From contig OX639973.1 of assembly GCA_951828385.1 (NCBI GenBank), forward strand, positions 186,001 through 250,000: DNA of 64,000 nucleotides, written 5' to 3'. How positions within the stretch are numbered: position 1 is the stretch's first letter; each line of letters opens with the position of its first letter. Made by a program: the position numbers and the translations under genes. This document shows, one piece after another, positions 1-64,000 of this stretch. The DNA is from an uncultured Poribacteria bacterium. Lineage in GTDB: Bacteria > Poribacteria > WGA-4E > WGA-3G. Below the pieces are notes generated by a model. That model was given only the letters and a program-made list of their open reading frames with translations. It was not told the origin of the DNA and ran no database searches.

Positions 1-2
1 TC

Positions 3-353
3 GGTGGTTTAGGTGTGCTACTCGGTACATTTGGATTGGCACTGATACTTTTTAGAAATATCATTGAACGGCGCGGCGAATTGGCAACTTTACGCGCCTT
101 CGGTTTCCGACGGCAGCTGCTCTCGCGGATGCTGTTCCTCGAAAGTTGTTTCCTACTCGCTGTCGGGATGCTTATCGGTATTATTGCCGGACTGGTGGCA
201 ATTCTCGGTTCTCAAGGGCATCTTCCCTCTTTTCCGTGGGTATCTCTCACAATTACCTTGCTTTTCATCTTCAGTTTCGGTATAATTGCAAATGCAATTG
301 CAGTTGCAGTGGCACTCCGAAGTCCACTTTTAAGTACACTCAAATCTGAATAA
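3..353 (+). CDS. FtsX/MacB-type ABC transporter permease, C-terminal end (5' partial)
   Basis: The reading frame is open to the left edge, so only the last ~116 residues are seen. They hold three hydrophobic segments. The middle motif (ERRGELATLRAFGF) is the cytoplasmic loop typical of FtsX-domain permeases of the MacB/LolCE type, where 'RR.EiatLRAlGf' is nearly invariant, and the following segments match the last two membrane helices of the family. Such permeases work with an ABC ATPase in lipoprotein release, export or envelope signalling; the ATPase gene would be upstream of the window. The next gene, a TPR lipoprotein, follows within about 60 bases on the same strand. The family call is secure; the substrate is not known. 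Confidence 0.85.
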   Translation, partial: GGLGVLLGTFGLALILFRNIIERRGELATLRAFGFRRQLLSRMLFLESCFLLAVGMLIGIIAGLVAILGSQGHLPSFPWVSLTITLLFIFSFGIIANAIAVAVALRSPLLSTLKSE

Positions 354-409
354 ACAATTGAAATTTGCGTTTGCGGGTGAAAAGCTTGCTCTATCTGGGA
401 AAACACGCT

Positions 410-1042
410 ATGCATCCTGTTAGGTTCAAAACTACGTCGCATATTATATGTGCAGCCTTATTTGCTTTTTACTGTCTGATGCTAAGCAGCTGTTCCAGTG
501 ATTCCGACCCGAATACGCCAAGCGCGATCAATTATACAGCGCAGGGGTGGCGTTTCTACGAATCAGGTGACTACCCGCAGGCTTTGCTCAGTTTTGAGCG
601 TGCAATCAACTTCGATGAAGCACTTGCCGATGCACATAACGGTGTCGGGTGGAGCCATCTCAGTTTATCGTTGAATCCGCCTTTAGCGCAGGAAGCCTTC
701 CAAAACGCCGTTCAACTTGATGCTTCAAATGCGGATGCTTGGGTTGGGCTTGCAAACCTGCTCTACTTGCGGAACAATGAAGCTGGCAACCAGCCAGCGA
801 GAATTAAAGATACCACCGATTTCAGGTCTGCTATCCGGGCACTTGATAACGCACTCCAAGGCGATGCCCAATACCTCTTTCGGCACGATTATCGCTCCAA
901 AGCCGACCTTTATGCATTAAAGGCATCGTGTTACTACTATCTCGGCGAAGATCAATCCACAGAGGTAGAGATTAATAAGGCACTTCAAATTGATACGACA
1001 CATAGGACTGCTATTGCACTACAAAACCTATTGAAAAAATAA
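410..1042 (+). CDS. TPR lipoprotein
   Basis: A secreted lipoprotein of about 210 residues. The ATG chosen opens a signal peptide: basic start, a hydrophobic stretch (IICAALFAFYCLML), then a lipobox ending in SSC, so the mature protein begins at a lipidated Cys near residue 28. A TTG 45 bases upstream would put 15 unrelated residues in front of the signal and is less likely. The rest reads as TPR-type helix pairs (GWRFYESGDYPQALLSFERA, then a second unit with 'ADAHNGVGWSHLSL', and a third ending in 'EINKALQIDTTHRTA'). TPR lipoproteins usually act as scaffolds at the cell envelope. It may be co-transcribed with the FtsX permease before it. No specific partner can be named. Confidence 0.75.
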   Translation: MHPVRFKTTSHIICAALFAFYCLMLSSCSSDSDPNTPSAINYTAQGWRFYESGDYPQALLSFERAINFDEALADAHNGVGWSHLSLSLNPPLAQEAFQNAVQLDASNADAWVGLANLLYLRNNEAGNQPARIKDTTDFRSAIRALDNALQGDAQYLFRHDYRSKADLYALKASCYYYLGEDQSTEVEINKALQIDTTHRTAIALQNLLKK

Positions 1043-1083
1043 AACTGACAGCCGACTCCTGACGGCTATTAAAGGAGAAAAAT

Positions 1084-1977
1084 ATGTCTCAGAACGTTAT
1101 AACATCTACAAAATTAACCAATTTAACCCCTGCCCACAGCGGGAAGGTACGCGACATTTATGACCTCGGAGATGAACTCCTGATTATATCCACTGATCGG
1201 ATATCCGCCTTTGATGTCGTTTTGCCGAACGGTATCCCTGATAAAGGGAAGGTCTTAACCGGTCTCTCCACATTCTGGTTTGACTACACCGGATCCGTTG
1301 CCGACAACCATCTCATTACGACAAAAGTTGAAGATTATCCCGATGCCTTGCAGCCTGATGCGGAACTCTTAGAGGGACGTTCCATGCTCGTCCGGAAAGC
1401 GGATCGCGTTGATGTTGAATGCGTCGTCCGCGGCTATCTCGCCGGTTCCGGTTGGGCCTCCTATCAGAAAACAAGCGAAATCTGTGGACAAAAACTGCCA
1501 TCTGGACTGCGCGAATCCGATCAGCTTCCAGAACTTCTATTCACACCGACAACCAAGGCGGAGCAAGGTGAACATGACGAACCCATCACCATTGAGGAGA
1601 TGCGTAACCAAGTCGGTAGCGAACTGACAGATCAACTCATTGGTGTGAGTTTCGATCTCTTCAAAGCTGCCAGTCAACATGCCGAAAACGCTGGGATTAT
1701 CCTCTGTGATACCAAATTTGAATTCGGGCAACGCGATGGAAAACTGATTGTGATTGATGAAGTCTTCACACCGGACTCCTCCCGTTTCTGGCCCGCGGAT
1801 CTCTACGAACCCGGTAAACCGCAGCAGAGTTTCGATAAGCAGTTCGTCAGGGACTATCTCTCCGAAATCGGTTGGAACAAACAACCACCTGCTCCTGAAT
1901 TACCAGAGGATGTTATCTCCAAGACAAGCGAGAAATACCGAGAGGCGTATCGTCTCATTGTTGGTGAAGAACTGTAA
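1084..1977 (+). CDS. purC: Phosphoribosylaminoimidazole-succinocarboxamide synthase
   Basis: PurC (SAICAR synthetase) joins CAIR and aspartate with ATP in step 8 of de novo purine synthesis. At 297 residues it has the length of the yeast ADE1-like form rather than the short ~240-residue bacterial form. Visible signatures: the N-terminal HSGKVRDIYDLGD nucleotide-binding segment, DRISAFDVVLPNGIPDKG, the SAICAR signature VECVVRGYLAGSGW, and ILCDTKFEFG with the acidic IDEVFTPDSSRFW near the C-terminus. A clear AAAGGAG ribosome site lies 8 bases before the ATG. It stands alone: no other purine gene is nearby. Confidence 0.96.
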   Translation: MSQNVITSTKLTNLTPAHSGKVRDIYDLGDELLIISTDRISAFDVVLPNGIPDKGKVLTGLSTFWFDYTGSVADNHLITTKVEDYPDALQPDAELLEGRSMLVRKADRVDVECVVRGYLAGSGWASYQKTSEICGQKLPSGLRESDQLPELLFTPTTKAEQGEHDEPITIEEMRNQVGSELTDQLIGVSFDLFKAASQHAENAGIILCDTKFEFGQRDGKLIVIDEVFTPDSSRFWPADLYEPGKPQQSFDKQFVRDYLSEIGWNKQPPAPELPEDVISKTSEKYREAYRLIVGEEL

Positions 1978-2022
1978 GGGTCAATTAAGAAAATAATTAT
2001 AAATTCAGTCCAAACCCAGGGA

Positions 2023-2043
2023 GGCGCGGTTTGTAACCGCGCC
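2023..2043. repeat. Dispersed 21-bp palindrome, copy 1
   Basis: Perfect 9-bp arms around a TGT loop (GGCGCGGTT/AACCGCGCC), in the gap between purC and the CoA-transferase. A close relative with a TCT loop and GGTGCGGTT/AACCGCACC arms lies between the two potB/potC-like permease genes, and weaker forms occur in other gaps. The compensating C-to-T and G-to-A changes in the arms keep the hairpin. No T-tract follows, so it is better called a REP-like element than a terminator. Confidence 0.65.
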
Positions 2044-2101
2044 GGTTCATCTACAGAAACCGTACGATACATGCACATCTAAACATCGGGAGAAACGACG
2101 A

Positions 2102-3289
2102 ATGCCAGGTCCACTGGACGGCATAAAGGTCTTAGATTTGACGCGAGTCCTCGCCGGTCCCTACGCAACAATGCTACTCGGCGACCTCGGCGCAGAGGTC
2201 ATCAAGATTGAACAACCCGGCACAGGGGACGAATCACGCAATTTCGGTCCCTTCAAAAACGCGTTTAGCCTCTACTTCATGAGTGTGAATCGCGGGAAAC
2301 GGAGCATCACGCTCAACCTTAAAACCGAACGTGGACAAGCAATATTCAAACAGTTGTTAGCACATACCGATATTGTCGTGGAGAATTTCCGACCCGGAAC
2401 GATGAAAAAATTGGGACTGGATTACGACACCTTGAAAGCCGAACACCCATCGCTGATTTACGCAGCGTGTTCCGGCTTTGGTCAGACCGGTCCTTATGCC
2501 CAACAAGGTGCTTACGACATGATTATCCAAGGCATGGGCGGTATCATCAGCATCACCGGTGAACCAGAGGGACCGCCAGTACGTGTCGGCACCTCTATCA
2601 GCGACATCACTGCAGCCCTCTTTACGACAATCGGTGTGCTTTCTGCGCTACACCACCGCAACGAAACGGGAAAGGGACAGCTTGTAGATGTTGCGATGTT
2701 AGATAGCCTTGTCGCTGTTCTGGAAAACGCTGTCGTCCGTTATTTCGCTACAGGCGAAGCACCGAAACCCCTCGGTGCGAGACATCCTGCGATTACACCG
2801 TTTGAAGCGTTCGCCTCGGCGGATGGACACGTTATCATCGCACTCGGAAACGATACCCTCTGGGCAAAATTCTGTGAACATGTCAATCGACAGGATCTCG
2901 TCTCGGATGAACGCTTCCGAACAAACGCTGATCGGACGGAAAATCATGATGAACTGTTCCCGATTCTTTCGGAGATTATGTCCAAACGGGCAACCGATGA
3001 TTGGATCGATGCACTCGGAGATATAGGTGTGCCGTGCGGTCCTATCAATGCGATGGATAAAGTGGTAAGCCATCCACAGGTACAAGCACGAGAGATGATT
3101 ACCCGTGTCGCACACCAGATTACAGGCGAAGTTGAAGTGCCAGGGGTACCGATCAAGCTGTCGGAAACACCGGGGAACGTAGACACCCCCGCCCCGAGCC
3201 TCGGTGAACACACAACCGAGGTCCTCACCGGTGTATTGAAAATGTCGCCAGACGAAGTGGCAAAGTTAAAACAAGACGGCGTTATTTGA
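2102..3289 (+). CDS. CaiB/BaiF family (class III) CoA-transferase
   Basis: A family III CoA-transferase of 395 residues, the normal length. The N-terminus PLDGIKVLDLTRVLAGPYA and LGDLGAEVIKIEQPGTGDE are hallmark blocks; VNRGKRSITLNLKTE and VVENFRPGTMKKLGLDY follow. In this family an Asp in the 'G.YD...QG..G' block carries the covalent intermediate; here it is the Asp of QGAYDMIIQGMGGI. Members move CoA between carboxylic acids (for example formate/oxalate, succinate/itaconate, carnitine), and the sequence alone does not fix the substrate. The gene lies between purC and a large hydrolase, not in a recognisable catabolic cluster. The start is supported by GGGAGAAACGACGA just before the ATG. Confidence 0.93.
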   Translation: MPGPLDGIKVLDLTRVLAGPYATMLLGDLGAEVIKIEQPGTGDESRNFGPFKNAFSLYFMSVNRGKRSITLNLKTERGQAIFKQLLAHTDIVVENFRPGTMKKLGLDYDTLKAEHPSLIYAACSGFGQTGPYAQQGAYDMIIQGMGGIISITGEPEGPPVRVGTSISDITAALFTTIGVLSALHHRNETGKGQLVDVAMLDSLVAVLENAVVRYFATGEAPKPLGARHPAITPFEAFASADGHVIIALGNDTLWAKFCEHVNRQDLVSDERFRTNADRTENHDELFPILSEIMSKRATDDWIDALGDIGVPCGPINAMDKVVSHPQVQAREMITRVAHQITGEVEVPGVPIKLSETPGNVDTPAPSLGEHTTEVLTGVLKMSPDEVAKLKQDGVI

Positions 3290-3458
3290 AAGTGGTTTAT
3301 TTTTCGAGATGCTTTCGGACCGTAAACTTGCCTTGCAGTGAGAGTTTGCGGGCTGCTATACATAAACCTTTACCTTCATCAAGAAACGGAAACTTTTAAC
3401 AACGAAATACTGGCAACTGACAACCGATAACTGACAACTATCCCCCAAAGGAGTTCGT

Positions 3459-5723
3459 ATGTCAAACAACACGGCACAAGCATTACACGGAACAAACCCG
3501 CTGACAATAGAAGGAGACCTCGCCGCACAGATGGTTGAGGTACTTGACGGTTATGTTAGCGACGCGGTGGCGGATTCCCTTGAAAAACGGGAAACGTTGT
3601 GGAACCGCGACTATAGTTCTCACGAAGCCTACGCTGAATCCGTGGAACCAAATCGAGAAAGGCTGAGAAAGCAGATCGGCTGCCTTGATGAACGGCTCCC
3701 GATTGAGGAACTCGCTTATGTTGCTACATCAAAAGCTGTCCCACAGATCATAGCAGAAGATAACTACACCGTATCTCGCGTGCGTTGGCAGGTTTTCGAT
3801 GAGGTAGAAGGTGAAGGGCTTTGGTTGGAACCGAGGCACAATGTTCCTGTTGTTGCACAGGTCGTCACGCTCCCCGATGCCGACTGGACACCGGAGATGG
3901 TAGCAGGTGTAACAGACGAGTTGCCAGCGAACGCACAGTTTGCGAGACGTTTAGCAAAAGCAGGATGTCGTGTCGTCGTTCCACTGCTTATCAACCGCGA
4001 CGATACCTATTCCGCTAACCCGACGATTGGCACGAAGACGAATCAACCGCATCGCGAGTTCATCTATCGGATGGCGTATCAACTTGGAAGGCATATCATC
4101 GGATATGAAGTCCAAAAAGTCCTATCGTTAGTGGACTGGATGGCTCTCTTCGACGTACCGATCGGTGTTATCGGCTACGGTGAAGGTGGACTCATCGCCC
4201 TCCACAGCGCAGCGGTCGATACACGGATTCAGGCAACGGCTGTCAGCGGATATTTTCAATCGCGACAAGAAGTATGGCGGGAACCGATTTATCGGAATGT
4301 TTGGGGGCTGCTACACGAATTTGGTGATGCCGAAATCGCAAGCCTCATCGCACCACGTCCGTTGATTATTGAAGCAAGCCGTGGACCGGAAGTCGCCGGA
4401 CCGCCGCCAGTTCGTGATGGACGCGGCGGTGCTGCTCCGGGACAACTCGTCTCACCACCAGTGGATTCTGCCAAAGCAGAGTTTGATCGCGCACGCAACT
4501 TTTATCAGCAACTCGGCAGTGATAATGCCTTGCACTTCGTCTCTACTGACGATGGATTACCGGGTTCTCAAGAAACGTTAACCGGACTGCTTGCCGGACT
4601 CAATGGTGAAAATGGACATATTGACGGATACCACGCTACTGCTTCCGGCACAATTGACGATTTTGATTACGAAGCGCGGCAAAAACGGCAGTTTATGCAA
4701 CTGGTGAATCTGACACAACGCTTTTTACGCGAAGCAGCATCACGCCGGCAACAGTTCTTCTGGGACAAAACCGATACGACTTCGCTCACACGATGGGAAG
4801 AGACATGTAAAAGTGCCAAAACCTATTTCTGGGATGACGTTATCGGAAGGTGTCCACCCCCTGATGTGCTTGCCAACCCAAGAACTCGGCTCATCTATGA
4901 TGAACCCAACTGGAAAGGCTACGAAGTCGTCCTTGATGTCTGGAAGGACGTTTTCGCTTACGGCATCTTACTCCTACCAAACGACCTACAACCAGGTGAA
5001 CAGCGACCGGTTGTCGTCTGTCAGCACGGCTTAGAGGGAAGACCACAGGATACCGCTGATCCGAAGATTCAATCTGTCTATCACGCCTACGCTGCGCAGC
5101 TCGCGGACAGAGGGTTTATTACCTACGCGCCGCAGAATCCCTACATCGGTCAAGATGCCTTCCGCGTCATCCAGCGCAAGGCGAATCCAATAAAATGGTC
5201 GCTCTTTTCGTTGATCGTCCGTCAACATGAACGGACACTCGACTGGTTAGCGGAACTGCCTTTCGTTGACGCAGATCGGCTCGGATTTTATGGATTATCT
5301 TATGGAGGCAAGACAGCGATGCGTGTCCCCGCACTGCTGGATCAATACGCCTGCTCAATCTGTTCCGCCGATTTCAACGAATGGATCGTCAAAAATGCGA
5401 CCTTCGATTCCCGATACAGTTATATGTTCACAGGCGAATATGAGATGCCGGAGTTCGATTTAGGAAACACATTCAACTACGGCGAGATGGCAGGTCTGAT
5501 CGCGCCGCGTCCATTTATGGTGGAGCGTGGACACGACGATGGCGTTGCCCCTGATGAATGGGTCGCACACGAGTTTGCAGTCGTCCGAAGGCTTTACGTC
5601 CGATTGGGCATTGCTGACAGAACGGAGATAGAATTCTTTGACGGCGGGCATCAGATTAATTCCGCTGCTACCTTCAGTTTCCTACACCGCCACCTAAACT
5701 GGCCCGAAACGGACGGTTCATGA
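3459..5723 (+). CDS. Tandem alpha/beta-hydrolase (dienelactone hydrolase/acetylxylan esterase type)
   Basis: A 754-residue cytosolic protein (no signal peptide) that appears to hold two alpha/beta-hydrolase folds. The C-terminal half (about residues 450-750) has an intact triad: nucleophile elbow GFYGLSYGGKTA, an acid after RPFMVERGHDDGVAPDEW, and the His of FFDGGHQIN. The N-terminal half shows a matching elbow GVIGYGEGGLIALHSAA, where the nucleophile position is Glu, followed by IAPRPLIIEASRG, the same strand as in the second half. The first domain is therefore probably not a serine hydrolase. Related single-domain enzymes are esterases or peptidases of the acetylxylan-esterase/DLH clans. 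Substrate unknown. A good AAAGGAG precedes the ATG. Confidence 0.85.
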   Translation: MSNNTAQALHGTNPLTIEGDLAAQMVEVLDGYVSDAVADSLEKRETLWNRDYSSHEAYAESVEPNRERLRKQIGCLDERLPIEELAYVATSKAVPQIIAEDNYTVSRVRWQVFDEVEGEGLWLEPRHNVPVVAQVVTLPDADWTPEMVAGVTDELPANAQFARRLAKAGCRVVVPLLINRDDTYSANPTIGTKTNQPHREFIYRMAYQLGRHIIGYEVQKVLSLVDWMALFDVPIGVIGYGEGGLIALHSAAVDTRIQATAVSGYFQSRQEVWREPIYRNVWGLLHEFGDAEIASLIAPRPLIIEASRGPEVAGPPPVRDGRGGAAPGQLVSPPVDSAKAEFDRARNFYQQLGSDNALHFVSTDDGLPGSQETLTGLLAGLNGENGHIDGYHATASGTIDDFDYEARQKRQFMQLVNLTQRFLREAASRRQQFFWDKTDTTSLTRWEETCKSAKTYFWDDVIGRCPPPDVLANPRTRLIYDEPNWKGYEVVLDVWKDVFAYGILLLPNDLQPGEQRPVVVCQHGLEGRPQDTADPKIQSVYHAYAAQLADRGFITYAPQNPYIGQDAFRVIQRKANPIKWSLFSLIVRQHERTLDWLAELPFVDADRLGFYGLSYGGKTAMRVPALLDQYACSICSADFNEWIVKNATFDSRYSYMFTGEYEMPEFDLGNTFNYGEMAGLIAPRPFMVERGHDDGVAPDEWVAHEFAVVRRLYVRLGIADRTEIEFFDGGHQINSAATFSFLHRHLNWPETDGS

Positions 5724-5813
5724 TCCGACACCTGATAGGGGCGGCTTGAAACTGGAGTCTATACCCGTTCCTGGAAAGAGTACCTACTGACAACTGAAAA
5801 CTACTAAAAAACT

Positions 5814-6866
5814 ATGCTTTATTCCATCACTGTAAGCGCGGGATTAGAAAACCTTGCGCGCGAAGAATTATCAGAACGCTTTGGCGAGGCAGGACATCTG
5901 AAAATCCTGGAACGCAAACCACAACGACTTATCTTCCAATACACCGGGAACCCAAGAGACTTGTTATCCCTACGCACAGCCGAGCATCTCTTTCTCATCT
6001 TGAAGCAGCTGCCAAAGATGACACGTTCACGCAGTTCCTTAGCAGCACTGACCGCTTCAGTCGCCCGTTTCAATTTCAAAGAGTTGTTTGAATGCTGTCG
6101 GCAGATGAATCTCCGTGTGCACAAGCGGATGCCGTTTGGAGTAACCAGCCGACTTTCAGGCAAACGTAACTTCCGACGAATTGACCTCCAACGCGTCGTA
6201 GAACAGGCACTGTTGAAGCGCGGTTGGTATCTGACACCGGCGGACTCGGCTTTAGATGTTTGGGCAGAGATACATGGCGACGACGGCTATATCAGCGTCA
6301 AGCTCTCAGGAAACGATATGGCACAACGTTCCTACAAACACGCACATATCCCAGCATCCCTCAAACCGACATTGGCTTATAGTATGGTACGCCTCTCGCG
6401 TCCACACCCAAAAGATGTCTTTTTGGACGCGATGTGCGGTGCCGGCACTATCTTGTTAGAACGTGCACTCACGAATCGTTACAACTACCTTATCGGTGGC
6501 GATGTCTCCACAGACGCATTAGACGCAACTATGGAAAATTTCGGTAGGCAACATCAACCCCGCCAATTCTTCCATTGGGACGCACGCAGTTTGCCACTAC
6601 AGTCCAACGCAGTCGATAAAATCGTCTGTAATCTTCCATTTGGCGAAACTGTTGGAAATTTATCGCAGTTGACGAATCTCTACCGGCGTTCACTCAAGGA
6701 GTATGCACGCGTCCTGAAACCGAAGGGGCGGATGGTCCTCCTCACTTCGCAACGGACACTCCTTGACGACGAACTGCCTCGCCTACGTTTTCTCGATGTC
6801 CGACAACGGTTAACAGTCGATGTCCGCGGAAAAAAGGCGTGGATATACGTCATCCGTTCCACATAG
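5814..6866 (+). CDS. THUMP-type class I SAM-dependent RNA methyltransferase
   Basis: A 350-residue enzyme whose N-terminal half (about 1-170) resembles a THUMP RNA-binding region (YSITVSAGLENLAREELSERFG) and whose C-terminal half is a Rossmann methyltransferase. SAM-binding motif I is DAMCGAGTILLERAL, and the catalytic N-x-P-[FY] motif is NLPFGE, as in the guanine-N2 methyltransferases Trm14/TrmN and the N-terminal half of RlmL. The probable product is N2-methylguanosine in tRNA or rRNA; which RNA cannot be told. It ends just before a hairpin that lies between it and the convergent oxidoreductase gene. Confidence 0.88.
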   Translation: MLYSITVSAGLENLAREELSERFGEAGHLKILERKPQRLIFQYTGNPRDLLSLRTAEHLFLILKQLPKMTRSRSSLAALTASVARFNFKELFECCRQMNLRVHKRMPFGVTSRLSGKRNFRRIDLQRVVEQALLKRGWYLTPADSALDVWAEIHGDDGYISVKLSGNDMAQRSYKHAHIPASLKPTLAYSMVRLSRPHPKDVFLDAMCGAGTILLERALTNRYNYLIGGDVSTDALDATMENFGRQHQPRQFFHWDARSLPLQSNAVDKIVCNLPFGETVGNLSQLTNLYRRSLKEYARVLKPKGRMVLLTSQRTLLDDELPRLRFLDVRQRLTVDVRGKKAWIYVIRST

Positions 6867-6880
6867 CACCCTATATACCT

Positions 6881-6910
6881 GAAAAAGGCGGAGTTATACA
6901 AACCCCGCCT
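6881..6910 (-). terminator. Rho-independent terminator for the minus-strand oxidoreductase gene
   Basis: A 10-bp stem with one mismatch (AGGCGGAGTT/AACCCCGCCT) and a 5-base loop. On the minus strand it is followed by a run of Ts (AAAAA on the plus strand), so it would stop transcripts of the Gfo/Idh/MocA gene. It lacks a T-run in the plus direction. Confidence 0.6.
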
Positions 6911-6939
6911 ACAACCACTGATGGTTTCCCACCGTTGAC

Positions 6940-8025
6940 CTAAATCTTTGGCACCCTCACCGCAACCTCTTTACCGGCTGCATGCGATCGGAAAATACCG
7001 TCCATAATCACGTTTGTAAGTAAGACGCCCTCCGGCGGTATCGGTGACGGCGCGTCTGCTTTGACCGCCTCTCGGAACGCGATCATCTGTGCTGCCCAGT
7101 TATCAGACGCTGGGAATCCTGAGAACTGGATCGTTGTCATCCCTTCCGGCGGATTCGGTTCCGCTGTTAATCCTTCCGATTCGACAAACTTCTTGAGTTC
7201 ACCGTCATACGCATCGGCATAAATAACCGGCCCACCCAACGAGAAACCGGCTTTCGTCCCAAGATGGAAGTTGCCGCCGAGCGAATCCTGATGCACTGCC
7301 CAAGAGATCTTGAACACCATCACACCACCATTCTCAAAGCGCACCCACGCCGCACCGAACTCTTCAACATCCATAATACCCTGGAACCTCGGATCCTGCT
7401 GCGAGATGTAATCCTCGGTAATCGCAGAAACTCGCACCGGCTTCGGATACCCCATCGCATACAGCGACGCGTGCATATTATAGACACCGATATCAACGGT
7501 CGCTCCTGCCCCCGCTGTCTTCTTATAGATGAACGTATGTCCAGGGTTTCCGCGGCGCCTGCACCCTGCAGATTCAGAGTAGTAGATATCACCGAATAAT
7601 CCGGCGTCATACGCCTTTCTTATGAATTGGATCCTCGGATCAAACGTGGGGTTGAGACCGATTTGTAAGATTTTGCCGGATGCTTTCGCTGCGCGCGTCA
7701 TCGCGGTCGCATCGGAAAGCGTCGCCGCCATCGGCTTTTCACAGAGGACGTGTTTACCGGCGTTCAACGCCGCAACTGTCGGACGGCGATGCCCCTGATT
7801 GTAAGTGCAGACGCTCACACCGTCAATCTCGTCCATTTCGAGCATCTTGTTGTAACTGGAAAAAGCGTGCTTTCTTGGGACACCCCACTCGTCAGCAGCT
7901 TGGTTCGCCTTACTTTTGATGATGTCGCACACCGCGACGATCTCGAAACCGCCGACTTTCTCATAAGTACTCCGGTGTGCACGTGAAATGCCACCTGTAC
8001 CAATAATACCCACTCGGACTGTCAT
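6940..8025 (-). CDS. Gfo/Idh/MocA family oxidoreductase (paralogue A)
   Basis: A 361-residue NAD(P)-dependent dehydrogenase-like protein. The Rossmann motif is VGIIGTGGISRAH, and the family lysine lies in CEKPMAATL. The C-terminal domain carries the substrate-side block TVDIGVYNMHASLYAMGYPKPV, with the Asp and His expected in active members. Family members act on sugars, inositols and related polyols. The neighbour just upstream is a close paralogue of almost the same length sharing long identical runs, so this is a tandem duplication. The start has GGAG-type sequence before the ATG (GAGGAGATAACAGT). It ends at a hairpin with a T-run. Substrate not predictable. Confidence 0.93.
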   Translation of the reverse strand: MTVRVGIIGTGGISRAHRSTYEKVGGFEIVAVCDIIKSKANQAADEWGVPRKHAFSSYNKMLEMDEIDGVSVCTYNQGHRRPTVAALNAGKHVLCEKPMAATLSDATAMTRAAKASGKILQIGLNPTFDPRIQFIRKAYDAGLFGDIYYSESAGCRRRGNPGHTFIYKKTAGAGATVDIGVYNMHASLYAMGYPKPVRVSAITEDYISQQDPRFQGIMDVEEFGAAWVRFENGGVMVFKISWAVHQDSLGGNFHLGTKAGFSLGGPVIYADAYDGELKKFVESEGLTAEPNPPEGMTTIQFSGFPASDNWAAQMIAFREAVKADAPSPIPPEGVLLTNVIMDGIFRSHAAGKEVAVRVPKI

Positions 8026-8127
8026 ACTGTTATCTCCTCATAATAAACTTATGGTGAACAATAAAAATATGTAGATCCTAAAATATGTCCGCTTTGCTGA
8101 CAACTGATTGCTGACGGAAATCGACGG

Positions 8128-9216
8128 CTATTCAACCTCCGGCACTCGCACCGCAACTTCTTTCCCCGCTTCGTGCGAACGGAAAATACCGTCCATAATT
8201 ACATTTGTGAGCAGGACACCCTCTGGCGGTATCGGCGACGGTGCATCTGCCTTAACGGCTTCATGGAACGCCGTTATCTGTGCTTCCCACACATTGACCT
8301 CAGGAAACCCGGAGAACTGGATCGTCGTCATGCCCTCCGGTGGGTTCGCTTCCGCTGTGAGCCCTTCGGATTTGGCAAGTTTCTTGAGCTCATCGGTATA
8401 TGCATCGGCATACACGGTGGGACCGCCCAGAGAGATACCTGCTTCTTTACCGAGACAGAAACTCGGACCGAGCGAATCTTGGTGAATCGCCCAAGAGATT
8501 TTGAACACCATCACGCCACCATCTTCAAACCGCACCCATGCGACACCGAACTCTTCAACGTCCATAATCCCCTTAAATCTCGGATCCTGCTGCGAAATAT
8601 AATCCTCGGTAATCGCAGAGACCCGCACCGGTTTCGGATACCCCATCGCATATAGCGAATTGTGCATATTATAGACACCGATGTCTACAATCGCACCGGC
8701 ACCCGCGGTCCTTTTGTAGATGAAGGTACGCCCAGGGTTCCCGCGGCGTCTGCCTCCGCTGGATTCGGAGTAGTAGATGTCACCGAGCAGTCCTGTATCA
8801 ATCACCTTCTTCGCGAATTGGAGTCTTGGATTAAATGTGCTGTGGAGACCGATCTGCAGAATTTTGCCGGACGCTTTCGCTGCGCGCACCATCGCAGTTG
8901 CATCGGGCAGCGTCGCCGCCATCGGCTTCTCACAAAAGACGTGTTTGCCAGCGTTCAACGCCGCAACTGTCGGACGGCGATGGCCTTGGTTGTAAGTGCA
9001 AACACTGACTGTATCAATTTCGTCCATCTCCAGCATTTTGTTGTAGCTGGTGAAGACGTGTTTTCTCGGGACACCCCACTGATCGGCAGCCTCGTTCGCC
9101 TTACTTTTGATGATGTCGCACACCGCAACGATCTCAAAACCGCCGACAGCCGTGTAAGTCCGTTGGTGCGCACGTGAAATACCACCTGTCCCCACAATAC
9201 CCACTCGAATCGTCAT
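8128..9216 (-). CDS. Gfo/Idh/MocA family oxidoreductase (paralogue B)
   Basis: A 362-residue tandem copy of the preceding paralogue; the two proteins align end to end with no large gap and share the VRVSAITEDYISQQDPRF segment exactly. The nucleotide motif VGIVGTGGISRAH and the catalytic-lysine motif CEKPMAATLPDATAM are both kept, so both copies look functional. Differences cluster in the C-terminal domain and around residues 115-135, which fits divergence in substrate choice. It is probably the first gene of a two-gene transcript, since a promoter-like sequence lies just upstream and about 100 bases separate the copies. Confidence 0.93.
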   Translation of the reverse strand: MTIRVGIVGTGGISRAHQRTYTAVGGFEIVAVCDIIKSKANEAADQWGVPRKHVFTSYNKMLEMDEIDTVSVCTYNQGHRRPTVAALNAGKHVFCEKPMAATLPDATAMVRAAKASGKILQIGLHSTFNPRLQFAKKVIDTGLLGDIYYSESSGGRRRGNPGRTFIYKRTAGAGAIVDIGVYNMHNSLYAMGYPKPVRVSAITEDYISQQDPRFKGIMDVEEFGVAWVRFEDGGVMVFKISWAIHQDSLGPSFCLGKEAGISLGGPTVYADAYTDELKKLAKSEGLTAEANPPEGMTTIQFSGFPEVNVWEAQITAFHEAVKADAPSPIPPEGVLLTNVIMDGIFRSHEAGKEVAVRVPEVE

Positions 9217-9254
9217 ACTGTTCTCCTCTCATAAGAAAATGGAATTGCCATAAA

Positions 9255-9283
9255 AGTTTAGACGAAATCGGTTTGCAATGCAA
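9255..9283 (-). promoter_or_regulatory. Sigma70-like promoter for the Gfo/Idh/MocA pair
   Basis: Read on the minus strand: TTGCAT, 17 bases, TAAACT, placed about 40 bases before the ATG of paralogue B. The -35 box is a weak match, so this is a suggestion from sequence only. Confidence 0.4.
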
Positions 9284-9678
9284 GGGAAAAATCACGTTTC
9301 TATTGATTTGTTCTGCAATCATAATGTGCCTTTTCATTCACTGGCATCCTCAACCATTAATGCCTCTCAACATGGTAGGTGCCATTTGACACCGCACCAT
9401 CATAGGTATCAATTTCAAAAAATACCTTTTCGGTCGCTAGGTCGGTAGGGTTTTGCTTGGGTGTTTCTGCGGATTTCTTCACGGTTTTCAACCGCGCCGG
9501 GTTTTAGTCACAAACCTTAATATACCTCAAACCCTTCTTGAATCCCAGAAGGACAGCATTTGCGTAGAAACTGTAGTGCGGTATACAACCGAGCGAGCGA
9601 TAGTAAAATTTTGAATTTGAAGGTAACCGCTCCTTGTAGGAGAGAATTGTGTTCGCAACTGCTAACTGCTTATAAATT
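9284..9678. other. Gene-free gap at the left edge of the defence-type island
   Basis: About 400 bases with no convincing reading frame. It holds a degraded member of the CGGTT/AACCG palindrome family (CGGTTTTCAACCG near the middle). No tRNA or attachment-site-like direct repeat was found, though it is where the neighbouring base composition becomes more AT-rich. Confidence 0.5.
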
Positions 9679-9707
9679 TTGACTTAATACCTCAGATGTG
9701 CTAAAAT
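9679..9707 (+). promoter_or_regulatory. Sigma70-like promoter for the HNH/DUF3644 pair
   Basis: TTGACT, 17 bases, TAAAAT, about 70 bases before the HNH gene. The same two hexamers and spacing are found, on the other strand, before the GIY-YIG/DGQHR operon at the far end of the island. Confidence 0.6.
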
Positions 9708-9778
9708 AATATGATCAGTTATCAAGTATCTTAAACCTCCACCGCAACTGAATTCATCTGTTAACCTTCAAAGTAAGT

Positions 9779-10588
9779 ATGACAAAAACCCGGAAGCCAA
9801 TCCCTAATGATACGGCAGCAGAAGTATTATTCCAAGCAGATAATACCTGTTGTGTATGTAGAGAAAGAGAGAAAACTGTCCAAATCCATCATATTGATGA
9901 AAATCCAAGTCATAACGTTTTTGAAAATCTTGCTGTACTTTGTCTTGAGTGTCACAATAAAACGCTAATTAAAGGTGGTTTTGGTCGCCAGTTAACCTCC
10001 TATGTGATTACTAAGTACCGTGATGAGTGGTCAAAGGATGTCAAATCGCGCCGAAGTTTAGCAAATAGAAGAGCTGTTGAAAGACAGGTTGACGAGGTTA
10101 GTCTCAGTGAGGAGTTGGAAACAAAACCGGAGGTTCAGTCCTCTGAACAAACACAACTAAAACAGCCACCAATAGATTATATCAATTCTCTACCTACATT
10201 CAGATCAGCTCTTCAACAACAAGCCCAACCAAGGCGTGATAGCGGAATTGCCTCTGAAATGGTTCTAGCGGATTATGATTATATTGACTCCCTTACAGGC
10301 ATTCTCGTTATGCTTGCTAATTATTATTCTCCAAAGCAATTTGGTGATCAATCTCCACAAGAGTTTTTTTCAGAAGTAATAGCCTCTCGTTTCCGGTGGC
10401 ATTATGCTGTTGCTGAACCACATGGACCTGCAACAGGCGGGACAATCGTCCGTATTCTATGTTCCAGTAGCGTAGCATCTGACGTTGAAAAAATGATTGA
10501 GGACATGGTTGATGCTCTTATGCGTTGGGATGATGGTTTTGATTGGAATAACTGGAAGAGGTACTGGCGTGGGAGTAGTGAATCTTAG
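9779..10588 (+). CDS. HNH-domain protein with unknown C-terminal domain
   Basis: A 269-residue cytosolic protein. Residues ~15-60 form a zinc-stabilised HNH finger: CxxC (C24/C27), the HHID motif at 37-40, then N50 and CLECH (C55/C58/H59). The layout matches DNA-cutting HNH nucleases of defence and mobile systems. Residues ~85-140 are polar and probably a linker; ~150-269 form a Trp- and acid-rich domain (MRWDDGFDWNNWKRYW) that I do not recognise. The DUF3644 gene follows after ~70 bases on the same strand, so the two are likely co-transcribed. Codon use is AT-richer than in the surrounding metabolic genes. HNH call is firm; nuclease activity and target are inferred. Confidence 0.8.
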   Translation: MTKTRKPIPNDTAAEVLFQADNTCCVCREREKTVQIHHIDENPSHNVFENLAVLCLECHNKTLIKGGFGRQLTSYVITKYRDEWSKDVKSRRSLANRRAVERQVDEVSLSEELETKPEVQSSEQTQLKQPPIDYINSLPTFRSALQQQAQPRRDSGIASEMVLADYDYIDSLTGILVMLANYYSPKQFGDQSPQEFFSEVIASRFRWHYAVAEPHGPATGGTIVRILCSSSVASDVEKMIEDMVDALMRWDDGFDWNNWKRYWRGSSES

Positions 10589-10656
10589 CAAATAAGTACA
10601 ATCTGTATAGTTAACTGTACGGTAAAATTTAGGCTCAAGATAGAAACAGAGCATTT

Positions 10657-11640
10657 ATGAAAAAAAGACGTAAAAGGACAATAGGATCTGTTAAATCAGA
10701 ACTCCTTGAGAAGGCGAGGGAAGCGGCTTTATCTGCCATCCAAATTTTCAATTCTCCACAGACTGTCTTCAAGTCGGAGACTTTCATCGTACTTATGGTA
10801 ATAGCATGGACTTATATGCTTCATGCCTACTATAGGTCTAAAGGTATCGAATACCGTCACTATAAGCAAGGTCCCAAAAACAGAATTTTTGAACGGACAA
10901 GAAAAGGAGGGCCTTATAGATATTGGGAACTTAAAGCTTGTCTAAAGTGTGATGAGTCCCCAATTGACCCTGACACGACTAATAATCTTCTATTTCTAAT
11001 TGGACTCCGTCATGAGATTGAACATCAAATGACTCGTTCACTTGACAACTATCTAAGTGGTCGTTATCAAGCATGTGCTTTGAATTTCAATCATTATATG
11101 AAGGATCTTTTTGGAGACAAATATGGTATGGATGATCATTTGGCATTCAGCATTCAGTTCATGAGTCTGTCGGATGAACAAATTATTGGTCCCAAACCTG
11201 AAGAAGAAATTCCAGAGCGTCTGCGTGCTTATATTACTGAGTTTGACGATACTCTTACCTCTGAACAGTATAATAGTGAACGTTACTCAATCCGGTTAAT
11301 TTTCCAGCGCAAGTTAGTTAACCATGTAGGGCAAGCAGACAAAGTCATTGAATTTGTCAACCCTAGATCAGAAATTGTAAATCAGGATAAAACCTATATA
11401 GTAAAAAAAGAAGTGGAACGCGCCAAATTTTTAGCTAAAGATATTGTCGCAAAGGTGCAAGAAGCGGGTTTCACAAAATTTAAGGTTTATCCTGAACACG
11501 TCAAAATGTGGCAAGAAGAGGACGCTAGAAATCCTGTGAAAGATTATGGCGTAAAAATATCAGGAAATTGGTACTGGTATAAATCTTGGCTCAGACGTTG
11601 TCTTGAATTGTGTGAAAATGCGGGTGATCGTTATCGTTGA
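10657..11640 (+). CDS. DUF3644 domain protein with a HEPN-like R-x4-H motif
   Basis: A 327-residue, strongly basic-starting protein (MKKRRKRTIG) of the DUF3644 family, recognised by the block from LEKAREAALSAIQIFNSP to LSGRYQACALNFNHYM. Residues 118-123 read RHEIEH, the R-[polar]-x3-H pattern that forms the active site of HEPN RNases in toxin and abortive-infection proteins, and it sits in a predicted helix between two other helices as in HEPN folds. The C-terminal ~100 residues (VKKEVERAKFLAKDIVAKV, then DYGVKISGNWYWYKSWL) resemble a small DNA-binding or adapter region. HEPN membership is my inference. It pairs with the HNH gene in front. Alternative: a structural protein without catalysis. 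Confidence 0.7.
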   Translation: MKKRRKRTIGSVKSELLEKAREAALSAIQIFNSPQTVFKSETFIVLMVIAWTYMLHAYYRSKGIEYRHYKQGPKNRIFERTRKGGPYRYWELKACLKCDESPIDPDTTNNLLFLIGLRHEIEHQMTRSLDNYLSGRYQACALNFNHYMKDLFGDKYGMDDHLAFSIQFMSLSDEQIIGPKPEEEIPERLRAYITEFDDTLTSEQYNSERYSIRLIFQRKLVNHVGQADKVIEFVNPRSEIVNQDKTYIVKKEVERAKFLAKDIVAKVQEAGFTKFKVYPEHVKMWQEEDARNPVKDYGVKISGNWYWYKSWLRRCLELCENAGDRYR

Positions 11641-11683
11641 CATATCAATCAAGTAGACTAAATAATGTTGATACCTCATTAAG

Positions 11684-12637
11684 TTATTCTCTAAACACTT
11701 CCTCACGATGCCACGCTAATGCTTCTTGAGCCGGATAAAGTTCATCATGTTCAGGTAATAGTATCGACTTACCACGCAAGGTCGTTAGCAACCATTCCGC
11801 TGGTCCACGCTCCAGCATAAGATATGAAACAATCACCTTATAGTTTCTATCCACGGAAATTAAGCCCCTGTCAAAAGACCAGTGATGTAGTTGGCAAAGG
11901 GAAATCCCATTTCTCACATCGTTATTTCCTGAAACTTTGAACGGAATAATGTGGGCAGCTTCAGTTACACTTTCTCCATCCAGTGTTAGAACATACAATT
12001 GACAAACTGCACAGGTATAATCGTAAATTCGCATGATTGTTTGACGGAAACCTGCAATCCGAATTGGATTCTCTCCTTCTGCTGGTGCTAACGGTTGTAG
12101 AGATAAAAACGTGTGTTTGACTTGCCGCAGCAGTGCCTGCCTGTACGCATCAATCTGTTGTCCCTCAGTTATAAGACTTTCGATACCTACCTTAAAATCT
12201 GCGAAATGGGTGTCTATAAGGGTTTGGCGGATTACCTCTCGATCATGGTTGTTCGTAAGTAAGAGGAAAAGTTCATCATCAAAACTCGCGGATGCAACAA
12301 TTTCACGAAGACGGGAAACAGTTTTAATTTGGGTGGTAACCTTTAATGCTGTTTCGTATCCAGCATTGGCATGGAGATGCCAGAACCCATCGCTTTTTAA
12401 GTGAAAAAATGGTAAGGCGAGATTAGGTCTACGGTCGGTTATTATTGACCAATATTTCATGAAAATCTCAAACAAATCTGGAGAGGGTGTGACTTTATTT
12501 TCGCTAATTTGTCCTTGCTCAATCAGTTCAACGATTGCCAGCAAAAGAACAGGCTTATTAGGTGCTACTCCATGTGCTCTGTCTATTCGCAAACGTATCA
12601 TTTTTTGGAGATATTTTTGTAGAATATTAGTAGGCAT
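11684..12637 (-). CDS. HNH restriction-type endonuclease with N-terminal recognition domain
   Basis: A 317-residue protein of the 'putative restriction endonuclease' class (COG3440-like). The C-terminal part has an HNH finger: CAVC at 209-212, EAAHIIPF at 226-233, NGISLCQLHHWSFDRG at 243-258. The N-terminal part has NKPVLLLAIVELI (27-39) and PFFHLKSDGFWHL (76-88), which recall the sulphur-binding domain of ScoMcrA-type nucleases that cut phosphorothioate-modified DNA. That resemblance is by eye. The enzyme probably recognises modified DNA, since no partner methyltransferase is present. It lies 160 bases behind the DGQHR gene on the same strand and could be the last gene of that operon. Confidence 0.75.
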   Translation of the reverse strand: MPTNILQKYLQKMIRLRIDRAHGVAPNKPVLLLAIVELIEQGQISENKVTPSPDLFEIFMKYWSIITDRRPNLALPFFHLKSDGFWHLHANAGYETALKVTTQIKTVSRLREIVASASFDDELFLLLTNNHDREVIRQTLIDTHFADFKVGIESLITEGQQIDAYRQALLRQVKHTFLSLQPLAPAEGENPIRIAGFRQTIMRIYDYTCAVCQLYVLTLDGESVTEAAHIIPFKVSGNNDVRNGISLCQLHHWSFDRGLISVDRNYKVIVSYLMLERGPAEWLLTTLRGKSILLPEHDELYPAQEALAWHREEVFRE

Positions 12638-12800
12638 CTTTTTAGTGTTACCTCGGAGAAACGTCGCTGATCCTTTCTATTGTGCCAATGGAAAGGTATC
12701 TCTATAGACTCCGCAGAATTTGAAGTCTTTTGGTTACGCGGAATAGTGTATAAATTGGAGACAAGGGCGTTGGGAACGTTGTTACGAATAGAAATATAGG

Positions 12801-14060
12801 TTACAACGCTTTTTTAGGCAATTCAACTTCTTCCGTTTCGATTCCTAATGCCTTGGCATAATCTTCGGACAATTCGTCTACATCTTTTTGCTGATGATCT
12901 AACATATATAGAAGTAAATTTCTAGCGAGCGTTTTACCTTTTATTATCATCTTTTTTTGTGTAGGGTGCCAGATGACCTCATTATAAGGCGTTTGAGCCA
13001 AGTCTATAGGCAATTTTGAAATCATCTTGAAACATTTGGATAATGGATATTTCCGCACGAGTTCTGCGATGATTTCTGTTAAAATTTGCAGTCCTATAGG
13101 GCGGAAAAGGACACTACCTCCTTCTGGATGTCTATACTTTTTGACAACTGTTGAATGATCAGGCGTGTTGACGAATTCCTGCAGTGGTAAAAAACTATCT
13201 GTAAGTCGTTTAAAATAATCACAAGCGTTGGTGTAATGTTGATCTAAAATCTCATCTGATTGACGTATTTTCGTGAGTTCATTTTTTCTGTCCGTGAATT
13301 TCTTTTTTTTTGAGATAACGTATACTTTGGTAAATAGTATGATTAGCAAATCGTAAAGATTTCCAATCGTAGTAAGGCAGGTTTGATTGCTTCTCGGGAC
13401 ATTATCAGTTGCGTTGTTTAAGATTCGATCTTCCATAAACATCGGATTTTCCGTAACCAGTCTCCGGACAGTAATAGCCATTGTATCATCTTCATCAAGA
13501 GCGACCGTCTCACTTTTTGAAACTTGGACAGCATTTTTGTTCAACGCCGTAAAAAGTCTTCGAGTTCTTTCCATTCCGTCCAGATCTGTCCTATGAGCAA
13601 TAAAGATTATTGACAACTCATCTTCACCCAAGTGAGGAGCTTCCGCCACTGCTTCCTTAATTCCTATGAGTCGGTGTTGTCCATCCAGTGTGAATAATTC
13701 TTCTTCGCCGTTCAAACTAAGAATTCCAATTCCAGCGACTACATCTTCGGGAATGTCCTCGGAATCATATTGATTATTACTCTCAATATGGGTTATATCA
13801 TACCAGATGGGATCGCCTTCATGGACTGCTACAATTAGTGAATTAAAAAAACGCTGTTCTTGTTTGAGAAGATAATCTTTTATTTCCTTACCACGTTCTA
13901 TTTTTATCTCTTGTTGGACCATTTCGCTCAAAGTTTTGCTCTGACAAATTTCTTCAGCGATCTTGACCCTTTCAGCAATATCCTTGAGTTTCATGAGTGT
14001 AGGGTAATACACCCAATCACCAATTAGACCTCTTAAAGAAGGAAGATATAATTTTTTCAT
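12801..14060 (-). CDS. DGQHR-domain protein (DndB-like)
   Basis: A 419-residue protein with the LDGQHR signature at 125-130, preceded by GIGILSLNGEEELFT and followed by the typical RTRRLFTALNKNAVQVSKSETVALDED block. DGQHR proteins include DndB, the regulator of Dnd DNA phosphorothioation genes, and relatives in other DNA-modification and defence islands. DGQHR domains resemble ParB/Srx-type folds. The ATG overlaps the stop of the GIY-YIG gene (ATGA), so the two are translationally coupled. No dndA, C, D or E gene is visible, so this is not a complete Dnd locus; it may act in trans or belong to a different system. Confidence 0.85.
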   Translation of the reverse strand: MKKLYLPSLRGLIGDWVYYPTLMKLKDIAERVKIAEEICQSKTLSEMVQQEIKIERGKEIKDYLLKQEQRFFNSLIVAVHEGDPIWYDITHIESNNQYDSEDIPEDVVAGIGILSLNGEEELFTLDGQHRLIGIKEAVAEAPHLGEDELSIIFIAHRTDLDGMERTRRLFTALNKNAVQVSKSETVALDEDDTMAITVRRLVTENPMFMEDRILNNATDNVPRSNQTCLTTIGNLYDLLIILFTKVYVISKKKKFTDRKNELTKIRQSDEILDQHYTNACDYFKRLTDSFLPLQEFVNTPDHSTVVKKYRHPEGGSVLFRPIGLQILTEIIAELVRKYPLSKCFKMISKLPIDLAQTPYNEVIWHPTQKKMIIKGKTLARNLLLYMLDHQQKDVDELSEDYAKALGIETEEVELPKKAL

Positions 14061-14560
14061 CGTCTTGCTATTTTTTCCATTGCACCTACTCCCGCCGAAT
14101 ATCCTCTCTCGGAAAAAGGTGGCATGAAAGTATCTAATAGTTTTTGCTCAAGTTGTTTTAAATCTGTTTGAGTTGAGTCTACTTTAGCGTAATAAAAATA
14201 CAAGTAGTTTTCCCATGTATTCAACATAAAATGGACTCGAGGTCTTTTAGGTTTTGATTTTTCAGAAAGGTAATCTCCAAATCTCTTTCGCAAATTACGC
14301 TCGCTATTATATCCTGTTTGTCCGATATACATTAAATAACCATGCGATGTAAATTGGGCAATTCTTGGTTCAATGAAAAAGGCGTAAATTCCTGTCTCTG
14401 TAGGGATCTGATTTGCATTATCTCTTTCAAATTTAACACATTTCCAATTCAATAAAATCGGTGGATCAATGTAAGCGTCCCACTGTTCCTTCAAAAGTAG
14501 AAAGTCTTGCCTATAGATTCTTGCCATTTCGGGTTGAGTAGTCAAGTCAGAATATACCAT
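14057..14560 (-). CDS. GIY-YIG nuclease-fold protein
   Basis: A 167-residue protein with the GIY-YIG core: ETGIYAFF (GIY half), GYLMYIGQTG (YIG half), the conserved Arg in NLRKRFGDYL, and the metal-binding Glu in KQLEQKLLDTF. The usual final Asn ('PPxN') is replaced: here the motif reads PPFSERG, so catalysis is likely but not certain. The first ~50 residues are a helix-rich N-terminal arm. It is the first gene of a coupled pair with the DGQHR protein, with a good promoter about 30-60 bases upstream. GIY-YIG proteins cut DNA in repair, restriction and homing; here the context points to restriction or DNA modification. Confidence 0.82.
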   Translation of the reverse strand: MVYSDLTTQPEMARIYRQDFLLLKEQWDAYIDPPILLNWKCVKFERDNANQIPTETGIYAFFIEPRIAQFTSHGYLMYIGQTGYNSERNLRKRFGDYLSEKSKPKRPRVHFMLNTWENYLYFYYAKVDSTQTDLKQLEQKLLDTFMPPFSERGYSAGVGAMEKIARR

Positions 14561-14589
14561 AACATTTCCTAGAGCGGTTTAAGAGATTA

Positions 14590-14618
14590 ATTTTAACATA
14601 CTTTGGAAAAAAAGTCAA
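14590..14618 (-). promoter_or_regulatory. Sigma70-like promoter for the GIY-YIG/DGQHR operon
   Basis: On the minus strand: TTGACT, 17 bases, TAAAAT, about 30 bases before the ATG. Hexamers and spacing are identical to those before the HNH/DUF3644 pair. Confidence 0.6.
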
Positions 14619-14884
14619 AATTTCCGTGACCTTATCTTAGCAAGAAAAGGTAATTTTTTATTTGGCAAATCCTGAAAAAAATTAAACATCTCGTATTAAC
14701 TAATGGCAAAATGCAAAATGTTCCCACAATAATATTCCATGATCCAATCAGAGCCATTCAGCAATTCTATAAAGCACGATTTCCACTCAAAAACACCTCT
14801 AATCCTAAAAATCCTTCAATCCCATAAATCCCAGTTCAGACGAATGAGCCATCAGCCAACTACTGACAACCATTCACATTTTTC
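14619..14884. other. AT-rich gap at the right edge of the island
   Basis: No gene seen. The right half carries degenerate copies of the CTGACAACTGA-type dispersed repeat (for example 'CTACTGACAACC') that is common in the gaps of this genome, then the promoter of the next gene. Confidence 0.45.
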
Positions 14885-14913
14885 TTGACTTTTCTGTTTA
14901 ACCGTGTTATCCT
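14885..14913 (+). promoter_or_regulatory. Sigma70-like promoter
   Basis: TTGACT, 17 bases, TATCCT, about 60 bases before the start of the secreted 265-residue protein. Confidence 0.5.
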
Positions 14914-14975
14914 GAACCCAATGACGAAGGTTTAATAACGAATCAACTGGAAACCGAAAATTAGGAGGCAAAGAA

Positions 14976-15773
14976 ATGAAACGGTTATTTTGTTTTGCAT
15001 CGATTCTGGTACTAATTTTCGCTGGCTACGTTCATGCTCAGGATGTCGCTATCGTCTATGATGAGGCTATTGAAAACGGCGGTGGCTTGGCTGTACCGAA
15101 CCCGGCGCAGTTAGCTGAAATGATGGTAGAGGAACTCGAAGCGAAAAAACTAACTGCCGAAATCGTGGACGCTGACGGTTTAGTGGAGTATATGAACGCG
15201 AACCCAAAGGGGATCTATATCATCACGCAGGGGAATACACCCGGCACAATATTTAAGAAAGATGGCAAGAAAGACCTTGTTTATACGTGGTTAAGGGAAG
15301 GCGGAATCGGCGGATTCATCGGTGATTACCCGTTCTACTATTATTGGGATAAAGGCGCACGTGTTACTGCTGCCGGTGCCGGACAGCAAAGTGTGTTTGG
15401 TGTCACAGTCACAAATGGCACGGTTTCCGCTGTTTCGCCGACGGATCTCGGTAAGGAATACATACCTTCACTCAAAAAATGGAGTTCAAATCGGGCATCA
15501 GGTCTCGCTGTTTTGAAGGCGAACGATTTTGAGTATGAAAGTTATGCCGACGACGGCTCAAACGCGGACCCGATCGCGTACCGGACAGATGATATGGAGG
15601 GATGGTTCATCAACTTCCATACCTCGTGTTGCGGAACAGCTATACCGCCAAATGATCAGATCGCTACGGAATACGCAGAACTCATTTCAAACCGTTTTGC
15701 AACAGCGCAAGCGGTGGATCCGAGTGGTAAAGTGAGCGTTGTCTGGGGTAAGATCAAAAAATCGCTACAGTAG
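14976..15773 (+). CDS. Secreted protein of unknown function
   Basis: A 265-residue exported protein with a clean signal peptide (MKRLFCFASILVLIFAGYVHA, cleavage after AHA-like VHA-Q) behind an AGGAGG ribosome site. The mature part starts with VAIVYDEAIENGGGLAVPNP and has alternating strands and helices (VDADGLVEYM, GIYIITQGNTPGTIF, YTWLREGGIGGFIGDYPFYYYWDKG), reminiscent of ThuA- or glutamine amidotransferase-like folds in which 'gG.i.f.Gdyp' forms a loop near the active site. I do not recognise a named family. A Cys pair (TSCCGTA) lies near the C-terminus. Confidence 0.7.
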   Translation: MKRLFCFASILVLIFAGYVHAQDVAIVYDEAIENGGGLAVPNPAQLAEMMVEELEAKKLTAEIVDADGLVEYMNANPKGIYIITQGNTPGTIFKKDGKKDLVYTWLREGGIGGFIGDYPFYYYWDKGARVTAAGAGQQSVFGVTVTNGTVSAVSPTDLGKEYIPSLKKWSSNRASGLAVLKANDFEYESYADDGSNADPIAYRTDDMEGWFINFHTSCCGTAIPPNDQIATEYAELISNRFATAQAVDPSGKVSVVWGKIKKSLQ

Positions 15774-15803
15774 CACTTTGCTATTGGAAATGTTTGTTAA
15801 CCC

Positions 15804-15831
15804 GTAGCCTCAGTTTCCATATTGGGGCTAC
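15804..15831 (+). terminator. Probable terminator hairpin
   Basis: GTAGCCTCA pairs with TGGGGCTAC (9 bp, one T-G pair) around a 10-base loop, then a moderately T-rich stretch, 30 bases after the secreted protein gene. Confidence 0.45.
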
Positions 15832-15900
15832 ACTCAATTTTGCTAAAGACACTTTGCTGGTTGCTAACAAAACGCTTCATCTCCAACCTCAGTAGAATTC

Positions 15901-16137
15901 TTAGGAATTCATGACCATAACTGGAACAGATATTCTCTCTGGCGCAGCATCGCTGTTTCGCGCCATAGTATCAAGTTGATCCAAGGTGGTTGCAGCATAA
16001 TACCGCTGTCCGCACTCTCGGCAGACACCAACTGGGACATCCTTAATAATTACCAACTTGTCTTCATAAGAATGATTGACAGTAACCTTTTTTGGACGAA
16101 TTTCGCCACTACAATATTCACATTCAAGAACGTTCAT
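15901..16137 (-). CDS. YgiT-type zinc-finger antitoxin (MqsA N-terminal-like)
   Basis: A 78-residue protein with two CxxC zinc knuckles (CEYC and CREC) separated by ~30 residues around a beta hairpin with VPVGVCRECGQRY, the layout of YgiT/MqsA-type antitoxins. Unlike full MqsA there is no C-terminal HTH, so DNA binding is not evident. I chose the ATG that overlaps the stop of the DUF4258 gene (ATGA), with GGAG 8 bases before it; a longer frame upstream would run inside the toxin gene. It would bind and neutralise the DUF4258 toxin. Confidence 0.82.
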   Translation of the reverse strand: MNVLECEYCSGEIRPKKVTVNHSYEDKLVIIKDVPVGVCRECGQRYYAATTLDQLDTMARNSDAAPERISVPVMVMNS

Positions 16138-16430
16138 TGCTGTATCTCCTCTGTTGCATAAACTGTTATAATTCGCAATTCTCCCGAATCCAAAATGCGA
16201 CAAATCACATTAATTTCTCTTCTATCGCGAGCAGGCCCCGTGAGTCTGTATCGGATACCTCTCGAATCGCGAGTGAACCTTTGGGCTATCTTACCTCTCC
16301 GAATTGCATGTTTTACATCAGCCGTTGACAGTTTATCCTTCCGCATCTCATCTAACGCATGTTGGGTTACTTGATAGAAATTTCTAATGATTTTTTGCTG
16401 AATCGATTGGAGAACCCGACTTCTTCTCAC
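16134..16430 (-). CDS. DUF4258 family toxin
   Basis: A 98-residue protein of the DUF4258 type, found paired with YgiT-like antitoxins. It shows FYQVTQHALDEMRKDKLSTADVKHAIRRG, then RYRLTGPARDRREINVIC and RIITVYATEE, the His-containing first helix and the RelE/BrnT-like beta sheet expected for this RNase-like fold. It uses a GTG start with AGGAAAGG upstream, and the antitoxin follows in ATGA overlap. The order toxin then antitoxin is the usual one for this pair. Target is presumably mRNA, by analogy. Confidence 0.8.
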   Translation of the reverse strand: MRRSRVLQSIQQKIIRNFYQVTQHALDEMRKDKLSTADVKHAIRRGKIAQRFTRDSRGIRYRLTGPARDRREINVICRILDSGELRIITVYATEEIQQ

Positions 16431-16574
16431 GTCTATTGCCTTTCCTGTAACCGCAATCCACGAATATTGAATCGCTATGGTTATATCTTACCAAGCGCAA
16501 AGTATATTTCTTCAAAGTATATCACAAATTTTCCGAAAAATCAAATCAAGATTAAGAAACCAACAGCCAATTAT

Positions 16575-16604
16575 TTGACATCTATCTCCATCCTATGCTA
16601 TACT
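16575..16604 (+). promoter_or_regulatory. Sigma70-like promoter (distal)
   Basis: TTGACA, 18 bases, TATACT. One of two good promoter sequences in tandem before the DHH/MYG1-like gene. Confidence 0.5.
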
Positions 16605-16644
16605 GCCTTTGACAATAACCGATGTTCACGGATCCGCAACATCC

Positions 16645-16674
16645 TTGACAGGCATTCCATAAATTAGGTATAAT
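16645..16674 (+). promoter_or_regulatory. Sigma70-like promoter (proximal)
   Basis: Consensus TTGACA and TATAAT boxes with an 18-base spacer, 20 bases before the TTG start of the DHH/MYG1-like gene, so the leader would be very short (about 13 bases). Confidence 0.65.
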
Positions 16675-16694
16675 AGATAGGTGGAAGCAGCACT

Positions 16695-17168
16695 TTGAAA
16701 CAGATTATCACGCACGCAAACCCAGACTTAGACGCAATCGTCAGCGCATGGCTCGCCCAAGATTTTCTCTTCCAAGAACATGAGTCCGAGGTTTTGTTTG
16801 TGAGTCGCAAAGTTCCCGAAAAACTGATGCTGCATGCTGACTGTTTGGTGGACGTTGGCAACACATACTGCCCCGAAAACTACCGGTTTGATCACAAACC
16901 ACCCGCATTTCGGGACAGGAATTGCACGTGCGCAACGCGCCTGATCTGGGAATACCTGTTAGACATCGGTGTTGCTGTCGCGCATCTTGAACCTCTAATA
17001 GAGATAACATATCAAGGTGATACACACCGCAATTCGGAAGCACTCAAACAGAGTCGAATCGACGGACCGCATGCAGAATTAATCAAATTGAAAACCCAAC
17101 ATAGAGACACGACAGAGGTCTATCAACGGATGGTTCTCTGGCTGAGGAGTTACACAAAAAATTTATGA
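16695..17168 (+). CDS. Short DHH/MYG1-like phosphoesterase-fold protein
   Basis: A 157-residue protein starting at TTG. ITHANPDLDAIVSAWLAQ matches the first metal-binding motif of DHH-type hydrolases, and LVDVGNTYCPENYRFDHKPPAF matches the 'VDVGG.Y.p...R.DHHq..F' segment of MYG1-type proteins. Both motifs have the acidic and His residues needed to bind Mn or Mg. MYG1 proteins are about twice as long, so this is a reduced form holding the catalytic half only. Its stop overlaps the start of the PQQ-propeller gene (ATGA). Function unknown; MYG1 of eukaryotes is an RNA exonuclease. Confidence 0.65.
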   Translation: MKQIITHANPDLDAIVSAWLAQDFLFQEHESEVLFVSRKVPEKLMLHADCLVDVGNTYCPENYRFDHKPPAFRDRNCTCATRLIWEYLLDIGVAVAHLEPLIEITYQGDTHRNSEALKQSRIDGPHAELIKLKTQHRDTTEVYQRMVLWLRSYTKNL

Positions 17169-18484
17169 AGCAACTTACAGGTCTATTCTTTGTCCTATTT
17201 GCCGTAGTGGTGATGCAGACACCATTCGTGGGTGCCGACGAATGGTCCCAATGGCGCGGCGAAAATCGCGAAGGTGTTTGGAATGAAACCGGCATCATTG
17301 AAAAATTCGAGGGACCGGAAATCCCGATCCGCTGGCGTGTCCCTATTGGAAGCGGCTATAGCGGCCCCAGCGTCGCTGACGGACGTGTCTATATCACTGA
17401 TCGTCTCGATAAACCGAAACAGGTCGAACGCGTTCACTGCTTCGATTGGGAAACCGGGGACCAAATTTGGTCTTACACCTACGATGCCGTGTACAAAATC
17501 GACTATACCGCAGGCCCCCGTGCGAATGTTACTGTCCATGACGGACTCGCTTACGCCTTAGGCGCGATGGGACATCTGCACTGTTTTGACGCTGCTACCG
17601 GTGAGGTCGTCTGGAAAAGAGATCTCAATGCCGAATATAACATTAATATGCCGATCTGGGGGATCGCTTGCGCGCCTATTGTTGAGGCAGAAAACCTCAT
17701 CGTTCAAATCGGCGGTAAACCTGATGCCTGTATCGTTGCATTTGACCGGAAAACCGGTGAGGAAAAATGGAAAGCTTTGGACGATAACGCCTCTTATTCC
17801 GCGCCTATTGTCATCACACAGGCAGGCAAACGCGTCTTAATCTGCTGGACGGGTGCTAACATCGCCGCACTTGATCCACAAACGGGAGCCGTACACTGGC
17901 TCTATTCGTTCCCATCGGAAAGTTTTGAGATCGCTATCGCTACCCCTATTGTCAATCAGAATGAATTGTTCGTTACCGAGTTCCGACAAGGCTCTCTGCT
18001 CCTGAAATTGTCACCGGATGAATTAAAAGCGGAACGTATTTGGCATCGCAAGGGAAAAAACGAACAGAACACCGATGCTCTTCAGACGACAATGGCAACG
18101 CCCGTCCGAATAGGCGATTACATTTACGGCGTGGACAGTTATGGGGAACTCCGGTGTCTCGATGCCCGAAACGGCGATCGGATTTGGGAAGACCTCTCCG
18201 CTGTTCGGAAAGCGCGTTGGAGCAACATTCATTTCGTCACGCACCCAGTTGCAGCAGATAACAGGGTCTGGATGTTCAATGAGCACGGCGAACTCCTCAT
18301 CACGGACCTCTCGCCTGAAGGGCTTAATATTATCAGTCGTGCCAAGTTAATCGAACCCACGCGCGACCAATTGAACCGCAGAGGCGGCGTTACATGGTCA
18401 CACCCGGCATTTGCCTATAAACACGTCTTTGCGAGAAATGACCAAGAACTCGTTTGTGCAAACTTAGCAAAAAACGAAAAATAA
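17165..18484 (+). CDS. Secreted PQQ-like beta-propeller protein 1
   Basis: A 439-residue exported protein: signal peptide (LFFVLFAVVVMQTPFVGA), then WSQWRGENREGVWNETG, the N-terminal block common in planctomycete- and poribacteria-type PQQ-repeat proteins. At least five propeller blades are visible by their 'G...W' ends (TGDQIWSYTY, TGEVVWKRDL, TGEEKWKAL, TGAVHWLYSF, NGDRIWEDL). No residues for PQQ or haem binding stand out, so it is more likely a structural or substrate-binding propeller than a quinoprotein dehydrogenase. Coupled to the DHH-like gene by a 4-base overlap; a second propeller gene lies 3 kb downstream. Confidence 0.88.
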   Translation: MKQLTGLFFVLFAVVVMQTPFVGADEWSQWRGENREGVWNETGIIEKFEGPEIPIRWRVPIGSGYSGPSVADGRVYITDRLDKPKQVERVHCFDWETGDQIWSYTYDAVYKIDYTAGPRANVTVHDGLAYALGAMGHLHCFDAATGEVVWKRDLNAEYNINMPIWGIACAPIVEAENLIVQIGGKPDACIVAFDRKTGEEKWKALDDNASYSAPIVITQAGKRVLICWTGANIAALDPQTGAVHWLYSFPSESFEIAIATPIVNQNELFVTEFRQGSLLLKLSPDELKAERIWHRKGKNEQNTDALQTTMATPVRIGDYIYGVDSYGELRCLDARNGDRIWEDLSAVRKARWSNIHFVTHPVAADNRVWMFNEHGELLITDLSPEGLNIISRAKLIEPTRDQLNRRGGVTWSHPAFAYKHVFARNDQELVCANLAKNEK

Positions 18485-18508
18485 AAGAAACCCACGGAGG
18501 CTAAAATA

Positions 18509-21502
18509 TTGGAAACGATCCGGATGCCGGAGGTAGATTTACGTCCCGGCGAACAACTCCACGGCTTTGAGGTAAAAGCCGTCACACCTATCGACGAATT
18601 ACGCGCAGTGACAATCGAATTGGCGCACCAACATAGCGGTGCACGTCTGCTACATCTCTATACAGAGGATACCGAGAATCTCTTCTCTATTAATTTCCCA
18701 ACTCCGCCATCAGACGATACCGGCGTACCCCATATCCTTGAACACGCGGTCTTAGCAGGTTCACATAAATTTCCGGTGAAAGAGCCATTCTTTGAGATGA
18801 TTAAAATGAGCATGGCGACGTTTATCAACGCCATGACAAGCGCCGATTTTACCTGCTACCCCGTCTCAAGCAACGTCAAAAAAGACCTCTTCAACTTGGC
18901 AGAAGTCTACTTTGACGCCGTCTTCCATCCCTTATTGACAGAAAACACCTTCAAACGCGAGGGACATCATCTCGCACCCGCGGATCCTGATGATCCGACA
19001 GGCGACCTAAAGATAACAGGCATCGTCTATAACGAGATGAAAGGCGCGTTCTCGGACCCAGAGGCTCGGTTATACCGTTCCATGTCCTGTCAACTTCTCC
19101 CTGATACACTTTACGCCTGCGAATCCGGCGGCGATCCGGTTGCCATACCGGACTTGACTTACGCACAACTCAAAGGGTTCCACGAAACCTATTATCACCC
19201 AAGCAACGGCTATTTCATTCTCTACGGCGATATTCCAACGAGTGATTATCTCGCCTTTCTCGCCGATAAGTTGGATAATATTCCGAAGAATGCTGCGAGT
19301 ACCGCCCTACGTCCATTGCGACCGGAGGTTACACACCAACCGAAGTGGGATGCACCCCGGCTTGTAACGGATACCTATCCTGTTGGTGCAGATGAACCGC
19401 TCACGGAAAAGACGTATCTCATGCTCAGTTGGCTTATCGGAGACGCGACCCATCCAGAAGAGATAGTCTTAGGTCAAATTTTGAGTCTCATTCTGCTCGG
19501 AAATGAAGCCGCACCCCTTCGTAAAGCGATTGTTGATTCCAAACTCGGTACCGACATCGCCTTCGCCAGTGCCAGCTCTATCGGACCCGCAGCCACTTTT
19601 TACATCGCTCTCAAAGGGAGTGAGGCTGATCGTATCGAAGCGTTCACGCAACTGGTCACTGACACTCTCACACAGGTTGCAGATTCAGAGATTGATAGCG
19701 AAAGAGTGGAAGCGGCATTCCAACAAGCAACTTACCACTATCAAGAAGTCGCGTCAATGTTCCCGCTCCGCATGCTCTATCGCGTTATCGAAGGTTGGAT
19801 CTATGAAAAAGATTCGGACACTTTCCTAAAGATGGGGAAAACGCTCACAGATGTACGTCAACAGTGGCTGGAAAATCCATCAATTTTCAACAACTTTATC
19901 CGTGAGAGATTCGTCGAGAATCCACATCGCCTAACCAATATTCTATCCCCTGATCGGGATATGCAGGCGAAAGCGGATGCTGAACTCGTCGAACGGATGA
20001 AAGAGACGCGGGCACAATTGACGGACGAAGAAGTCCAACGCATTGCTGCCGATGCCGCGGAACTGGAACGTCTCAATGGCGTACCCAATCCGCCAGAAGC
20101 ACTCGCGAAACTGCCACAACTCCAAGTCAGTGATCTCCCTGAAAAACCGAAACATATTCCCACAACGGTTGAGAAGGTCGGTGGACAGGTGCTGCTCCGC
20201 AACGATGTCTTTGCCAACGGTATTAACTACCTTGTGCTGAACTTCAACTTACAAGGACTACCACAGCATCTCTGGAGCTATATACCCAGATACGCTGAAG
20301 TTATTGGTAAACTCGGTGCTGCGGATATGACTTACGAAGAGATGGCACAGCGGAAATCAGCAGCTACCGGCGGAATCGGATGCTCACCGTGGTTTTCTAC
20401 ACACGCGCTTGATCCCAAGCGTTCGATGCAGAGCATGTCGTTTCGCCTTAAAGCACTTGATGACAAAATAGATGCCGCACTGGATGTCCTGCATGATCTG
20501 CTTTTCGCTGTGAACCCGCGCGACACGGAACGTCTACGAGACGTACTGGTTCAAGCCGTTGCGGAATATCAGACAGAGATGATTCATGACGGCTCAAGCA
20601 CAGCGGTTCACCACGCTTCACGTGGACTCTCGTCGAACGCACATCTCGCTGAGATAATCTATGGATTGCCACAACTCCGTACCAGTGAAGTGCTTCTCAA
20701 CAGTTTTGACGAACTTAACACCGATCTTATAGGTCATATAGAAGGGGTTCGCGATTTCCTGCTAACACGTGGACGTGTCACCGCCAGTTTCACCGGTTCG
20801 GATACCGCTTTTGAAACGACGCGAACTAAACTTAGTGAGTGGCTTGACGCGATGCGGGACGAACCTGTCATTTCAGAAGCGATTGCGTTCCAGCAGTTTG
20901 ACACACCACCGAGAGAGGGATTGGCGGGTCCCATTCAGATTGCGCACTGCGCACACGTAATGCCGGCACCGCACTATTCGCATCCGGATTCAACACTGCT
21001 GACGATTGGAGCGCATCTCATTCGACTCGATTATATACTGAGTGAAATCCGTTTTAAAGGGAATGCTTACGGCGCGAGGTTCAGTTATAGTCCTTATGAT
21101 GCTGTGTTGTGTCAAGCCTCGTATCGCGACCCACACGTCGCTCGCACAATCAACGTTTTCGAGCAGACGGTTGACTATGTTAAACAGATGGAATGGTCAC
21201 AGGTAGACATAGACCGTGCGATTATCGCGACAGCAAAAGATGGCGAGAAACCGATCCGTCCAAGTCAAGCCGCGAGCAGCGCACTCAGTCAACACCTCGT
21301 CGGACAGACGCGCGAGATGCGGGAGGAACGCTACGCACAGCTCCGCCAAGCAACCCCGACTGAGGTAAAACGGGCACTCCTTCAACTCTTGGAGGAAAAC
21401 AGCGATAAAGCCGCAGTCTGTGCCGTTTCCAGTCGCGAAAAATTGGAAGCCGCAAACGCCGAATTAGCACAACCCTTGGTCATTGAGGACATTTTAAGTT
21501 AA
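18509..21502 (+). CDS. M16C family metallopeptidase (presequence-protease type)
   Basis: A 997-residue zinc peptidase of the PreP/falcilysin group. The inverted zinc motif HxxEH is HILEH at 75-79, and the third ligand is the Glu of VYNEMKGAF at 177, in the usual spacing. The KEPFFEMIKMSMATFINAMTS block after the motif is diagnostic of M16C. Full-length enzymes have four homologous domains, of which only the first carries zinc; the size fits. It starts at TTG with GGAGG 8 bases before. PreP enzymes degrade short unfolded peptides; no signal peptide is seen, so it acts in the cytosol. Confidence 0.95.
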   Translation: METIRMPEVDLRPGEQLHGFEVKAVTPIDELRAVTIELAHQHSGARLLHLYTEDTENLFSINFPTPPSDDTGVPHILEHAVLAGSHKFPVKEPFFEMIKMSMATFINAMTSADFTCYPVSSNVKKDLFNLAEVYFDAVFHPLLTENTFKREGHHLAPADPDDPTGDLKITGIVYNEMKGAFSDPEARLYRSMSCQLLPDTLYACESGGDPVAIPDLTYAQLKGFHETYYHPSNGYFILYGDIPTSDYLAFLADKLDNIPKNAASTALRPLRPEVTHQPKWDAPRLVTDTYPVGADEPLTEKTYLMLSWLIGDATHPEEIVLGQILSLILLGNEAAPLRKAIVDSKLGTDIAFASASSIGPAATFYIALKGSEADRIEAFTQLVTDTLTQVADSEIDSERVEAAFQQATYHYQEVASMFPLRMLYRVIEGWIYEKDSDTFLKMGKTLTDVRQQWLENPSIFNNFIRERFVENPHRLTNILSPDRDMQAKADAELVERMKETRAQLTDEEVQRIAADAAELERLNGVPNPPEALAKLPQLQVSDLPEKPKHIPTTVEKVGGQVLLRNDVFANGINYLVLNFNLQGLPQHLWSYIPRYAEVIGKLGAADMTYEEMAQRKSAATGGIGCSPWFSTHALDPKRSMQSMSFRLKALDDKIDAALDVLHDLLFAVNPRDTERLRDVLVQAVAEYQTEMIHDGSSTAVHHASRGLSSNAHLAEIIYGLPQLRTSEVLLNSFDELNTDLIGHIEGVRDFLLTRGRVTASFTGSDTAFETTRTKLSEWLDAMRDEPVISEAIAFQQFDTPPREGLAGPIQIAHCAHVMPAPHYSHPDSTLLTIGAHLIRLDYILSEIRFKGNAYGARFSYSPYDAVLCQASYRDPHVARTINVFEQTVDYVKQMEWSQVDIDRAIIATAKDGEKPIRPSQAASSALSQHLVGQTREMREERYAQLRQATPTEVKRALLQLLEENSDKAAVCAVSSREKLEAANAELAQPLVIEDILS

Positions 21503-21526
21503 ATCTGTTTGGACACACTCTTCCGC

Positions 21527-21550
21527 GGTAGGGAGTTAAAACGCCCTACC
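21527..21550. repeat. Intergenic hairpin GGTAGGG/CCCTACC
   Basis: Seven-base arms around a 10-base loop between the M16C peptidase and the second propeller gene. It could slow transcription, but no T-run follows; the loop centre AGTTAAAACG suggests a repeat-family element. Confidence 0.4.
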
Positions 21551-21579
21551 CTTACAATAAAAATTGAAAGGAACTCAAG

Positions 21580-22923
21580 ATGAAAAGAATCGCAATTTTG
21601 ACAATCTGTATCTTTGCTTTAGCAGCGGTGGCGACAATTGCATCACAACCAGAAGGTTTTGAGAAAAACTGGCATCACTGGCGCGGTCCGCATGCAACCG
21701 GCACCGCGATCAATGCTGATCCGCCTACCACTTGGAGCGAAAACAACAACATCCGCTGGAAAGTGGCTATCCCCGGGACAGGACACGCCGCACCTATTAT
21801 CTGGGAAGATAAAATCTTCATCCAGACTGCAATCAAAGTTGAAGCCCCCAAAGAAGAACCCGAACAGAAAGCAGATGACGGTAATCCATTCAGCGGCTTC
21901 TTCCAAGAGAGACGCGGTGGGTCCGCAGACACCTATAAGTTTGATCTAATCGCGTTTAACCGAAGCAACGGAGACATCCTCTGGCAAAAGACCCTTAAAG
22001 AAATCGCACCGCACGAAGGCACGCATCAAGATGCTACCTTCGCCTCTAATTCGCCGGTTACCGATGGGGAACATGTCTACGCCTATTTCGGTTCACGCGG
22101 ACTCTACTGCGTGGATATGATGGGCAATGTGAAGTGGGAAAAATACATCGGAGAGATGTTCAAGAGAAACACATTCGGCGAGGGGAGTTCCCCTGCCCTC
22201 TACGGCGATACGCTCGTTATTGTGCAGGACCACGAGGGTGATTCCTTCATCACTGCTCTCGATAAGCGGACAGGTGATGTACTCTGGAAAACCGCCCGAG
22301 ATGAACGGACAACTTGGTCTTCTCCTATTGTTGTTGAGTACAACGGAAAAGCACAAGTAGTTACCACAGGCACAAATCGCGTCCGTAGCTACGATTTGGC
22401 AACCGGCGAACTCGTATGGGACGGCGACGGCTTGACAGCTAACAGTATCCCTTCACCTGTTGCTGCTGGTGAGTACGTTTACCTCATGAGTGGATTCCGA
22501 GGCAGCGACTTGAAAGCGATTCATCTCGCACAAGCAACAGGCGATATTACCGATTCTGAAGCGATTGTCTGGCGACATAATCGCAATACGCCTTATGTGC
22601 CATCCCCGCTCCTTTATAAGGATACGATCTATTTTTTGAAAAGTAACGACGGTATCCTCTCTGCCTTCAATATCACGGGTGTATCACTCTATGGACCCGA
22701 ACGGTTGCAAGGGGTCTCCGGGGTTTATGCCTCAATCGTCGGTGCGGCGGATCGCATTTATATCGCTGGCCGAAACGGCACCACCAATGTTATCCAATAC
22801 GGGTCCCAATTCAAAGTTTTAGCAGAAAATAAATTGGATGACAGTTTCAACGCATCGCCCGCGATTGTGGGTTCGGAGTTGTACCTCCGTGGTATGCGTC
22901 ATCTCTACTGCATCGCAGAATAA
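21580..22923 (+). CDS. Secreted PQQ-like beta-propeller protein 2
   Basis: A 447-residue exported protein with signal peptide (IAILTICIFALAAVATIAS) and the start block NWHHWRGPHATGTAINADPPTTWSENNNIRWK, the same opening as in the first propeller protein of this window. Blades end in NGDILWQKTL, TGDVLWKTAR, TGELVWDGDG. A Pro/Glu/Lys-rich insert (EAPKEEPEQKADDGNPFSGFF) interrupts the first blade. Related proteins are abundant in marine and sponge-associated phyla, often without known ligand. Good GGAACTCAAG precedes the ATG. Confidence 0.88.
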   Translation: MKRIAILTICIFALAAVATIASQPEGFEKNWHHWRGPHATGTAINADPPTTWSENNNIRWKVAIPGTGHAAPIIWEDKIFIQTAIKVEAPKEEPEQKADDGNPFSGFFQERRGGSADTYKFDLIAFNRSNGDILWQKTLKEIAPHEGTHQDATFASNSPVTDGEHVYAYFGSRGLYCVDMMGNVKWEKYIGEMFKRNTFGEGSSPALYGDTLVIVQDHEGDSFITALDKRTGDVLWKTARDERTTWSSPIVVEYNGKAQVVTTGTNRVRSYDLATGELVWDGDGLTANSIPSPVAAGEYVYLMSGFRGSDLKAIHLAQATGDITDSEAIVWRHNRNTPYVPSPLLYKDTIYFLKSNDGILSAFNITGVSLYGPERLQGVSGVYASIVGAADRIYIAGRNGTTNVIQYGSQFKVLAENKLDDSFNASPAIVGSELYLRGMRHLYCIAE

Positions 22924-22952
22924 ATAGTTATCAGTTAATAGTTGTCAGTCTT

Positions 22953-22994
22953 CAGTTAAGAGGTTTTCGTTTAACAAGGTCTCCCTCTTAACTG
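22953..22994. terminator. Inverted repeat between convergent genes, made of the dispersed repeat
   Basis: CAGTTAAGAGG and CCTCTTAACTG form an 11-bp perfect stem around a 20-base loop with TTTT and CAAGG, between the convergent propeller and SDR genes. Both arms extend into copies of the TGACAACTGATAACTG repeat that recurs across the window, arranged head to head. It probably serves as a two-way terminator. Confidence 0.5.
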
Positions 22995-23020
22995 ATAACT
23001 GTTAACTGACAACTAACTAT

Positions 23021-23767
23021 CTAATACGTTGCTCTTCCGCCGCTGACATCATAGCATTGCCCCGTGACAAAACTTGCTTCATCTGACGCTAAGAAATTCA
23101 CGACAGCTGCAACTTCCTCCGGTTTTCCAACGCGACCCAACGGAATTTTGCCGACCATATAGTCAATTGTAGACTGCGCCATACCCTCCAAAATTGGTGT
23201 TTGAATCACCGCAGGCGATACGGCGTTCACGCGGATGTTATAATCCGTCACCTCTTTCGCAAGTGCTTTCGTCAAACAGATAACCCCCGCCTTAGATACA
23301 GAATACGGGATGAGCGTCGGATTTCCTTCTTTGCCAGCGATGGAGGCGATATTCACAATCCGACCGTAATCCTGCGCGATCATCGGCGCAATCACCGCCT
23401 TACAACACAGAAAAACACCCGTCAGGTTTACACCGATCACGGCATCCCAATCGGCATCTTCCAGGTCGGTTAATGGCAAGGTCCGTCCCGCAATTCCGGC
23501 GTTGTTGACGAGAATATCAACGCGACCGAAGGTTGAAATCACCTTTTCGACTGCAGCGTTGACATCCGCGGACTGCGAAACATCCGCTTGAACGGGCAAT
23601 CCTTTGCGTCCGATACTTTCAATTGCCTGTGCCACTGCTTCAGCTGCCGCCATGTTTAAATCCATGATAGCCACATTCGCGCCTGCGTTCGCCAACCTCA
23701 GCGCAATCGCTTTACCGATACCTTGGCCCGCCCCTGTCACAATCGCAATCTTATCCGTTAGGTTCAT
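23021..23767 (-). CDS. SDR family oxidoreductase (FabG-like)
   Basis: A 248-residue classical short-chain dehydrogenase. Cofactor motif TGAGQGIG at 11-18, NNAG at 88-91, and the catalytic Ser142, Tyr155 and Lys159 (SIAGKEGNP, then YSVSK) are all in place. Asp36 (IMDLN) after the second strand favours NAD(H). The C-terminus SGGRATY is typical of 3-oxoacyl-ACP reductase-like or sugar/polyol dehydrogenases; a role in fatty-acid synthesis is unlikely because no fab genes are near. It follows the four-repeat protein on the same strand with ~100 bases between, in which a short frame lies. Confidence 0.93.
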   Translation of the reverse strand: MNLTDKIAIVTGAGQGIGKAIALRLANAGANVAIMDLNMAAAEAVAQAIESIGRKGLPVQADVSQSADVNAAVEKVISTFGRVDILVNNAGIAGRTLPLTDLEDADWDAVIGVNLTGVFLCCKAVIAPMIAQDYGRIVNIASIAGKEGNPTLIPYSVSKAGVICLTKALAKEVTDYNIRVNAVSPAVIQTPILEGMAQSTIDYMVGKIPLGRVGKPEEVAAVVNFLASDEASFVTGQCYDVSGGRATY

Positions 23768-23891
23768 TAAAATCCCTCCTCTGTTCCAAAAAATCGTCTA
23801 ATTCAATTCCAAAAGCGTCCGCGATGCGATTCACGTAGTTGAAAAAACCGTCTGGATCCAGACCATTTTTACTCTCCAATGACGATTCCAT
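23751..23891 (-). CDS. Possible 46-residue protein with an acyl-carrier-like helix
   Basis: A short frame bridging the gap between the four-repeat gene (23-base overlap) and the SDR (17-base overlap). The segment FFNYVNRIADAFGIELDDF looks like the third helix of carrier-protein domains ('...l..ieeeFgIeipdd'), but there is no Ser-containing DSL motif, so it is not a working carrier. The ribosome site is weak. It may be a decayed fragment or a chance frame; kept because it fills the gap exactly. Confidence 0.3.
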   Translation of the reverse strand: MESSLESKNGLDPDGFFNYVNRIADAFGIELDDFLEQRRDFNEPNG

Positions 23892-25095
23892 ATTCGCCCA
23901 CCACAGCACCTTTATGTCCGCTCTGGTAGTGGAGATGGCGTTCACCGACAATCGGTTGTGAACTTTGTGCCTCAACCGAACCGCGCACGTTCCCCATCGC
24001 GCCTTCATCTACATCGGCACAACAGAACGGTTTAATCCGCCGATGTATTTGCCTGCGGATATCTCCTTTTTTGTTACGGACAATGATGTTTACAAGTGCA
24101 TCATCCTCTCCGACGTTAAGGAAACGGAACCAGTCTTTCGCGCCGCTTGCCACCTCTGGGAAAAACAGCCGAATTCCGACGTGTCCGCCTTCCTCTGATG
24201 CGCCAGGTAGGTCAACGATAGCCGTCCCACTGTGCATGTGCCGTTCCGCAACGATGGGTTGATCAGACCGTACCAAAACGGAAGATTTGATTTTTATATC
24301 TTCCATCTTCGGCATCCAACATTCAAAAGGATCTAATTCGCGCTGCATCGTATTTACAGGTTTGCCGGTTCCATCTTCATGTGCAATCAGTGTAACCTCA
24401 CCGCTTTCTTTACCGACATTGACGATGATCGCCCAGTCCCGCCACGCCGGTCCCGTTTCTGGAAAATAGAGCGTGCGCGGCGCATCCGTAATCACCTGGC
24501 CGTATTGCCCGACACACGTCTTTCCACCCTGATAGTGGAGATGCCGTTCACCGACAATCGGTTGTGTACTTTGTACCTCAAGCGTGCCGGCGACATTCCC
24601 CATTATCCCTTCATTGATGTCCCAACAGCACTGCGGTCTGATTCTGTGATGGTGCTGCCTTATAGTATGACCGCGTCTGTTCCGGACGATGATGTTTACC
24701 AACGCATCTGCCTCGCCGACGTTGAGAAACCGGAACCAGTCATGTGCACCAGGAACCAATTCTGGGAAAAATAAGCGTAACCCCACCGTCTCGTACTCCT
24801 CTGCAGCGCCAACGAAATCAAGGATGTTCGGATCCTTGTGCATGTGCCGTTCGGCGACAATCGGCTGATCCGCACTAAACTGCATTGAAGAATTCTGTTT
24901 AATCGCCTCAACGTTCGGGGTCCAGCATTCAAAAGGACTTATCTCTTTCTCATCTGACCAAGTCGGTTGTCCATTGCCTGCATGTCGGGCTATTATATTC
25001 ACGCGAGTCTCTTCTGTCCCCACGTTAATAACTTGTACCCAATCTTCCCACTGGGGACCTACTTCTGGAAAATAAAGCGTTGTTGCATTTGGCAT
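23869..25095 (-). CDS. Four-repeat protein with QPIV(A/G)ERH motif, function unknown
   Basis: A 408-residue protein made of four units of about 100 residues in an A-B-A-B order. Each unit starts with a 'L(Y/F)FPE' strand, then W-rich 'DW...(L/I)NVG' and 'vNIIvR', and ends with a (D/T/S)QPIV(A/G)ERH(M/L)H block; four such blocks are present. A units (1 and 3) have ECW, B units (2 and 4) have CCWD or CCAD. The pattern looks like beta-sandwich repeats; similar 'PIVAERPMYF' repeats occur in surface proteins of Chloroflexi and Actinobacteria, though here no signal peptide is seen. The repeated His (ERHMH/ERHLH) might bind metal. No family name is known to me. Confidence 0.75.
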   Translation of the reverse strand: MPNATTLYFPEVGPQWEDWVQVINVGTEETRVNIIARHAGNGQPTWSDEKEISPFECWTPNVEAIKQNSSMQFSADQPIVAERHMHKDPNILDFVGAAEEYETVGLRLFFPELVPGAHDWFRFLNVGEADALVNIIVRNRRGHTIRQHHHRIRPQCCWDINEGIMGNVAGTLEVQSTQPIVGERHLHYQGGKTCVGQYGQVITDAPRTLYFPETGPAWRDWAIIVNVGKESGEVTLIAHEDGTGKPVNTMQRELDPFECWMPKMEDIKIKSSVLVRSDQPIVAERHMHSGTAIVDLPGASEEGGHVGIRLFFPEVASGAKDWFRFLNVGEDDALVNIIVRNKKGDIRRQIHRRIKPFCCADVDEGAMGNVRGSVEAQSSQPIVGERHLHYQSGHKGAVVGEYGIVIGE

Positions 25096-25436
25096 CTAAT
25101 TCCTCCTATCTAAATTTATGAAAAATTGTTTCTATTGTAATGTGCGGGACATAAACGCATTTATAAAGCGTACGGATTAACCGTGTATCCTTAATAGCAT
25201 ATATAAACCTACGCCTATTGACAACTGATGACTGACGGAGACCAATGGCTGACGATTGACAACCGCTGCGCTGTTACTATTTTAACTTGCATTTATTTAT
25301 ATTTTCCACTACAATTTCATTCAACCGCATTCAGATGCCTCTAACGTAGGAATGTAGAGACACTAAAGAGGTTTTGGCGGCTAAGACAGCAACCAATGCT
25401 TCTACAATTCTGACAACATTTTGAGGAGGAAATTTA
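25096..25436. other. Gene-free gap with dispersed-repeat copies
   Basis: No gene. The middle carries a TTGACAACTGATGACTGACGG copy of the dispersed repeat and a second partial copy (TGACGATTGACAACC). A weak promoter may lie near the right end before phhB. Confidence 0.45.
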
Positions 25437-25724
25437 ATGGCAGCAAAAAAATTAACAGATGCACAAATCCAAGAAAACCTCGCGCAGGTTGACGGTTGGA
25501 CGATTGAAGATGGTAAACTTCACAAAGAATTCCAATTCGATAACTTCATCACGGCATTCGGTTTCATGACACAACTCGCTTTGGTCGCTGAATCGTTGAA
25601 CCACCACCCCGAATGGTTTAACGTCTATAACCGCGTGACAATCGACTTAACGACCCACGATGCTGGCGGGATCAGCGAACTGGACTTTCAGTGGGCAAAG
25701 CAGGCGGATGCTATTAGCGGTTAA
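25437..25724 (+). CDS. phhB: 4a-hydroxytetrahydrobiopterin dehydratase (pterin-4a-carbinolamine dehydratase)
   Basis: A 95-residue protein of normal length for the family. The active-site signature [24 protein letters not shown] carries the His-His-Pro and the later His that act in dehydration of 4a-hydroxy-tetrahydropterin to the quinonoid form, recycling the cofactor of phenylalanine hydroxylase. No phenylalanine hydroxylase gene is in the window; free-standing copies also occur in bacteria as pterin-related proteins. GAGGAGG precedes the ATG. Confidence 0.95.
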
Positions 25725-25755
25725 ATGAATGTCGTCCGTAGGACTGGAGGGACGC

Positions 25756-26703
25756 ATGGATAAACTGAAAGTTTTAATTGGCAGTCGGCAAGCCCCCGAA
25801 ATTGAGGAGATGCTATCAGATGTCCCCACCGGTGTTGAGGTTCGCTTCCTACCGCACGGTGAACCTTTGCGGGATCACATCGCTGATGTTGAGATTCTAT
25901 TTGGACATATCGGCGAAGACGCGATACCGGAGGCGACCGAGTTACGCTGGGTACATCAACCCCATGCAGGTGTTGAGGGATTTATGTACCCCGCTTTCAA
26001 AGATAGTGATGTTATGCTAACCAATTGCCGAGGCTTGTACGGCACCCAGATAGCCGAACACGCCTTCGCCCTACTGTTATCCCTCACCCGCCAGATCCCT
26101 ACACAATTAGAGTTTATGAAGACAAAGCATTGGGAACGCGTGCCGTGTATCGAACTCGCAGGCATGACGATGGGAATTCTTGGGCTTGGGGGTATCGGGA
26201 AGGCGATTGCTGCCCGCGCACGCGCCTTTGAATTTGAGGTTATCGCCGCTGATGCCGAGCCGATTGCTAAACCCAATACCGTCTCAGAACTCTTCGGTTT
26301 GGATGGGTTGATGGCGTTTCTCGCGAAGTCACACATCCTCGTCGTGTGCTGTCCGAGCACCCCCGAAACGCATAAACTCCTGTCGCATGCGCAGTTCAAT
26401 CAGATGCCAGATGATAGTTACGTAGTGAATATTAGTCGAGGTAAGGTTATTGATGAAACCGCACTAATAGCAGCACTTCAGAGCGGAAAATTAGCGGGTG
26501 CCGGATTAGATGTAACTTATACAGAGCCGTGTCCGCCAGAGAACCCGTTGTGGGAACAGCAGAACGTGATCCTAACTTCACACAGTGCAGGTGCCTCGCA
26601 GCACATTCGGAGACGCGCTATGCAGCTCTTTATTGATAACCTACACCGCTATGTGACAGGTGAACCGTTAGTGAATCTCGTTGATAAGGAAAAAGGATAT
26701 TAA
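25756..26703 (+). CDS. D-2-hydroxyacid dehydrogenase family protein
   Basis: A 315-residue NAD-dependent dehydrogenase. The start is the ATG behind CTGGAGGG; an upstream GTG would add nine unsupported residues. The Rossmann motif is GILGLGGIGKAIA, Arg lies in NISRGKVIDE, Glu in YTEPCPPENPLW and the acid-base His in TSHSAGAS, so the catalytic triad is complete. The N-terminal catalytic domain is short. Family members reduce 2-keto acids such as glyoxylate, hydroxypyruvate and phosphoglycerate; the substrate is not evident. It is followed after 25 bases by a Gfo/Idh/MocA gene, probably in one operon. Confidence 0.92.
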   Translation: MDKLKVLIGSRQAPEIEEMLSDVPTGVEVRFLPHGEPLRDHIADVEILFGHIGEDAIPEATELRWVHQPHAGVEGFMYPAFKDSDVMLTNCRGLYGTQIAEHAFALLLSLTRQIPTQLEFMKTKHWERVPCIELAGMTMGILGLGGIGKAIAARARAFEFEVIAADAEPIAKPNTVSELFGLDGLMAFLAKSHILVVCCPSTPETHKLLSHAQFNQMPDDSYVVNISRGKVIDETALIAALQSGKLAGAGLDVTYTEPCPPENPLWEQQNVILTSHSAGASQHIRRRAMQLFIDNLHRYVTGEPLVNLVDKEKGY

Positions 26704-26728
26704 ATTACAACGCAAAGATGGAGGAAAA

Positions 26729-27799
26729 ATGAGTCAGAAAACGTATCGTGCAGCGGCAATCGGGCATACCGGTGCTGGCAACTTCGGACACGGACTGCAT
26801 ACGCCATATAAAGAGATAGAAAACGTCGAATTCGTCGCTGTTTCCGATCCAAACGAAGAAGGTCGAGAGAAGGCAGCCGCAGAAGCTGGAGCCTCGCGCA
26901 GTTACGCTGATTATCGGGATATGCTCGAAAAAGAGGAGCTTGACATCGTGAGCGTTTGCCCACGCTGGACTGTTGAACACCTTGATATGATAACCGCCTG
27001 TCTCGAAGCAGATTGCCATGTCTACACCGAGAAACCGATGACGAGCACGCTCGCGGACGGTGATATAATCGTTGAGACAGCGAAAGCACGCGGATTAAAG
27101 GTCGCTGTGGCGCATCAGGCAGTCTATCTCCCAGCTACACATGCGATTAGGCAGATGCTTAACGATGGGAAAATCGGCACGATTCAAGCCATCTATGCCA
27201 GCGGTAAACAGGATAGACGCGGCGGCGGCGAAGATATGATTGTTCTGGGGACGCACCTATTTAATATGATGCGCTTCTTCGTCGGCGATGTTGCCTGGAT
27301 GCAGTCACACGTCACCACAAACGGCGAAGAAGTTGCGTCCGGCGGTGACCACGAACCGACGGAACCCGTTGGTCCCGTCGCAGGCGATTGTATTAACAGT
27401 TACTTCGCTTTTAAGAACGGTGTCTCTGGCTTCTTCCAGTCTCGGAGAGATCAGGCTGGCTCCGGCAGATACGGCATGGAAATCGTTGGCAGCGAAGGCA
27501 TTTTCTCGCTCCGTGGCGATGTCGCAAACAGGCTCATGGTCTATCCGTATCCGGTGCTGGTACCTTCAAATCCAGACCAAGCGTGGGAAGCGATGGACTT
27601 AGATCAAACACCATTCTCCAGCGGTAATGAACTCGCGATTCGCGATTTAATTGATGCTGCCGAGAACGACAGGAAACCCATCTCCGCAGCTGAAGACGCT
27701 GTCGCTGCATTGGAGATGATCCTCGGTGCTTATGCATCCCAACTTTCCGGGCAACGCGTCCCCTTCCCGATTGCCAACCGCGAACACCCCTTAAGCTGA
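26729..27799 (+). CDS. Gfo/Idh/MocA family oxidoreductase (third copy)
   Basis: A 356-residue member distinct from the tandem pair. I placed the start at the ATG 9 bases behind GATGGAGGA; an upstream frame extends into the preceding gene. The nucleotide loop is IGHTGAGNFGHGLH, longer than the usual GxGxxG, and the Lys motif is TEKPMTSTLADGD. A conserved His (LGTHLFNMMRFF) sits where the family acid-base residue lies. Downstream of the D-hydroxyacid dehydrogenase, so the two may process a sugar-acid or polyol together; this is inference. Confidence 0.9.
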   Translation: MSQKTYRAAAIGHTGAGNFGHGLHTPYKEIENVEFVAVSDPNEEGREKAAAEAGASRSYADYRDMLEKEELDIVSVCPRWTVEHLDMITACLEADCHVYTEKPMTSTLADGDIIVETAKARGLKVAVAHQAVYLPATHAIRQMLNDGKIGTIQAIYASGKQDRRGGGEDMIVLGTHLFNMMRFFVGDVAWMQSHVTTNGEEVASGGDHEPTEPVGPVAGDCINSYFAFKNGVSGFFQSRRDQAGSGRYGMEIVGSEGIFSLRGDVANRLMVYPYPVLVPSNPDQAWEAMDLDQTPFSSGNELAIRDLIDAAENDRKPISAAEDAVAALEMILGAYASQLSGQRVPFPIANREHPLS

Positions 27800-27802
27800 T
27801 AA

Positions 27803-27904
27803 CCTCAAAACCGGTACTTGTTTGGCGAGGACCCCGTGCCTCGCCAAACTCTACACCCCTATCCTCAAGACCGATACTTGTTTGGCGAGGACCTCGTGCC
27901 TCGC
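27803..27904. repeat. Two 42-bp direct repeats, 60-bp period, each a hairpin
   Basis: Two units at an exact 60-base period differ at three positions. Each holds a GGCGAGG ... CCTCGC hairpin; the second unit reaches the stop codon of the downstream convergent kinase-like gene. It lies between convergent genes and may act as terminator. Confidence 0.55.
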
Positions 27905-28620
27905 TACACTACTATCATCTTCCGAATTCCATTTTCATAACGAACCTGATAATCGGTATCCGGTACATCCATTGCACGGATAGCAAGTTCACCAAACGTA
28001 ATGAGCGGTTCGGAAAGCAGTAGCAATTCATCAAGCGATTCGGTGGGTGTCTTGTCTGTTGTGTCTAAGACAATCTTACGTCCACTGTGTGAAAAAAGGG
28101 ATTTATCAATCTCTTCTTGAAAAAGGCGTTTGAGTTCTGGGATGTCGGTTTTCCTAATAATCTGGTATTCGTGTGGGGCTGCCGCCATCCGTTCTTCAAT
28201 CGCCGCATCACTTGCCGTCACATGGATCATCACGACATCCGGCAATCGTGCCTCAATCACCTGAGTTTCATAGCCGCGCTGCGCATTGATGTGATACTTC
28301 GAGTAATACGGACTCTCAGGATCATCGCCATAAAATGACGAATAGACCAGTTCCTCAATGTGCCACCCCGCGATCATCGTATTCGGATAGTTTTTGATAA
28401 CCTCGACGTGATACTGGAGCTGCATCCGTTGCATCCGCTCCTTCACATCGTCAGGAAAGTTTACGTACGCCGCTCTCGATTCCGCACTCAGCGTTGAATC
28501 CGGGATCGTAAAATGATCGTCTACGTGAACCCGCAATTTTCGGTGTTGATAATAGCTCGTCAATAGATTGACTAATGTCGATTTTCCAGCGTATTCGATA
28601 CCCACAAAAACACATCTCAT
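27904..28620 (-). CDS. P-loop nucleotide kinase-like protein
   Basis: A 238-residue protein beginning with a beta strand and Walker A: VFVGIEYAGKSTLVNLL (GIEYAGKS, residues 7-14), as in thymidylate-kinase-like enzymes. A DDHF segment after the second strand (residues ~34-37), the EERMAAAPHEYQIIRK stretch with Arg residues in the place of a lid, and VVMIHVTASD before it are in agreement with nucleoside or nucleotide kinases. The C-terminal ~50 residues are a family-specific extension. The substrate is not clear. Ends at the 42-bp repeats. Confidence 0.72.
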   Translation of the reverse strand: MRCVFVGIEYAGKSTLVNLLTSYYQHRKLRVHVDDHFTIPDSTLSAESRAAYVNFPDDVKERMQRMQLQYHVEVIKNYPNTMIAGWHIEELVYSSFYGDDPESPYYSKYHINAQRGYETQVIEARLPDVVMIHVTASDAAIEERMAAAPHEYQIIRKTDIPELKRLFQEEIDKSLFSHSGRKIVLDTTDKTPTESLDELLLLSEPLITFGELAIRAMDVPDTDYQVRYENGIRKMIVV

Positions 28621-28703
28621 AAAAAAACCTCGCTATTGAATTAGAGTGAATGAACAGTGCTCTACTACAGTGTGTCCTTATATCTATCACGAAACAGGAA
28701 AAG

Positions 28704-28751
28704 TGTCAAGCGTCAAATTGGCTTGACATTCGCACTATGAGCGTGTATAAT
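28704..28751 (+). promoter_or_regulatory. Consensus promoter with overlapping operator-like inverted repeat
   Basis: TTGACA, exactly 17 bases, TATAAT: a perfect sigma70 promoter, 39 bases before the antitoxin. The -35 box is inside the right arm of a perfect 8-bp inverted repeat (TGTCAAGC, 9 bases, GCTTGACA). A repressor bound here would hide the -35 box, as in toxin-antitoxin autoregulation. Confidence 0.7.
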
Positions 28752-28789
28752 AACTTTATCTTACACAGACTGAACATAAGGAAGCAGAC

Positions 28790-29092
28790 ATGGAAAAAAT
28801 TCAGATCGTCAAAATCCAAAATCCGGAGTACGGAGACATTTATACTGCTCACATCGAAAAAAATGGGGCTGGGTGGTTAGGACAGATACAAGAAGTCCCC
28901 GAGGTAAAATGTGAGGGAAGTACGCCAGACGCACTATTGAAAGTCCTCAAAAACGAACTTCACGAGATCCTAATAGCTCGATCAGACGCTTGGGATAAGC
29001 AGATCGAGGAGGACATAAAAGCCGGGCGACTTGAGCCACTTCGCAAGAAAGCCCTTGAGGATATTAAAGCGGGGAGATACACCGATTTATAA
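28790..29092 (+). CDS. HicB-like antitoxin, copy 1
   Basis: A 100-residue protein: residues ~15-60 form a HicB-type beta-alpha fold (YTAHIEKNGAGWLGQIQEVPEVKCEG, STPDALLKVLKNELHEIL), and residues 65-100 a charged helical tail (WDKQIEEDIKAGRLEPLRKKALEDIKAGR) of the kind that wraps around RelE/ParE-type toxins. A HicB domain usually pairs with HicA, but the following gene codes for a RelE/ParE-like protein, so this is a mixed pair. It has its own strong promoter. A paralogue lies 430 bases downstream. Confidence 0.8.
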   Translation: MEKIQIVKIQNPEYGDIYTAHIEKNGAGWLGQIQEVPEVKCEGSTPDALLKVLKNELHEILIARSDAWDKQIEEDIKAGRLEPLRKKALEDIKAGRYTDL

Positions 29093-29345
29093 AGCCACCT
29101 CTGAATTTTGGGAATGTTATAGCAATCTTCCGCGATCAGTTCAACAAATTGCAGACAAGAATTTTGAACTGCTAAAACGAGATCCAAAACATCCATCTCT
29201 GAAGCTTAAGAAAGTTGGTATTTACTGGGTAGCAAGAGTCGGTATTAACTATCGAACACTTGCATTTGAAGAGAAAGAAGGCTTATCTTGGTTCTGGATC
29301 GGCAGACACGACGAATACATGCGACGCATCCGATTTGGGTTCTAA
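29085..29345 (+). CDS. RelE/ParE-like toxin, probably ATT-started
   Basis: About 86 residues: IYKATSEFWECYSNLPRSVQQ, IADKNFELLKRDPKHPSLKLKK, VGIYWVARVGINYRTLAFEE, FWIGRHDEYMRRIRF. This is the RelE/ParE layout: helix hairpin, four-strand sheet with VGINYRTLA, then the His-containing last strand (IGRHDEY). The first ATG/GTG in frame is late; a TTG 54 bases upstream would add 18 residues without family likeness. An ATT placed 8 bases after GGGGAG, overlapping the antitoxin by 8 bases, is the best start on spacing. The toxin probably cuts mRNA on the ribosome or binds gyrase; the family does not tell which. Confidence 0.7.
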   Translation: MYKATSEFWECYSNLPRSVQQIADKNFELLKRDPKHPSLKLKKVGIYWVARVGINYRTLAFEEKEGLSWFWIGRHDEYMRRIRFGF

Positions 29346-29525
29346 TTTTGGAGGAAACAGGGTTTTTATGTAAGTGTGATAGGTATTTGTATCCGAAGAA
29401 AATAAATATAAAAAGTTAGATATGGAACAGGTTGAAACTATCGAAATTCAATGTCTGGTTGATGAACAAGCGCACAATTAAACCATTATAATTATAATGT
29501 CTAATATGCTTAGGAGTGAGATCTT

Positions 29526-29828
29526 ATGGAAAAAATTCAGATCGTCAAAATCTATGATTCAGAATATGAAACAACCTATACTGCCCACATCCAAAAAAAT
29601 GGAAGTGCGTGGATAGGATGGATACACGAACACCCCAAAGTGAAATGTGAGGAAAGCACACAAGAAGCATTGCTGGAAACCCTCGAAAATACGCTGTATG
29701 AAACTTTGGAAGCCGATTGGGAAGCCTGGGATAAGCAGATCGAGGAAGACATAAAATCCGGGAGATTTGATAGACTTCGCAAGGAAACCCTTGAAGATAT
29801 TAAAGCGGGGAGGTACACCGATTTATAA
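29526..29828 (+). CDS. HicB-like antitoxin, copy 2 (orphan)
   Basis: A 100-residue paralogue of copy 1, the same length and clearly similar over the whole frame, starting with the identical MEKIQIVKI and ending with the same DIKAGRYTDL. The partner toxin is only a 22-codon stub, so this antitoxin has no working toxin of its own. It may now shield the cell against the intact copy (anti-addiction) or be in drift; the frame is intact. GGAGTGAGATCTT stands before the ATG. Confidence 0.78.
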   Translation: MEKIQIVKIYDSEYETTYTAHIQKNGSAWIGWIHEHPKVKCEESTQEALLETLENTLYETLEADWEAWDKQIEEDIKSGRFDRLRKETLEDIKAGRYTDL

Positions 29829-29889
29829 AGCCACCTCTGAATTTTGGGAATGTTATAGAAATCTTCTGCAGGAGATACAACATGACTAA
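29821..29889 (+). pseudogene. Stub of the second RelE/ParE-like toxin
   Basis: Starting at the same ATT and with the same IYKATSEFWECY as the intact toxin, the frame goes on for 22 codons to NLLQEIQHD and a stop. The preceding ~65 bases are almost identical to the first locus. The rest of the toxin is gone, replaced by a coiled-coil gene whose start overlaps the stub's stop codon. Confidence 0.7.
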
Positions 29890-30499
29890 CAGCATTACCC
29901 GTTTTTTTAAAGCAATCCGGTATAAGTTTACCGGTCGGACCCACGATCAAATCGATAGACTGATGGAAAACCCTAAAACAGTGCGCAACGCTTACGAAGT
30001 CATAATCCGCTACAAAAAGGGAAATATCCAACGCTACAAAAAAGCGATTGGAATACTGCTTGCACTTGTTGAACAGAAGAAAAATTCACTGGAGCATCTC
30101 GCAGCTGATATTAATGAACTTCAAAAAATAAAGGCAGATGCAATTGCAAAGATGAAAACTACCGCAGCTGAGCTACAAAAAGCAGAAACATTGGATGAGG
30201 AGATTGAACAGCATCCAGACTATGTCCGATGTGTTACCGTTTCTAACGATTTGGACTCCACCTTGGAGAAGAAGAACGCTTACATTGCTAAACTTAAGAC
30301 GGAGATTGAACGCGCGCAAGAAGATATTGAATCGCATAAGCTTCAGATAACCGCCCTTTATCGTGATCTGGATAATATTGCAACGGAATTATCTGAAGTG
30401 GTTGCTGATTATAGTACCGAACGCACGCAAGAAGAGATCACAGATCTGTTATCAGGTATCAGTATAGATGGCACTGCAGCAGAATTGACAGAGAAATAA
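29882..30499 (+). CDS. Coiled-coil protein (PspA-like appearance)
   Basis: A 205-residue protein with a short basic amphipathic N-terminus (SITRFFKAIRYKFTG) and a long helical region, residues ~45-185, with heptad patterns (LAADINELQKIKADAIAKM, LEKKNAYIAKLKTEIERAQ). The layout resembles PspA/IM30 membrane-bound coiled-coil proteins, but the family's motifs are not clear. GGAGATACAAC precedes the ATG, inside the toxin stub. It ends 5 bases before dus, so these two may be co-transcribed. Confidence 0.65.
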   Translation: MTNSITRFFKAIRYKFTGRTHDQIDRLMENPKTVRNAYEVIIRYKKGNIQRYKKAIGILLALVEQKKNSLEHLAADINELQKIKADAIAKMKTTAAELQKAETLDEEIEQHPDYVRCVTVSNDLDSTLEKKNAYIAKLKTEIERAQEDIESHKLQITALYRDLDNIATELSEVVADYSTERTQEEITDLLSGISIDGTAAELTEK

Positions 30500-30504
30500 A
30501 TTTT

Positions 30505-31497
30505 ATGTTAACAATCGGCAACCTTAACATTCCAAATTTCCCACTGTTACTCGCACCGATGGAAGATGTCAGCGATCCACCGTTCCGTGTCGTCTGTAAA
30601 GAGAACGGGGCGGATATCATGTATACCGAGTTCATCTCCTCCGAGGCACTCATCCGAGACGCTGCACCCAGCGTCGCCAAGTTAGACATCTTTGAGATGG
30701 AGAGACCCATCGGTATCCAAATTTTCGGACACGACATCGACTCCATGCGCGCCGCTGTCGAAATTACCGAGAAGGTGCAACCCGATATCATCGACATTAA
30801 CTATGGGTGCCCCGTCAAGAAGGTCACGTGTAAAGGCGCAGGGGCAGGTATCCTAAAAGACATCCCTAAAATGGTGAAGATGACTGATGAAATGGTGAAA
30901 ACCACCGATCTGCCTGTAACCGTTAAAACTCGGCTCGGTTGGGATGACAATACGAAATATATCGTTGAAGTCGCAGAACGGCTACAGGATGTCGGCATTC
31001 AAGCCATCGCGATTCACGGCAGAACCCGGCGGCAGATGTATAAAGGCGAGGCGGACTGGACACTCATCGGTAGGATTAAGGACAATCCCCGCATGACGAT
31101 CCCGGTCTTCGGCAACGGTGATGTTGATAGTCCGCAGAAAGCAGCACAGATGCGGCAACAATACGGCGTTGACGGTATCATGATCGGGCGCGCCGCGATC
31201 GGCTACCCTTGGATCTTCAACGAGATCAAACACTATTTTGCAACCGGCGAATTGCTCCCACTGCCCTCAATAGATGAGCGCATCGCTGCTTTTAGAAAGC
31301 ATCTCGATTTCTCAATCAAGTGGAAAGGCTTAAGACGCGGGCTACTGGAGATGCGGCGGCACTATACTAACTATTTCAAGGGCATTCCACACGTCAAACC
31401 TTTTCGCTATCGTCTCGTCACGTGCGATAGTTACGACGGTGTTTTGGGGATTGTAGATGAACTCCGCACGCACGCCTTGATGTCAGCCACATCATAA
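30505..31497 (+). CDS. dusB: tRNA-dihydrouridine synthase (DusB-like)
   Basis: A 330-residue FMN enzyme reducing uridine to dihydrouridine in tRNA. The opening block LLLAPMEDVSDPPFR, the FMN-binding NYGCPVKKVTCKGAGAGIL with the catalytic Cys, TVKTRLGWD, AIAIHGRTRRQMYKG, GNGDVDSP and GIMIGRAAIGYPW all fit the COG0042 family. The usual NMGCP is NYGCP here. The C-terminal helical domain is present, so the protein is full-length. Confidence 0.95.
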   Translation: MLTIGNLNIPNFPLLLAPMEDVSDPPFRVVCKENGADIMYTEFISSEALIRDAAPSVAKLDIFEMERPIGIQIFGHDIDSMRAAVEITEKVQPDIIDINYGCPVKKVTCKGAGAGILKDIPKMVKMTDEMVKTTDLPVTVKTRLGWDDNTKYIVEVAERLQDVGIQAIAIHGRTRRQMYKGEADWTLIGRIKDNPRMTIPVFGNGDVDSPQKAAQMRQQYGVDGIMIGRAAIGYPWIFNEIKHYFATGELLPLPSIDERIAAFRKHLDFSIKWKGLRRGLLEMRRHYTNYFKGIPHVKPFRYRLVTCDSYDGVLGIVDELRTHALMSATS

Positions 31498-31631
31498 CTT
31501 TTTCTTGTAGGATTCTCACTGCGAAGCACTCTCGGTCGCGACTTTTTACGGCAGTCTCCCCTTCCGCTGTAGGAGCAATCGACCGGTCGCCACTCTTACT
31601 GACAACTGATGGCTGATGGCTGAAAAATCAC
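31498..31631. repeat. Gap with hairpin-forming repeats
   Basis: The gap holds the element 'TGTAGGA...CTCGGTCGCGA' twice in related forms (the second is TGTAGGAGCAATCGACCGGTCGCCA) and a CTGACAACTGATGGCTGATGGCTG copy of the dispersed repeat. The same TGTAGGAACGACCTCTCGGTCG form occurs between the potB and potC genes. Confidence 0.45.
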
Positions 31632-31660
31632 TTGACTTGAAAGCCAAATAATTCTATCAT
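31632..31660 (+). promoter_or_regulatory. Sigma70-like promoter for dapF
   Basis: TTGACT, 17 bases, TATCAT, about 35 bases before the dapF ATG. Confidence 0.55.
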
Positions 31661-31694
31661 GTAAAAAACAGATCTCCAGAACAAAGGATTCACA

Positions 31695-32519
31695 ATGGAC
31701 AAAATACCCTTCATGAAACTCAGTGGTGCGGGCAACGATTTTGTCATCATCAATAATTTAGCAGAGATTGTTGATAGTACCGATACGAATTTTGTGCAAA
31801 AGCTCTGCCAACGCCGTATGTCCGTCGGAGCCGATGGCGTTCTCCTCGTTGAAAAGGCAGACGATGTTGATTTTCGCATGCGCTATTTCAATGCTGATGG
31901 CGGTGAAGTCGAAACTTGTGGCAACGGTGCGCGTTGTATCTCCAAATTCGCCTACCTGAACGGCATCGCGTCCGAACAGATGCGATTCCTGACGAACGCC
32001 GGAATTTATGAATCCGAAATAGTGGGTGAGAACGTTAAAGTCCGTATGAGCGATCCGACAGAGATCCGACTGAATGTCCCGCTCCAACTCGATGATGGGA
32101 TGCACGCCGTCGGTTTCGCGAATAGCGGTGTACCACATGTCGTCTTCTTTGTTGATGATTTGGAAGGCACGGATGTCTATAATCTCGGACAGCAGACACG
32201 CTATCACGACAACTTCCAGCCTGATGGCACTAACGCTAACTTCATCCGTATCGAGTCACCGGGGTTAATAGATATTCGTACCTACGAACGCGGCGTTGAA
32301 GATGAGACACTTGCTTGTGGTACGGGGTCAATCGCTTCCGCTATTATTGCTGCGACGTTAGGCAAAGTCAAATCGCCTGTTTCTGTCAAAACAGCGAGTG
32401 GGGTCGTTTTGAAGATCCATTTTGAAGCGGAAAACGGAGCAGCGAAAAACGTTTATCTTGAAGGTGATGCTCGCGTTATCTACATCGGCGAGCTCACAGC
32501 AGACGCATGGAACTATTAA
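31695..32519 (+). CDS. dapF: Diaminopimelate epimerase
   Basis: A 274-residue epimerase converting LL- to meso-diaminopimelate for lysine and peptidoglycan. Both active-site cysteines are seen: Cys75 in ETCGNGARC and Cys208 in LACGTGSIAS. LSGAGNDFVII opens the protein, and the two halves are homologous. It lies 58 bases before dapA and shares its promoter, an order opposite to the pathway order but common. Full-length. Confidence 0.97.
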   Translation: MDKIPFMKLSGAGNDFVIINNLAEIVDSTDTNFVQKLCQRRMSVGADGVLLVEKADDVDFRMRYFNADGGEVETCGNGARCISKFAYLNGIASEQMRFLTNAGIYESEIVGENVKVRMSDPTEIRLNVPLQLDDGMHAVGFANSGVPHVVFFVDDLEGTDVYNLGQQTRYHDNFQPDGTNANFIRIESPGLIDIRTYERGVEDETLACGTGSIASAIIAATLGKVKSPVSVKTASGVVLKIHFEAENGAAKNVYLEGDARVIYIGELTADAWNY

Positions 32520-32577
32520 AAGTAGCAGGAGAACCCACGCCATTGGGTTTCCGTAGCCAGCAAGGAGAGTTTACATC

Positions 32578-33453
32578 ATGTTTCAAGGCTCTTATGTTGC
32601 ACTTGTCACACCGTTTAAGGACGATGAATCGCTTGATGAAGCGAAACTCAAAGAACTGATTCAATTTCAGCTTGATGGCGGCACACACGGCATCGTCCCG
32701 TGTGGCACAACAGGCGAATCCCCCGCGCTGTCTGAGACTGAACATGACAGCGTCATAGAACTCACAGTTGAGACTGTCAATGGACAGGTCCCTGTTATCG
32801 CGGGGACCGGTTCCAACTCGACAACGCGTACGCTACGCGCGACAGCGCACGCCAAAGCCGCCGGTGCGGATGCCGCCCTCATTGTCACACCCTATTACAA
32901 CAAACCTACCCAAGAAGGGCTGTACGCCCACTACATGAAAATCGCTGACACAGTGGACATCCCAATCGTTGTCTACAATGTCCCCGGACGTTGCGGCACT
33001 GACATCCTTTCGCCGACGATTGCGCGCCTTGCTGAGCATCCAAACATCGTTGCACTCAAAGAAGCGACGGGTGAACTCAAACGCGCCAGTGAAGTTGTTA
33101 ACTTGTGCCCCGATGATTTCGTCGTACTCTCCGGTGATGATGTGAACACGCTGCCGATCCTCGCTGTCGGCGGTAAAGGCGTTATCTCGGTCGTAGCCAA
33201 CATTGCACCGGCAGATGTAGCGGAGATGTGTAACGCTTTCCATTCAGGCAATCTTGAACTCGCACGTAAACTTCATTATAAATCGTTGCCTCTGGCAGTT
33301 GATCTCTTTATTGAGACGAACCCTATTCCTGCCAAGACCGCGCTCCAACTCATGGGTAAACTCAACGGCAAATTGCGGTTACCCCTTGCACCAATGGTCC
33401 CCGCAAATCTCGAAACCTTGCGCTCGACACTTTCAGAAACCGGATTGATTTAG
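32578..33453 (+). CDS. dapA: 4-hydroxy-tetrahydrodipicolinate synthase
   Basis: A 291-residue TIM-barrel enzyme joining pyruvate and aspartate semialdehyde. The Schiff-base Lys is K161 (IVALKEATG), Tyr133 is in VYNVPGRCG, and the GTTGESPALSETEH block binds pyruvate. IATED lysine-binding residues are not clear by eye, so feedback regulation cannot be judged. Co-transcribed with dapF, ending at a strong terminator. Confidence 0.97.
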   Translation: MFQGSYVALVTPFKDDESLDEAKLKELIQFQLDGGTHGIVPCGTTGESPALSETEHDSVIELTVETVNGQVPVIAGTGSNSTTRTLRATAHAKAAGADAALIVTPYYNKPTQEGLYAHYMKIADTVDIPIVVYNVPGRCGTDILSPTIARLAEHPNIVALKEATGELKRASEVVNLCPDDFVVLSGDDVNTLPILAVGGKGVISVVANIAPADVAEMCNAFHSGNLELARKLHYKSLPLAVDLFIETNPIPAKTALQLMGKLNGKLRLPLAPMVPANLETLRSTLSETGLI

Positions 33454-33464
33454 CGAAAAAAGTG

Positions 33465-33498
33465 GAGGGTGCGATACCGCAATCGCACCCTCTTTCTT
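33465..33498 (+). terminator. Rho-independent terminator of dapF-dapA
   Basis: An 11-bp perfect stem (GAGGGTGCGAT/ATCGCACCCTC) with a 6-base loop and TTTCTT after it, 12 bases downstream of the dapA stop. Confidence 0.88.
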
Positions 33499-33515
33499 AA
33501 TTGGAGAGCATCTAA

Positions 33516-33944
33516 ATGTCTGATGACTTCATGAGGCAAGACCAAAATCATGCGAATTCTGGTTCGCGTCCTCAGTTCCGTTCTTTTGGTAGTCTTGTAA
33601 AGAAGTCGAAAAAATCGTGGTCTCCAACTACCTTAAAGTGGTTTTCACTTTACAGCATTGGAATTTTGACAAATATTTGGGCTTTAATTTTTAATTGGAC
33701 CCAACTGGAGTCGTGGATTGGATTCGCCGTGATTTCAGGGGTGACAGCGATTATTGTCGTGTCTATTCTATTTGTAGAGAATGTTCGTCTAACTGGTGAG
33801 TCTCATAACGGACAACCGCGAATCAACGTCTATATCAATGGTTTCATATTCATTGGGCTTGCCGTTGTTAGCGCATCAGTAGGCTGGTACACAGGAACAT
33901 TGGCAAGGAAGTTTATAGAGTATGAAAACTATCTCTTACTGTGA
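33516..33944 (+). CDS. Small membrane protein, three TM segments
   Basis: A 142-residue protein. The first ~40 residues are polar and basic. Three hydrophobic stretches follow: ILTNIWALIFNW, IGFAVISGVTAIIVVSILFV and GFIFIGLAVVSASVGWY. No family recognised. GGAGAGCATCTAA precedes the ATG. The last 9 bases overlap the end of the convergent ceramidase-like gene. Confidence 0.6.
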   Translation: MSDDFMRQDQNHANSGSRPQFRSFGSLVKKSKKSWSPTTLKWFSLYSIGILTNIWALIFNWTQLESWIGFAVISGVTAIIVVSILFVENVRLTGESHNGQPRINVYINGFIFIGLAVVSASVGWYTGTLARKFIEYENYLLL

Positions 33945-35264
33945 TGCTGATAGGTATTCGTCCGGCACCAACCGATGCACCGTATCAATCACTAACTGCT
34001 CAACACCCGGGGCGAATCGTGTCGGTGGACCGAAATAGAGCATCGCGCCACCACCTTCATAGCCACCTTCCGCTAACACCCGCTCCGATGGGATATAACA
34101 CGGAAACGCGTTCGAGTATGCACCTACCCACAACCGCTCCACATCTAACTCACTTTTCAGACGCAGCGAATAATCGACGACCACTTCGCTTGCAAGGAAA
34201 ACCACTGCTAATTCATCACCGAATATCCACGCCTGTACCGGATAGGAGAGTTCAGACTGTATCGACTCTCCTCGCTGCAGGGTTTCAAGATGTTTTTGAG
34301 CATGATAAGCTCTGGAACCTCCTTCAGCAACACGTGCCTCCCACTCCTCACGCGTCGGTAGGGTATCAAACGGCAGGCTAACCCGTTCAAACGCACCCGT
34401 TGGGACACTCGGAAGCGGTTTCGTATCGCTTACCAACAAACGCTGGACCTCCTGCGAGAGTGCTGCACCGTGTGCTTTCGCATAAGCGAGACGGGTGTTG
34501 AATACCTCCTCTTGTCCATCAGGCATCGGCATCATCCGGGATTCTGGATTCGCATCTGCACCACACCCAATCGTAATTAAAGCCGTTACACCGGGGAGTG
34601 CCTCTTGGATGTTCTCTTGTGCAAACCCAGCCCAATCGCCACAGATATGATTGTCTGTTCCTGCTAATGTCGTGCAATGGCAGGCATAACTTGCCCAGAC
34701 AGCACGCAAATGTCCGTCTAAATCCCTGACTTGTAGGCACGGCAACGAGTGATCTACGGGACCGCCTTCTGTCCTCCGATTCTTCGCGAAACCGAGTTCA
34801 CCGATGCTCCATGTCAATTTTGCGGGTTCACGATTTGCGAGTGCCGCCAAGGCAACGGCTTCCATCCAGTCCTTAAATTGACCGGTGTATCGGTCTATCG
34901 TTTCTTGTTGATCGGGGGGTATATCTGTGCTAAACAAAAACGGTGCAGCGTTTGTGAGACATGGCGCGCTGTGTGTATGCGTAAAACATGCCGCAAAATG
35001 TGCACGCGAAACACCTGTTTTTTCTTTCACGCGGCGCGACACTTCTTCTGTCAACTCGTCTGGTAAACCACAATTTTCAACTGTCACGAGAACAACAGGG
35101 TCATCCGAATCACTGCCAATCGCGAGGGCTTTCGCCCATATCCGCTGGATGATACCGTCAGATTCTGTACGACGGCTCCCGTAGCCACTGAGCCGAATCG
35201 GATAGTCCGGCGTAATATCGACTTCTGCAACGCCAACCGGAATAAAATCATTTTTCGTTTTCAT
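33936..35264 (-). CDS. Neutral/alkaline ceramidase-like protein (N-terminal domain type)
   Basis: A 442-residue member of the 'neutral/alkaline non-lysosomal ceramidase' family common in planctomycetes and their relatives. VGVAEVDITPDYPIRLSGYGSR is the opening signature. The zinc-site segment FAACFTHTHSAPCLTNA carries paired His. The protein is shorter than ceramidases and has no signal peptide or C-terminal Ig domain, so it is probably an amidase of another lipid or amino-acyl substrate in the cytosol. It starts 17 bases after the ABC ATPase on the same strand, so the two are likely one operon. Confidence 0.85.
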   Translation of the reverse strand: MKTKNDFIPVGVAEVDITPDYPIRLSGYGSRRTESDGIIQRIWAKALAIGSDSDDPVVLVTVENCGLPDELTEEVSRRVKEKTGVSRAHFAACFTHTHSAPCLTNAAPFLFSTDIPPDQQETIDRYTGQFKDWMEAVALAALANREPAKLTWSIGELGFAKNRRTEGGPVDHSLPCLQVRDLDGHLRAVWASYACHCTTLAGTDNHICGDWAGFAQENIQEALPGVTALITIGCGADANPESRMMPMPDGQEEVFNTRLAYAKAHGAALSQEVQRLLVSDTKPLPSVPTGAFERVSLPFDTLPTREEWEARVAEGGSRAYHAQKHLETLQRGESIQSELSYPVQAWIFGDELAVVFLASEVVVDYSLRLKSELDVERLWVGAYSNAFPCYIPSERVLAEGGYEGGGAMLYFGPPTRFAPGVEQLVIDTVHRLVPDEYLSASQ

Positions 35265-35281
35265 AATTTTTCCCTATATCT

Positions 35282-36205
35282 TTACTGCGAATCTACACTC
35301 ATCACCTCAGCGAAAATATCCTCTAACGAGTGTTTCACTTCACGTAACTGCCGGAGTTGGACACCGGTATCGTAAGCGAGTTGAAAAAAGAACTTTGTGT
35401 CTGTCTGTTCCAGACTGCCGGATGTAACCCGAAGTTGTTTATCAGGACGCATTTCAACTTGATAGTTCTGACGGTCCAAAGCGGCGATGTACGCCGCGTT
35501 CTCACCGACAATTCGCAAATCAAAGGCTTGTCCCTTGTTCTTTTTCAAAGACTCTATCTGCCCTTGGATAACAACACTCCCGTGCGAGAGTGCAATGATC
35601 TCATGGCACGCGAACTCTACATCGGGCAGCAGATGCGAAGACAAAATTACATTGATACCTTTATCAGATGAGATGTCCTTAACGAGTTCAAGCATCTCCT
35701 CTCTACCGCTGGTATCCATTCCGTTTGTCGGTTCATCAAGGAGCAGCAACTTTGGGTCGTGTATCAGTGCCTGTGCTAACTTCACCCGCTGTTTCATACC
35801 CGCTGAATATCCATCTATTGTTCGGTAACGCTCTTCATCCAAACCGACGTAGTAGAGCACTTCGTGTGCACGCTGCATAGCATCGCGCCTCGGCATTCCA
35901 CACAACTCCCCAGCGTAGGAGACGAGTTGGACAGCGTTCATCCCCGGTATCAAACATTCGTCTTCCGACATATACCCGACCTGTCTTCGGATGCCTAACG
36001 GATCTTTCTGTACATTCAAACCAAACACGGCAGCTGTGCCTTGATTTGGTTGCACAAAGCCGAGCAGTGTTTTCAGTAAAGTGCTTTTCCCAGCACCGTT
36101 CGGTCCAAGTAGACCGACAGCACCGCCTTGCACCTCCAGCGAGAGGTTATCCAACGCAGGAGTCGTACCAAAAAAGAGTGAGACATTTTTGATTTCAATT
36201 AACAT
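35282..36205 (-). CDS. ABC transporter ATP-binding protein
   Basis: A 307-residue ATPase of the 'ABC-2' export type (CcmA/NatA-like). Walker A LLGPNGAGKSTLLK at ~34-46, signature YSAGMKQRVKLAQALI, Walker B LLLLDEPTNGMDTSG, and switch His in ILSSHLLPDVEFAC. The last ~80 residues form the extra C-terminal region of these exporters. The membrane partner is not next to it: the neighbours are alr and the ceramidase-like gene, so the permease must be elsewhere or missing. Confidence 0.94.
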   Translation of the reverse strand: MLIEIKNVSLFFGTTPALDNLSLEVQGGAVGLLGPNGAGKSTLLKTLLGFVQPNQGTAAVFGLNVQKDPLGIRRQVGYMSEDECLIPGMNAVQLVSYAGELCGMPRRDAMQRAHEVLYYVGLDEERYRTIDGYSAGMKQRVKLAQALIHDPKLLLLDEPTNGMDTSGREEMLELVKDISSDKGINVILSSHLLPDVEFACHEIIALSHGSVVIQGQIESLKKNKGQAFDLRIVGENAAYIAALDRQNYQVEMRPDKQLRVTSGSLEQTDTKFFFQLAYDTGVQLRQLREVKHSLEDIFAEVMSVDSQ

Positions 36206-36262
36206 TTTTGATTTCAGAACCTCGTTCTGGGTTGATATGATAGATTCGGGATTTGAGAAGCA

Positions 36263-37345
36263 TTAGATATAGTTCTTTGGCACGCGTGCCCCAATCTGCG
36301 TCAGAATTTCATAAGAGATCGTTCCGGCGCGGTGTGCTAACTCATCAACTGTAATTTCCGCGTCCCCTTGCTTGCCGATTAGTACGACCTCATCACCGAC
36401 AGATACATTATCCGTAGACGCTAAACGCACGACACTCACATCCATGCAAACCCTTCCGACAATCGGGCGACGCGCCCCCCCGATTAACACCTCACCGACA
36501 CCAGAAAGCGCACGTGGATAACCGTCACCGTAACCTACCTGTACCATCACCACACGGGTCTCACGCGGTGCTTTATATCTTAACCCGTAACTGACACCCT
36601 CGCCTTCTGAGAGAGAACCCATCCAACCGATCCGTGCCTTCCAAGTCAGCGCGGGTTCTAATTGGATAGTTCTTTCAAGTGCCGGATAGATACCGTAGAG
36701 ACTCAAACCCGGACGTACCGCGTCGAAATGTGCTTCTGGGATTGCGAGTGCAGCCGCGCTGTTCGCTGCGTGGACCAACGCGCTGCCATTGCTAACCTTT
36801 TCAAGCACAGACGAAAATCGTTTGAGTTGCAGAAAAACAAAACGCTTATCCGTCTCATCCGCAGTAGCAAGATGTGTAAAGACCCCCTCAACATTCAGTC
36901 GGTGCAGTGTTTTGAGTCTGTTCAGAAACTGTGCTGCTTCTGTCCAATAGATGCCACTCCGATTCATACCTGTATTGATATTGACATGGACGCTGACAAT
37001 TTTTGATGCGACATCGTTTAATCTATTCGCGAATTCCCAATCGCCTATGGTCGGTGTTAATCCGTGCGCAACGATGTGGGCTGCTTGTTCAGGGAGCGAA
37101 CTAAAAAGGACAAGAATCGGGTCGCGAATACCTGCCTGACGTAACGCTACGCCTTCCTCAATTGTCGCAACGGCAAACATATCCGCAACGGGACGCAACA
37201 CCTCTATGACTGGCACTACGCCGTGTCCGTAGGCATCCGCTTTCACAACAGCGATTAACTGCTTTCCAGTGGACGCTTTGATTGTCTCAGAATTTCGGCG
37301 GATTGCCTCCAGATTAATTTCTGTATGTGTTCGGAAATAATCCAT
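36263..37345 (-). CDS. alr: Alanine racemase
   Basis: A 360-residue PLP enzyme making D-alanine for peptidoglycan. I placed the start at the ATG behind AAGAGGCG; the open frame extends 61 codons upstream but into the potC gene and without family likeness. The PLP Lys is K35 in AVVKADAYGHG; the second catalytic base is the Tyr in the GVSYGLRY block; GRVCMDVSVV lies in the C-terminal domain. Full-length. Confidence 0.96.
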   Translation of the reverse strand: MDYFRTHTEINLEAIRRNSETIKASTGKQLIAVVKADAYGHGVVPVIEVLRPVADMFAVATIEEGVALRQAGIRDPILVLFSSLPEQAAHIVAHGLTPTIGDWEFANRLNDVASKIVSVHVNINTGMNRSGIYWTEAAQFLNRLKTLHRLNVEGVFTHLATADETDKRFVFLQLKRFSSVLEKVSNGSALVHAANSAAALAIPEAHFDAVRPGLSLYGIYPALERTIQLEPALTWKARIGWMGSLSEGEGVSYGLRYKAPRETRVVMVQVGYGDGYPRALSGVGEVLIGGARRPIVGRVCMDVSVVRLASTDNVSVGDEVVLIGKQGDAEITVDELAHRAGTISYEILTQIGARVPKNYI

Positions 37346-37427
37346 ATCGCCTCTTAAACTTGCCGTGTCAATGGGAAAATTATACCACAACCCGTGCAAA
37401 TTTGCTAACGCTTTCGCATGCCGATTG

Positions 37428-38213
37428 TCAAACTTCCTGCTTTTGGGTGGCACTGGTGCCGCCTTGGAACCACAGAAACAGCAGGATAAACACGATGGAG
37501 TTCGCCAACAACATCGTCGAGATAGCATTAATTTTCGGTGTGATCCCGAACTTCAGCAACGAATAGATATGGACAGAAAGCGTCGTATACCCGACACCAG
37601 CGGTGAAGAAAGTGATAACAAAGTCGTCTATAGAGAGCGTGAACGCCAACAGCGCACCACCGATAATACCGGGGGCGATAAGTGGAAACGTTATCCGCCA
37701 AAACGTCTGCCACTCATTCGCGCCGAGGTCACGGGCTGCCTCCTCTAAGGTGTTATCATAACCCTGTAAACGCGCCCGTACCACAATTGTGACATACGCG
37801 ATATTGAAAACACAATGGGCAATAATGACAGAGACTAAACCGACCGGGATAGGAGTTTGCACATAAAAGATCAATAACGCAATTGCCAATACAATGTCTG
37901 GGATGATAATCGGGAGATAAAGACCCCGCATGAGGGCAGTACGGAAACGGAACCGGTATCGCTCAATAGCAAGCGCGGCGGTCGTCCCGATGCAGGTGGC
38001 AATAACTGTCGCGACACCCGCCACCATCAGACTATTCCGACACGCGCGCCACAACGCCGCATCCTCAAACAGTTTCGCATACCAACCGAACGTAAAACCT
38101 TCCCAAACGGAGATCTGCTCACCGCTGTTGAACGAGAACACCACAACCGCTAAAATCGGAACGTAGAGAAAGAGATAAACCAACCCAATGTTGACTTCAA
38201 GTATCCGTTTCAT
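37428..38213 (-). CDS. potC: Spermidine/putrescine-type ABC permease (PotC-like)
   Basis: A 261-residue inner-membrane protein with six predicted helices. The EAA loop is LEEAARDLGANEWQTFWRITFPLIAPGI, in agreement with the family's consensus. Together with the next permease it forms the channel of a polyamine-type importer. A potA ATPase and a potD binding protein are not visible. Confidence 0.9.
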   Translation of the reverse strand: MKRILEVNIGLVYLFLYVPILAVVVFSFNSGEQISVWEGFTFGWYAKLFEDAALWRACRNSLMVAGVATVIATCIGTTAALAIERYRFRFRTALMRGLYLPIIIPDIVLAIALLIFYVQTPIPVGLVSVIIAHCVFNIAYVTIVVRARLQGYDNTLEEAARDLGANEWQTFWRITFPLIAPGIIGGALLAFTLSIDDFVITFFTAGVGYTTLSVHIYSLLKFGITPKINAISTMLLANSIVFILLFLWFQGGTSATQKQEV

Positions 38214-38246
38214 TTGCCCTCAAACCCGGTTTTCCCCAACCCGGTA

Positions 38247-38267
38247 GGTGCGGTTTCTAACCGCACC
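38247..38267. repeat. Dispersed 21-bp palindrome, copy 2
   Basis: GGTGCGGTT, TCT, AACCGCACC: perfect arms. It lies in the 145-base gap between the two permease genes, which also holds the TGTAGGAACGACCTCTCGGTCG hairpin. Confidence 0.65.
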
Positions 38268-38358
38268 GGACTTCTCCAAGAAATTATCGAATTAGTTTTT
38301 AAACTTCATCCAACCACACTGATTTTTTGTAGGAACGACCTCTCGGTCGCGATGCTCG

Positions 38359-39210
38359 CTATGACACCTGCGAGTCTTCACCGCCTTGCAAAGCGCGGAA
38401 GTATAACACAGTCCCGACAAGAACTATCCCCATCAGCATAAACGAGAGCGCAGACCCGAAGGGCCAATCCCGCGCCGTTTTGAATTGCCGTTCAATCACG
38501 TTACCGATATAACTTACTTTCCCACCACCGAGCAGATCCGGTGTCAAAAACGCGCCCACTGTCGGAATAAAGACCAACATCGAACCAGCAAGGATACCGG
38601 GCAGACTCAGTGGCACGGTTACGTGCCAAAACGCACGCCGCGGCGATGCGCCGAGATCATGTGCTGCTTCCAGCAATGACATATCTAATTGTTCCAGTGC
38701 TGCATAGAGTGGGAGGATCATAAACGGCAGGTAGCCATAGACGAGTCCGATCTGAACGGCGAGCGGTGTATTCAACAATTCTAACGGCCCCCAGTTAGGG
38801 AACACAGCACCTAAAAGACTGTTCAGAAGTCCTTCGGTCCGCAAAATCAGTATCCATGCATAAGTTCGGATGAGAAAGTTCGTCCAGAACGGGACAACGA
38901 CGAGCAGTAATAAGATATTCCGGTGTTTCGGTCTATAGCGTGCCAGATAGTAGGCAAACGGATAACCGAGAAGTAGACAGACCGCCGTGCAAACTAACGC
39001 CGTAGACACTGACCGCCAGAGAATACCGAGATACAAGCCATCAAACAGCCGTCCATAGTTTTCCAACGTGAAGTGCCACCGCACACCACCGTACGTCCCA
39101 CGCTCTATAAAACTATAGATAAACACCGAGACCAACGGCAGCAAAAAGAAGCAAACGAGCCAAAAAACAACTGGAAAGAGGAGCACAAAGAGATGATAAT
39201 TACGACGCAT
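38359..39210 (-). CDS. potB: Spermidine/putrescine-type ABC permease (PotB-like)
   Basis: A 283-residue inner-membrane protein with about six helices; the first (LFVLLFPVVFWLVCFFLLPLV) and the EAA loop (LEAAHDLGASPRRAFWHVTVPLSLPGILAG) are typical of PotB/PotI. The ATG lies 2 bases behind the stop of a broken restriction-helicase stub, with no room for a promoter or a normal ribosome site of its own (a GTG 6 bases upstream is the alternative). The usual potA ATPase gene that precedes potB is absent. The DNA junction here may be a deletion. Confidence 0.88.
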   Translation of the reverse strand: MRRNYHLFVLLFPVVFWLVCFFLLPLVSVFIYSFIERGTYGGVRWHFTLENYGRLFDGLYLGILWRSVSTALVCTAVCLLLGYPFAYYLARYRPKHRNILLLLVVVPFWTNFLIRTYAWILILRTEGLLNSLLGAVFPNWGPLELLNTPLAVQIGLVYGYLPFMILPLYAALEQLDMSLLEAAHDLGASPRRAFWHVTVPLSLPGILAGSMLVFIPTVGAFLTPDLLGGGKVSYIGNVIERQFKTARDWPFGSALSFMLMGIVLVGTVLYFRALQGGEDSQVS

Positions 39211-39212
39211 AT

Positions 39213-39409
39213 TCACTCATGACTTTTAACAACAAGTTTTTTTGCTTCTGCTGACTGCTTTTTCGGTTTTGGAAACGGCATGAAGTATTCACTTCTACGT
39301 CTGCTATCAGTGATCTCTTCGGTGATACCGCGGGCGTTGAATTTAAAATGCCGTTTCGGTTCTTCAACGGACTGTTGATAATTGGGTTGTCTATGTTAAC
39401 TTTTGCCAT
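39213..39409 (-). pseudogene. N-terminal stub of a type III-like restriction helicase (frameshifted)
   Basis: The frame opens with MAKVNIDNPIINSP behind TAGGAGCGGAA, overlapping the ribosome site with the stop of the ligase gene. After codon 14 the match continues only in the next frame: EEPKRHFKF, then NARGITEEITDSRRRSEYF and MPFPKPKK, ending at a TGA after ~65 codons. In the family (restriction subunit R, DEAD-type) this region reads 'NPIINSPFEEP.RH..F...GIT..I..GRR.S.YF.P.P.P', so a single T has been lost (CCGTTT to CCGTT). Helicase and nuclease parts are missing altogether. Confidence 0.8.
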
Positions 39410-39417
39410 TTCCGCTC

Positions 39418-40584
39418 CTATTCATCTTCAATCTTCATCATTTTTTGCACGTTCTTAATCGATTTGTAGATAAACCTTTTGTCTTGATCAAATTGGTTTG
39501 CGATTTCATGGAACACTGTTGCTGTGTCAGTGTTACCATCGAACCCATGCACTACCATAAGTTCCCAGGTTTCCTTTTCAGTATCCGCAGCGTTTTTAGC
39601 GGTGTTAAACATCCGTTTGATCTGTCCCATTGAGATTGTGATTTGATGTATCGGGTAATCTTCATTTAATATCGCAATAATCTCGTCAAGTTTGGGATTT
39701 TCCCAGTTTTCAAAGGCTTTCAGAATAGTAGCCCAAATCACCGTGGTACTCAGCTGTGTCTGTCCTTGTGTCCAATGCACTTGCTCAATTCGGTGAGGTT
39801 TGCACTTATACGGACGGATTTCATGAGTATCTTTAATTTTTACATACCAGATACTGCCTTCTTCGCCTCTAAACACAGGAGCTTGACTCTCATTCAAGCC
39901 AATGAACTCCAGTCGCCTATCAAGGTCTTGCTGTTCTTGCTCGTAGTGCCACACATAGTCTTTTTCAACAGTGCCGAGCTGTTCTGCTTTCGGGATATCG
40001 CCTGCCTCAAGTTCGGTATTCAGTACGATTTGCCCCTGCATTCCGCCCAGCCCGAACAACAACACCATGTCCAGTTTGACATCCTCGTATTGGATCATGT
40101 GCGGGTTATCCGACCCATAGAGTTCAAAACTGAAACCTGTGACTTCGGGATTCATTTTAAACAATTTGGTGATCTGTGGGTATTTTCGGAGGATATGCTG
40201 CCACATCGTTATGTAGCGCCCCCGCAAGAATGGGAACAGACGCACCTTAAAAGTGATGTATTCCATCCCGTTGTTTCTGTAGCGGTACATAAAAATGTTG
40301 GTGCCATCGTATTTGCGGAAGCGATAAATCCGCTCCGCGCGCGGAAACCGGTAATTATGCCCCAATCCGAAGGGGTAAGCAATTTTCGGCGTGCCAAAGA
40401 TTTTAGGTTGATCGACCAATTCACCATTGATATTTTTTATCTTCAGGGAACCGTAGAATTTGTCTCTACTGAAACTTATCTGCCCCTCGACGTGGTTTCG
40501 AGGGTTAAACGGGTCTATCGCGCTAAATTCAGCGTAATCCGAATTTAAAACTTGCTGTCCCCTTTTTATTTTTTGTTGAGCCAT
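39418..40584 (-). CDS. RNA ligase family protein (ATP-dependent nucleotidyltransferase)
   Basis: A 388-residue protein that holds the ordered motifs of covalent nucleotidyltransferases: motif I K91-YDG-TN (KxDGxN, lysine that takes AMP), motif III FSFELYG at 151-157 followed by the family-like NPHMIQYEDV, motif IV EGSIWYVK at 242-249, and motif V PYKCKP at 258-263. The order and spacing suit the RNA_ligase family (T4 Rnl2/Rnl1-like) better than NAD-type DNA ligase. The last ~110 residues are a helical domain (QIKRMFNTAKNAADTEKETW). GGAGG stands 6 bases before the ATG. Its gene is on the strand and just behind the ATPase/PIN pair. Ligase activity and RNA substrate are inferred. Confidence 0.72.
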   Translation of the reverse strand: MAQQKIKRGQQVLNSDYAEFSAIDPFNPRNHVEGQISFSRDKFYGSLKIKNINGELVDQPKIFGTPKIAYPFGLGHNYRFPRAERIYRFRKYDGTNIFMYRYRNNGMEYITFKVRLFPFLRGRYITMWQHILRKYPQITKLFKMNPEVTGFSFELYGSDNPHMIQYEDVKLDMVLLFGLGGMQGQIVLNTELEAGDIPKAEQLGTVEKDYVWHYEQEQQDLDRRLEFIGLNESQAPVFRGEEGSIWYVKIKDTHEIRPYKCKPHRIEQVHWTQGQTQLSTTVIWATILKAFENWENPKLDEIIAILNEDYPIHQITISMGQIKRMFNTAKNAADTEKETWELMVVHGFDGNTDTATVFHEIANQFDQDKRFIYKSIKNVQKMMKIEDE

Positions 40585-40627
40585 TGCTGACCTCCAAGGG
40601 GTCCAATGGGTTGTCCATCTTCAGATT

Positions 40628-40748
40628 AAAGACAAATTCGGTTCGTAGTAGGGCAATTCATTGCCCGTCGTTTCAAAACATGTGCAAATAATTACGGACT
40701 CTGCTATAAAGACAAATTTGGTTCGTAGTAGGGCAATTCATTGCCCGT
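40628..40748. repeat. Pair of 41-bp direct repeats with a GGGCAAT hairpin
   Basis: Two 41-base units, 80 bases apart start to start, with one C/T difference; each ends in GGGCAAT TC ATTGCCC, a near-perfect hairpin. They lie between the PIN and ligase genes. Confidence 0.7.
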
Positions 40749-40778
40749 TCCTGAGCTGTGGACGCGCATTATTGCGAT

Positions 40779-41288
40779 CTACGCTTCATTCTCAGATGAA
40801 CATAGAAACTCAACCTGCACGCCTTCTTGCTCAAATGCCTTTCGGAACGGTTCCCATTTTCTATCTAATGCCTGCAAAATAGTTGCTTTTTTATCATGGT
40901 CACGCTCATAGGCGATAGCAACCGCAATAAATTTTCTATCAGCTACGTCAAAATTGCTTAATGTTTCAGTGGTTGGAAACTCGTCAAAATCCGTTTCACT
41001 GCCATCCAACGGGTTGATACACACCATTGTGCAAATCGCCGGTCTCCGCCTCAGATTCTGCAGCAACGTTTTTACAAAAAGATCACCGATTCCTTTCCGG
41101 GTCTCTAAATTAACATATCTCTTGTATTCGTTAAGAATTCGCCACCCGTCATCAACAACAGACGTTTCCTGTTGTTCGAGAATCTGTTTAATTCGTTTCT
41201 GACACTTTTCTACATCATCAGGTGATGCATGCTCTGCCTCATCGTTTGCAGTTATGATAACATTCGTATCTACGATAACAGCGTCCAT
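40779..41288 (-). CDS. PIN-domain nuclease
   Basis: A 169-residue protein starting at the ATG behind GGAGGG; the open frame goes further upstream into the ATPase gene but without support. PIN-fold acidic residues are in order: D7 and N9 in VDTNVII, E54 (NEYKRY), D114/D117 (FDVADRKF), D142 (LDRKW). PIN domains are Mg-dependent RNases of toxin-antitoxin and defence systems. The gene follows the DUF3696-type ATPase by 37 bases; the pair is likely one functional unit in which ATPase controls the nuclease. Confidence 0.78.
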   Translation of the reverse strand: MDAVIVDTNVIITANDEAEHASPDDVEKCQKRIKQILEQQETSVVDDGWRILNEYKRYVNLETRKGIGDLFVKTLLQNLRRRPAICTMVCINPLDGSETDFDEFPTTETLSNFDVADRKFIAVAIAYERDHDKKATILQALDRKWEPFRKAFEQEGVQVEFLCSSENEA

Positions 41289-41325
41289 TAACCCTCCGCT
41301 CTCTTTCGACGTTACTGCCGTACCT

Positions 41326-42654
41326 TTATCCTTTGCTTGGTGCAATAGTAGTTCCTTCTATTAATTCTGTCTTGCTTTTTTGACGTTTTCTTTGTGCTTC
41401 TGTCATTGCGAACAGATCGCCCATCTCGTCACCAAAAAAGTTTTCGGGCCAGTTCGCAATATTGCCGAACTCATCCATTTCTAACCTGTCAATTTCAGAA
41501 ACGCCTTCGTCATTACGGCAGAAATAGAGGGCAGTCTGGTCGGCAGCAATCTTTTCCTCCGCGACGCGTCGTTGCAACCGATTTAGTAGGTGTTCGCTGT
41601 GGCTCTCTATTAGAATCTGGAGGTTGCGTTCAGTGATAACCTCTATCAATAGGTCAGCCAAATCAGCTTGTGCTTTCGGATGGAGGTGAATGCCAGGTTG
41701 TTCTAAAATTAAGGTTGACCCTCTCGGTACATAGCAGCAATGCACCAACAACGGAAACAGATCGGCAACACCGTGTCCCATGTCTGCTAACGTGACTTTG
41801 GCACTGTTTGGACTCTTTTGGATGCGTACTTCGTAATTGTTATCGGATAGATTACCGATCGGGCCAAGCCAAAAAGAGTAGGCGAGATCCAACTTTTGAA
41901 GCCATTTAGATATGCGCTCTTCAAGCGAGATGCTTTCTCCGTTATGAGCGGTTGTTAATTGCCGCACGCGTGCAGAAAGGAGCGCGTCAACGGCTTCATT
42001 CCCCCACAGATCTATCTCTTTGGGGTGTGTCATCTTCCAATGATAAAACCGTTGCGGATGGACACGAGTCGGACCGATATAGTAAACATGAGAAAATATT
42101 TCTTCAAAGGCAGACGAAAATTGGGGTAGAATGTCTGTAGGACCAGTAAAATTTATAAACGGTTGTGGTGGTAAACCGTAACAGTTTTGGATATCAATCC
42201 CGCCCAAATCCCGTTTGTCCATGGAGAGTCGGCCATTTTTCCAAAGAGTTGTTGCACCGTTAGACAAACTAATATATCGGATGTGTTTGACTATTAGCGT
42301 TGACTTTTCTTCTCGGATAACAGTGTCGAAAGCAAAACGGAGTAACTGGAGGGGAATTTTAAAAAGATCAGGGGCGGAATGGGTGAGTTCGCAACTGACT
42401 CCTAAATATAATTCATTAATTGATTGATGGCTATGAATTACCTCTCGGAAATTACCAAGATTGACAAGAGAATTTTCATCGCCAAAGAAGAGAACTTCGT
42501 CGCTTCCAATAGTCTGTTTGAGCAACAGCAGCATCTGCAACAAGCTGCTTTTTCCAGCACTATTTGTCCCAAAGAAACCGGTCAGTGGAGCGAGTTTCAC
42601 TATGTCACTGTCTTGCCAAGATTTAAAATTTTTTACCCGTATATGTGTAATCAT
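41326..42654 (-). CDS. AAA family ATPase with C-terminal DUF3696
   Basis: A 442-residue ATPase of the SMC/RecF-like OLD type (COG4938). Start is the ATG 8 bases behind GGAGG: MITHIRVKNFKSWQD. Walker A GTNSAGKSS at ~29-37; the signature region GVADLFPLLVHCC; Walker B TLILEQPGIHLHPKAQADLAD; switch His in ESHSEHLLNRL. The C-terminal YFCRNDEGVSEIDRLEMDEFGNIANWPENFF fits DUF3696. Such ATPases work as sensors in phage-defence pairs and here precede a PIN nuclease. The upstream Uma2 stub reads toward it. No direct sign of DNA binding. Confidence 0.82.
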   Translation of the reverse strand: MITHIRVKNFKSWQDSDIVKLAPLTGFFGTNSAGKSSLLQMLLLLKQTIGSDEVLFFGDENSLVNLGNFREVIHSHQSINELYLGVSCELTHSAPDLFKIPLQLLRFAFDTVIREEKSTLIVKHIRYISLSNGATTLWKNGRLSMDKRDLGGIDIQNCYGLPPQPFINFTGPTDILPQFSSAFEEIFSHVYYIGPTRVHPQRFYHWKMTHPKEIDLWGNEAVDALLSARVRQLTTAHNGESISLEERISKWLQKLDLAYSFWLGPIGNLSDNNYEVRIQKSPNSAKVTLADMGHGVADLFPLLVHCCYVPRGSTLILEQPGIHLHPKAQADLADLLIEVITERNLQILIESHSEHLLNRLQRRVAEEKIAADQTALYFCRNDEGVSEIDRLEMDEFGNIANWPENFFGDEMGDLFAMTEAQRKRQKSKTELIEGTTIAPSKG

Positions 42655-42670
42655 TTTCACTGCCTCCGTG

Positions 42671-42934
42671 TTAACTCCTATTATACGCAGTTTCACGAGA
42701 AAATTCAAGGGAATCCAAATTGCAGCCAGGGCCATTCAACTTTAAGAAATTATTGGATTTTACGTCTTTTTTCCAGGATCTGGTGTGAAAACCTTCTAAA
42801 GCTTGCAAAAGTCGGATCAGGATTTCAAGATGTAAGTCGCTGGCTGCCATAGGTTGACCGTCCGTATCAGGATAGAGATCTGCTGTGTCCGTGGGGGCGT
42901 AACGCATATTGTGTTTGTTTGTATAGGTATTCAT
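42671..42934 (-). pseudogene. Truncated Uma2-type nuclease stub
   Basis: Residues 10-49 read RYAPTDTADLYPDTDGQPMAASDLHLEILIRLLQALE, the start of Uma2 (DUF820) family PD-(D/E)XK-type proteins ('lPdsdGqp.aesd.H...i..l..aL'). The remaining frame (FHTRSWKKDVKSNNF onwards) is unrelated, so the nuclease core has been lost. A working GGAGAAC ribosome site is in front. The ATPase gene begins 16 bases behind the stop. Confidence 0.6.
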
Positions 42935-43089
42935 CTATGTTCTCCGTTGCCGTGGTGTGGGATGCCTGTCTGTTCCGGCACCGGGGTGCGAGATGTTATT
43001 GAGATGGCAGCACCTTAATATACACAATAGTGTAGCAGAAAAGAACGCCGCTGTCAAATTTAATATGACGGGACCAACCTTATTTTTAT

Positions 43090-43118
43090 TTGACTACAAA
43101 GAAAAAATAAGATAAACT
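43090..43118 (+). promoter_or_regulatory. Sigma70-like promoter
   Basis: TTGACT, 17 bases, TAAACT, in a very AT-rich stretch 43 bases before the TTG start of the small coiled-coil gene. Confidence 0.55.
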
Positions 43119-43161
43119 ATTTTTTATTTTTGAACACAATTTTTAAAAAAGGAGACACACA

Positions 43162-43425
43162 TTGGAAAAAATACGTGGATTGATTACGCTCTTGGAATCC
43201 GGCGTTGAAGACTACGATACGCAGATGAAGGTTCTACAAACCGAACGGTTGAAATATATTCGGCTCGCCATGACAGACGGGTTCGGTACGGAGGAAGGCG
43301 ACTCTAAGCAGTCGTGGCTGCTTCACCTTAAACAACTTGAAGACTCACTTACACTCAGGCGGAATACGATACGACAGGCAATCGTGGAAACCGCAGAAGA
43401 TTTTCAGAAAGAGGAAAAGGCATGA
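43162..43425 (+). CDS. Small helical protein coupled to the large secreted protein
   Basis: An 87-residue, mostly helical, charged cytosolic protein starting at TTG behind AAAGGAGACACACA. Heptads run through LLESGVEDYDTQMKVLQTER and LHLKQLEDSLTLRRNTIRQA. The stop overlaps the ATG of the next gene (ATGA), so synthesis is coupled. No family recognised. Confidence 0.65.
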   Translation: MEKIRGLITLLESGVEDYDTQMKVLQTERLKYIRLAMTDGFGTEEGDSKQSWLLHLKQLEDSLTLRRNTIRQAIVETAEDFQKEEKA

Positions 43426-46400
43426 TACCGAGATTCACGTCTGCTAACATAGGAAAATGCTTGATATGCGTGCTGTTGTTGGTATGCGGCTTTATCGTCT
43501 CAACAGCAGACGCGCAAGAGATAAACAGTGCCCAGGTCATTGAAGCAGCGATCCGACATCAGAATTTAGGGTTGGCATATCTTGAAGAGTCGCAGCCTTC
43601 AAAAGCAGTCGAGGCATTTACTGCACTGATTGAACTGCTTCCGAATGAAGCGATCGGTTACGGTAACCTCGCTGTCGCACACTTGCGCTTGCAGCAGGCA
43701 GATGCTGCCGAGGCATCGGTAAAGCGCGGCATCGCTGTCGCACCGATGGATAGCCAGTTACACTTTATTTTATCCGAGGTCTATCAGTTGCAGCAGGAAG
43801 GCGGTTTAGCAGTGGCGGCGATGAAGGAAGCCGTACGTTTAGCACCCGACGAACTGGAGTTTCGCTACAAACTGGTGCGCCACTATCTTGGACAACGAAA
43901 CGACCCAGAAGCACAGCAGGAGGCTGTTCGACATCTTCAGGAACTTCATGCCCGATCACCTGTGAATATCGTTGTACTGATGAAGTTGACACTCGGTTTG
44001 TTAGCGCAAAAGCAACTTGAAGCCGCTGCAAATCTCTGTCAGGACCTAATGCTCCTTTTAGGCGATACCGATGCAGAAAAACTCGCATACCTCACACAAG
44101 GGATAGATGCAATAGAGCAGAAAGATTTAAAACTCGCCATCCGAAATATCCGAATTTTTGAAAACTTACACCGGGCAAGTCCCCGTTATCAGCAAGGCAT
44201 CGGTGAATTGGTGACCGACATCCTTGGGCATCCGATAGAGACGTTCAGCCCAGGGTTTCGCGCACGAATCATCGCTAAACAGACGCTACCGATTGATGTG
44301 GAATTTGTGGACGTTACCCAACAACTTGGACTTAGCAATGTAAAGGCACTGTTACCCTTAAGAATACCCACTGTTGTATCTGTTGTGAATTCCGATAACG
44401 ATGGAAAGCCTGATCTGTATATAAGCGGTTCTGATTTTGTAGGGTTGTACCAGGATACAGAGCGAAAAGTTCAATTTGTGTTGTATCGGAATATGGGGGA
44501 ACAGTTTGATGCAGTTACAATCCTTGAGCAAGAACTTGCAGAGGAACTAAATTTTCACGTGGCTGTTGCAGATGTAAATAAAGATGGGATACAGGATTTT
44601 CTATTGGAAGCTGCCAAGGGAATAGTATATTTCTGGGAAACTACAGAAGATGATGAAGTCGCAGTTCCCGTCGTCTTATATGAACAGCCGGTAACAGAGA
44701 TAGGAGTCCTCCATCCTGTCGATTATGACCATGACGGCGATTTAGACCTCTTTACAACCGGTGCCACGATGTATCGAAATAATAGCAGTGATCAGAATAA
44801 AGGTAATGAGACGTTCACTGATGTCACAGAACAAACCTTTGTAAAAACAACTGCGCCACAATCCGCTCCTGCCGAAGCATTCTCCGCTGATTTTGATGAC
44901 GATGGCGATATAGATATTTTTGTTACACATCAGGAAACAGGATGCGCGCTTTACGATAACCTCCGCCAAGGCAAACTCCGCGCGGTTTCCGACGAAACAG
45001 ATATTCCGCAAGATATGCATTACACTGCAGCTGCCATCGGCGATTATGATAACGACGGAGACATTGATATTTTTTTATCGACAGCAGATCGGATCCACCT
45101 CTACTTCAATAGAGGAGATGGAAGTTTTGTAGACGATCCGCGCTTAGAGGCGGGTGTGCGTGATCTGTCCCCCGAGCTATTGAAAAACATAGATTACGAC
45201 AACGATGGGTTTGTTGACCTCTGGGTGAGTGGCAAAGATGGGATGTTTCTGTTCCGAAACGACGGAACCGGACACTTTGCCGAGCCGTATCCGCTCATAG
45301 AAACCGTCACACCAACGGAAGGTACAATCCTCCACAACGCGACCGCTGGAGCAGTCGGAGATTACGACAACGACGGCGATCTCGACCTCTTTTTCATCAA
45401 CGGCAAAGGAGAACTCCGCGCATTGCAAAACAACGGTGGGAATCAAAATAACTGGATACAGGTCCGATTAGAAGGTTCCGGAGATAATAAGGTGAATAGA
45501 GACGGTATCGGCTCGAAATTGGAGGTGAAAGTCGGTGATCTGTATCAACTGCAGTATGTATCCGAACAAGTCTCCCATTTCGGGTTAGGTGCGTTTGACG
45601 CTGCAGATGTCGTGCGTGTCGTCTGGACAAACGGCGTACCGCAGAATGTAATTCAACCACAAGCGAGACAGCGGATTCTGGAGAAGCAGATACTGAAAGG
45701 TTCCTGTCCGTTTCTATACGTCTACGATGGTGAACAGTATCAATTCGTTACCGATCTGCTCTGGCGCGCGCCTTTGGGACTTGTCACTTCAATGGGGTTT
45801 GTCGCACCCGATGAAACAAAGGATTTCGTGAAAATTTCGGGCACGCAAATACAACCGAAATCTGGTAAATATTCCATTCAGATAACAGAAGAGTTATGGG
45901 AAACCGCCTATTTTGACGAAGTTAAACTGATAGCCGTTGATCACCCAACCGGTACTGACATTTTCGTAAACGAACAGTACATACCGCCACCTTTCGCAGA
46001 ATTCAAGGTTTACGGTGTCAAAGAGAAGCTGCACCCGAAATCTGCGGTTAACCATCGCGGTGAAGATGTGTCTGATGCCTTGAAAATGTTTGATTACCAC
46101 TACGCCGTTGAGCACAAACCCGGTCCTTATCAAGGCGTTGTTGAACCGCACGCAATAGTTCTTGACCTCGGTGATGCCCCCAATGACGCACCTGTGACGC
46201 TATTTCTCAGTGGGTGGATCTTCCCAACGGATACCAGCATCAACGTTGCCTTGTTCCAAAATCCCGAAATTAATCCCCGTTTCCCATCGGTTGCTGTGAA
46301 GGACGCAACCGGAGAATGGAAAACTGTGATTGATATGATTGGGCTGCCAGCGGGTAAAAACAAGACGATTACCGTGGATCTAACGGGCAAATTTCTGTCG

Positions 46401-46991
46401 GATGACCGACACGTTCGGATTGAGACCGATATGCAAATATACTGGGACGCAGCATTTTACACTGTTGGCGCACAAGACGTACCGATAGAGTTAACAACGT
46501 TGAATCCGGATAGCGCGGATTTGCACTACCGTGGCTTCTCCGAAATGTATCGTCCGAACCCGCACGCACCGCACCTCTTTGATTACCAAAAGGTAACAAC
46601 AGATGCACAGTGGCGCGATCTCGCAGGGTATTACACCCGCTACGGCGATGTCAACCCCTTACTACAGGAGGTTGACGATATGTACGTTATCCTCAATGCC
46701 GGTGACGAAATCACAGTAGAATTTGATGCCGCACGCCTGCCTGCCTTGAAACCCGGATGGGTGCGAGATTTTATTCTCTATAGCGACGGGTGGGATAAAG
46801 ACGGCGACATCAACACCCTCACATCACAGACAGTTGAACCGCTTCCGTTTCACGGGATGTCTGCTTACCCCTATCCAGACACTGAACATTATCCAAATGA
46901 CGCAGCGCATCGACGGTATCGGCTTGAATACAACACACGGCGCGTAGAACACCGTTTACCTCCATTACGAAGAAAAAATAAAAAACCCTGA
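43422..46991 (+). CDS. Large secreted TPR / FG-GAP (VCBS) / ASPIC-UnbV protein
   Basis: A 1189-residue exported protein. Order: signal peptide (CLICVLLLVCGFIVSTADA); TPR-type helices ~35-290 (LEESQPSKAVEAFTALIELLPN and later units); FG-GAP/VCBS propeller ~295-670 with many Ca-binding DxDxDG loops (DYDHDGDLDLF, DFDDDGDIDIF, DYDNDGDIDIF, DYDNDGDLDLF); an ASPIC/UnbV segment (GIGSKLEVKVG, VVRVVWTNGVPQ) ~680-745; then a ~440-residue C-terminal region with a beta-rich 'CPFLYVYDGEQYQFVTD' start that is unrecognised. Such proteins occur in Acidobacteria, Planctomycetes and Poribacteria, likely at the cell surface. Function not known. Confidence 0.9.
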   Translation: MIPRFTSANIGKCLICVLLLVCGFIVSTADAQEINSAQVIEAAIRHQNLGLAYLEESQPSKAVEAFTALIELLPNEAIGYGNLAVAHLRLQQADAAEASVKRGIAVAPMDSQLHFILSEVYQLQQEGGLAVAAMKEAVRLAPDELEFRYKLVRHYLGQRNDPEAQQEAVRHLQELHARSPVNIVVLMKLTLGLLAQKQLEAAANLCQDLMLLLGDTDAEKLAYLTQGIDAIEQKDLKLAIRNIRIFENLHRASPRYQQGIGELVTDILGHPIETFSPGFRARIIAKQTLPIDVEFVDVTQQLGLSNVKALLPLRIPTVVSVVNSDNDGKPDLYISGSDFVGLYQDTERKVQFVLYRNMGEQFDAVTILEQELAEELNFHVAVADVNKDGIQDFLLEAAKGIVYFWETTEDDEVAVPVVLYEQPVTEIGVLHPVDYDHDGDLDLFTTGATMYRNNSSDQNKGNETFTDVTEQTFVKTTAPQSAPAEAFSADFDDDGDIDIFVTHQETGCALYDNLRQGKLRAVSDETDIPQDMHYTAAAIGDYDNDGDIDIFLSTADRIHLYFNRGDGSFVDDPRLEAGVRDLSPELLKNIDYDNDGFVDLWVSGKDGMFLFRNDGTGHFAEPYPLIETVTPTEGTILHNATAGAVGDYDNDGDLDLFFINGKGELRALQNNGGNQNNWIQVRLEGSGDNKVNRDGIGSKLEVKVGDLYQLQYVSEQVSHFGLGAFDAADVVRVVWTNGVPQNVIQPQARQRILEKQILKGSCPFLYVYDGEQYQFVTDLLWRAPLGLVTSMGFVAPDETKDFVKISGTQIQPKSGKYSIQITEELWETAYFDEVKLIAVDHPTGTDIFVNEQYIPPPFAEFKVYGVKEKLHPKSAVNHRGEDVSDALKMFDYHYAVEHKPGPYQGVVEPHAIVLDLGDAPNDAPVTLFLSGWIFPTDTSINVALFQNPEINPRFPSVAVKDATGEWKTVIDMIGLPAGKNKTITVDLTGKFLSDDRHVRIETDMQIYWDAAFYTVGAQDVPIELTTLNPDSADLHYRGFSEMYRPNPHAPHLFDYQKVTTDAQWRDLAGYYTRYGDVNPLLQEVDDMYVILNAGDEITVEFDAARLPALKPGWVRDFILYSDGWDKDGDINTLTSQTVEPLPFHGMSAYPYPDTEHYPNDAAHRRYRLEYNTRRVEHRLPPLRRKNKKP

Positions 46992-48179
46992 TTATCGTGA
47001 TGTATGTGCGACTTCATCCTTAATGCGTCGTAAAGGGAGATACAGACAAAGCGTCGCGATGACCAAGATAGCAGATAGGACCGCGTAAGGGTATGCCTCC
47101 TTTGCGTAGAGCCAGCCGCCGAGCAGCGGTCCCAAAATGCGCCCTAAACTTAGAAAGGCATCCATAATACCGATAGCCGCGCCTTGACCAATCCGAGTCT
47201 GCTTGGAAATCCATGACGTATTCGTTGGGCGGATCAATTGATTACCGATACCCGCAATGGTGAGATACAAAGTAAGCGATGCAAAGGAGTATGCTGTGAG
47301 TAATAGCACCATGCCGAGCGCGTTGAGCAGCAACCCTATGAGAATGATCCGCCGCTCCCCAAACTTATTGATGAGTCTACCAAGCAATCCACCCTGCAGC
47401 GGCACCACGATCGCGCCCATAACCATGAACATCCACCCCATCTCTCTCTCTCCATAGTTCCACTTGTCTTCAATGAAAAGTGGAAACGTCATCTCCAATC
47501 CTGAGAAACTGAAGGTGGAAAAAAACGCGACCAGAAAGAGAGGGGTGAGTGGCGATTTCAAAGTTGTCTGACGAAAGATCTCACGCGGAGAGACCCATTC
47601 GTGCTGGTCTCCGAGAATCTCGCCTGTTGGTCCCTTCTGGAGCGATTCTGGCAATAAAATAAGCGCGAAGAGAAAGGTAAGTAGCGACAGACCGCCTGCG
47701 ACAAAGAACGGCATATCGTGGCTGCCCATGACACCACCGATCGCTGGTCCGAGGATGAAACCGAGTCCCATCGCTGCACCCATTAATCCCATACCTCTGC
47801 CGCGTTCCTCTGATGTGGTTATATCAGCAACATAAGCCATGACGCTCGGTAGCACCGCTGCTGAAGCGATACCGGCTGCACTACGCGCGATGAAGAGCCA
47901 GGCATAATCCGTCGCCAACCCGAAGCCAATTAGAGCCGCAGCATTCCCAAGCAGTCCCAGCAGAATCGCCGGTTTTCTACCGTGTTTATCCGATAACCTG
48001 CCCCAGATGGGTGCAAACAGCAGTTGCATCCCGGAATAGATGGACATTAATATCGCGATTTCAGTAGTGGTTGCCCCAATCTCTTTGGCGTAATAGGCGA
48101 GGTTCGGAATGATGATGCCAAACCCAAGCATCACAAAAAATAGGGTTAAGAACAGAAGAAGGAGTTTTGATTTATCCAT
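46992..48179 (-). CDS. MFS transporter (TetA/multidrug-type)
   Basis: A 395-residue 12-helix carrier. The loop 2-3 motif is GRLSDKHGRKPAILLG and the motif before helix 5 is GMGLMGAAMGLGFILGPAIGGVM, both marks of proton-driven drug exporters of the TetA/NorA groups. The closing C-terminal tail is short. Its 3' end abuts the end of the TPR/FG-GAP gene, one base apart. No efflux regulator is nearby, and the substrate is not evident. Confidence 0.92.
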   Translation of the reverse strand: MDKSKLLLLFLTLFFVMLGFGIIIPNLAYYAKEIGATTTEIAILMSIYSGMQLLFAPIWGRLSDKHGRKPAILLGLLGNAAALIGFGLATDYAWLFIARSAAGIASAAVLPSVMAYVADITTSEERGRGMGLMGAAMGLGFILGPAIGGVMGSHDMPFFVAGGLSLLTFLFALILLPESLQKGPTGEILGDQHEWVSPREIFRQTTLKSPLTPLFLVAFFSTFSFSGLEMTFPLFIEDKWNYGEREMGWMFMVMGAIVVPLQGGLLGRLINKFGERRIILIGLLLNALGMVLLLTAYSFASLTLYLTIAGIGNQLIRPTNTSWISKQTRIGQGAAIGIMDAFLSLGRILGPLLGGWLYAKEAYPYAVLSAILVIATLCLYLPLRRIKDEVAHTSR

Positions 48180-48529
48180 CTAAAATGAACGCGAGAACCC
48201 GCGACAATGAATCCAGACCTTTTCCGCTCCAATGGATTGCATGTAATTGATGAAATCCGAGGAGCAATTCTATAAATATAATATCGTTTATTATAACAGG
48301 TTTAAGGAAAGTCATCAACATAAAAACGGAATGGACGATGAGACCTGTCGCTGCTAAGGTTCGTAATTTCACGGCATTATAATAACGGAATTCTGCTATG
48401 AAAAAGTACAATTGAGGACACACTAATTGGAAAATATATAGTAGAAATTTTCACAGATTTTTGGTATTATAAAAATGGTTTCATAATTCATAATTCATTC
48501 AACAATTGTACTTAAACATTGGAGGAAAG
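48180..48529. other. Gap between MFS and dnaE
   Basis: 350 bases with no gene that convinces. An 83-codon minus-strand frame lies here but its composition and lack of a ribosome site argue against it. The dnaE side is AT-rich and likely holds its promoter. Confidence 0.4.
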
Positions 48530-51500
48530 ATGGCAACCGAATTTGTGCATCTACACAATCACAGCGAATACAGCATGCTTGACGGCGCGTGCCGCATCCA
48601 GGACATGGTTGATTGGGCAGTCGAAAACAGCGCACCGGCTGTTGCTCTCACCGACCACGGCAACATGTTCGGCGCATGGGAACTCTACGATAAAGCGACA
48701 AAGGCAGGTGTCAACCCACTTGTCGGGTGTGAGGTGTATGTCGCGCCCGGGGACCGAAGAACGCGCGGAAAAGAACAAGGGGGTCCCTATCATCTCACAC
48801 TGCTCGCAGAGGACGCAACCGGTTACCGGAATCTCCTAAAATTAGTATCAATTGGATACACAGAAGGATTCTATAGCAAACCGCGCATTGATATGGACAT
48901 CCTGCGCGAACACCACCATGGGATTATCGCACTAACAGGGTGTATCCAAGGACAAGTGCCACAACTCCTCTGTTCAAGTCGGCGAGAAGAAGGTATCCAA
49001 AACTTCAAGACGTTGATGGAGATAATGGGAGAACGGAACCTCTACGTTGAGGTCCAGAACCATTATATTGACAAGGAGCTTGAGGCATATCCAATCATGG
49101 TAGAATTGGCGAAAGAGTTTGGCTTACCGCTCGTCGCTACAAACGATTGCCACTACCTCCGCAAATCAGACCACGGGATGCACGATGTCCTCCTCTGTAT
49201 CCAGATGAAGAAGACCGTCAACGAACAGCAGCGGATGCGGTTTGACAACCACTTTTACTTTAAAAGTGTTGACGAAATGCGGGAAGCCTTAAAGGATTAT
49301 CCGCCGGAAGCCATCACGAATACACTTGAAATCGCCGATCGGTGCAAACTTAAACTCGAATATGGCGAGAGTGTGATGCCGAAATATGAGGTGCCTGAGG
49401 GCTATACAGACGACAGCTATCTTAAGGAGTTATGCTATAAAGGCTTACGCGAAAAGTATGGTGAACTTTCTGAGGAAATTCGGAAGCGACTCGATTACGA
49501 ACTTGATATTATTAGCAAAACCCGCTACTCCGGCTACTTCCTCATTGTGTGGGATTATGTTAAATATGCCCACAAACAGGGCTATCCGCTCTCCGCACGC
49601 GGCTCCGCCGCGAGCAGCCTCGTCTTATATGCGCTTGACGTAATTGCCTTCAATCCGATGGACTACGACTGTCTCTTTGAGCGGTTTCTGAACCTCGAAC
49701 GCATCAGTCCACCTGATATTGACATTGATTTTGCCGATCGCGCCCGTGAGCATGTTATTGAGTATCTCGTCGAAAAATACGGTGCAGATTCTGTTGGTAA
49801 AGTCGCCACCTTTGCGACATTGGGTGCAAAAAATGCGATCAAGGATGTTGGTCGTGCCCTTGAGGTGCCTCTTGAAGATGTTGCAAAGTTAACAGAACTT
49901 ATTCCATCTACGCCTGGCATAACACTTGATGAAGCCTTGGAACAGATACCCGATTTTCAGAAACTCGCTGACCGTCCTGAGAATCAGGAGTTGATGAATC
50001 TCAGTAAGGCGGTCGAAGGTATGAAACGGCACGTTTCTTGCCACGCCTCTGCAATCGTTGTCTCAAACGGACCACTCACTAACTATGTCCCACTGTTCAA
50101 GGATAAACATGACCAAGTCGCCTCACAGTTTGAAGGGAAAACCGTTGAAGATGTCGGTATCGTCAAATTCGATTCCCTCGGTTTACGCAGTCTTACGGAG
50201 ACCTACAACTGTCTACAGATGATCAAGGCGAATCACGGTAAGGACATCAAGTTGGAAGAGATACCCTTTGATGATGAAAAAACCTACTCGCTTATCAGTG
50301 CAGGCCTCATCGCCGGTTTATTCCAGTTAGAGGGGTCCTCCGGTATGTATCGAGTCGTCATGCAACTCAAACCCGATAACTTTGAGGAGTTCTCCGCAAT
50401 TCCCGCACTCTATCGTCCGGGCCCCATAGAAAGCGGGATGATGCAACAGTTCATAGACAGAAAGAACGGATTGCAAAAAGTAGAATATCTGCATCCAACG
50501 CTTGAAAACGCGCTCGAAAACACCTACGGTGTGTGTATCTATCAGGAGCAGGTGATGCAAATCGCGCGCGATATGGCGGGCTTTACGCTCGGTGAGGCGG
50601 ACATCCTCCGCTCCGCAATGGGAAAGAAGGACGACGCACTCCTCAAAGCGCAACGCGCGAAATTTATTGAAGGCGCGACGAAAAAAGACATCTCTGCCGA
50701 AGAGGCAGAGGAGGTGTACGATTTACTTGAACCTTTCGGCGGTTACGCTTTCAATAAGTCGCATACCGTTGCTTACTCAATGTTAGCCTATCACATGGCA
50801 TATCTGAAAACGCACTACCCCCACGAATTCATGGCGGCACTGATGACGGGTGAGGCTGGTATTTCAGCGAAAGTTACCCGTTACCGCGCCGAATGTAAGA
50901 AACTTGCTGACTTCTTGGATATAGAAATCAATCTACTGCCACCGGATGTCAATAGCAGCAGAAGAGAATTCACTGTAGATGGCAACGATATCTGTTTCGG
51001 GCTTGTTGCCTTAAAAGGTGTGGGTGATACCGCTATAGATTCGATTGTGGAAACACGGGAGGAAAGCGGTTCCTTTGCCTCACTACAGGATTTCTGTGAA
51101 CGTGTGGATACGAAACAGGTCAATAAACGCGCTGTCGAAAGCCTGATTATGAGCGGTGCATTTGATTCGCTTGAAGGGCATCGGGCGCAGTACCTCGCGA
51201 GTTTAGAAAATATTATGAAAGCCGCGCAGAACGCGCAAGCAGAACGCGATCGTGGACAGATGAGTCTCTTTGGGGACGGAGAGGAAGCACCGACAGCAAC
51301 CGTAGCACTCGTAGAAACCCCCGAATTGGACCCGTTAGACCGGCTTATGCGAGAAAAGGAGCAGCTCGGCTTCTATGTTTCCGGACATCCGCTTGAAGAA
51401 TATAGCGACATCATCGAAAACTACACGAGCACAAGCACCCAGAGCCTCGCAGAAAACCGTATTGACTCCGAAGTCGATGTGGCCGGTATGATTACGGAAG

Positions 51501-52054
51501 TGAACAATCACACCACGAAAAAAGGAGAGTCCATGGCGGTCATCGAATTGGAGGATTTGGAAGACACCGTAAAAGTCGTCGTTTTCCCGGATGCATACAA
51601 AAACGCTGTGGAACTCGTAGAAGGCAAAGTGGTTTGGATTCGTGGCACCGTCAAGCTTGATAACAGAAATCGCAATTCTGATTCTGATGAGGATACGCAA
51701 AAAGAAGCACTGCAGATCCAAGCGAACAAGATATTGGATATTGAGTCTGTCGCGGAACAGCAGACATCTGCACTTGAGGTAACGATTTCAGAATCTGACC
51801 TCGAAAACACCGAGAAATTGGAAGCACTTCAGAAAATTGCGCGTGCCAACAAAGGCGAACACGATCTGATTTTACGCCTTATGAGTCCCCGGTACGGCGA
51901 AGTTATTGCGCGGTGCGCCCAGAAATACAATATCGCATATAAGCCGCAAATTATTGAACAGGTTGAGGGACTTTTTGGTGAAGACTGTATCAAGCCGAGC
52001 AATCGCACGATACGCGGCAAGAAAAGCCGCACCTCACAGATGGATTTTGTTTAG
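48530..52054 (+). CDS. dnaE: DNA polymerase III subunit alpha
   Basis: A 1174-residue DnaE1-type replicative polymerase. I take the ATG after ATTGGAGGAAAG; an in-frame start 8 codons upstream has no ribosome site. PHP domain at the N-terminus (HLHNHSEYSMLDGA, TDHGNMFG) with metal-binding His; catalytic Asp residues in the palm at ~390-400 (PPDIDIDFADRAREHV); tandem helix-hairpin-helix region; OB domain near 965-1050 (DVAGMITEVNNHTTKKGESMAVIELED). Full-length. Confidence 0.97.
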   Translation: MATEFVHLHNHSEYSMLDGACRIQDMVDWAVENSAPAVALTDHGNMFGAWELYDKATKAGVNPLVGCEVYVAPGDRRTRGKEQGGPYHLTLLAEDATGYRNLLKLVSIGYTEGFYSKPRIDMDILREHHHGIIALTGCIQGQVPQLLCSSRREEGIQNFKTLMEIMGERNLYVEVQNHYIDKELEAYPIMVELAKEFGLPLVATNDCHYLRKSDHGMHDVLLCIQMKKTVNEQQRMRFDNHFYFKSVDEMREALKDYPPEAITNTLEIADRCKLKLEYGESVMPKYEVPEGYTDDSYLKELCYKGLREKYGELSEEIRKRLDYELDIISKTRYSGYFLIVWDYVKYAHKQGYPLSARGSAASSLVLYALDVIAFNPMDYDCLFERFLNLERISPPDIDIDFADRAREHVIEYLVEKYGADSVGKVATFATLGAKNAIKDVGRALEVPLEDVAKLTELIPSTPGITLDEALEQIPDFQKLADRPENQELMNLSKAVEGMKRHVSCHASAIVVSNGPLTNYVPLFKDKHDQVASQFEGKTVEDVGIVKFDSLGLRSLTETYNCLQMIKANHGKDIKLEEIPFDDEKTYSLISAGLIAGLFQLEGSSGMYRVVMQLKPDNFEEFSAIPALYRPGPIESGMMQQFIDRKNGLQKVEYLHPTLENALENTYGVCIYQEQVMQIARDMAGFTLGEADILRSAMGKKDDALLKAQRAKFIEGATKKDISAEEAEEVYDLLEPFGGYAFNKSHTVAYSMLAYHMAYLKTHYPHEFMAALMTGEAGISAKVTRYRAECKKLADFLDIEINLLPPDVNSSRREFTVDGNDICFGLVALKGVGDTAIDSIVETREESGSFASLQDFCERVDTKQVNKRAVESLIMSGAFDSLEGHRAQYLASLENIMKAAQNAQAERDRGQMSLFGDGEEAPTATVALVETPELDPLDRLMREKEQLGFYVSGHPLEEYSDIIENYTSTSTQSLAENRIDSEVDVAGMITEVNNHTTKKGESMAVIELEDLEDTVKVVVFPDAYKNAVELVEGKVVWIRGTVKLDNRNRNSDSDEDTQKEALQIQANKILDIESVAEQQTSALEVTISESDLENTEKLEALQKIARANKGEHDLILRLMSPRYGEVIARCAQKYNIAYKPQIIEQVEGLFGEDCIKPSNRTIRGKKSRTSQMDFV

Positions 52055-52069
52055 GTAAGGAGATTCGTT

Positions 52070-52891
52070 ATGCAGTATCGGACACTTGGTAAAACAGGCC
52101 TCAGCGTATCAGAGATCGGTTACGGCGGTGGTAGGGTCCGCCCAGAACATGATGAAACAGCACTCGTCAGAATGCTCCATTACGCGATGGACTGCGGTCT
52201 CAATTTTCTTGATACCGCGCCCAATTACGGTGGCGGCTACAGCGAAACGGTCATCGGTAAAGCAATTGCGGGTCGCCGGGAATCGTGCATTGTCGCTACC
52301 AAAACGGAAGCGTACAATCCAGAGGGTATCCTCACAGATATAGAAGGCAGCCTACAACGACTCGGCACTGACTACATTGATGTGCTACAGTTCCACGGCG
52401 GCTGGTTCTACGCGGAAGAAATAGACCCGATTCTGAATAACGGTGGGTTGGAAACGTATCTAAAACTAAAGGCGGATGGAAAAGTTCGGTTTATCGGATT
52501 TTCTGCGGACGGTCCCTCCGGTGGCACGGAACAGTTGATTGCCACCGGACAGTTTGATATGATTCAGACCCACTACAATCTGATGTATCAGAGCACCTGT
52601 GATGCATTCGGCAGACGTGGTATCATCCCTGATGCAGTCGCACAAGAGATGGGGATTGTACTGATGCGCTCTACTACCAGTAACGCCTTCCAGAACCTCA
52701 TGAAACACTGTTTCCCGAATGAGATGGCAGATGTTGATGTAGATAGCTTTTTGCTCAACTATTCCCTCTCAAATCCGATGGTGAATGTCGCCCTGATGAG
52801 CCTACAGAGTGTTGACGATGTGGATTGGACAAACGCCGTATCAGATAATGTCGATGCCCGTTTAGATTTGCAAGCGATTCATGGGAGGTAG
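52070..52891 (+). CDS. Aldo/keto reductase family protein
   Basis: A 273-residue protein. YRTLGKTGLSVSEIGYGGG, Asp of NFLDTAPNYGGGYSE, Lys of VATKTEAYNPEGI and the H-G-G step of DVLQFHGGWF follow the family's core. The Tyr of the tetrad (usual ‘..Y..’ in APNYG) is present. Ends shorter than typical (320). Starts 15 bases behind dnaE, so possibly co-transcribed. Confidence 0.9.
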   Translation: MQYRTLGKTGLSVSEIGYGGGRVRPEHDETALVRMLHYAMDCGLNFLDTAPNYGGGYSETVIGKAIAGRRESCIVATKTEAYNPEGILTDIEGSLQRLGTDYIDVLQFHGGWFYAEEIDPILNNGGLETYLKLKADGKVRFIGFSADGPSGGTEQLIATGQFDMIQTHYNLMYQSTCDAFGRRGIIPDAVAQEMGIVLMRSTTSNAFQNLMKHCFPNEMADVDVDSFLLNYSLSNPMVNVALMSLQSVDDVDWTNAVSDNVDARLDLQAIHGR

Positions 52892-52930
52892 TCGAATATA
52901 ATAGTGATCCAAAGATTTTTGGGAGGCGGC

Positions 52931-53464
52931 ATGCAAAGGAAAAGACGAAACAGACGCAAAAAAATTAACAAGCGAATTTTGAGATGTGAACTCTCCTATA
53001 TCACTCCCGACGATTACCATCCGGATTTAGAAACCCAAGAACGTCTATTTCCAGGGTTCCGCGCGATTTGCATCCATCTTTTTGTGGCGATGGATGTTGA
53101 TGAAGGCATCCCGCTGAAAATCCCGCGGGACAAAGCAGACGCGATTAAGACCGTTTCAGCCTACCGCGTTCTATTGACAGAATCGACCTTCTATCAGATA
53201 GTTCGGCTCCCGGAAGCTTTGAAACAGACGATCTGGGACCACATTGACAACGACGTTGAAGATGAGAGATTAGAGGAACAGGCTTCAGATTTGCTATACA
53301 GTTGTGTCCGACGCGCCGAAAAGGAAATGGATATATCTATGGTACAAAATATGTCACAAGTCAAAATGATTTGGCACGCAATCAAGGGCGCGTATGGAAG
53401 GCAGTTTGAGATTAGCAATGAAGTAATTTTTGACAACTTTGACGAGGTAAGCGATACCCCCTGA
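52931..53464 (+). CDS. Hypothetical protein with basic N-terminus
   Basis: About 177 residues, starting at the ATG close behind GGGAGGCGGC; a GTG further upstream is less likely. It opens with a very basic tail (QRKRRNRRKKINKRILR), then an alpha/beta region (ICIHLFVAMDVDEGIPLKI). No family recognised. Possibly nucleic-acid binding, on the basic tail alone. Confidence 0.6.
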   Translation: MQRKRRNRRKKINKRILRCELSYITPDDYHPDLETQERLFPGFRAICIHLFVAMDVDEGIPLKIPRDKADAIKTVSAYRVLLTESTFYQIVRLPEALKQTIWDHIDNDVEDERLEEQASDLLYSCVRRAEKEMDISMVQNMSQVKMIWHAIKGAYGRQFEISNEVIFDNFDEVSDTP

Positions 53465-53490
53465 ATAGAAACAGTTATTAAATAGCACAC

Positions 53491-53850
53491 CTACGGCTTT
53501 CGCGGCGGTCTCTCATCTACGGATGCTGCCTCCTTGTCCAACACTTCTACGAGGCGATATTCATACCGTCCCACATCCTGAATTCCCTCTTCTCGTTCAT
53601 GCAAACTGACTTTCAGTGTCCAAATAAACCCTGGCTCAAAGTCAAATCCTTGTATGCCTTCATAAAAGAACTCCCACCGTTGACGTTCCTGATTGAATTC
53701 AAGATAACACTCTTGCTCAAAAGCCCCCACACAGTCTACTTTATACGGGGCGATGATGAGCGTCTCTATATGTTCGTCCCGATCGCATCCGATAGTGAGA
53801 GATAAGAAGATTAATGTGATTAACAAGAGGTGTTTTGTTAGGAATAGCAT
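53491..53850 (-). CDS. DUF4377 lipoprotein
   Basis: A 119-residue lipoprotein: signal peptide (LLLITLIFLSLTIGC) with lipobox TIGC, then VDCVGAFEQECYLEF, WEFFYEGIQGFDFEPGFIWTLKV, the DUF4377 pattern (VdC....q.Cl, W..fy..IeGF.yepGy). Disulphide likely between the conserved Cys pair. Envelope protein; role unknown. Confidence 0.82.
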   Translation of the reverse strand: MLFLTKHLLLITLIFLSLTIGCDRDEHIETLIIAPYKVDCVGAFEQECYLEFNQERQRWEFFYEGIQGFDFEPGFIWTLKVSLHEREEGIQDVGRYEYRLVEVLDKEAASVDERPPRKP

Positions 53851-53896
53851 ATTTATCCTATTTTGCTGGGTTTAATCACAGGAGCCTGCGGAATAT

Positions 53897-54055
53897 TCAA
53901 TTGCTATCCTGCATCTCTAAATAGACGGTAGCGGCTAAAGCTTTTTCGGCGATCTCTGGCACGGTTTGAGCAGTAGCACTATTTGTTAAGCAGAACGAGA
54001 GCACTGTAAATGTCACAATAAAGAGATGCCATAATGGTTTGTTCTGATCTTTCAT
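53897..54055 (-). pseudogene. N-terminal stub of a secreted trypsin-like protease
   Basis: A 52-codon frame behind AAGGGA: signal peptide (LWHLFIVTFTVLSFCLTNSATAQ), then TVPEIAEKALAATVYLEMQDSN and a stop. In HtrA/trypsin-like secreted proteases the opening reads 'iaekAlaatVyLem.d.nG...GsGFFv', so this looks like the first ~50 residues of one, the catalytic core being lost. It lies 11 bases behind the TPR part of the broken FRG-TPR gene. Confidence 0.55.
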
Positions 54056-54066
54056 CGGAAAATCCC

Positions 54067-54884
54067 TTACGCGGTTAACATTGCTGTAATGTCTTCGGGC
54101 AAGTCAATATCGTTTTGCTGTTCAAAGTCTGCAATACTATCGTAGATGCTATGAAAATTAGCGACGATATCCATTTTTAGGATTTTGGCAACAGTCAAAT
54201 TTAATTTAGTTTCTTGCCAATTCTGCCTATGCATCCAGATGAGTCCGAGATTATAATATGCTTCGGCATCGTCAGGATTCAGTTCTATCGCCTTGCTATA
54301 GTCTTCCATAGCTAGATTAAAATCACCCTTCCCAAAATAAGCATCACCTCGAATGACATAGGCATTGGCATTGTCAAGGTTCAACTCTATCGCCTTGTCA
54401 AAGTCTATGAAGGCACGACTAAAATCGTCTTGCCCAAGATAAGCAAGACCACGAAAGATATAGACATCAGCGTCGTCAGGGTTTGTTTCTATAGCTTTGC
54501 TAAAGTCAGCAAGAGCAAAATCTGAATCCTCATGATCAAGATAAGCAAGACCGCGATAGATATATGTTTTGGGATCATCAGGGTTCAGTTCTATTGCCTT
54601 CTGATAGTCTTTCATGGCAAACTCAAAATCACCTTTCCCCAAATAAGCATCCCCACGAATGATATAGGCATCAGCATCATCAGGATCAAGTTCTATTATT
54701 TTGCTAAAGTCAGCAAGAGCAAGACTAAAATCGCGTAGTTCAAGATAAGCAACACCGCGATGGATAAGGGCATCAGGAAGATCTGGTTTCAGTTTCAAAG
54801 CTCTTGAATAATGGACAACAGCTTTTCCATACGCATCCTGTTTGTCGTCGGAGGTCTCTGCGTTGTTCCGTCTTAATTGAGAGG
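54067..54884 (-). pseudogene. FRG-TPR protein, C-terminal TPR part (cut off by IS)
   Basis: The longest frame with a start is 243 residues from a TTG, but the same frame is open back to the IS end and already encodes the earlier half of a TPR unit (DAYGKAVVHYSRALKLKPDLP), so the start is not natural. It holds seven TPR-like units (ADAYIIRGDAYLGKGDFEFA, KTYIYRGLAYLDHED and others, each with 'G-A/Y-Y' and 'AIELNPDD' ends), then a tail with ILKMDIVANFHSIYDSIADF. At the IS junction this reads in frame with the FRG part on the far side. Confidence 0.82.
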
Positions 54885-56242
54885 CTGATATTTATCAGAG
54901 TTATCAAGGAGGCAGTAATCATCAAGAGATCGCAGGTATAGCAAGCTGAAAATGCGATGTTTTTGAAAAAGTTGCTTGATTTTTATGGCATGAAATGACA
55001 TCCTAATGACTTAAAGAACCACCTCTGAGTCATGAGGAGGACATCTCATGCGTCATAAGATTATCAAATCTACAATCTTTTTTCAAGACCTGTTTTCTTC
55101 TTACTTTCGGCGGATGAGGCAGCAAATCATTGAGACGCTACTTCTGCTCTGCGTTTGCCATCTCTTTGGACTTTACAACCCAAATCAAGTCGCCGATGCC
55201 TTGAAACTTCCCAAAGCACGTCTTTATCGCAACCTTGGAAACCCTCTGAGTCTTTATCACTCGAAATGTTTGAATCTCCGACTCGGATGTGCGATGGCAA
55301 TCGATTTCATCACAGACACTGAAAGTAAGAGTGCTTCAACGCAATCACGGCGGTGTATCACTGTCAGTGTTGATGATACGAATCTACCACGCGACGCAGA
55401 GACACTATCTTATTGTTCAAACTACTACTCGAAAGAACACAATACTGCGATCTGGTGTCAAAACGTCTTAGGCATCACACTGAAGTGCGCGAATCGCGTG
55501 ATCCCCTTAGATATGCGTCTCGTCAGTAAACAAGGACGCGGCAACACAGATAAACCGACGCTCGTTATCACCATGCTCAAAGAAGTTTTAGAGTTCTTTG
55601 ATACCCAAGGCATAGACCTGAGAAAGTATCCGATCACCTTCGATTCATGGTATGCGAGCCGTAAACTTGTTCAGGCCTTATCGGAGTTAGGGTTTACCTC
55701 TATATTAGTTCATGGAAAAAATAACTTCGTCATGACCATCGCTGATACAAAAGCGAAACTTTCGGTGCATAAAAAGAACATAGAGTTGCGCGAAGAACAA
55801 TGGGGGTGCGATAAACCTGTCTGTCGTGCCAAGGCAATAAGTCCAGCATTTGGCGAATGTATCGTCATCTTCTTTCGCGATAGAGGCAAGATACGAACAC
55901 TCTTGGGCTTTGGAAAACCTTTACGCACTTCTGAAGCAATGAGGATTTGGTCGCAACACCATGGTATTGAACAGTTTTGGCGGTATTTCAAATCGAATCT
56001 GCGCGTTTCTGCCATGAGCCTACAAAGCAGAGAAGGTGCCTATGTCTCTCTCGGCATAAAAGTCATCAGCTACCTCATCTTGCTCCAAATCAGTATCTCA
56101 GAACGACGCACATTTCATCAGATACAACTTCAACTCACCGGAGAAAGACAGACACTTACGGACTTCATAACGCATTTTCATACAATAATACCAAAAGAAC
56201 CTTGATAATCACTGCTTTACAATAACTTTTGAGAAATATCAG
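54885..56242 (+). mobile_element. IS4-like insertion sequence, 1358 bp
   Basis: Bounded by imperfect inverted repeats: the left end CTGATATTTATCAGAGTTAT and the right end, reversed, CTGATATTTCTCAAAAGTTA, with further matches in the next ~25 bases (GCAGT.AT.ATCAAG). A 5-bp target repeat AGAGG flanks it; the ends may be shifted by one base because both flanks read GAGAGG. One transposase gene. The target-site repeat being intact shows a simple insertion. Confidence 0.88.
55048..56205 (+). CDS. IS4/IS701-like DDE transposase
   Basis: A 385-residue transposase of the IS element. The DDE residues are in VSVDDTNLPR (first D), ITFDSWYASRKL (second D) and HGIEQFWRYFKSNLRV (E, with the Y-x2-R/K-type signature after it). 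Helical N-terminus (LFSSYFRRMRQQIIETLLLLCVC), which binds the ends. GAGGAGGACATCTC before the ATG. Intact, so the element may be active. Confidence 0.9.
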   Translation: MRHKIIKSTIFFQDLFSSYFRRMRQQIIETLLLLCVCHLFGLYNPNQVADALKLPKARLYRNLGNPLSLYHSKCLNLRLGCAMAIDFITDTESKSASTQSRRCITVSVDDTNLPRDAETLSYCSNYYSKEHNTAIWCQNVLGITLKCANRVIPLDMRLVSKQGRGNTDKPTLVITMLKEVLEFFDTQGIDLRKYPITFDSWYASRKLVQALSELGFTSILVHGKNNFVMTIADTKAKLSVHKKNIELREEQWGCDKPVCRAKAISPAFGECIVIFFRDRGKIRTLLGFGKPLRTSEAMRIWSQHHGIEQFWRYFKSNLRVSAMSLQSREGAYVSLGIKVISYLILLQISISERRTFHQIQLQLTGERQTLTDFITHFHTIIPKEP

Positions 56243-56893
56243 AGAGGTTAATCCTCTATGAAATTCCGAGTAAGCACTCTCGTGAAAGTGTTGGTTTGTA
56301 ATAAAACCATGGAGGTCGTTATAAATCGTTTCAGTAGAGATACCGTGGTACTTTCGTAGGTGAGCGAGTAGCGGCTGTTTAAGGTGTGCCGGAATTGTGA
56401 TTATCTCCACATCGTCGGGGCTAAGAAAACCATTGGGGTGCCGAACAAATACGCTCTTCTGTGCCATAACGCGGTTCCTGGGATTCCGAGGCACCAAAAT
56501 CTGATCTTTTCGTTTCTCGTCTTTTTTCAAAAGAATCAACCTCCCATCCTCCTTGAGAGAGTCTGATCGGTCACAAGCGAAGAAAATGGCAATGAGATGA
56601 TCTGTGGTAAAGTCTATCAGATTGGTTTTACCACCATAGTGTTGGAGTTGTGTTAGAATTTCAATGAGATCGCTTGTTGCATCGCTATACCCTTCAGCTT
56701 CTGCCAGAATTTCTTCCTGAACAACCTCTATATCAAACTCATCTGCCTCAATTCGAGCATATTGACGATAGAGGCTTGAACAGATTTTCTCATAGTATGG
56801 TGGCTCTTCATGATGTTCGGGTTCACCGCGGTAAATGTAGTCTCCAGAGATAGATTTTCCTCTATCTCGCGGATGATATTCCTGACATCGCAT
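56243..56893 (-). pseudogene. FRG-TPR protein, N-terminal FRG part (cut off by IS)
   Basis: FRG domain: GDYIYRGEPEHHEEPPYYEKI at the start (Phe/Tyr-Arg-Gly motif), then LTQLQHYGGKTNLIDFTTDHLIAIFFACD, the 'QHyG..T.llDwT....vAlyFA' block; end of domain near residue 180. The frame continues into the IS and stops there; deleting the element and one AGAGG copy joins it to the TPR frame at EFHRGLTS/QLRRNN. In the 5' direction a second frame (MLDQSNTPADDP, DVRNIIREIEENLS) seems to be the true start, displaced by 2 bases within TCTCT. Confidence 0.8.
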
Positions 56894-56931
56894 AGGGGAT
56901 CGTCTGCTGGGGTGTTGGATTGGTCAAGCAT

Positions 56932-57154
56932 ATTTGTTCGGTTTGTTCCATGGTGCTTGCTTTATCCAGAAGCAAGCTGATCAATTGAATTTTACAGTCT
57001 AATAGGTTCTTAGTTTTTTCTGTTATAAATAGATGATCTTGTGGAAGTAGTAGGTTTCTGAAGGCAAGAATCATAAAATGGTTGATGCGGACAGTGCACG
57101 CGAAGATTGTTTTCAAAACTCGGCGTGCACTGCTACAACGTAATATTATATCCG
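56932..57154 (-). other. Stretch upstream of the FRG gene
   Basis: An open minus-strand frame of 84 codons (MILAFRNLLLPQDHLFITEK, CKIQLISLLLDKASTMEQ) covers this gap and overlaps the FRG start. It may be an earlier part of the same broken gene or a small gene of its own; no likeness was recognised. Confidence 0.3.
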
Positions 57155-57322
57155 CTAAGAGGGACGAGCACGGCGGGAGACAGCGTATTTAGCTTTTCCA
57201 TTTCGTTTAATCGTCTCAACCACTGCGGTGCTCTTGCGCCGTTTGGCTTCCTTTATAGGTATAAATCTGCCCGTTTTTGCGTCGCGACCGACTTGGGTAG
57301 TCACAGCTCTTTTACGTGCCAT
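57155..57322 (-). CDS. Small basic protein, 55 residues
   Basis: Starts at ATG behind GGAGGTAAATCTAA: MARKRAVTTQVGRDAKTGRF, then IPIKEAKRRKSTAVVETIKR, NGKAKYAVSRRARPS. 'GRDakTGRFiPvkeA.rRp.TtvvEt.kr' is a pattern I have met in small proteins of TA and mobile contexts, with no assigned function. One third of its residues are Lys or Arg. Too short for common gene finders to be sure of, but the ribosome site and the conserved look support it. Confidence 0.6.
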   Translation of the reverse strand: MARKRAVTTQVGRDAKTGRFIPIKEAKRRKSTAVVETIKRNGKAKYAVSRRARPS

Positions 57323-57537
57323 TTAGATTTACCTCCGCTTTACTAAAAAACTCGCTCTATCAACAGAACAGATTATCATGTAGGTTATGGAAAATTGAAC
57401 CTCTTTATAAGCAAATGATAACATATTCTATGAGCAGATGTCAATTGTATTTCATATTTATCACTGCCGATTTCTAAAGAATCTACTGTTTTTGGTTCCG
57501 ACCGGTGCGGTTAGGAATACAGGTCGCAACCTCCAAT

Positions 57538-57915
57538 TTATCTAATATCAACGCTTGGAATGATTGCTCTCGGCTTAAATGTGACCTTATAATGATACGG
57601 ACTGACTTCGGCAGCTTCCAATTGCTCAGAAAAATAGGTCACGTTATCCGACAATCCGAGAAAGTGTTTTTTATACACATTAGGACCCGTCTTAACTACA
57701 ACCTCTAATTGTCCTAATCCATCATCATGAAGACTACACCTTCCTTCTATCACTAAGATATAAGCGTCAGTAATACCATTGTAGAACACAATCCTACGAG
57801 GTATCTCAAAATTATCAGCTGCTTTCGACAAGTTACGATTTGCAATATCAGCATCATCACAACCTGCAAAAACAGCGGCAAGTAGAAGCAGAGCAGCTGT
57901 GTATATTTTGGTCAT
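57538..57915 (-). CDS. Phage-type beta-sandwich lipoprotein
   Basis: A 125-residue lipoprotein: signal peptide (YTAALLLLAAVFAGC), lipobox FAGC, then RNLSKAADNFEIPRRIVFYNGIT, IEGRCSL, YKKHFLGLSDNVTYFSEQL, YHYKVTFKPRAIIPSVDIR. This sequence is close to a lipoprotein seen in tailed phages and prophages of proteobacteria, called beta-sandwich lipoprotein. In phages such proteins may block superinfection; here there is no other phage gene, so it looks like a solitary acquisition. Memory-based likeness. Confidence 0.7.
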   Translation of the reverse strand: MTKIYTAALLLLAAVFAGCDDADIANRNLSKAADNFEIPRRIVFYNGITDAYILVIEGRCSLHDDGLGQLEVVVKTGPNVYKKHFLGLSDNVTYFSEQLEAAEVSPYHYKVTFKPRAIIPSVDIR

Positions 57916-58059
57916 CGGATTTCTCCTCTATCTTCGGGCAAGAGACCCAATCCTCATAAGTTAGGGTTTCTCGTCCTTTTTTTGGGATCCGGTACCCGTT
58001 TCCAGTAATAGGTGGGTCCCCGGTTAGGAAACCACACCTATCATAGCTGGAAAAATCAA

Positions 58060-60732
58060 TTAGGTAGACAAGAAATTCCGAATCACGTAATCCAAGATGC
58101 CACCATGTTTGTAATATTCTACCTCCACCGGTGAATCAATTCTGACTAACAATTCCGTCGTCTGTGTCTCACCATTTGCGCGGACGATCTTCATTGTCGC
58201 CATCTGTCCCGGCTGGAGGTCGTCGGTGAATCCTGTGATACTGATAACTTCACTACCATCGAGGTTAAGCGTCTGTGCATTTTCACCAGCTTTGAACTGC
58301 AACGGTATAATACCCATACCGATGAGATTGCTGCGGTGGATGCGTTCGTAACTCTCCACAACAACTGCTTTCACACCTAAGAGTTTCGGTCCCTTCGCTG
58401 CCCAGTCGCGGGAACTCCCCATGCCGTAGTCCTGTCCGGCGAAAATGACAGTCGGAACACTATTTGCTTGGTAGTGGAGTGCCGCCTCGTAGATAGTTGT
58501 CTGCGTCTCTTCTGGATACTGAACTGTAACGCCACCTTCTATATCCGGTGTCATTAGGTTGCGGACACGGCGGTTAGCAAAGGTGCCGCGACTCATCACG
58601 CGGTCGTTACCGCGTCGGGAACCGTAGGTGTTAAAATCTCGTGTTTCAACACCGCGTTCTTGGAGGTATTCACCCGCCGGACTCGCCGCAGCGATCGCAC
58701 CTGCTGGCGAGATATGGTCAGTAGTGACAGAATCTCCGAAGATACCGAGAATCCGTGCGTTTACAACATCCGAGATAGGTGCAGGCTCGCGCGCAAAACC
58801 TTCAAAGAAGGGTGGATGCTGGACATAAGTGCTGCGTTCGTTCCACGGATAGAGAACACCTGTCGCGCCCGCGAGTTCTTCCCATTCCGGTGCTTGGTTG
58901 CCGATCGATTCGTACATCTCTTTGAATGTGCGCCGGTCAACCGCTGCGCCAATCATCTCGGCAATCTCTTGATGGGTGGGCCAAATGTCCTGCAGATAGA
59001 CTGCTTCGCCAGCATCGTTATGTCCAAGCGGTTCCGTAGCGAGATCGATATCAATCCGACCTGCAATGCCGTAGGCAACGACAAGTGGCGGGGACATCAG
59101 GAAATTTGCTTTTATCTCTGGGTGTACACGCGCTTCAAAATTTCGGTTACCACTCAAAACACTGGCGGTGACGAGATTCCGGTCATCTATCGCCTCTTGA
59201 ACCACATCGTTGAGGGGGCCGCTGTTACCGATGCAGGTTGTGCATCCGTAGCCTACGACGTTATAGCCGAGTGCCTCAAGATAGGGCAACAACCCTGTAT
59301 TTTGTAAATATTCGGTTACGACACGGGAACCGGGGGCTAAGCTTGTTTTGACGTAATCGGGGACACGCAGCCCTTTTTCAACCGCTTTCTTGGCGAGCAA
59401 TCCCGCACCAATCATCACGGAAGGGTTACTTGTGTTCGTGCAACTCGTAATCGCGGAGATAACAACGGAACCGTGGGTTATGCCATTGCTACTCCCTGTG
59501 TTTTCCGTCACACCAAATCCATCGTCCGCTACAGGGCGTGTGAGGAGTTCATTGAAAGTCTGTTTGACATCCGACAACGCGATACGGTCTTGCGGTCGCT
59601 TCGGTCCAGCGATACTCGGTTCGATGTCGCTAAGATCAACTTCAAGCACATCCGAATACTCGACTTCTCCAAGGCGTGGGATCCCGAATATCCCTTGCGC
59701 TTTAAGATACGCCTCTACCGTGCTAACATGTGTTTCATCCCGACCCGTGAGACGCAGGTATCGCATCGTCTCTGCATCAGGCGGGAAGAATCCGATAGTG
59801 GCTCCGTATTCAGGGCACATATTCGAGATTGTCGCACGGTCAGGGAGCGAGAGTGCTTCTACACCGTCGCCAAAGAACTCGACAAATTTGCCGACGACTG
59901 CAGCAGCTCTGAGACGTTGCGTCACGGTCAACACGAGATCTGTTGCGGTAACACCCTCTTGCAATTCGCCTTTGAGATGGACACCGAGCACTTCTGGTGT
60001 CAGGATATAAACAGGTTGACCTAACATCGCTGCTTCCGCTTCAATACCGCCGACACCCCACCCGACGATCCCCAAACCGTTAATCATCGTGGTATGCGAA
60101 TCCGTACCGACGACAGTATCCGGATAGGCGAGCGAATCTTCTGTCATGACGACTTTCGCGAGATATTCTAAGTTCACTTGATGGACAATGCCGATAGAGG
60201 GTGGAATAATATTGAACTTTTCAAACGCCTGCTGTCCCCATTTTAGGAATTCATACCGTTCCTTGTTCCGTTCAAATTCTCGCTGGGTATTGAACTGAAA
60301 TGCGCTCTCCGAACCATACGCATCAACTTGGATAGAGTGGTCAATGACTAAATCAACGGGGACGAGAGGTTCTATCATGCTTGCGTCGCCGCCAAGTTCT
60401 GCAACAGCGGAACGCATGGCTGCAATATCAACGACAAGCGGTACACCCGTGAAATCTTGTGCGACCACGCGCGCCGGTTTGAAGGGTATTTCCGCGGTTT
60501 TCGGTGAACGCGCGTTCCAACTTGCCAAATTCACAATGTCATCTTCTGTGATTTGGTGTCCATCGTAATTTCGTAATAGCGATTCGAGTAAGATGCGGAG
60601 GCTGATAGGCAAAGTCGCAATTGATCCGATGCCTGCTTCCGCTAAGGCAGGCAGTGAATAGTAACTACACGTAAGCCCTTCGCTTTCAAGGGATTGGTGT
60701 GTATTAAACAAATTATGAGCAGGGTGGGGCAT
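58060..60732 (-). CDS. acnA: Aconitate hydratase A
   Basis: An 890-residue aconitase, normal for AcnA/IRP1-like forms. The three iron-sulphur Cys are in [15 protein letters not shown] and [36 protein letters not shown] and the C-terminal swivel domain ([12 protein letters not shown]) with the substrate Arg/Ser are complete. It isomerises citrate to isocitrate in the TCA cycle. Promoter just upstream; AAGGAGTTAGCAG before the ATG. Confidence 0.97.
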
Positions 60733-60769
60733 CTGCTAACTCCTTTGGTTTTGTAGACATTTTCTTACT

Positions 60770-60798
60770 ATTCTACCACAAATTGCGGAGTATTTCAA
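60770..60798 (-). promoter_or_regulatory. Sigma70-like promoter for acnA
   Basis: On the minus strand TTGAAA, 17 bases, TAGAAT, about 40 bases before the ATG. Confidence 0.55.
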
Positions 60799-60927
60799 TT
60801 GTTTTCAAATGTATAAGTTGGTGCTGCGTTAGCATGTGAGACGCGAAAATCACGTCTCACATGCTCATGTTCTGATGTGCCCGGGTAAAATGCTGCCTAC
60901 GGGGCGGCTTCAGGTGATGGTTGCGCG

Positions 60928-61461
60928 TCAATAGGCTGTGGGGATCCTTTCGGAACAGACCGCATTGTTCCTGTTGGAATGTTTCTTGCTATACCAAGCA
61001 TCAAAAGTTTCCATGAGTGCCTCGGGAGTCTGTGGTCCCTCATGAATTTGGGGCGGCGCGGGTCCCGTAGTGAACTCAGATTTTACTGTTACCATTGGTA
61101 TAGGAACACCGTATTTTCTTTTGATATCTTCTGCGTGGACTACAGTTTGCGCGCGTAGACGTTCCCAGAGAGCAGCCTTTTCCTCATCAGTTTTATACCA
61201 ATCTGGACAGCCTGTTAGAAACGCTGTGAAGGCTACCTCTGTTTCCTTATCAATCCATTCTTCCCACGGGTCGTCGTATACCTTTTTTACAAAGGTTTTT
61301 TTCCCGAAACCGACAGAATCTTTCATTACCGAGACGATCGGCTCGGGTTGGTTTGCTTCCTCATGCGTCGTTTGCTGGCGAGAACCCTGGAATAGAAATA
61401 GAACTGTAATACCCAGGACAATTAGTATCGGGATGACAAGGCGTAAACTTTTACGTTTCAT
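60928..61461 (-). CDS. Membrane-anchored or exported hypothetical protein
   Basis: A 177-residue protein: basic start and one hydrophobic stretch (LVIPILIVLGITVLFLFQG), which could be an anchor or an uncleaved signal. The rest is polar, outside the membrane, with EADDPW-like acidic segments (YDDPWEEWIDKETEVAF) and CPDWYKTDEEKAALWERL. No family found. Confidence 0.6.
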   Translation of the reverse strand: MKRKSLRLVIPILIVLGITVLFLFQGSRQQTTHEEANQPEPIVSVMKDSVGFGKKTFVKKVYDDPWEEWIDKETEVAFTAFLTGCPDWYKTDEEKAALWERLRAQTVVHAEDIKRKYGVPIPMVTVKSEFTTGPAPPQIHEGPQTPEALMETFDAWYSKKHSNRNNAVCSERIPTAY

Positions 61462-61708
61462 CTTATGGATCCTTTGTGAATCTGTTTCTGCGAAGTATTA
61501 TGGGGGCCTGCTCGGTCGTCTAAAAACCAACCGAGCAGCAGTTATTTTCTGGTTTAGTCGCTCCCTGTGTAACTACGCGTTCCTGTGTCGAAACTCCACC
61601 CTTGAAAGCTTCCGCAGGCTCCCGAGGATTTGTTGACGTACTCATTTCCACCCACTGAAGCAGACCTACCTTGGGTTTTATCAAGGACAGTATACCAATC
61701 TTTATAAG

Positions 61709-62065
61709 TCAGGACTTACGCAAAATCCATTTTTTTTGAATGGTGGCTTTCGGTGGCGTTTTCGCATCTATAGGCAAGATCGTACCGATGAGACGATAGG
61801 GTTCTGTCGGGCGCGGCGGTGCCCACCCCAACGGACGGAACAGGTTATTAGAGATGATGGTCTGGTAGAACGCTTCGGAATCAAAGACGCTTTGCGGGGT
61901 TCGGTACACGCGACGCTCTGCTGGCGGTGCTATCCCCTTCACGCTTTGCGTCTCGATCGGCGGGGTCAGAAAAGCAAAGAACAAGGTTACCAGTAAGAGA
62001 AACGCGCCAGCAATCAAAAGACCACCGGCGCGTTTGTTGAAAAGGGTTCGGTGTGTTTGTCTCAT
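61709..62065 (-). CDS. Single-TM hypothetical protein, faintly GspC/PilP-like
   Basis: A 118-residue protein with one hydrophobic segment (GGLLIAGAFLLLVTLFFAFL) and, after it, FYQTIISNNLFRPLGW and YRLIGTILPI. In type II secretion GspC and pilus PilP proteins the 'l..rNLF......l.LiGt' pattern is alike, though the resemblance is slight. It starts 15 bases behind the stop of the next gene upstream, so probably one operon. Confidence 0.5.
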   Translation of the reverse strand: MRQTHRTLFNKRAGGLLIAGAFLLLVTLFFAFLTPPIETQSVKGIAPPAERRVYRTPQSVFDSEAFYQTIISNNLFRPLGWAPPRPTEPYRLIGTILPIDAKTPPKATIQKKWILRKS

Positions 62066-62080
62066 CGTCGAAAAATCGGA

Positions 62081-63259
62081 CTACTCCGCCCAACACCGAT
62101 AACCATTTCTTTTTCGCCACGGCTTATTGCAGATCGGGGTTAGCGGTGTCGTACACTTTTGCCACGATTGACGGCATTCACTGTAACGACACGTCCGCGT
62201 GCGGTGAAGATTATATTGATAGCTATTATTCGGGTCATAGGGGTGTTTGTTGGCACACGTCGGGTCTTCCGGTTCAGGGTCGGGGTCGGGGTCGGGTGGC
62301 GGCGGTGGCGGTGCTGGATACGAATGACTATGCGAACAGGCATAGAAATTTAGCCCCGTGCAGGTCCCATTGGCATTGCTCGATGAACAACTCGCTTGTA
62401 AAGAATGATCCCCACTCACGGTGGTCTCATGAACATTACACGGATGCATCGACGGTGACGAGGGCGGTGTGCTACCCGAACCTGATGGCGGTGTGCTACC
62501 CGAACCTGAACCCGAACCACTGCCAGAACCCGAACCACTACCCGAACCCGGATCTATATTTGTATCGTTGATCGTCACCTCGTAATCGCCATCATAATCG
62601 TCCACGTCGGGATCGCGGGTGATACCCGGCTCAAACTTCCAAAACGTCGATCTGCCAATCACAAAGCCAATCCCTGGACCCGTGGTACTCGCTTGCGCAT
62701 TCAGGGCTGCCTGACGGCTACCATACGTCATAATCCTACGTGAACGCGTCTGCGCCTTACCCGTCGAAGACATAGATACGGTGGCAGCACTTATCTCATC
62801 CGCATAACCCAGACGAGACTCATTGATGATATTCGTATTATATCGTTTCTTGTGGGTGAAGGGCTGTCTCTTCGCTTTTTTCAGCGGCTCCGAAGTCCAA
62901 TGACCAATCGTATAGTCGCTTGTGCTTCCGTTAAGGGTAAAAGCGACTTCACCGTAACCTGCCGCATTGATCCCGATTCTCACCTCGTAGTAGTCCAAGG
63001 GTTTCGTAGGGGTCCAAACTTCACTGACAACCTGACGGTGACCGGGCGTAACATTGCGTTCCCCATGGAAAACCGAACCATCCATAGGTGTTGAGAGGAT
63101 CCTCGGGGCAGAAGCTTCTAACCCGCCCTGCATCTTGGAATGATCCAGTTGCCAAAGCTCTGGAGGAACCACGATAACCGTGAAAGCATGCGTCTTGATG
63201 TAAAGACCAAAACACACAATAAAAGCAAGTGATAAGCAGAAAAACAATCTCTTTTTCAT
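62081..63259 (-). CDS. Secreted protein with Gly-Ser tracts, Cys-rich tail
   Basis: About 392 residues from the ATG behind AAAGGAGATTCACAG; signal peptide (LFFCLSLAFIVCFGLYIKTHA). An N-terminal beta-rich domain (~25-230, YYEVRIGINAAGYGEVAFTL, YGSRQAALNAQAS), acidic DVDDYDGDYEVTIND, then a (GS)n tract of nine or more repeats, Pro/Asp tracts (PPPPPPDPDPDP) and a tail with about ten Cys (CNVHETTVSG, CTGLNFYACSH, CANKHPYD, CRYSECRQSW). Looks like a surface or extracellular protein with a linker. Family unknown. Confidence 0.6.
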   Translation of the reverse strand: MKKRLFFCLSLAFIVCFGLYIKTHAFTVIVVPPELWQLDHSKMQGGLEASAPRILSTPMDGSVFHGERNVTPGHRQVVSEVWTPTKPLDYYEVRIGINAAGYGEVAFTLNGSTSDYTIGHWTSEPLKKAKRQPFTHKKRYNTNIINESRLGYADEISAATVSMSSTGKAQTRSRRIMTYGSRQAALNAQASTTGPGIGFVIGRSTFWKFEPGITRDPDVDDYDGDYEVTINDTNIDPGSGSGSGSGSGSGSGSGSTPPSGSGSTPPSSPSMHPCNVHETTVSGDHSLQASCSSSNANGTCTGLNFYACSHSHSYPAPPPPPPDPDPDPEPEDPTCANKHPYDPNNSYQYNLHRTRTCRYSECRQSWQKCTTPLTPICNKPWRKRNGYRCWAE

Positions 63260-63272
63260 CTGTGAATCTCCT

Positions 63273-64000
63273 TTAGTATTTCTGATAGAATTTCGTAGGT
63301 TCCTCATGCAATTCGTAGAGGTGTTCCATTCCAAAACGTTGATAGAACTCGCGTATCGCAATGCCCGTCAGTCTTGCGTCTTCCGCTTCCGATGGGAAGC
63401 CAGAATTGTTTGCCCCATAGTAGCCAAAGCCATTAGGAGATGGGATTTCTCGTTGGGCATTGGCGACAAGAGACTTTATCTCATTGTCAAGCCGTTGCAC
63501 CTCGGGGGAGGGGTTCTCCCAAGAGCCTCCATTTTTTTCGTCCGCTAATGTTGCGGCTTTCAAGTCAACACGTAAACGCTTATACCGCTCTAACTCTTCG
63601 GGTGTCGGGGCAAACTTCGTTATGAAATCGTACTCTCTGATAGAAACAGTGCCTTGATAATGCCGATGGACATTGCCGTGATTGTCTCGATAGTGTTGCC
63701 AGGAGTCATCCGGCGGCGGCGGTTCACCCCACTCTGCGATGTAATCTGCACGACGCTGGGCTTGCTGTGCCCGGTTTTCTGCGAGTAGTCTCTCTATTTC
63801 GGCTTCAGACAACTCCGGCACGGCGGCATCGTCCCCGGATGTCGTGGCACTCTCGGCGGGGGTTCCAGCGGATTTCCGAGCGTCTCCGCCAACCTGGACA
63901 TCTCCACCTGCCGAATCCACCCCATCAGCAACGGCAGTTGTCGGTTTCTGTCTCTCGTTCCATTGCGCGACGTGGGCTTGCGTCTCGGCAAGTTCTTTCT
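63273..64000 (-). CDS. Acidic hypothetical protein (5' partial)
   Basis: The frame is open through the right edge, so the start is outside. About 242 residues are seen: Gly/Ala-rich, low-complexity N-part (GGDVQVGGDARKSAGTPAES), a helical charged part (LSEAEIERLLAENRAQQAQR) and a conserved-looking C-part (GNVHRHYQGTVSIREYDF, FYQRFGMEHLYELHEEPT). 13 bases before the secreted protein, so co-transcribed. No family known. Confidence 0.6.
   Translation of the reverse strand, partial: KELAETQAHVAQWNERQKPTTAVADGVDSAGGDVQVGGDARKSAGTPAESATTSGDDAAVPELSEAEIERLLAENRAQQAQRRADYIAEWGEPPPPDDSWQHYRDNHGNVHRHYQGTVSIREYDFITKFAPTPEELERYKRLRVDLKAATLADEKNGGSWENPSPEVQRLDNEIKSLVANAQREIPSPNGFGYYGANNSGFPSEAEDARLTGIAIREFYQRFGMEHLYELHEEPTKFYQKY

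Follow-up and report, generated by a model that had tools for sequence, protein, structure and literature searches.

The window analysed here, a stretch of 64,000 nucleotides of contig OX639973.1 from an uncultured Poribacteria bacterium, carries at positions 39418-42654 three minus-strand genes that encode a DUF3696/AAA ATPase, a PIN nuclease and a protein of 388 residues; their common strand, as given in the first-pass annotation, was confirmed. The locus and its borders comprise the following features:

42680..42708, minus strand: candidate sigma-70-like promoter, TTGAAT-17-TATAAT, a consensus match only
41326..42654, minus strand: ATPase, presumed sensor/regulator, 442 aa, with AAA_15/AAA_21 and DUF3696 domains; PADLOC HEC-03B
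40779..41288, minus strand: PIN-domain nuclease of subfamily PIN-A, presumed effector, 169 aa from ATG; PADLOC HEC-03A
40585..40778, no strand: PIN-ligase spacer of 194 nt, with two copies of a dispersed 42-nt repeat
39418..40584, minus strand: predicted ATP-dependent RNA ligase, Rnl1-like, of an unnamed family, 388 aa; assigned from motifs, relatives and an AlphaFold model
38359..39201, minus strand: slot border, ABC transporter permease (permB), at the site in 37 of the 38 genomes of the genus
43422..46991, plus strand: slot border on the opposite side, TPR / FG-GAP repeat protein

PIN-A is our own name for the PIN subfamily of the window. The PIN reading frame as listed starts at a TTG upstream of the ATG, and the ATG of the ligase has GGAGG six bases upstream. 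The promoter match ends 26 nt ahead of the ATPase start and is a candidate for the promoter of the whole unit. The repeat copies in the spacer (40627-40668 and 40707-40748) belong to a dispersed element whose core has 11 exact copies across the genome; no minus-strand terminator was found in the spacer, and a structured or regulatory RNA there is unsupported, its fold being unremarkable (z -0.7).

The ATPase has the Walker A motif GTNSAGKS (residues 29-36) and the Walker B motif LILEQP (315-320), and it matches AAA_15 (3.2e-23) and DUF3696 (1.1e-12) in Pfam and HEC-03B (2.3e-106) in PADLOC, in agreement with its earlier reading as a DUF3696-type ATPase with both Walker motifs. The nuclease matches HEC-03A of PADLOC (1e-27 over residues 3-164) and, weakly, PIN_3 of Pfam (8e-4); the four acidic positions that had been pointed out in it, D7, E54, D117 and D142 counted from the ATG, are invariant in 29 related PINs of the slot described below. 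A PIN matching HEC-03A thus lies adjacent to an ATPase matching HEC-03B, in the same order as in the PADLOC candidate pair HEC-03 and in a defence slot. HEC-03 is a candidate of two genes, whereas the unit of the window adds an RNA ligase to one PIN subfamily. Our literature search found no account of the HEC-03 mechanism.

The 388-residue protein has, in order, motifs I (KxDG), III, IV (EG) and V (KxK) of ATP-dependent RNA ligases. The residues K91-D93-G94, E154 and G157 (in FELYG), E242-G243 and K260/K262 are invariant in all 27 family members, which upholds the motifs recognised earlier. A nucleotidyltransferase core (about 20-272) is followed by a C-terminal helical domain (about 280-387). 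An initial AlphaFold model, from 10 sequences, had a pLDDT of 50 and was set aside; the model retained (pLDDT 88.6, pTM 0.86) has an RNA-ligase fold, which is the result that the first-pass annotation had named as the check on its assignment. The top PDB match in Foldseek is T4 Rnl1 (2c5u, E 4.7e-10), archaeal and tRNA ligases are also among the best, and structural Z scores are 11-17 for RNA ligases and 10 or less for DNA ligases. The window ligase alone gave nothing relevant against Pfam, PADLOC, PHROGs, NCBIfam or PDB sequences; its Pfam match to Lipid_DES covers 17 residues and is a chance match. Pfam RNA_ligase (PF09414) is matched by 14 of the 27 relatives (best E 3.1e-5), those of L012, L188, L195 and L210 at 14-21 bits, all four short of the curated cut-off of 27, and RNA_lig_T4_1 (PF09511) by two of them (best E 5.5e-6, 26.8 bits against 28.3); the window protein itself matches neither model, and its hhalign comparison with T4 RnlA is not significant. 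Motifs, relatives and modelled structure mark the protein as an ATP-dependent RNA ligase; its family is unnamed and Rnl1-like, but the likeness is one of fold and we do not file it as Rnl1. The 24 viral homologues together with the fold match carry this assignment beyond chance.

Across 38 genomes of one genus of sponge-dwelling Poribacteria, the site of the three genes is a fixed chromosomal defence slot with exchangeable ATPase-PIN pairs. In some genomes the pair lies in this slot between a type III-like methylase and a restriction gene, and the order in G018 is Mod-ATPase-PIN-ligase-Res; this position among restriction-modification genes supports the view that the pair would protect against phages. 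The survey of neighbourhoods that had been proposed as a further check found a complete ATPase-PIN-ligase trio in three species and relics of it in several others; recurrence of the trio is shown only inside this one genus.

Within the slot the ligase follows the nuclease rather than the ATPase. It is present in 8 of 8 alleles with an intact or relic PIN-A and in none of 18 slots with other PIN subfamilies, and the PIN-A/ligase alleles occur at scattered places in the flank tree. PIN-A forms one clade (support 99) and its partner ATPases do not (AU p 3e-12), which indicates that the sensors were exchanged and that nuclease and ligase remained a pair; G018 and G003, for instance, share 92% identity in the ATPase and only 52% in the PIN, and the PIN of G003 is not accompanied by a ligase. 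If the ligase were the antitoxin of a toxin-antitoxin system, the nuclease should not persist alone. No slot was seen with a PIN-A pair and no ligase, a difference that is not significant at these small numbers; the G014 slot is truncated by a contig end. Since PIN and ligase are adjacent, their linkage may partly reflect position. Several ligase-only alleles were preceded by a trio, as relics show, and the deletion alleles of G060, G031, G035 and G007 keep ligase sequence and the upstream promoter stretch. Seven slots hold an intact, constrained ligase (dN/dS about 0.1) without the ATPase-PIN pair, and the ligase may therefore work alone.

Outside these slots the ligase family is seen almost entirely in large viral contigs, many with tRNA genes. 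A viral scan with close sequences gave none and one with divergent members gave the relatives; annotated phage genomes and plasmids, searched with tblastn, gave no ligase relatives. In the tree the slot ligases nest with the ligase of a 144-kb phage (OY282445.1), which carries in addition a Pfam-detectable RNA_ligase. None of G065, G066, G071 and the record that L028 comes from matches the Pfam terminase PF03237; PHROGs recognise terminase, capsid, portal and endolysin on the G065 contig. By these sequences the family appears to be essentially a phage family, from which the slot ligase would be derived. Pointing to tRNA as the substrate, tRNAs over the cut-off occur in 15 of the 21 viral or phage-containing records that bear the ligase, and in L188 the ligase is followed by a CCA-adding enzyme and then by a tRNA cluster. 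Proximity of ligase and tRNA at four distances, among the matches listed, gave a nominal p of 0.0096 at 6 kb and of 0.05-0.09 at 1-3 kb, a weak signal that is at best suggestive. Two other bacterial copies have different neighbours: that of G066 has a Dsr1-like gene and an Eco57I-like methylase nearby, and that of G053 adjoins a YaeQ-like gene.

Linkage of the ligase to the nuclease rather than of the ATPase to the nuclease favours a partnership of cutting and sealing, and we consider it plausible, at a little under an even chance, that the trio is one phage-defence unit in which the PIN nuclease cuts host RNA and the ligase reseals it, with phage ligases as counter-defence. In such a unit, at a chromosomal slot where defence units appear to be exchanged, the ATPase would restrain the PIN and trigger it on sensing infection, as the HEC-03 match and systems such as PARIS suggest. 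The activated PIN would cleave host RNA, most likely tRNA, and stall translation; the ligase would rejoin the ends made by PIN-A, reducing leaky self-damage and making recovery possible. Phages with the same ligase family would likely use it for counter-defence, as T4 Rnl1 is used against PrrC. The cutting and the resealing, the RNA acted on and the protection from phages are all predictions. Metal-dependent PIN cleavage should leave 5'-phosphate and 3'-OH ends; 5'-OH ends have been described for RNA targets of VapC (PMC6459853). The ends made by the PIN may not suit the ligase, and the ORFs of the locus include none recognised as an end-healing kinase. The fuller proposal, a self-healing abortive-infection module with a cutter and its cognate ligase, a reversible alarm, a replaceable sensor ATPase, a fixed nuclease-ligase pair and phage ligases as counter-defence, is possible and, taken as a whole, doubtful. 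The cut-and-seal unit suggested in the first-pass annotation is thus supported in part: the specific linkage of nuclease and ligase stands in its favour; against it, the ligase often persists, strongly constrained, where the pair has been lost, and may have an independent job.

Because the family is essentially a phage one, a point absent from the first-pass annotation, a serious rival is a captured phage RNA-repair gene, an independent cargo that mends RNA cut by other nucleases of the cell or by competitor toxins and is a hitchhiker beside PIN-A. The nesting with the 144-kb phage, the near-exclusive occurrence in viral contigs, the constraint in ligase-only slots and the different neighbours in G066 and G053 all suit this explanation; the strict tie to one PIN subfamily, kept up while alleles turned over and ATPases were swapped, and the relics that trace several ligase-only alleles back to trios, do not. 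We hold it to be a substantial possibility, short of probable. The partnership of nuclease and ligase has far less to fear from a decoy or guard arrangement, in which the ligase baits phage inhibitors, or the ATPase monitors RNA-ligase activity or sealed RNA, and interference frees the nuclease: phages carry homologous ligases that a host copy could mimic, but a decoy has no need of the fully conserved catalytic residues, and the ATPase, having been exchanged between alleles, has no close tie to the ligase, which makes the arrangement improbable. It is just as improbable that the genes are functionally unrelated chance neighbours; a general insertion slot may bring unrelated genes together, and PIN and ligase are here 194 nt apart, with two repeats inserted between them, but the trio recurs, intact or as relics, and the ligase stands beside no other PIN subfamily. 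Least probable is a nucleotidyltransferase acting on DNA ends, or transferring nucleotides to protein or RNA 5' ends: the core fold is common to DNA ligases and capping enzymes as well, but these come lower in the match lists, and relatives match Pfam RNA_ligase and RNA_lig_T4_1.

Host defences that cut RNA are commonly regarded as one-way, and resealing is seen as a countermeasure of the phage. ATPase, PIN and ligase at a fixed defence slot suggest a unit able to mend its own damage. If this is true, the reversibility of tRNA-targeting immunity would become directly testable at a locus that has its own sealing enzyme, bound to a single nuclease subfamily through exchanges of the sensor, and the likely opponent would be a viral RNA ligase family without annotated function in the libraries searched. 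Regardless of the defence reading, a function is assigned to an unannotated protein family and a defence hotspot of Poribacteria is mapped.

Burroughs and Aravind (2016) reportedly reviewed RNA damage and repair in conflicts, and toxin-plus-ligase operons may have been described earlier. T4 RnlA shares its catalytic motifs with the window ligase and, together with Pnk, repairs RNA in the phage-host conflict over tRNA cut by PrrC (PMC12409363); it is a phage counter-defence gene that works with a polynucleotide kinase, whereas the window ligase is a host gene beside a nuclease, with no kinase recognised nearby. PARIS, which cuts tRNA (PMC12409363), likewise joins an AAA_15/AAA_21-type ATPase (AriA, whose models match the window ATPase at 1.4e-24) to a nuclease; its effector AriB is a Toprim nuclease, whereas the window unit would act through a PIN and adds an RNA ligase. 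Bacterial RNA-repair operons, Pnkp-Hen1 and Pnkp1-Rnl-Hen1 (PMC4411300) and RtcB2-PrfH (PMC9223846), provide host-encoded RNA ligation against ribotoxins, as proposed here, but lack a nuclease of their own, while the window ligase shares its locus with one. Inspection by eye recognised neither a kinase/phosphatase nor Hen1 among the ORFs of the window locus, which sets it apart from Pnkp-Rnl-Hen1, and RtcB is encoded elsewhere in the same genome. The Rnl1 and Rnl2 ligases of jumbo phages are ATP-dependent, occur in large tRNA-rich phages and have been proposed to reverse host attack on tRNA (PMC7824862); in contrast to them, the window family is weakly matched by Pfam ligase models and includes bacterial proteins encoded in defence slots.

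Three genes on the minus strand of the window, between 39418 and 42654, encode an ATPase, a PIN nuclease and a 388-residue protein, in the arrangement described by the first-pass annotation. The genome that holds them (G000; G-numbers denote genomes and L-numbers individual loci) is a single contig of 6.66 Mb.

41326-42654, minus strand: ATPase, 442 aa, Pfam AAA_15 and DUF3696, PADLOC HEC-03
40779-41288, minus strand: PIN nuclease, 169 aa counted from the ATG, PADLOC HEC-03
39418-40584, minus strand: RNA ligase, 388 aa, assigned from the family alignment and predicted fold

PADLOC assigns the first two genes to HEC-03, a candidate defence pair (ATPase, 2.3e-106; PIN, 1e-27). The ATPase had been described as DUF3696-type, in agreement with its Pfam matches, and the four acidic positions noticed in the PIN domain are all invariant across 29 related nucleases. 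A dispersed 42-nt repeat that contains the palindrome GGGCAATTCATTGCCC lies at 40627-40668 and 40707-40748, and its 27-nt core is present in 11 exact copies across the genome, which also encodes RtcB, an RNA ligase unrelated to the 388-aa protein.

Single-sequence searches with the 388-aa protein gave no library match. Other genomes of the genus have relatives at this locus; elsewhere, relatives are present on another Poribacteria chromosome (G066), on a distant one (G053), on the phage contig OY282445.1 and in 24 IMG/VR viral loci. In a 27-member alignment the nucleotidyltransferase motifs I, III, IV and V previously read from the sequence are all invariant, namely K91-x-D93-G94 (motif I), E154 and G157 (motif III), E242-G243 (motif IV) and K260/K262 (motif V), as are K113 and R115. 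When members were scanned singly, 14 of the 27 matched Pfam RNA_ligase (best 3.1e-5) and two matched RNA_lig_T4_1 (best 5.5e-6), all individual scores inspected being under the curated cut-offs. The AlphaFold check proposed in the first-pass annotation, built from the same alignment, gave a model (pLDDT 88.6, pTM 0.86) whose closest PDB structures are T4 RNA ligase 1, at the top (E 4.7e-10), archaeal RNA ligases and fungal tRNA ligase; the VIA-align Z is 11-17 against RNA ligases and at most 10 against DNA ligases. In its fold and its active site the protein is an ATP-dependent RNA ligase, and it would have the corresponding enzymatic activity. Its sequence falls outside the Pfam RNA_ligase and Rnl1 profiles, and it therefore represents an unnamed Rnl1-like family.

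The chromosomal slot was taken as the stretch between a TPR/FG-GAP gene (43422) and a permease gene (38359), and its genes were mapped in 38 genomes belonging to the genus. The name PIN-A is used for PINs that share at least 83% identity with that of the window. The trio is intact in three genomes (G000, G018, G011), and a PIN-A pair followed directly by a contig end is found in one (G014). Seven carry an intact ligase without an intact pair (G025, G013, G035, G008, G060, G031, G005), the G031 gene being divided over two contig ends, and four a broken ligase without an intact pair (G019, G007, G004, G022). Other ATPase-PIN pairs without ligase, sometimes two or three in tandem, occupy 18 of the 38 slots, including G034, whose PIN is a fragment; three slots have neither pair nor ligase and two are unreadable. 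In terms of the neighbour survey that had been proposed, the trio recurs, among the genomes examined within one Poribacteria genus only.

The site of the trio is a defence slot. ATPase-PIN pairs in several genomes are framed by a type III-like methylase and, downstream, a large gene with a weak match to type III restriction enzymes; the genes of G018 run methylase, ATPase, PIN, ligase, restriction gene. Tandem pairs, two or three per slot, occur in G029 (L123), G010 (L126), G003 (L138), G016 (L142), G006 (L144), G027 (L137) and G032 (L157), and most of these seven slots adjoin type III-like methylase and restriction genes. Just upstream of the G032 slot, a TGT-like protein (L157:1478-2996, PADLOC TGT 1e-53) is encoded beside a QueC-like protein, possibly a DNA deazaguanine-modification cluster.

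The ligase follows one kind of nuclease. Each of the eight alleles that carry PIN-A, whole or as a relic, also has the ligase or remnants of it, and none of the 18 alleles with other PINs does (Fisher p 6e-7; about 7e-6 for the six clearest PIN-A alleles), p-values that are optimistic since the species are related. An antidote asymmetry, no PIN-A pair occurring without the ligase, is present among the slots and is not significant. Ligase alleles are dispersed over the flanking-gene tree, often beside ligase-free sister species (G013/G015, G035/G021, G008/G001), which means that the slot turns over and that PIN-A and the ligase stay associated through this turnover. In the trio alleles the PINs group as a single clade (support 99), whereas the ATPases do not (AU test p 3e-12). 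For example, the ATPases of G018 and G003 share 92% identity and their PINs 52%, and G003 has no ligase beside its PIN. Judged from these sequences, the ATPases, the presumed sensors, have been swapped at the ATPase-PIN junction, and the slot alleles showed no swap between PIN and ligase. This contrast, PIN and ligase kept while the ATPase is swapped, is the strongest evidence of a functional pair, tempered by the adjacency of the two genes.

Several ligase-only alleles bear traces of the lost genes. In G060 and G031 the ATPase start is joined to the PIN end and followed by the ligase, and an internal deletion of similar kind is seen in G035; the 3' part of PIN remains in G008 and a PIN tail in G022, and in G007 the ATPase leader is fused to the ligase start. 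For several ligase-only alleles the trio was thus the older state. Some deletion alleles retain the upstream promoter region, recognised from consensus matches only, which would fit a single transcription unit for the trio. The ligase is under strong constraint with or without a pair at the slot (pairwise dN/dS 0.09-0.155), and hence has a use without PIN-A. An in-frame deletion leaves the G007 ligase (L143 / L031) as a frame of 160 aa in which residues 4-85 are followed directly by 314-388.

Slot, G066 and phage copies of the ligase form one clade (100/100) among viral sequences, which, in this unrooted tree, suggests passage from phage to host. OY282445.1 (G065:C1, 143,886 bp) is a phage genome, with genes for terminase large subunit, major head protein, portal and endolysin, and encodes a second, Pfam-recognised RNA ligase. 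Deposited as a chromosome of a Poribacteria MAG (loci L181-L186), it also carries DnaE, FolE, RecJ and DnaK-like genes and is probably a phage of Poribacteria. tRNA genes over the cut-off are present in 15 of 21 ligase-bearing records, 20 of which are viral contigs; in some records, among the matches listed, the ligase lies a few hundred bases from a tRNA gene, an enrichment that is suggestive only. In L188 the ligase is followed by a CCA-adding enzyme (PolyA_pol 8e-35) and then a tRNA cluster.

At this defence slot, an ATPase and a PIN nuclease that belong to a candidate defence family are joined by a protein with an RNA-ligase fold and a complete active site, which has stayed linked to the nuclease while sensors were swapped and has phage homologues. 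In the cut-and-seal unit proposed by the first-pass annotation, phage would trigger the trio, the PIN would cleave RNA, most likely tRNA, and the ligase would seal the cut, to the presumed benefit of the host. By their fold, metal-dependent PIN nucleases are expected to leave 5'-phosphate/3'-OH ends. Direct sealing requires 5'-phosphate and 3'-OH ends (PMC7824862); for VapC targets, however, 5'-OH ends have been described (PMC6459853). Reviews of jumbo phages see in their RNA ligases and tRNAs an answer to tRNA attack by the host (PMC7824862), and T4 counters PrrC with Pnk and Rnl1 (PMC12409363). Host RNA repair by Pnkp1-Rnl-Hen1 (PMC4411300) and RtcB2-PrfH (PMC9223846) and ATPase-nuclease defence by PARIS (PMC12409363) are known separately. 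The first-pass annotation knew of no system uniting host ATPase, PIN toxin and RNA ligase, and likewise no description of a host unit that combines an ATPase and a PIN nuclease with an ATP-dependent RNA ligase was found in the literature searched, the main review of the topic lying outside that search.

The bacterial ligase copies in G066 and G053 lie near defence-type genes without the ATPase-PIN pair of the trio: an Eco57I-like methylase and a Dsr1-like protein in G066, a YaeQ-like protein in G053. The Dsr1-like protein (L187:103-2694, PADLOC 5e-224) lacks about the first 370 model positions and is followed by a PIN-domain protein (L187:2707-3210) in place of the N-terminal effector part, possibly a Dsr1 variant with a separate PIN effector. 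On both sides of the G066 ligase, small proteins (L178:12952-13419, 14649-15041 and 15092-15481) are built from a repeat roughly 65 residues long (MNIREMTDxxVYELGLExLLDKLG...GDYTAERHKW), and the two tested had no Pfam match. In one viral record (L208:7959-10157, IMGVR_UViG_3300018018_000001) an intein that carries a LAGLIDADG endonuclease splits the ligase within motif V (YK|C...HN|CKP), that is, in the active site.
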